A DNA stretch of 11,062 nucleotides from Candidatus Nomurabacteria bacterium. GTDB lineage: Bacteria; Patescibacteriota; Minisyncoccia; Phycocordibacterales; UBA9973. The stretch covers positions 1 through 11,062 of the forward strand of contig JAIOPY010000006.1 in NCBI GenBank assembly GCA_021413625.1, read 5' to 3'. Shown piece by piece: positions 1-11,062 of this stretch. Within the stretch, counting starts at the first letter, position 1. Every line of letters starts with the position of its first letter. Below the pieces are notes generated by a model that was given only the letters and a program-made list of their open reading frames with translations, did not search any database and was not told where the DNA came from. Made by a program: the position numbers and the translations under genes.

Positions 1-741
1 GGTAAAATTTTAGCCAAGACCGATGTTAAAAAAGGTTTAGATAAATTAACAATAGAACTCTTCTCCCCTACTTTATCCAGATTAGGATGGAATAAAAAGA
101 ATAAAGAAAAAAATACCGACGCCTTACTTCGCTCTCTTACTATTTCAATGTTAGGTGAGGCTGGAGACAAAAAAGTTATAGCCGAAGCAAAGAAAAGATT
201 TAGCGGAATACTTAAAGGCGCTCATGTGGACCCAGACATTCGCGGCGCTGTTTATAGAATAGCCATGTTAAGTGGCGGATTAAAAGAATACCAAGCTCTG
301 GTTGCAAGATATAAAAAAGAGCACCTGCATGAAGAAAAAAATCGTATTGGTAACGCTTTGGGGCATTCTCAAAATCCTAAAGTATTAAAACTACTTTGCG
401 AGTTTGCGCTTTCTAAAAACGTGCGTCCGCAGGACACTGTAGGCATTTTATCTAGCGTGGGTGTAAACCCTATGGGGCGAGATATTTGGTGGAATTTTAT
501 AGTAAAAAATTGGAAGACAATGGTGTCTCGCTATGGTGAAGGCGGGCTTACCCTAGGGCGAGCAGTTCAAGCTATTTCCAGTAGTGCTGAAGAAAAGCAT
601 TTTAAATCTTTTAAAGCATTCTTTAAAACCCACGAAGCCCCTGGCGCCAAACGCGCCATAGAACAAGTCCTTGAACGCTTAGAAGGTAACATTTTGTGGT
701 TAAAGAGAGATAGGAAAAATATAGAGAGGTTTTTAAAATAA
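1..741 (+). CDS. M1-family aminopeptidase, C-terminal part (5' end outside window)
   Basis: The reading frame is open from base 1 and ends with TAA at 739-741, giving the last 246 residues of a larger protein. The pattern fits the helical ERAP1-like C-terminal domain of M1 zinc aminopeptidases (PepN / puromycin-sensitive type): an early LGW, then DPDIRGAVYRIA, VRPQDTVGILSSV, NPMGRDIWWNFIVKNW and a final NILWLKRD segment. The catalytic HExxH domain must lie upstream, outside the window. In the family this all-helical domain closes over the active site and shapes substrate access, and the enzyme removes N-terminal residues from peptides. The ATG at 148 is internal, not a start, because conserved sequence continues upstream of it. 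It converges on the dehydratase gene at 746, leaving 4 bases between them and no visible terminator. Confidence in the family is high; the exact substrate preference cannot be read from this part. Confidence 0.9.
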   Translation, partial: GKILAKTDVKKGLDKLTIELFSPTLSRLGWNKKNKEKNTDALLRSLTISMLGEAGDKKVIAEAKKRFSGILKGAHVDPDIRGAVYRIAMLSGGLKEYQALVARYKKEHLHEEKNRIGNALGHSQNPKVLKLLCEFALSKNVRPQDTVGILSSVGVNPMGRDIWWNFIVKNWKTMVSRYGEGGLTLGRAVQAISSSAEEKHFKSFKAFFKTHEAPGAKRAIEQVLERLEGNILWLKRDRKNIERFLK

Positions 742-745
742 AATA

Positions 746-1096
746 TTACTTACTCGCATCCACTTTCGCGGCGACGATGAAGTCATTCTCGGACAAACCG
801 CCGATGGCGTGGGTGTAGAGTTCTAGAACTACTTTATTGTAATAAACGTGAATGTCGGGATGGTGATTTTCGGCTTCGGCGATTTCGGACACATGGTTTA
901 CAAAGTTTATCGCGCCGACAAAATCTTTAAATTTAAATTCTTTAGAAATTCTAGCATTAACCAATGCCACAGAAGGGTCTTCATCGGAAGTCAGCGTCCA
1001 GCCAGAAACCTGCTCCATATACTTCTCTATCTCTTCCAGGTTAAGAGGTTCGGCTCCCCCTTCGCACGGCACACATTTTTTCTTCAGTAAGTCCAT
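746..1096 (-). CDS. 4a-hydroxytetrahydrobiopterin dehydratase (pterin-4a-carbinolamine dehydratase)
   Basis: The 116-residue protein is the normal size for this one-domain family. The active-site region reads ENHHPDIHVYYNKVVLELYT followed by HAIGGLSENDF, matching the family's His-His-Pro ... Tyr/Trp ... His ... Asp pattern. The enzyme dehydrates the carbinolamine form of a pterin cofactor, usually to recycle it after aromatic amino acid hydroxylation. No hydroxylase is visible here, so its local role is unknown. The start is placed at 1096, not at an in-frame ATG at 1150, because the protein from 1096 (MDLLKKKCVP) begins like other family members and because a strong extended -10 promoter lies between the two ATGs. 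There is no Shine-Dalgarno site. It is transcribed divergently from the PRPP synthetase gene. Confidence 0.9.
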   Translation of the reverse strand: MDLLKKKCVPCEGGAEPLNLEEIEKYMEQVSGWTLTSDEDPSVALVNARISKEFKFKDFVGAINFVNHVSEIAEAENHHPDIHVYYNKVVLELYTHAIGGLSENDFIVAAKVDASK

Positions 1097-1102
1097 CCCA
1101 CC

Positions 1103-1111
1103 ATTATAGCA
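1103..1111 (-). promoter_or_regulatory. Extended -10 promoter of the pterin dehydratase gene, leaderless spacing
   Basis: On the minus strand the sequence reads TGC-TATAAT, a perfect extended -10 element, and then only 6 nt before the ATG at 1096. Transcription would start at or within a base or two of the A of the start codon, so the mRNA is predicted to be leaderless. No good -35 is visible at 17 bp, as is common with TGn-extended promoters. Confidence 0.7.
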
Positions 1112-1135
1112 AAAACAAGGTGAAAATTCTTTAAA

Positions 1136-1164
1136 TTGAAAGAATTGCAACGATAATATATAAT
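1136..1164 (+). promoter_or_regulatory. Promoter of prs (TTGAAA, 17 bp, TATAAT), leaderless spacing
   Basis: TTGAAA at 1136-1141 and TATAAT at 1159-1164 are separated by exactly 17 bp, a near-consensus housekeeping promoter. Only 6 nt (1165-1170) lie between the -10 and the ATG at 1171, and no Shine-Dalgarno sequence is present, so the transcript should begin at the start codon. Confidence 0.75.
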
Positions 1165-1170
1165 CTCTAC

Positions 1171-2019
1171 ATGCAAAAATTAATCACCCCGTATGCCCAC
1201 TCCTTCGGAAAGCCAAATGTTGTAATCAAGCATTTTCCAGACAGCGAGTCTTACATCCTAATCCCTCAAATAAAATCTCTAAAAAACAAACCTATAACCA
1301 TCTACCACTCCCTTTATCCTGAGCCAGATAAAAGAATTTTTGAACTCCTGCTTATCCTCTCCAGAGTTAAAAAAGAAACTAAAAATATAAGCTTATTTGT
1401 GCCTTACTTGCCCTATGCCCGCCAAGACCGAGAGTGTAAAACCGGTGAAGCCGTAAGCGCAGATGTACTTTGTGTCTTGCTTAAAAATTTTGGAGTAAAA
1501 AAACTAACCACTTATGATTGCCATTTCTTGCCTTGCCCAGGCAATTTCAAAAGAAGCGGGCTTAATATAGAAAACAAATCCGCAGGCAAAGAGCTCGTAA
1601 AATATGCAAAAAAATATTTTGGCAAAAACAAATTTTTAGTTATCTCTCCAGATGAAGGCGCTTCATACTTTACCGAAAACGCCCAAGGCCACGCCTTAAA
1701 GAAAACTCGCAAACGCGAAGAGCATGGTCTAGAAACTGAAGTTCATAAAATAGAGGGCGAGGTAGATGTAGAAGGTAAAAATATCTGCATCCTAGATGAC
1801 ATCATAGCCACCGGTGGCACCATCGTAAAAGCAGTAGAACACCTAAAAGCTCGTGGCGCTAAAAGAATCATAGTCGGCGCCACTCACGGCGTTTTTGCTA
1901 AAGACGGCATTGCTAAAAAAATAATAAACGCTAACACCGAGCAACTATTTATTACTAACTCAATTCTAAAAAATAATCTAGAGAGTTTTATTCACGTAGT
2001 TAAACTCAACACAAACTAA
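1171..2019 (+). CDS. prs: Ribose-phosphate pyrophosphokinase (PRPP synthetase)
   Basis: The enzyme makes 5-phosphoribosyl diphosphate from ribose 5-phosphate and ATP, feeding nucleotide, histidine and tryptophan synthesis. The 282-residue protein is shorter than the roughly 315 residues of typical bacterial enzymes and resembles the compact archaeal-like form. Visible landmarks are PYLPYARQDR with GEAVSADVL (residues about 78-100, ATP-side motif), the SPDEGA segment (159-164), KKTRKRE (177-183) and the PRPP loop ILDDIIATGGT (207-217), in which Asp209 and Asp210 are conserved and Ala replaces the usual Asp before TGGT. The ATG at 1171 is the start set by the promoter 6 nt upstream. Its TAA overlaps the TAG of the convergent ribA gene within the four bases CTAA at 2016-2019, so the two units meet with no terminator between them. 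Confidence 0.9.
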   Translation: MQKLITPYAHSFGKPNVVIKHFPDSESYILIPQIKSLKNKPITIYHSLYPEPDKRIFELLLILSRVKKETKNISLFVPYLPYARQDRECKTGEAVSADVLCVLLKNFGVKKLTTYDCHFLPCPGNFKRSGLNIENKSAGKELVKYAKKYFGKNKFLVISPDEGASYFTENAQGHALKKTRKREEHGLETEVHKIEGEVDVEGKNICILDDIIATGGTIVKAVEHLKARGAKRIIVGATHGVFAKDGIAKKIINANTEQLFITNSILKNNLESFIHVVKLNTN

Positions 2020-2621
2020 TCTAGGTTTAATTTGTGATTCATCTTATCTCTTTTAGTTAAAAGATAATCTATGTTATGAATATTTGATTCCACTTGGATT
2101 GGAATATTCTCTACAACTTCTAAACCATATTCTTTAAGCCCTTCCATTTTATCTGGGTTATTGCTTAAAAGTTTTATTTTTGAAATGCCTAAATCACGCA
2201 AAATTTCTGCGCCCACACCATAATCCCGCTCATCCATCTTAAAGCCAAGCTCTAGGTTGGCTTCCACAGTATCACTACCATTTTCTTGCAGTTTGTATGC
2301 TTTTAATTTGTTTATAAGCCCAATACCCCGCCCTTCTTGATTTAAATAAAGAATGACACCTTTGCCTTCCGTCTCAATTATTTGCATGGCTTTTTCTAAT
2401 TGAGGACCACAATCACAACGCAGGGAGCCAAAAACATCTCCCGTCATACACGATGAATGGATACGCGCTAAAACTGCTTCATCTTTTTCCCATCTTCCTT
2501 TTACTAAAGCTAGGTGTTGCTCTCCTGTAGTTTCTACACTGTAAGCATATAAAACAAAATCGCCGTATTTGGTCGGCAATTTAACTTCTGTTTCTTTTTT
2601 TATTAAAACTTTTTCTTTCAT
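2016..2621 (-). CDS. ribA: GTP cyclohydrolase II
   Basis: This enzyme opens GTP to 2,5-diamino-6-ribosylamino-4(3H)-pyrimidinone 5'-phosphate, the first step of the pyrimidine branch of riboflavin synthesis. At 201 residues it is the stand-alone form; no DHBP synthase (RibB) domain is attached. The zinc site is visible as Cys58, Cys69 and Cys71 in SSCMTGDVFGSLRCDCG. The substrate-binding core follows as YLNQEGRGIGLINKLKAYKLQ (residues 92-112), DTVEAN (117-122), MDERDYGVGAEIL (129-141) and LLSNNPDKM (151-159). The start codon shares one base with the ribH stop (TAATG), indicating translational coupling, and it is the last gene of the unit that begins with aspS. It overlaps the convergent prs by four bases. 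Confidence 0.93.
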   Translation of the reverse strand: MKEKVLIKKETEVKLPTKYGDFVLYAYSVETTGEQHLALVKGRWEKDEAVLARIHSSCMTGDVFGSLRCDCGPQLEKAMQIIETEGKGVILYLNQEGRGIGLINKLKAYKLQENGSDTVEANLELGFKMDERDYGVGAEILRDLGISKIKLLSNNPDKMEGLKEYGLEVVENIPIQVESNIHNIDYLLTKRDKMNHKLNLD

Positions 2622-3085
2622 TATTTCAACAAACCTAATTCTAATGAAGCGAGTGCTGCCTCACCTCCCACATGAATCCTTGCTTTAGCTTGTTTCATAT
2701 TATTTACTGTCAGCACTCCAAAGCCCACTGGGATATCATCTTCCAACATAACTTCTAGCACGCCTTCTTGTGCCATTTTAGCTACGTAGTCAAAATGCGG
2801 AGTCTCACCTTTAATGATGCACCCTAAGGCAACTAGAAAATCGTATTTTCTTTTGCTTAATTTCGCCATTTTATGTAAAGCAAAAGGTATTTCCACTGAA
2901 CCCGCCACTTTTACCACTTCTATATCTTTGGCGCTGACACCACTTTTTTTAAGCGCTTCTAATGCAGACTCTAAAAGCCCTGCGGTGATTTCAGGGTTCC
3001 AGCGCGCTACCACGATGCCTGCTTTTAAGCCTTTACCATTCAAATATCTAGCTGTGTGTCCTTTTTGTTTATTTTCTATTTGCAT
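2621..3085 (-). CDS. ribH: 6,7-dimethyl-8-ribityllumazine synthase
   Basis: Lumazine synthase condenses the ribitylamino-pyrimidine with 3,4-dihydroxy-2-butanone 4-phosphate to form lumazine, the penultimate riboflavin step. The 154-residue protein is of normal length. Landmarks are VVARWNPEIT (residues 25-34, the Trp that stacks on substrate), VAGSVEIPFAL (60-70), the signature VALGCIIKGETPHFDYV (85-101) with catalytic His97, PVGFGVLT (119-126) and a C-terminal GGEAALASLELG. It overlaps the 3' end of ribE by 17 nt and touches ribA by one base, so translation is coupled; no Shine-Dalgarno site is present. A DHBP source (RibB) is not encoded in the window. Confidence 0.95.
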   Translation of the reverse strand: MQIENKQKGHTARYLNGKGLKAGIVVARWNPEITAGLLESALEALKKSGVSAKDIEVVKVAGSVEIPFALHKMAKLSKRKYDFLVALGCIIKGETPHFDYVAKMAQEGVLEVMLEDDIPVGFGVLTVNNMKQAKARIHVGGEAALASLELGLLK

Positions 3086-3644
3086 GGGCGTATTTAGCTA
3101 ATATATCAAATTCTAAATTAACAAAATCACTTTTCTTTTTTTCTTTTAAATTCGTATGCGCTAAAGTAAAAGGAATTATTTTTACCACAAAAGAATCTTT
3201 TAAAACACGAGCTACGGTCAGGCTTACCCCTTCTACAGCCACCGAACCTTTATAAACCAAAAATTTTCTAAATTCTTTTGGTGTTTTTATTTCAAACACT
3301 TGTGAATTGCCTTCCTTTTTGATACTCAAAATTTTACCTTTCTCATCAATATGCCCTAGAACTATATGTCCATCTAAAGGGTCGCCATACTTCATAGAAC
3401 GCTCTAGGTTCACTGTATCACCTTTCTTTATAAAACCTAAATTAGAGAGTTTTAAAGTCTCCGGCATGTATTCAAAAGAAATACTCTTACCTATTTTTTT
3501 AACTGTAGAGCAAACACCATTTACGGTTATACTCTCACCCAGCTTTACCTTGCCGAGATTATTTAAAACTTCTAACACAAGCCCATCTTTTTCGGCTTTT
3601 ACACTTTTTACTTTTGCAGTTTTAGAAATTATGCCTGTGAACAT
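3069..3644 (-). CDS. ribE: Riboflavin synthase, alpha subunit
   Basis: Riboflavin synthase dismutates two lumazines into riboflavin and the ribitylamino-pyrimidine. The 191-residue protein shows the two tandem lumazine-binding barrels of the family. The first starts with the signature MFTGII and contains SITVNGVCSTV (about residues 38-48), followed by FEYMPETL (57-64) and GDPLDGHIVLGHID, which leads into the second. The second contains GSVAVEGVSLTVARV and IPFTLAHTNL. The usual Leu of VNGVCLTV is Ser here, a small departure. The start overlaps the end of the riboflavin kinase gene by 16 nt, and its own end overlaps ribH by 17 nt, as expected for a tightly coupled operon. The symbol follows the ribE/ribC usage for the alpha subunit. 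Confidence 0.93.
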   Translation of the reverse strand: MFTGIISKTAKVKSVKAEKDGLVLEVLNNLGKVKLGESITVNGVCSTVKKIGKSISFEYMPETLKLSNLGFIKKGDTVNLERSMKYGDPLDGHIVLGHIDEKGKILSIKKEGNSQVFEIKTPKEFRKFLVYKGSVAVEGVSLTVARVLKDSFVVKIIPFTLAHTNLKEKKKSDFVNLEFDILAKYAHANRK

Positions 3645-3970
3645 ACCTCAATATCTTTTTTTATTTGTTCTATTAATTCCTCTTCGTTCTCAAAATCTTT
3701 ATAAGCTCTTAAAAATTTATTTATATTTAAAATAACTTCTTTACCATAAGCGTCCCCACTGTAGCCGATAATGTGCGCTTCCACTTTTTCGTTTGGACCA
3801 AGCACAATGCCGGCTTTGTATTCTTTACCGTCTAAAATTCCTATCCCAGCATAAACACCACTTGAAGGTAAGCCTTTGAGGTCTGTTTTCAAATTCACCG
3901 TAGGAAACCCAAGTTTCTTGCCATAGCCATCACCTTTTATCACTTTACCTTTTAGGGTATATAACATCAT
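3629..3970 (-). CDS. Riboflavin kinase (single-domain, flavokinase)
   Basis: Flavokinase phosphorylates riboflavin to FMN. In most bacteria it is the C-terminal half of the bifunctional RibF (about 310 residues). Here only the kinase barrel is present: 113 residues with the metal/nucleotide motif KLGFPTVNL (about residues 19-27), GVYAGIGIL (38-46), VEAHIIGYSGDAYGKEV (63-79) and a C-terminal LRAY...EELIEQIKKDI. No FMN adenylyltransferase domain is attached, so FAD must be made by a separate enzyme or taken up. The start ATGATG overlaps the stop of the upstream gene by 4 nt. Either of the two adjacent ATGs (3970 or 3967) could be used; 3970 gives the classic ATGA overlap. Its position immediately before ribE supports a flavin role. 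Confidence 0.85.
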   Translation of the reverse strand: MMLYTLKGKVIKGDGYGKKLGFPTVNLKTDLKGLPSSGVYAGIGILDGKEYKAGIVLGPNEKVEAHIIGYSGDAYGKEVILNINKFLRAYKDFENEEELIEQIKKDIEVCSQA

Positions 3971-4389
3971 CTTCTCTTATTAGGATACTTCTTTTTAAAA
4001 TCTTCTGCATCACCAAATTTGGCAAAATTATTTTCTATTTGGTCGCTAGGAGCCTTAAATCCTGGAGCATTTTTATGCATTATGCCACACCAATATTGCT
4101 CGGTTCTGCCAGCAATTTCTTTTTGATACCTAAGTAATCCATTGGCATAACCGCAATACATACAAAAAACTTTCTGCAAAGGGTTTAAATATTGCAACCT
4201 AGCTCTGTCAAAAATAAGTATATACTCACTTCTTTTTACATAAGGGATTTTGCATACTGGAAAAGCAACCCGATGGTATATTTCAATCACTAGGTCGCTT
4301 AAAAAAAGAAAAGGCAAAGGCAATATAATAAAAGGCACTAAGAACCAATGACCTGGGCTTCTACTGTAGGAGGTTTTAAGGTATTCCAT
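3967..4389 (-). CDS. Small membrane-anchored Cys-rich protein of unknown function
   Basis: The 140-residue protein is not one I can name. After a short polar N-terminus it has one hydrophobic segment (about residues 15-33, WFLVPFIILPLPFLFLSDL), then a mostly soluble domain. That domain has Cys46, a CMYCG motif (Cys75 and Cys78) followed by YANGLLRYQKEIAGRTEQYWCGIMHK, and a GDAEDFKKKY tail. The CxxC plus the later Cys-x4-His could bind a metal or form a redox pair; this is inference. It lies 1 nt after the aspS stop and overlaps the riboflavin kinase start by 4 nt, so it is co-transcribed with both. No Shine-Dalgarno site is seen. The gene is clearly real: it bridges two coupled genes and has protein-like composition. 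Confidence 0.75.
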   Translation of the reverse strand: MEYLKTSYSRSPGHWFLVPFIILPLPFLFLSDLVIEIYHRVAFPVCKIPYVKRSEYILIFDRARLQYLNPLQKVFCMYCGYANGLLRYQKEIAGRTEQYWCGIMHKNAPGFKAPSDQIENNFAKFGDAEDFKKKYPNKRR

Positions 4390-4390
4390 A

Positions 4391-5785
4391 CTATTTACCC
4401 AATTTTATACCAAGTTCTTTCAGTTGTTTTTCGCTTATTGGAGCTGGAGCACCCATCATTAGGTCTCTACCTTCGCCTGTCTTTGGAAATGCAATAACTT
4501 CACGTATATTCGGTTCATTTTGAAGAATCATAACAATACGGTCAATACCTGGAGCAAAGCCACCATGTGGTGGAGCACCGTAAGTAAATGCTTCTAGCAT
4601 ATGTCCAAATTTTTTTTGTTGTTCCTCTTCGCTTATTTTTAGAAGTTCAAAAACTCTCTTTTGGATATCTCGCTCGTGAATTCTTATACTGCCAGAAGAA
4701 AGTTCATATCCGTTTAAAACCAAATCATAGGCATTTGCTCTAATAGAAAACATATCTTCACCCTTGATGAATTTTTCTTTATCTTCCTCTTTTATTGAGC
4801 AAAATGGGTGATGAACAGCCTGTAGTTCACCATCGTCAGTTTTTTCAAACATTGGAAAATCTAAAACCCAGCAAAATGCTAATTCATTCGGGTCATTCTT
4901 GTCTTTACGTAAATCAGGCTTATCAGAACCATATTTTTCCATAGATTCAGCATACGACATTCTTGGAAAAGGCACTTGGCTTATTTTCTTTTCTGGATAA
5001 ACTGATTTAATTAATTCTATAAACATCCCTTCGGTATAATTCAAAACGTCCTCTTGAGTTACAAAAGACATTTCAAAATCCAATTGGGTAAATTCTGGTT
5101 GGCGGTCTCCCCTGGTGTCTTCATCTCTCATGCATCTAGCGACTTGAAAATATTTTTCAAAACCAGCCACCATACAAAGTTGTTTAAATTGCTGAGGAGA
5201 CTGTGGTAACACATAAAACTGACCATGAAAAAGTCTAGAAGGCACAACATACTCCCTTGACCCTTCTGGTGTACCTTTCATCATTATTGGAGTTTCAATT
5301 TCAATAAAATCATTGTCATGCATGTATTTTCTAAAAAAAGTGATTATCTTATCTCTCATTCTAATATTTTTTTGCATTCGTTCAGTACGAAGGTCAAGAT
5401 ACTTATACTTCATTCGTATATCTTCATTTACACCTATTGTGTTTTCGTTTATTTGGAAAGGGGTTGTCTCAGCTTTATTTAAAACTTCAATACCTGTAAC
5501 TTCAAGTTCTACGTCGCCATTTAAAACTCCTTGCTTAATATTTTTCTCTGGACGTTTATTTACAATTCCAGAAACTTTCAAAACCCATTCTGGTCTAATT
5601 TCTTTTGCTTTTTCTATAGCTTCCGCATGGCTAGGTAAAACCACGCATTGCACCAGCCCGCTCATGTCTCGCATATCAAAAAATACCATTTTGCCTTGGT
5701 CACGTCTGACATCCACCCAGCCGGCAACAGTTATTTCTTTACCAACATTATCCTTTAAATCTTTTAAGTAAATCCTATTTTTCAT
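4391..5785 (-). CDS. aspS: Aspartyl-tRNA synthetase, bacterial type lacking the GAD insertion domain
   Basis: This class II enzyme charges tRNA-Asp. It begins with an anticodon-binding OB fold (about residues 1-110, VAGWVDVRRDQGKMVFFDMRD). The catalytic core follows, with GSREYVVPSR and FYVLPQSPQQFKQL (175-202), motif 2 MRDEDTRGDRQPEFTQLDFEMSF (219-241) and motif 3 GGFAPGIDRIVM (408-419). Sequence details such as YGSDKPDLR make it bacterial in type, but it has only 464 residues against about 590. The gap falls exactly where the GAD insertion sits: DLR (293) is followed within ten residues by LAFCWVLDFPMFE. The residues EKNI near position 81 resemble the Asp-specific E. coli enzyme more than non-discriminating ones; this is a tentative reading. 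It is first in the riboflavin transcription unit, and its promoter ends 6 nt before the ATG. Confidence 0.95.
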   Translation of the reverse strand: MKNRIYLKDLKDNVGKEITVAGWVDVRRDQGKMVFFDMRDMSGLVQCVVLPSHAEAIEKAKEIRPEWVLKVSGIVNKRPEKNIKQGVLNGDVELEVTGIEVLNKAETTPFQINENTIGVNEDIRMKYKYLDLRTERMQKNIRMRDKIITFFRKYMHDNDFIEIETPIMMKGTPEGSREYVVPSRLFHGQFYVLPQSPQQFKQLCMVAGFEKYFQVARCMRDEDTRGDRQPEFTQLDFEMSFVTQEDVLNYTEGMFIELIKSVYPEKKISQVPFPRMSYAESMEKYGSDKPDLRKDKNDPNELAFCWVLDFPMFEKTDDGELQAVHHPFCSIKEEDKEKFIKGEDMFSIRANAYDLVLNGYELSSGSIRIHERDIQKRVFELLKISEEEQQKKFGHMLEAFTYGAPPHGGFAPGIDRIVMILQNEPNIREVIAFPKTGEGRDLMMGAPAPISEKQLKELGIKLGK

Positions 5786-5791
5786 AGGAGC

Positions 5792-5820
5792 ATTCTAACA
5801 TGAATTTAAAAAGAAAAAAA
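5792..5820 (-). promoter_or_regulatory. Promoter of the aspS-riboflavin operon, leaderless spacing
   Basis: On the minus strand TGT-TAGAAT (extended -10, hexamer at 5792-5797) stands 6 nt before the aspS ATG at 5785. The -35 position is a T-run that is also the U-tract of the terminator of the upstream gene. The six bases between -10 and ATG read GCTCCT, with no Shine-Dalgarno sequence, so the message should start at the AUG. Confidence 0.65.
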
Positions 5821-5854
5821 CTAAAGCCAGTAACTCCTCCCGGCGCTACTGGCT
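5812..5854 (-). terminator. Intrinsic terminator of the 5885-6181 gene
   Basis: The perfect 8-bp inverted repeat AGCCAGTA / TACTGGCT (5825-5832 with 5847-5854, loop 14 nt) is followed on the minus strand by TTAG and a T-run. It lies 31 nt after the stop of the small gene and directly before the aspS promoter, insulating the core operon from the island. Confidence 0.7.
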
Positions 5855-5884
5855 CATATGTTGCAAATCTTTCAAACGAAGAAC

Positions 5885-6181
5885 TTACACCCCCCAGAGG
5901 GTCGTGTCCGGCTTGTTGCCAGGGAAACGAGGAGCATTCATGCCCTTCGGAACCTCGGCGAGCTGCCCGTCCGCAAACGCAATGAGGACATGACAGCTCT
6001 CATGCTGATGGAACCAGCCCACCTTGGTCCGAATCAAGGTGAACTCCTTCTCACTCGCTTCCCGCGTGTGACCGCACAGAAGATGAGTGATGTGTGGCGG
6101 CACCGTGAGGTACCACCTGCCTGAGCGAATAGCCTTGAGCAACCATTCGCCAAAGCTCAGTCCCTTATTTGTCCGACTCAT
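5885..6181 (-). CDS. Small accessory protein, paralogue A (possible metal-binding Cys/His protein)
   Basis: The 98-residue protein belongs to no family I recognise. It has EW at 12-13, IRSG at 18-21, HLLCGHTREA (33-42) and GWFHQHESCH (55-64). It aligns with the product of 6312-6587: EW and (I/V)R(S/K)G fall at identical positions, and CG-x-TR...EA, W-x-H and a Cys at 63 in both are shared. The Cys and His residues could form a small zinc site; this is inference. Initiation signals are textbook: AAAGGAG at 6188-6194, 6 nt before the ATG, an upstream promoter, and a terminator after the stop. The base composition is visibly GC-richer than the flanking core genes, suggesting acquisition or a separate accessory gene pool. 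An overlapping plus-strand ORF at 5858-6124 has no such signals and is taken as a shadow. Confidence 0.65.
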   Translation of the reverse strand: MSRTNKGLSFGEWLLKAIRSGRWYLTVPPHITHLLCGHTREASEKEFTLIRTKVGWFHQHESCHVLIAFADGQLAEVPKGMNAPRFPGNKPDTTLWGV

Positions 6182-6200
6182 TCCACGCTCCTTTGTCCTT

Positions 6201-6241
6201 ACTATAACATAAATATATAAAAATACAAGCTTAGGTAAAAT
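6201..6241 (-). promoter_or_regulatory. Promoter of the 5885-6181 gene
   Basis: On the minus strand TTGTAT (6223-6228), a 16-bp spacer and TATAGT (6201-6206) preceded by TGT form a good extended promoter. The predicted 5' leader is about 14 nt and holds the AAAGGAG ribosome site at 6188-6194. The segment 6213-6241 is a near copy (25 of 29 bases) of 8254-8282, upstream of the attenuator-controlled gene. Confidence 0.65.
6213..6241. repeat. Promoter-associated repeat, copy 1 (copy 2 at 8254-8282)
   Basis: A 29-bp segment matches 8254-8282 at 25 positions and has the same orientation relative to its downstream gene. Both copies contain a 13-bp AT-rich core identical in the two, followed on the plus strand by AAGC and GGTAAAAT. 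Both lie in promoter regions of accessory genes. Confidence 0.6.
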
Positions 6242-6247
6242 TTAAAT

Positions 6248-6281
6248 AAAAAAAAGCGAACGCACTGTTGGGCACGTTCGC
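6248..6281 (-). terminator. Intrinsic terminator of the 6312-6587 gene
   Basis: GCGAACG and CGTTCGC (6256-6262 with 6275-6281) form a perfect 7-bp GC-rich stem, extendable inward by three pairs, two of them G-U. It is followed on the minus strand by eight Ts (6248-6255). It starts about 30 nt after the stop codon of the upstream gene: a strong, classical Rho-independent terminator. Confidence 0.85.
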
Positions 6282-6311
6282 CAAAGCCAAAATGGGTTTA
6301 ACTCTTTATTG

Positions 6312-6587
6312 CTAGAGGTCCCATCTCATTTCCACTCGGCTCCGCTTCGCTCGGTTCGCCTTGGGTTCGGGCATCTCGGGCAAGCCGAGGGGCTTGCCAC
6401 ACTTGACGTGAACCCACGCCAGCGCCCGGCGCCACCCCATGGCAAACGGCGGGTCAGCTTCGCGCCGCGTGCAACCACACGGCAACTCCAGGACCTTGGT
6501 TGACACACTGAAGAAGTCAGACTCCCCCTTGCGCACCACCCGGTCATACCATTCAAGCAGAATCTGCAACTGCGGCTGCGGGCCCAT
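6312..6587 (-). CDS. Small accessory protein, paralogue B (possible metal-binding Cys/His protein)
   Basis: This 91-residue protein is homologous by eye to the product of the next gene downstream (5885-6181). Shared elements are EW at 12-13, VRKG at 18-21, LPCGCTRREA (35-44) against LLCGHTREA, and AWVHVKC (57-63) against GWFHQHESC, with Cys63 at the same position. The rest is divergent and the C-terminus is basic (KANRAKRSR). A CxC plus H-x-x-C arrangement (Cys37, Cys39, His60, Cys63) could bind zinc; this is inference. A GAGAGGA ribosome site lies 8 nt before the ATG, an extended -10 promoter is upstream and a strong terminator follows. The DNA is notably GC-rich. A longer overlapping frame (6326-6670, minus) lacks a ribosome site, reads as Arg/Trp/Cys-rich low-quality protein and is rejected. 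Confidence 0.65.
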   Translation of the reverse strand: MGPQPQLQILLEWYDRVVRKGESDFFSVSTKVLELPCGCTRREADPPFAMGWRRALAWVHVKCGKPLGLPEMPEPKANRAKRSRVEMRWDL

Positions 6588-6613
6588 ACGGGTATTCCTC
6601 TCTCAAAGGCGCA

Positions 6614-6630
6614 TTTGGCACTATGCCAAA
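6614..6630. repeat. Perfect inverted repeat in the 5' leader of the 6312-6587 gene
   Basis: TTTGGCA-CTA-TGCCAAA is a 7-bp perfect inverted repeat with a 3-nt centre. It lies between the promoter (6659-6686) and the ribosome site (6596-6602). It could be a repressor operator or an mRNA hairpin protecting the 5' end; the sequence alone does not decide. Confidence 0.55.
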
Positions 6631-6658
6631 CACGAAAGAACCAGCTAAGTACTAGTTT

Positions 6659-6686
6659 TTTATAACACATTTAGGTGAAAAAACAA
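6659..6686 (-). promoter_or_regulatory. Promoter of the 6312-6587 gene
   Basis: On the minus strand TTGTTT (6681-6686), a 16-bp spacer and TATAAA (6659-6664) preceded by TGT repeat the spacing and extended -10 of the promoter at 6201-6228. The expected 5' leader is about 65 nt, in contrast to the leaderless core genes. An ACTAGTAC element lies just downstream of the -10. Confidence 0.55.
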
Positions 6687-6698
6687 TCTCAAAAGATT
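6678..6698 (-). terminator. Compact terminator overlapping the stop codon of the phosphatase-like gene
   Basis: On the minus strand AATCT-TTTG-AGATT makes a 5-bp stem followed after one G by six Ts (6678-6683). The TGA stop codon (6689-6691) is inside the hairpin. The stem is short and AT-rich, so termination may be weak. Confidence 0.4.
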
Positions 6699-7321
6699 TC
6701 TACCTTAGGAATCATGTCGTGATTTTCAACAGTCACAATAAAACCTCCTAAAAAATCATAAGGTTTTATTGTCCAATCATAGCTTTTTAAAAACAAAACA
6801 GAGCTGGTAATTTCACCATTTTTCTTAAAAAAAATCTCATAGAATTTCATGATAAAAGCATGACTAATGCAGACTACATTTCCATCCATATTTTTTATCA
6901 TTTGCATAAATGAATTTATCCTTAAAATAACTTCTTCGGGTTTTTCTATTGTTTTATTTTTTACAAAGGCTTTTACCAACTCTATTCGCAATTTATTTAC
7001 ATCTGGTTCTTTTTTATTTATAAATTTTGCATCTAGACTACCAGTTAAAGAAAATTTTATTTCATTTAAAAATGGAGAAACTTCAAAATAAGTATTAAAT
7101 AATTCTGCTGTTTGAGTGCACCGAGAAGCAGGTGAAGAATAAATTTTTACTGGTTTAAATTTTTTAAAAATCATTTTTATTTTATTTTGTGTTTCTGTAT
7201 CCTTAACTAAAATTTCAGGGTCATGTTTTTGCAAACCAATTAAATCAAAACCTGAAATTAAATCCTTTTCATTAATTCTATCCGAATATGGCGCTGGTCT
7301 TAAAAATATTATTTGTTTCAT
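6689..7321 (-). CDS. Histidine phosphatase superfamily-like protein without the RHG histidine
   Basis: The 210-residue protein has the layout of the histidine phosphatase (phosphoglycerate mutase-like) fold. It starts with a first strand KQIIFLRPAP, then IYSSPASRCTQTAELF (residues 60-75, like the family's SSP...R...TA motif with Arg67), FLNEIKF (84-90), and VVCISHAF (149-156) with His154 at the position of the second catalytic His. The defining first motif, normally L-R-H-G, reads L-R-P-A here: Arg8 is kept, but the phospho-accepting His is Pro9 and the Gly is Ala10. Family knowledge says this His is essential, so the protein is probably a non-catalytic binding or regulatory member, or a gene losing function. 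The frame is otherwise intact and very AT-rich. No ribosome site is seen, and no neighbour suggests a substrate. Confidence 0.7.
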   Translation of the reverse strand: MKQIIFLRPAPYSDRINEKDLISGFDLIGLQKHDPEILVKDTETQNKIKMIFKKFKPVKIYSSPASRCTQTAELFNTYFEVSPFLNEIKFSLTGSLDAKFINKKEPDVNKLRIELVKAFVKNKTIEKPEEVILRINSFMQMIKNMDGNVVCISHAFIMKFYEIFFKKNGEITSSVLFLKSYDWTIKPYDFLGGFIVTVENHDMIPKVEIF

Positions 7322-7346
7322 TATGTATTTAAATTAATTTGTAATT

Positions 7347-7388
7347 ATGCATGGCTAGATAGAAATATTTATCCCACCTAGCCTGCAT
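7347..7388. repeat. Bulged inverted repeat between the 7407-8078 gene and the phosphatase-like gene
   Basis: ATGCA-T-GGCTAG pairs with CTAGCC-TGCAT, 11 pairs with one bulged base and a loop of about 19 nt. On the minus strand it follows the stop of the 7407-8078 gene by 18 nt but is not followed by a clean T-run, so it is at best a weak terminator or a 3' processing/stability hairpin. Confidence 0.5.
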
Positions 7389-7406
7389 GTGATATTAAGA
7401 AGAAAA

Positions 7407-8078
7407 CTAGTAAACTACCAACTCTAGTCTTCTTCTTTCCGGCTGAAACGAATGGATTTTCGTAACAGCACGTAGGTTCTCCGTTTGATAATTCATTAAA
7501 ACGAGTTGTTCTCGTTCATGCATTATTTCGCGGAGGAGGAGGTATTGAGCGTAGTGCCTGATTTGAAGCGCTCTAACGCCATTACTTGCAAGCCTAACTC
7601 CTCCGTTGTATTGAAGGGAGTATCTTTCTCGTCTTTTGTCTTCATAGACTTGAAAGAAGTGCTCTAAATCCGGACATGCTTTAATCTCATCTCGGACTTT
7701 GGATTCCATTTCATATTGGCGCACATGCCAATCCGGAAATGCGTCAGAGAAAAGAAGGGCTGACCCAACCAGACTTCTTCTTTTAATCTCGCAACTAAGC
7801 TTTTCGCGTGAGATACGCACGGGCTCTCGGTTGAAATCTTTCAAAACATCTTCTTCTGTATCCGCAAGGAAAAAGAGTAAAGATGTTTTAGGGAAACGAG
7901 TTTGTAATTCAGCCGAGGCGCTCAAAGCATCAAGCATGAGAGAAGAAACCCCGTCGGCGATGCCTCCAGGAACATAATCTGGACATAGAGGCACCCAAAT
8001 TTCTGCTCCACTATCTAGCATTTGAGACAATCGCTTGGAAACTTCCCGCTTCAGAAAGGAAAACAATTTTTCAGGCAC
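7407..8078 (-). CDS. Unknown 223-residue protein under a Trp-codon attenuator
   Basis: I do not recognise this family. The protein looks like a soluble alpha/beta protein with no signal peptide or membrane segment. A basic amphipathic N-terminal helix leads into a strand EIWVPLCPDYVPGG (residues 27-39). A second strand SLLFFLADTEED follows at 66-77, then a charged helical middle with SDAFPDWHV (111-119), and a late helix with a strand, HYAQYLLLREIM and LVLMNY (175-197). The CPDY and ADTEED acidic strand ends look like possible active-site loops. The start is GTG at 8078, chosen because AGGAGG (8084-8089) stands 5 nt upstream; this is the best ribosome site in the window. The gene lies 26 nt beyond an intrinsic terminator (8104-8127) that is part of an apparent trp-type attenuator, so its expression should rise when charged tRNA-Trp is scarce. 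It contains only two Trp residues (29 and 117), and its function cannot be inferred from sequence. Confidence 0.8.
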   Translation of the reverse strand: MPEKLFSFLKREVSKRLSQMLDSGAEIWVPLCPDYVPGGIADGVSSLMLDALSASAELQTRFPKTSLLFFLADTEEDVLKDFNREPVRISREKLSCEIKRRSLVGSALLFSDAFPDWHVRQYEMESKVRDEIKACPDLEHFFQVYEDKRRERYSLQYNGGVRLASNGVRALQIRHYAQYLLLREIMHEREQLVLMNYQTENLRAVTKIHSFQPERRRLELVVY

Positions 8079-8103
8079 AATCTCCTCCTAAAAATCAAAG
8101 AAC

Positions 8104-8127
8104 AAAAAACGACGCTTGATTGCGCCG
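8104..8127 (-). terminator. Attenuator terminator (segments 3:4) before the 7407-8078 gene
   Basis: On the minus-strand RNA, CGGCGC (8122-8127) pairs with GCGUCG (8110-8115) around the loop AAUCAA, with one G-U pair, followed by six Us (8104-8109). It lies between a leader ORF and the ribosome site of the structural gene. This is where a regulated terminator would be, not an end-of-gene terminator. Its 5' arm can instead pair with 8159-8166. Confidence 0.8.
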
Positions 8128-8143
8128 GTCAGTGGGTTCCTTT

Positions 8144-8239
8144 TTAAAAAAGAGGAATCGACGCAAAAGCTTTTGCGTCCCACCAAGAATTAGCATTCAC
8201 CAAATTGGTATTCATCTGTAATTTCTCTAACATCATCAT
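8144..8239 (-). CDS. Putative trp-type leader peptide (31 codons, tandem Trp)
   Basis: The short frame starts at one of three consecutive ATGs (8239, 8236, 8233) or at an internal ATG at 8215, and ends with TAA at 8144-8146. Its C-terminal half reads NANSWWDAKAFASIPLF. The two Trp codons, UGG UGG at 8185-8180, are adjacent and sit immediately 5' of the palindrome GACGCAAAAGC. Trp is the rarest amino acid, so a pair at exactly this position is unlikely to be chance. There is no strong Shine-Dalgarno site. If the promoter -10 is the TAGCAT six bases before the first ATG, the leader would be translated from a leaderless end, as the core genes here seem to be; a weak AGAG precedes the internal ATG. 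Its expected role is to sense tRNA-Trp charging, and the peptide itself probably has no function. Confidence 0.7.
   Translation of the reverse strand: MMMLEKLQMNTNLVNANSWWDAKAFASIPLF
8160..8179. repeat. 20-bp perfect palindrome, pause/anti-antiterminator hairpin (segments 1:2)
   Basis: GACGCAAAAGCTTTTGCGTC is identical to its reverse complement. In the minus-strand RNA it would form a hairpin (about 8 bp with a 4-nt loop) directly after the tandem Trp codons. Its 3' arm plus the next base (GCGUCG) is repeated exactly as the 3' arm of the terminator at 8110-8115. This lets terminator segment 3 pair with either one. Confidence 0.85.
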
Positions 8240-8255
8240 ACTAGTATGCTAGTAT
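8238..8255. promoter_or_regulatory. TrpR-operator-like site overlapping the leader promoter
   Basis: On the minus strand ATACTAGCATACTAGTAT has two ACTAG elements exactly 8 bp apart, the spacing of the E. coli trp operator. It agrees with the consensus GTACTAGTTAACTAGTAC at 13 of 18 positions, and all mismatches are at the centre and outer edges. The -10 candidates CATACT or TAGCAT lie inside it, as TTAACT does in the E. coli trp promoter. A TrpR-family gene ends 58 bp upstream. The match is seen directly; binding is inferred. Confidence 0.6.
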
Positions 8256-8282
8256 ATATAAAAATAAAAGCAAGGGTAAAAT
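8254..8282. repeat. Promoter-associated repeat, copy 2 (copy 1 at 6213-6241)
   Basis: It matches 6213-6241 at 25 of 29 bases. On the minus strand it supplies a TTGCTT -35 candidate (16 bp before TAGCAT) for the attenuator transcript. The shared block suggests the two accessory genes received related promoter DNA. Confidence 0.55.
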
Positions 8283-8312
8283 CTATTTTATTGTGGATAA
8301 CTAAAGTGCTGG

Positions 8313-8597
8313 TTATTTTACAATTTTCAAAACCCTTCTAAATCCTCCTTCTTTCTTACGCATCTCTCTGGAGCCACGAGTGACAGTTGCCACTCCTAAA
8401 TGCAATTCTTCCGCTATGGCTTGATGATGCTCCCCTTTTCCTAAACGCTTCACTATTTGCCACCTTACTCCAAGATTTTCAAATTCTCTCGGAGTTAAAA
8501 TATCTCTTATAAAATCAGCTAAAAGCTGTTTATCTTTAGCAATTTTATTAATTACCTCAATAACTTCTTTTTTATATTAGTCAATGTTATTTTTCAT
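8313..8597 (-). pseudogene. trpR: TrpR-family transcriptional repressor, interrupted by an early in-frame stop
   Basis: The frame from ATG at 8597 encodes MKNNID, then TAA (8577-8579), then 87 further codons ending with TAA at 8313-8315. The downstream part is unmistakably Trp-repressor-like. It reads ILTPREFENLGVRWQIVKRL, a helix-turn-helix GEHHQAIAEELHLGVATVTRGS, and REMRKK. The residues that hold L-tryptophan in E. coli TrpR (Thr44, Arg54, Arg84) are present in LTP, GVRW and TRGS, which argues for a true Trp-sensing TrpR and not the related YerC group. The ATG overlaps the end of trpS by 11 nt, so the two were co-expressed. No ATG, GTG or TTG occurs after the stop early enough to rescue the protein. 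One change (TAA from CAA) would restore a 94-residue repressor, so a recent nonsense mutation or a sequencing error are both possible. Confidence 0.8.
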
Positions 8598-9407
8598 AAA
8601 CATTCACTCCTATTTTTTCTCGCACTTCTGCCATTTTAGCTTCGGCAACTTTTTTAGCTTTTTCACCACCTTGTTTTAATATTTTAAGCGCACCTTCAAC
8701 ATCTTTTTCAATTGCTTTTCTTTTCTCACGCAGTGGCGCAATAAATTTTTCTAAATCTTCAATAAGTAGTTCTTTTAATTCTTTATATTTACCTGCTTTG
8801 CTTTCATATAAAGGCAAAAGCTCAGTTGCTGGACGTAGCAGGTTGTGTATGGCATACACATTTTTAGGAATGCCTTCACTAGAATCAGTAACAATACTCA
8901 TAACGCATTTTTTAATTTCTTCGTATTCGGCAAAAAGCGGAATGGTATTGCCGTAGCTCTTGCTCATTTTTCTGACATCGCGATGTCCGCATCATAAAGT
9001 AAAATATCTGCCGCCATCAACATCGGGTAATTAAAAGTACCTACATCAATTTCTTTATTTTTTGCTTCCGCATCTTTAAAAGCATGCGCACGCATTAGGT
9101 ATGGCATGGTAGTAATGTTGTCAAAAATCCAACAAAGTTCCGTATGAGCGGAAACATCCGACTGTTTGAAAAAAGTAACTTTTTTAGGGTCTAACCCAAG
9201 AGCTAGATAATCAAGCACAACTGCCTTTATATTTTCAGACATTTCTTTGGCAGTTTTTACAGATTTCAAAGCATGATAGTCCACAATTAAAACATAAACA
9301 TCATATGTGTCTTGGTCAGCCAAAAGCTGTTTCATCATGCCAAAATAGTTCCCAATATGGGGCTTGCCGGACGGTTGAATACCTGACAGTAATACTTTTT
9401 TAGACAT
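8587..9407 (-). pseudogene. trpS: Tryptophanyl-tRNA synthetase with internal deletion and frameshift
   Basis: Two frames cover one gene. The 5' part (9407 to 8964) has the class I HIGH region SGIQPSGKPHIGNY, IVDYHALK, MRAHAFKD and NYPMLMAADILLYDADI. The 3' part (8967 to 8587) begins with MSKSYGNTIPLF, the KMSKS loop, and runs to a normal C-terminus. Between DADI and KMSKS an intact enzyme has about 40-50 residues including VPVGxDQxQHxE, which bind tryptophan and ATP; all are absent and the frame shifts. As written the protein cannot be active, although an organism needs TrpRS. The junction lies at a 14-bp perfect palindrome (8974-8987), which suggests hairpin-mediated deletion or misassembly. 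The start at 9407 lies 6 nt after a TAATAT -10 candidate. The trpR frame follows and overlaps it. Confidence 0.88.
8974..8987. repeat. 14-bp perfect palindrome at the trpS deletion junction
   Basis: GACATCGCGATGTC equals its reverse complement. The left arm on the minus strand encodes the end of DADI from the 5' part, and the right arm leads into the codons before KMSKS in the 3' frame. In the intact gene these would have been 7-bp inverted repeats flanking the missing segment. Confidence 0.75.
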
Positions 9408-9413
9408 AGCTAT

Positions 9414-9421
9414 ATATTATC
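9414..9421 (-). promoter_or_regulatory. -10 region of trpS
   Basis: On the minus strand TGATAATAT overlaps two -10 candidates: TAATAT with TGA before it, 6 nt from the ATG, or GATAAT 8 nt from the ATG with TTGGGC 17 bp further upstream (9439-9444). Either places the transcript start at or within about two bases of the start codon. Confidence 0.5.
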
Positions 9422-9488
9422 ATATTTTTTTAATTTCAGCCCAAACCTTTCTCCACATTTTAATAACATACTTATGCATTTTTTGATT

Positions 9489-9515
9489 TTGACATTATTT
9501 ATGAAATGCTAGAAT
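9489..9515 (+). promoter_or_regulatory. Promoter of dnaB, leaderless spacing
   Basis: TTGACA (9489-9494), a short 15-bp spacer, and TGC-TAGAAT (hexamer 9510-9515) form an extended -10 promoter. Seven bases separate it from the ATG at 9523. An in-frame ATG at 9514 lies inside the -10 itself and therefore cannot be the start on this transcript. Confidence 0.65.
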
Positions 9516-9522
9516 GATTCAA

Positions 9523-10929
9523 ATGGCAACCAAGAAACCAACCAACACAAAAACTGAAAATCTGCGTATCCCTCCGCAAAGTTTAGCTTCGGAACAAGCA
9601 GTACTCGGTTCTATCATGCTCCGCAAAGACGCTATCCATGAAGTAGAAGACATAGTAAATGCGGATTCTTTTTATGCTGAAAAACACAAAAAGATTTTCC
9701 AAGCAATGCTAGACCTGTTTCTAAAAAATGAACCGATAGATATGCTTTCCCTTTCTACTAAGCTACGAGAGCAAAAATTACTAGAATCCATCGGTGGTAA
9801 TCAATACCTAGCGGAAATAGTTAACACAGTTCCCTCTTCCACCAACGTAAAACATTATGCAGATATCGTGCAAAAGAAATATGTTTTACGAAGTTTGATA
9901 GAAGCTGCTGATTATGTTTCTGAACTAGCATTTGAAGAAGGTGAAGACCACATGGATGAAATCCTAGACATGGCAGAGAAAAAAATATTTAGCGTTGTCT
10001 CCTCTCCAAAGAGTCAAAAATATGTAAACATGAAAGACGCTCTGCCAGAGGCTTACGAACGTTTGGAAAAACTTCATGAAAACAAAGGCATGCTTCGCGG
10101 ACTTGCTACTGGCTTCAAAGACTTAGACAACATGCTCTCTGGTCTTCAAAAATCCGATTTGATTATTCTTGCTGCTAGACCTTCTATGGGTAAAACAACT
10201 CTAGCGCTAGACATCGCTCGCATGTCTTCAGTGGTGCATGAAAAATCTGTTCTAGTTTTCTCTCTGGAAATGTCTTCCCAACAATTAGTAGATAGAATGC
10301 TCTCCGCAGAATCTCGCGTGAACGCTTGGAACTTGCGAACCGGCAGACTTTCTTCTGACCGAGAATTTTCACAACTTAGAGATTCATTAGACAAACTCGC
10401 TAAAGCAAAAATTTATATTGACGACCAACCAGGCAACTCTATCGTCCGCATGAAAGCATTGTCTCGCCGAATCAATGCTGAAAAAGGTCTGGATTTAATC
10501 ATTGTGGACTACCTCCAGCTTATGACTACTTCTAAAAATTATGATTCTATGGTGAATCAAGTTACTGAAATCTCAAGGTCATTAAAAGGCCTTGCTAAAG
10601 AGCTAGATGTGCCGGTGCTAGCGCTCTCTCAGCTTTCTCGTGCAGTAGAATCTCGTGGTGGTAAGCCTCGCCTTTCCGACCTTCGCGATTCTGGCTCCAT
10701 AGAACAAGACGCAGACGTGGTTATGTTCATTCATAGTGATGACCGAGGCAAAGACCCATCTGAAAAAACCAACATTGCAGAAATTTTAATTGAAAAACAC
10801 AGAAATGGTCCAACAGGAAAAGTAGAATTATACTTTGATGAAAAAACTACGACCTTCTTAAACCTTGAAAAAAGCAATTTGAGTGACTTCGCAGCGGCTA
10901 AAGTAAAAGATGACTTGGATGAATTTTAA
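9523..10929 (+). CDS. dnaB: Replicative DNA helicase
   Basis: DnaB is the hexameric ring helicase that unwinds DNA at the replication fork. The 468-residue protein is full length. It has the N-terminal helical collar domain (about residues 15-115, with PPQSLASEQAVLGSIM) and a linker. The RecA-type motor follows, with Walker A ARPSMGKTT (218-226), SLEMS with catalytic Glu249, Walker B LDLIIVDYLQLM (323-334), LSQLSR, the LRDSGSIEQDADVVMFIH segment and EKHRNGPTG with the arginine-finger-region basic residues. No intein is present. The start is set at 9523 (MATKKPTN) because the promoter -10 covers the alternative ATG at 9514. There is no Shine-Dalgarno site. It is divergent from trpS, and recR begins 2 nt after its stop. 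Confidence 0.96.
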   Translation: MATKKPTNTKTENLRIPPQSLASEQAVLGSIMLRKDAIHEVEDIVNADSFYAEKHKKIFQAMLDLFLKNEPIDMLSLSTKLREQKLLESIGGNQYLAEIVNTVPSSTNVKHYADIVQKKYVLRSLIEAADYVSELAFEEGEDHMDEILDMAEKKIFSVVSSPKSQKYVNMKDALPEAYERLEKLHENKGMLRGLATGFKDLDNMLSGLQKSDLIILAARPSMGKTTLALDIARMSSVVHEKSVLVFSLEMSSQQLVDRMLSAESRVNAWNLRTGRLSSDREFSQLRDSLDKLAKAKIYIDDQPGNSIVRMKALSRRINAEKGLDLIIVDYLQLMTTSKNYDSMVNQVTEISRSLKGLAKELDVPVLALSQLSRAVESRGGKPRLSDLRDSGSIEQDADVVMFIHSDDRGKDPSEKTNIAEILIEKHRNGPTGKVELYFDEKTTTFLNLEKSNLSDFAAAKVKDDLDEF

Positions 10930-10931
10930 AT

Positions 10932-11062
10932 ATGGATATTATAGACAAACTAACTGAAATTTTTAAAGAATTCCCAGGTATTGGTGAGCGCCAAGCTAGA
11001 CGCTTTGTTTATTTTTTAATGTTTAAGAATAAAGATTACGCTTTTGATTTATCTAAACTAAT
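10932..11062 (+). CDS. recR: Recombination protein RecR, N-terminal part (3' end outside window)
   Basis: Only the first 43 complete codons are present. The beginning MDIIDKLTEIFKEFPGIGERQARRFVYFL matches the RecR N-terminus: an amphipathic helix and the helix-hairpin-helix FPGIGERQARR (usual form LPGIGxKSAxR). RecR works with RecF/RecO in loading RecA at single-strand gaps. The zinc finger and Toprim domains would lie downstream, outside the window. It starts 2 nt after dnaB without a Shine-Dalgarno site, so it probably depends on translational coupling with dnaB. Confidence 0.85.
   Translation, partial: MDIIDKLTEIFKEFPGIGERQARRFVYFLMFKNKDYAFDLSKL

Follow-up and report, generated by a model that had tools for sequence, protein, structure and literature searches.

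The window, by which we mean the whole stretch of 11,062 nucleotides analysed here, carries on its minus strand a gene for a protein of 223 aa (7407-8078). It is preceded by the Shine-Dalgarno sequence AGGAGG (8084-8089, minus strand) and followed, next downstream on the same strand, by a gene of the histidine-phosphatase superfamily (6689-7321; PF00300, E 4e-9), an order also found at locus L004. Two Trp-related neighbours overlooked in the original prediction, trpS and a TrpR-family frame, lie directly upstream. The TrpR-family frame (8313-8576, minus strand; PF01371, E 4.6e-16) is the only PF01371 match in its own genome; an in-frame stop (8579-8577) cuts it off from an upstream ATG at 8597, and no standard start codon follows. 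On the same strand, trpS (8587-9407) is present as two overlapping ORFs (8964-9407 and 8587-8967), which together lack about 50 residues in a gap before the KMSKS region and whose junction holds a 14-nt palindrome, GACATCGCGATGTC. The split is either an assembly error or real decay, and both the trpS and the TrpR-family frames look damaged in their own assembly, whereas the leader and both genes behind it, for the 223-aa protein and the phosphatase, are intact. Since the single further PF00579 match in the genome reads by eye as TyrS, the window trpS is the only TrpRS seen in the assembly, which is 93.94% complete. Elsewhere in the window, riboflavin kinase-, riboflavin synthase-, ribH- and GTP cyclohydrolase II-like genes stand in a row on the minus strand (2016-3970; by eye).

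The leader of the 223-aa gene, also on the minus strand, begins with an ORF of 31 codons from the ATG at 8239 to the TAA at 8146-8144 (MMMLEKLQMNTNLVNANSWWDAKAFASIPLF, ending in NANSWWDAKAFASIPLF before the stop). Inside it are tandem Trp codons, UGG UGG (TGG TGG, 8185-8180), and the base next to the second UGG is the first of the 1:2 (pause) hairpin (8179-8160). This hairpin is a perfect 20-nt palindrome, GACGCAAAAGCTTTTGCGTC, with an 8-bp stem and a 4-nt loop, segment 1 being 8179-8172 and segment 2 being 8167-8160. The antiterminator part of segment 2 (8166-8159, TTGCGTCG) can instead pair with segment 3 (8127-8120, CGGCGCAA) over 8 bp with one G-U. The intrinsic terminator (8127-8104) consists of a stem of 8127-8122 with 8115-8110 and a run of T6 (8109-8104), and its 5' arm is common to the 2:3 pairing. 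The leader stop lies between segments 2 and 3. The original prediction had placed all of these elements in this order, with the stop just past segment 2 and a geometry like that of E. coli trpL. All the coordinates agree with the sequence, the TAA falls where it was said to fall, and the tandem UGG and the 1:2, 2:3 and 3:4 options are all present.

The full architecture was reproduced by none of 3000 dinucleotide shuffles under strict criteria and by none of 5000 with looser stems and a tandem TGG, i.e. 0 of 8000 altogether. The fold of 8079-8245 is more stable than those of 197 of 200 shuffles. In ten window ORFs, 11 of 2449 residues are Trp; at this frequency, a run of 31 codons should contain WW about 0.0006 times (about 6 per 10,000). 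These figures bear on the alternative that the element is an ordinary intrinsic terminator, for instance that of trpR, accompanied by a chance ORF and chance complementarity and sensing no Trp. Such a reading fits the ordinary stability of the isolated 2:3 stretch (z -1.24; 22 of 200 shuffles as stable) and the absence of the element from the related genome G117, but the shuffles, the position of WW exactly at the stall site, the occurrence of UGG there in two further homologues and the trpS and TrpR-family neighbours all speak against it, and we regard it as highly improbable.

The attenuator reading was also considered through the predicted folds. With segment 1 masked by a ribosome on the second UGG and the RNA extended to the end of segment 3, the 2:3 pairing is formed (-11.4 kcal/mol), and the RNA 3' of a ribosome at the stop codon folds into the terminator (-9.3 kcal/mol). 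When the whole leader is folded without segment 1, the terminator (3:4) is still preferred at equilibrium (-13.3 kcal/mol). The switch that the original prediction looked for with segment 1 blocked therefore appears up to the end of segment 3 but not in the full leader, where 3:4 is kept, and antitermination through 2:3 would need a kinetic route in which this pairing forms first.

Upstream of the leader, a -35-like hexamer (TTTACC, 8275-8280, minus strand; by eye) is located 18 bp 5' of a -10-like hexamer (TATACT, 8251-8256, minus strand), which puts the predicted transcription start at about 8244. A site like the trp operator (8237-8252) covers the -10/start region; it comprises CTAGCATACTAG (8252-8241), which has the half-site spacing of the E. 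coli trp operator, and the palindrome CATACTAGTATG (8248-8237). The motif TACTAGTA has one copy in the window against 0.08 expected, and at least one copy was seen in 16 of 200 shuffles. One copy is likewise placed immediately upstream of the homologue gene in G117 (locus L005), and among 31 loci the motif is confined to pieces of the window or of G117. Leader ORFs start only a few bases from the predicted transcription start both here (8239) and at the homologous locus L015 (2707), which suggests near-leaderless initiation; Shine-Dalgarno sequences of the leader ORFs are weak or absent by eye.

The E. coli trp operon is controlled by a TrpR operator together with the trpL attenuator. The window resembles it in the tandem UGG, the 1:2/2:3/3:4 segments with the stop just past segment 2, and the CTAG-N4-CTAG site over the promoter. 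It differs in that almost no RNA is predicted ahead of the leader ORF, that the regulated gene is no recognisable trp biosynthesis gene, and that the host belongs to the Patescibacteria. Judged from the sequence, control of the 223-aa gene is probably two-tier, with a predicted operator and an attenuator. We consider it very probable that 8239-8104 is a working attenuator of the ribosome-mediated kind, which responds to the charging of tRNA-Trp, lies under a TrpR-type operator and controls an operon of the class I synthetase-like/CDPS-like gene and the histidine phosphatase gene. From this arrangement we infer stalling, kinetics, repression and operon transcription as follows. When Trp is plentiful, the TrpR-family protein would sit on the operator; if a transcript is started nevertheless, the ribosome would pass UGG UGG to the stop at 8146 and mask segment 2, and 3:4 would terminate transcription. 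When Trp is scarce, a ribosome stalled on UGG UGG would mask segment 1, 2:3 would form before segment 4 is synthesised, and the gene would be transcribed.

Homologues of the 223-aa protein were found in 2 of 147 genomes of the family. In 397 genomes of the order, a short-branch profile matched 4 (two of them weakly) and a long-branch profile matched 6, missing the window's own copy. The 383 class genomes gave 4 matches, 3 of them true, the 379 phylum genomes gave 7, one of full length, and a later class search over 216 genomes returned a single match that was already known. No new loci came from searching the families, orders or classes of G757, G325 and G1222, and no relative from two scans of viral_contigs. 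The leader comparison below covers the nine full-length loci with DNA, while 51 proteins of the family were collected. Locus L012, a 55-position match inside a protein that reads by eye as recombinase-like, was dropped, as were six partial matches in frames of 388-478 aa (L016-L021). The latter, more distant and representing a wider family, contain a CPDY/W-type domain and have M24 aminopeptidase-like and, in some cases, cupin-like neighbours (by eye). Rfam at E <= 0.01 and the attenuator scan found no match and no attenuator combination at these six loci, and the rule of Trp leaders is thus confined to the closer family.

The nearest homologue with DNA, 53% identical, belongs to G117, a genome of the same genus (its contig is the named record L005, Candidatus Nomurabacteria nzgw486). 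The gene order, trpS, TrpR-family gene, homologue and histidine phosphatase, is the same as in the window, and the TrpR-family gene is intact (PF01371, E 3.7e-16, above cut-off; TIGR01321, E 2.6e-12, below cut-off). In the leader, TACTAGTA stands within a perfect palindrome that extends over at least 34 nt, and neither a terminator nor Trp codons were seen in it by reading. Of the 9 genomes with the gene, 6 have a PF01371 match, which adjoins it only in the window and G117; the match in G757 is about 1.2 kb upstream of a T-box. There (L011 and L038), an aspartoacylase-like frame lies between the TrpR-family gene and the T-box. A histidine phosphatase after the gene was identified by Pfam in the window, L004 and L015 (the last just below the cut-off) and by reading in L008 (no Pfam match), L011 and L033; none was seen in L009, L034 or L035.

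The nine leaders fall into three attenuators (window, L034 and L015), five T-box-type leaders and one with the operator only (G117). Comparison of homologues, on which the original prediction had made its claim depend, supports it: L034 and L015 have attenuators of their own with UGG at the stall position, and a terminator kept with its Trp codons lost, named there as the contrary outcome, occurs at none of the nine loci, G117 being without both. The L034 leader peptide (MKFSVQHNASWWPALISH, then the stop) has tandem UGG at this position and that of L015 (ending in SMIIWRSRFLFEKRAF before the stop) a single UGG, and each leader offers 1:2, 2:3 and 3:4 pairings. The three attenuators have unrelated sequences that cannot be aligned, and their architecture recurs convergently in these distant homologues, which is seen directly in the sequences. 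For L034, with short stems allowed, 1 of 5000 shuffles reproduced the arrangement with tandem UGG and 42 of 5000 with a single UGG; for L015 none of 3000 passed the strict test, and 22 of 5000 the loose one with a single UGG. As in the window, the full L034 leader without segment 1 still prefers the terminator at equilibrium. The L015 attenuator is separated from its gene by another hairpin that resembles a terminator and by a small frame like that of a membrane peptide (by eye). We also scanned the window and 25 loci for attenuators; the 200,358 bases, in which both strands are counted, gave 7 combinations. Two of these, the window and L015, have UGG where the ribosome would stall. L034, with its short or bulged stems, was overlooked by the scan and recognised by reading.

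T-box-type leaders (RF00230) were matched at L033 (E 2.5e-8), L011 (E 1.3e-6), L008 (E 2.4e-5), L009 (E 8.8e-5) and L035 (E 4.9e-4), the last with a small frame between leader and gene. All five share with known T-boxes the GGUGGNACC core, stem II and the terminator upstream of the homologue, but stem I is short and unusual and the scores of 32-49 bits are all below the Rfam gathering score of 93. A control search also matched M. jannaschii, so weak T-box matches alone prove little. T-boxes are rare in these genomes (10 of 26 with a match at E <= 0.1, one each, that in G886 weak), and where long-branch genomes have one, as three do (G325, G349 and G757), it stands before the homologue gene. 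The frame downstream at L008 reads as trpS. At the variable T-box position, L008, L033 and L035 have C, and L009 and L011 have U. According to TBDB, 46% of Trp T-boxes have U though the tRNA discriminator is G (PMC7778990); on this figure all five T-boxes (UGGC or UGGU) are compatible with tRNA-Trp, which is no proof of it. No Trp specifier codon could be assigned by reading the variant stem I of these leaders. In the TyrS leader L023 we read UAC in the 5' flank only, and the classical specifier rule therefore did not transfer.

The distribution of leaders also bears on how the two predicted tiers are weighted. If repression by the TrpR-family protein were the main signal, the attenuator, though functional, would serve for fine adjustment or be left over from a locus now in decay. 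The operator-like site at the promoter, G117 with an operator only, and the damaged appearance of trpS and the TrpR-family frame are in line with this, but the leader and the two genes behind it show no such damage, and the long-branch homologues carry attenuators or T-boxes instead. We hold this weighting to be unlikely.

The protein under this control was described in the original prediction as of unknown function. No Trp biosynthesis gene can indeed be recognised, but the fold can: it is predicted to be class I of the TyrRS/CDPS type, with a CPDY motif. The family has invariant Cys, Pro and Tyr and further polar residues, with the invariant Cys placed where the first core strand ends. Pfam assigned no family to the window protein at E <= 1, and nothing usable came from searching Pfam, NCBIfam and PDB sequences with the protein and with alignments of it. 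The 3 families matched by 10 members at E <= 10 did not include cyclodipeptide synthase (PF16715), and isonitrile synthase (PF05141) was matched neither by these members at that threshold nor, at E <= 1, by the window protein; in the search with 35 members at E <= 1, both were absent among the matches listed (25 of 31 families). Signs of a class I Trp or Tyr synthetase were missing as well, with no HIGH or KMSKS on inspection and no PF00579 match. In the structure alignments, residues 6-223 of the model are nearly collinear with 10-226 of a CDPS chain, and MjTyrRS 1-193 was aligned with the model. CPDY presumably sits where HIGH would be, and the protein would end near the expected start of the TyrRS KMSKS. 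This last feature, with CPDY in place of HIGH, would suit a protein that is no Trp enzyme but descends from a class I synthetase catalytic domain and binds tRNA or Trp as a regulator or decoy; the invariant Cys, Pro, Tyr and other polar residues look catalytic, however, and such a role seems to us improbable.

Members of the isonitrile synthase family (IsnA/PvcA/Dit1) use Trp or Tyr as substrates, and an enzyme of this kind would act on free Trp rather than, as a CDPS-like enzyme, on Trp-tRNA. PIsnA (9dhm) was the top Foldseek match of the first model, that of the window protein (E 3e-5, TMq 0.52), so that a likeness in fold is indicated. At E <= 0.001, the first model had 20 matches and the second none (best 1.4e-3). 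The second model gave no support to the isonitrile-synthase reading, PIsnA being absent among the matches listed for it, and PIsnA shows no sequence match either. IsnA was also absent among the best 50 VIA-align matches, an absence that does not exclude it. We rate this assignment as quite unlikely. In predicted fold, in length and by a near-collinear alignment the window protein resembles Fdum-CDPS (5ocd) and Nbra-CDPS (9i5m), but it differs in an identity of 7-14% among the matches listed, in the lack of a Pfam match, and in that the invariant Cys of its family would lie about where CDPS has its catalytic Ser. A working CDPS is described for Parcubacteria bacterium RAAC4_OD1_1 (PMC11372833), and the likeness we draw with it is that of phylum. 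That the protein acts on Trp or Trp-tRNA is a tentative proposal. It is equally tentative that this is an undescribed Patescibacteria family of the CDPS/TyrRS fold, its invariant Cys possibly replacing the CDPS Ser, which would serve a Trp-starvation response by acting on Trp or Trp-tRNA, in many cases alongside a histidine phosphatase, and which would repeatedly have recruited unrelated sensors (operator, attenuator and T-box).

A Trp attenuator before a synthetase-fold gene instead of a biosynthetic operon has a parallel in Streptomyces coelicolor, where an auxiliary, indolmycin-resistant TrpRS gene is reportedly under ribosome-mediated attenuation through Trp codons. Unlike that enzyme, the window protein has no HIGH or KMSKS and is no TrpRS. 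Among the matches listed from the open-licence PMC literature, there were no Trp attenuators or T-boxes in Patescibacteria and no such control of CDPS-like genes. Attenuation itself is a mechanism of a known kind; the novelty lies in where it stands, before a Patescibacteria operon for a synthetase-like protein that has not been described. Also new are the predicted two-tier Trp control in the window and the other putative sensors elsewhere in the protein family. An E. coli-style two-tier trp architecture is predicted in a reduced Patescibacterium, where the gene it would control cannot be recognised as one of Trp synthesis, and one protein family is linked to Trp or aminoacyl-tRNA by three kinds of putative regulator. 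Why reduced hosts would induce a synthetase-like protein on Trp shortage is a question that can be tested directly.

Some further T-boxes were observed in passing. The own genome (L026, G000 C47) and G117 (L030, C20) have one T-box match each, before frames that read as ileS and thrS, respectively. In L022 (G875), a T-box from about 1639 on precedes a frame of 284 aa that contains a GHLMG stretch and may belong to another synthetase-like family. The minus strand of L025 (G874) holds a TrpS-like frame, a T-box with UGGC, and glutamate-cysteine ligase-like and aspartoacylase-like frames (by eye), which is perhaps another Trp-controlled operon.
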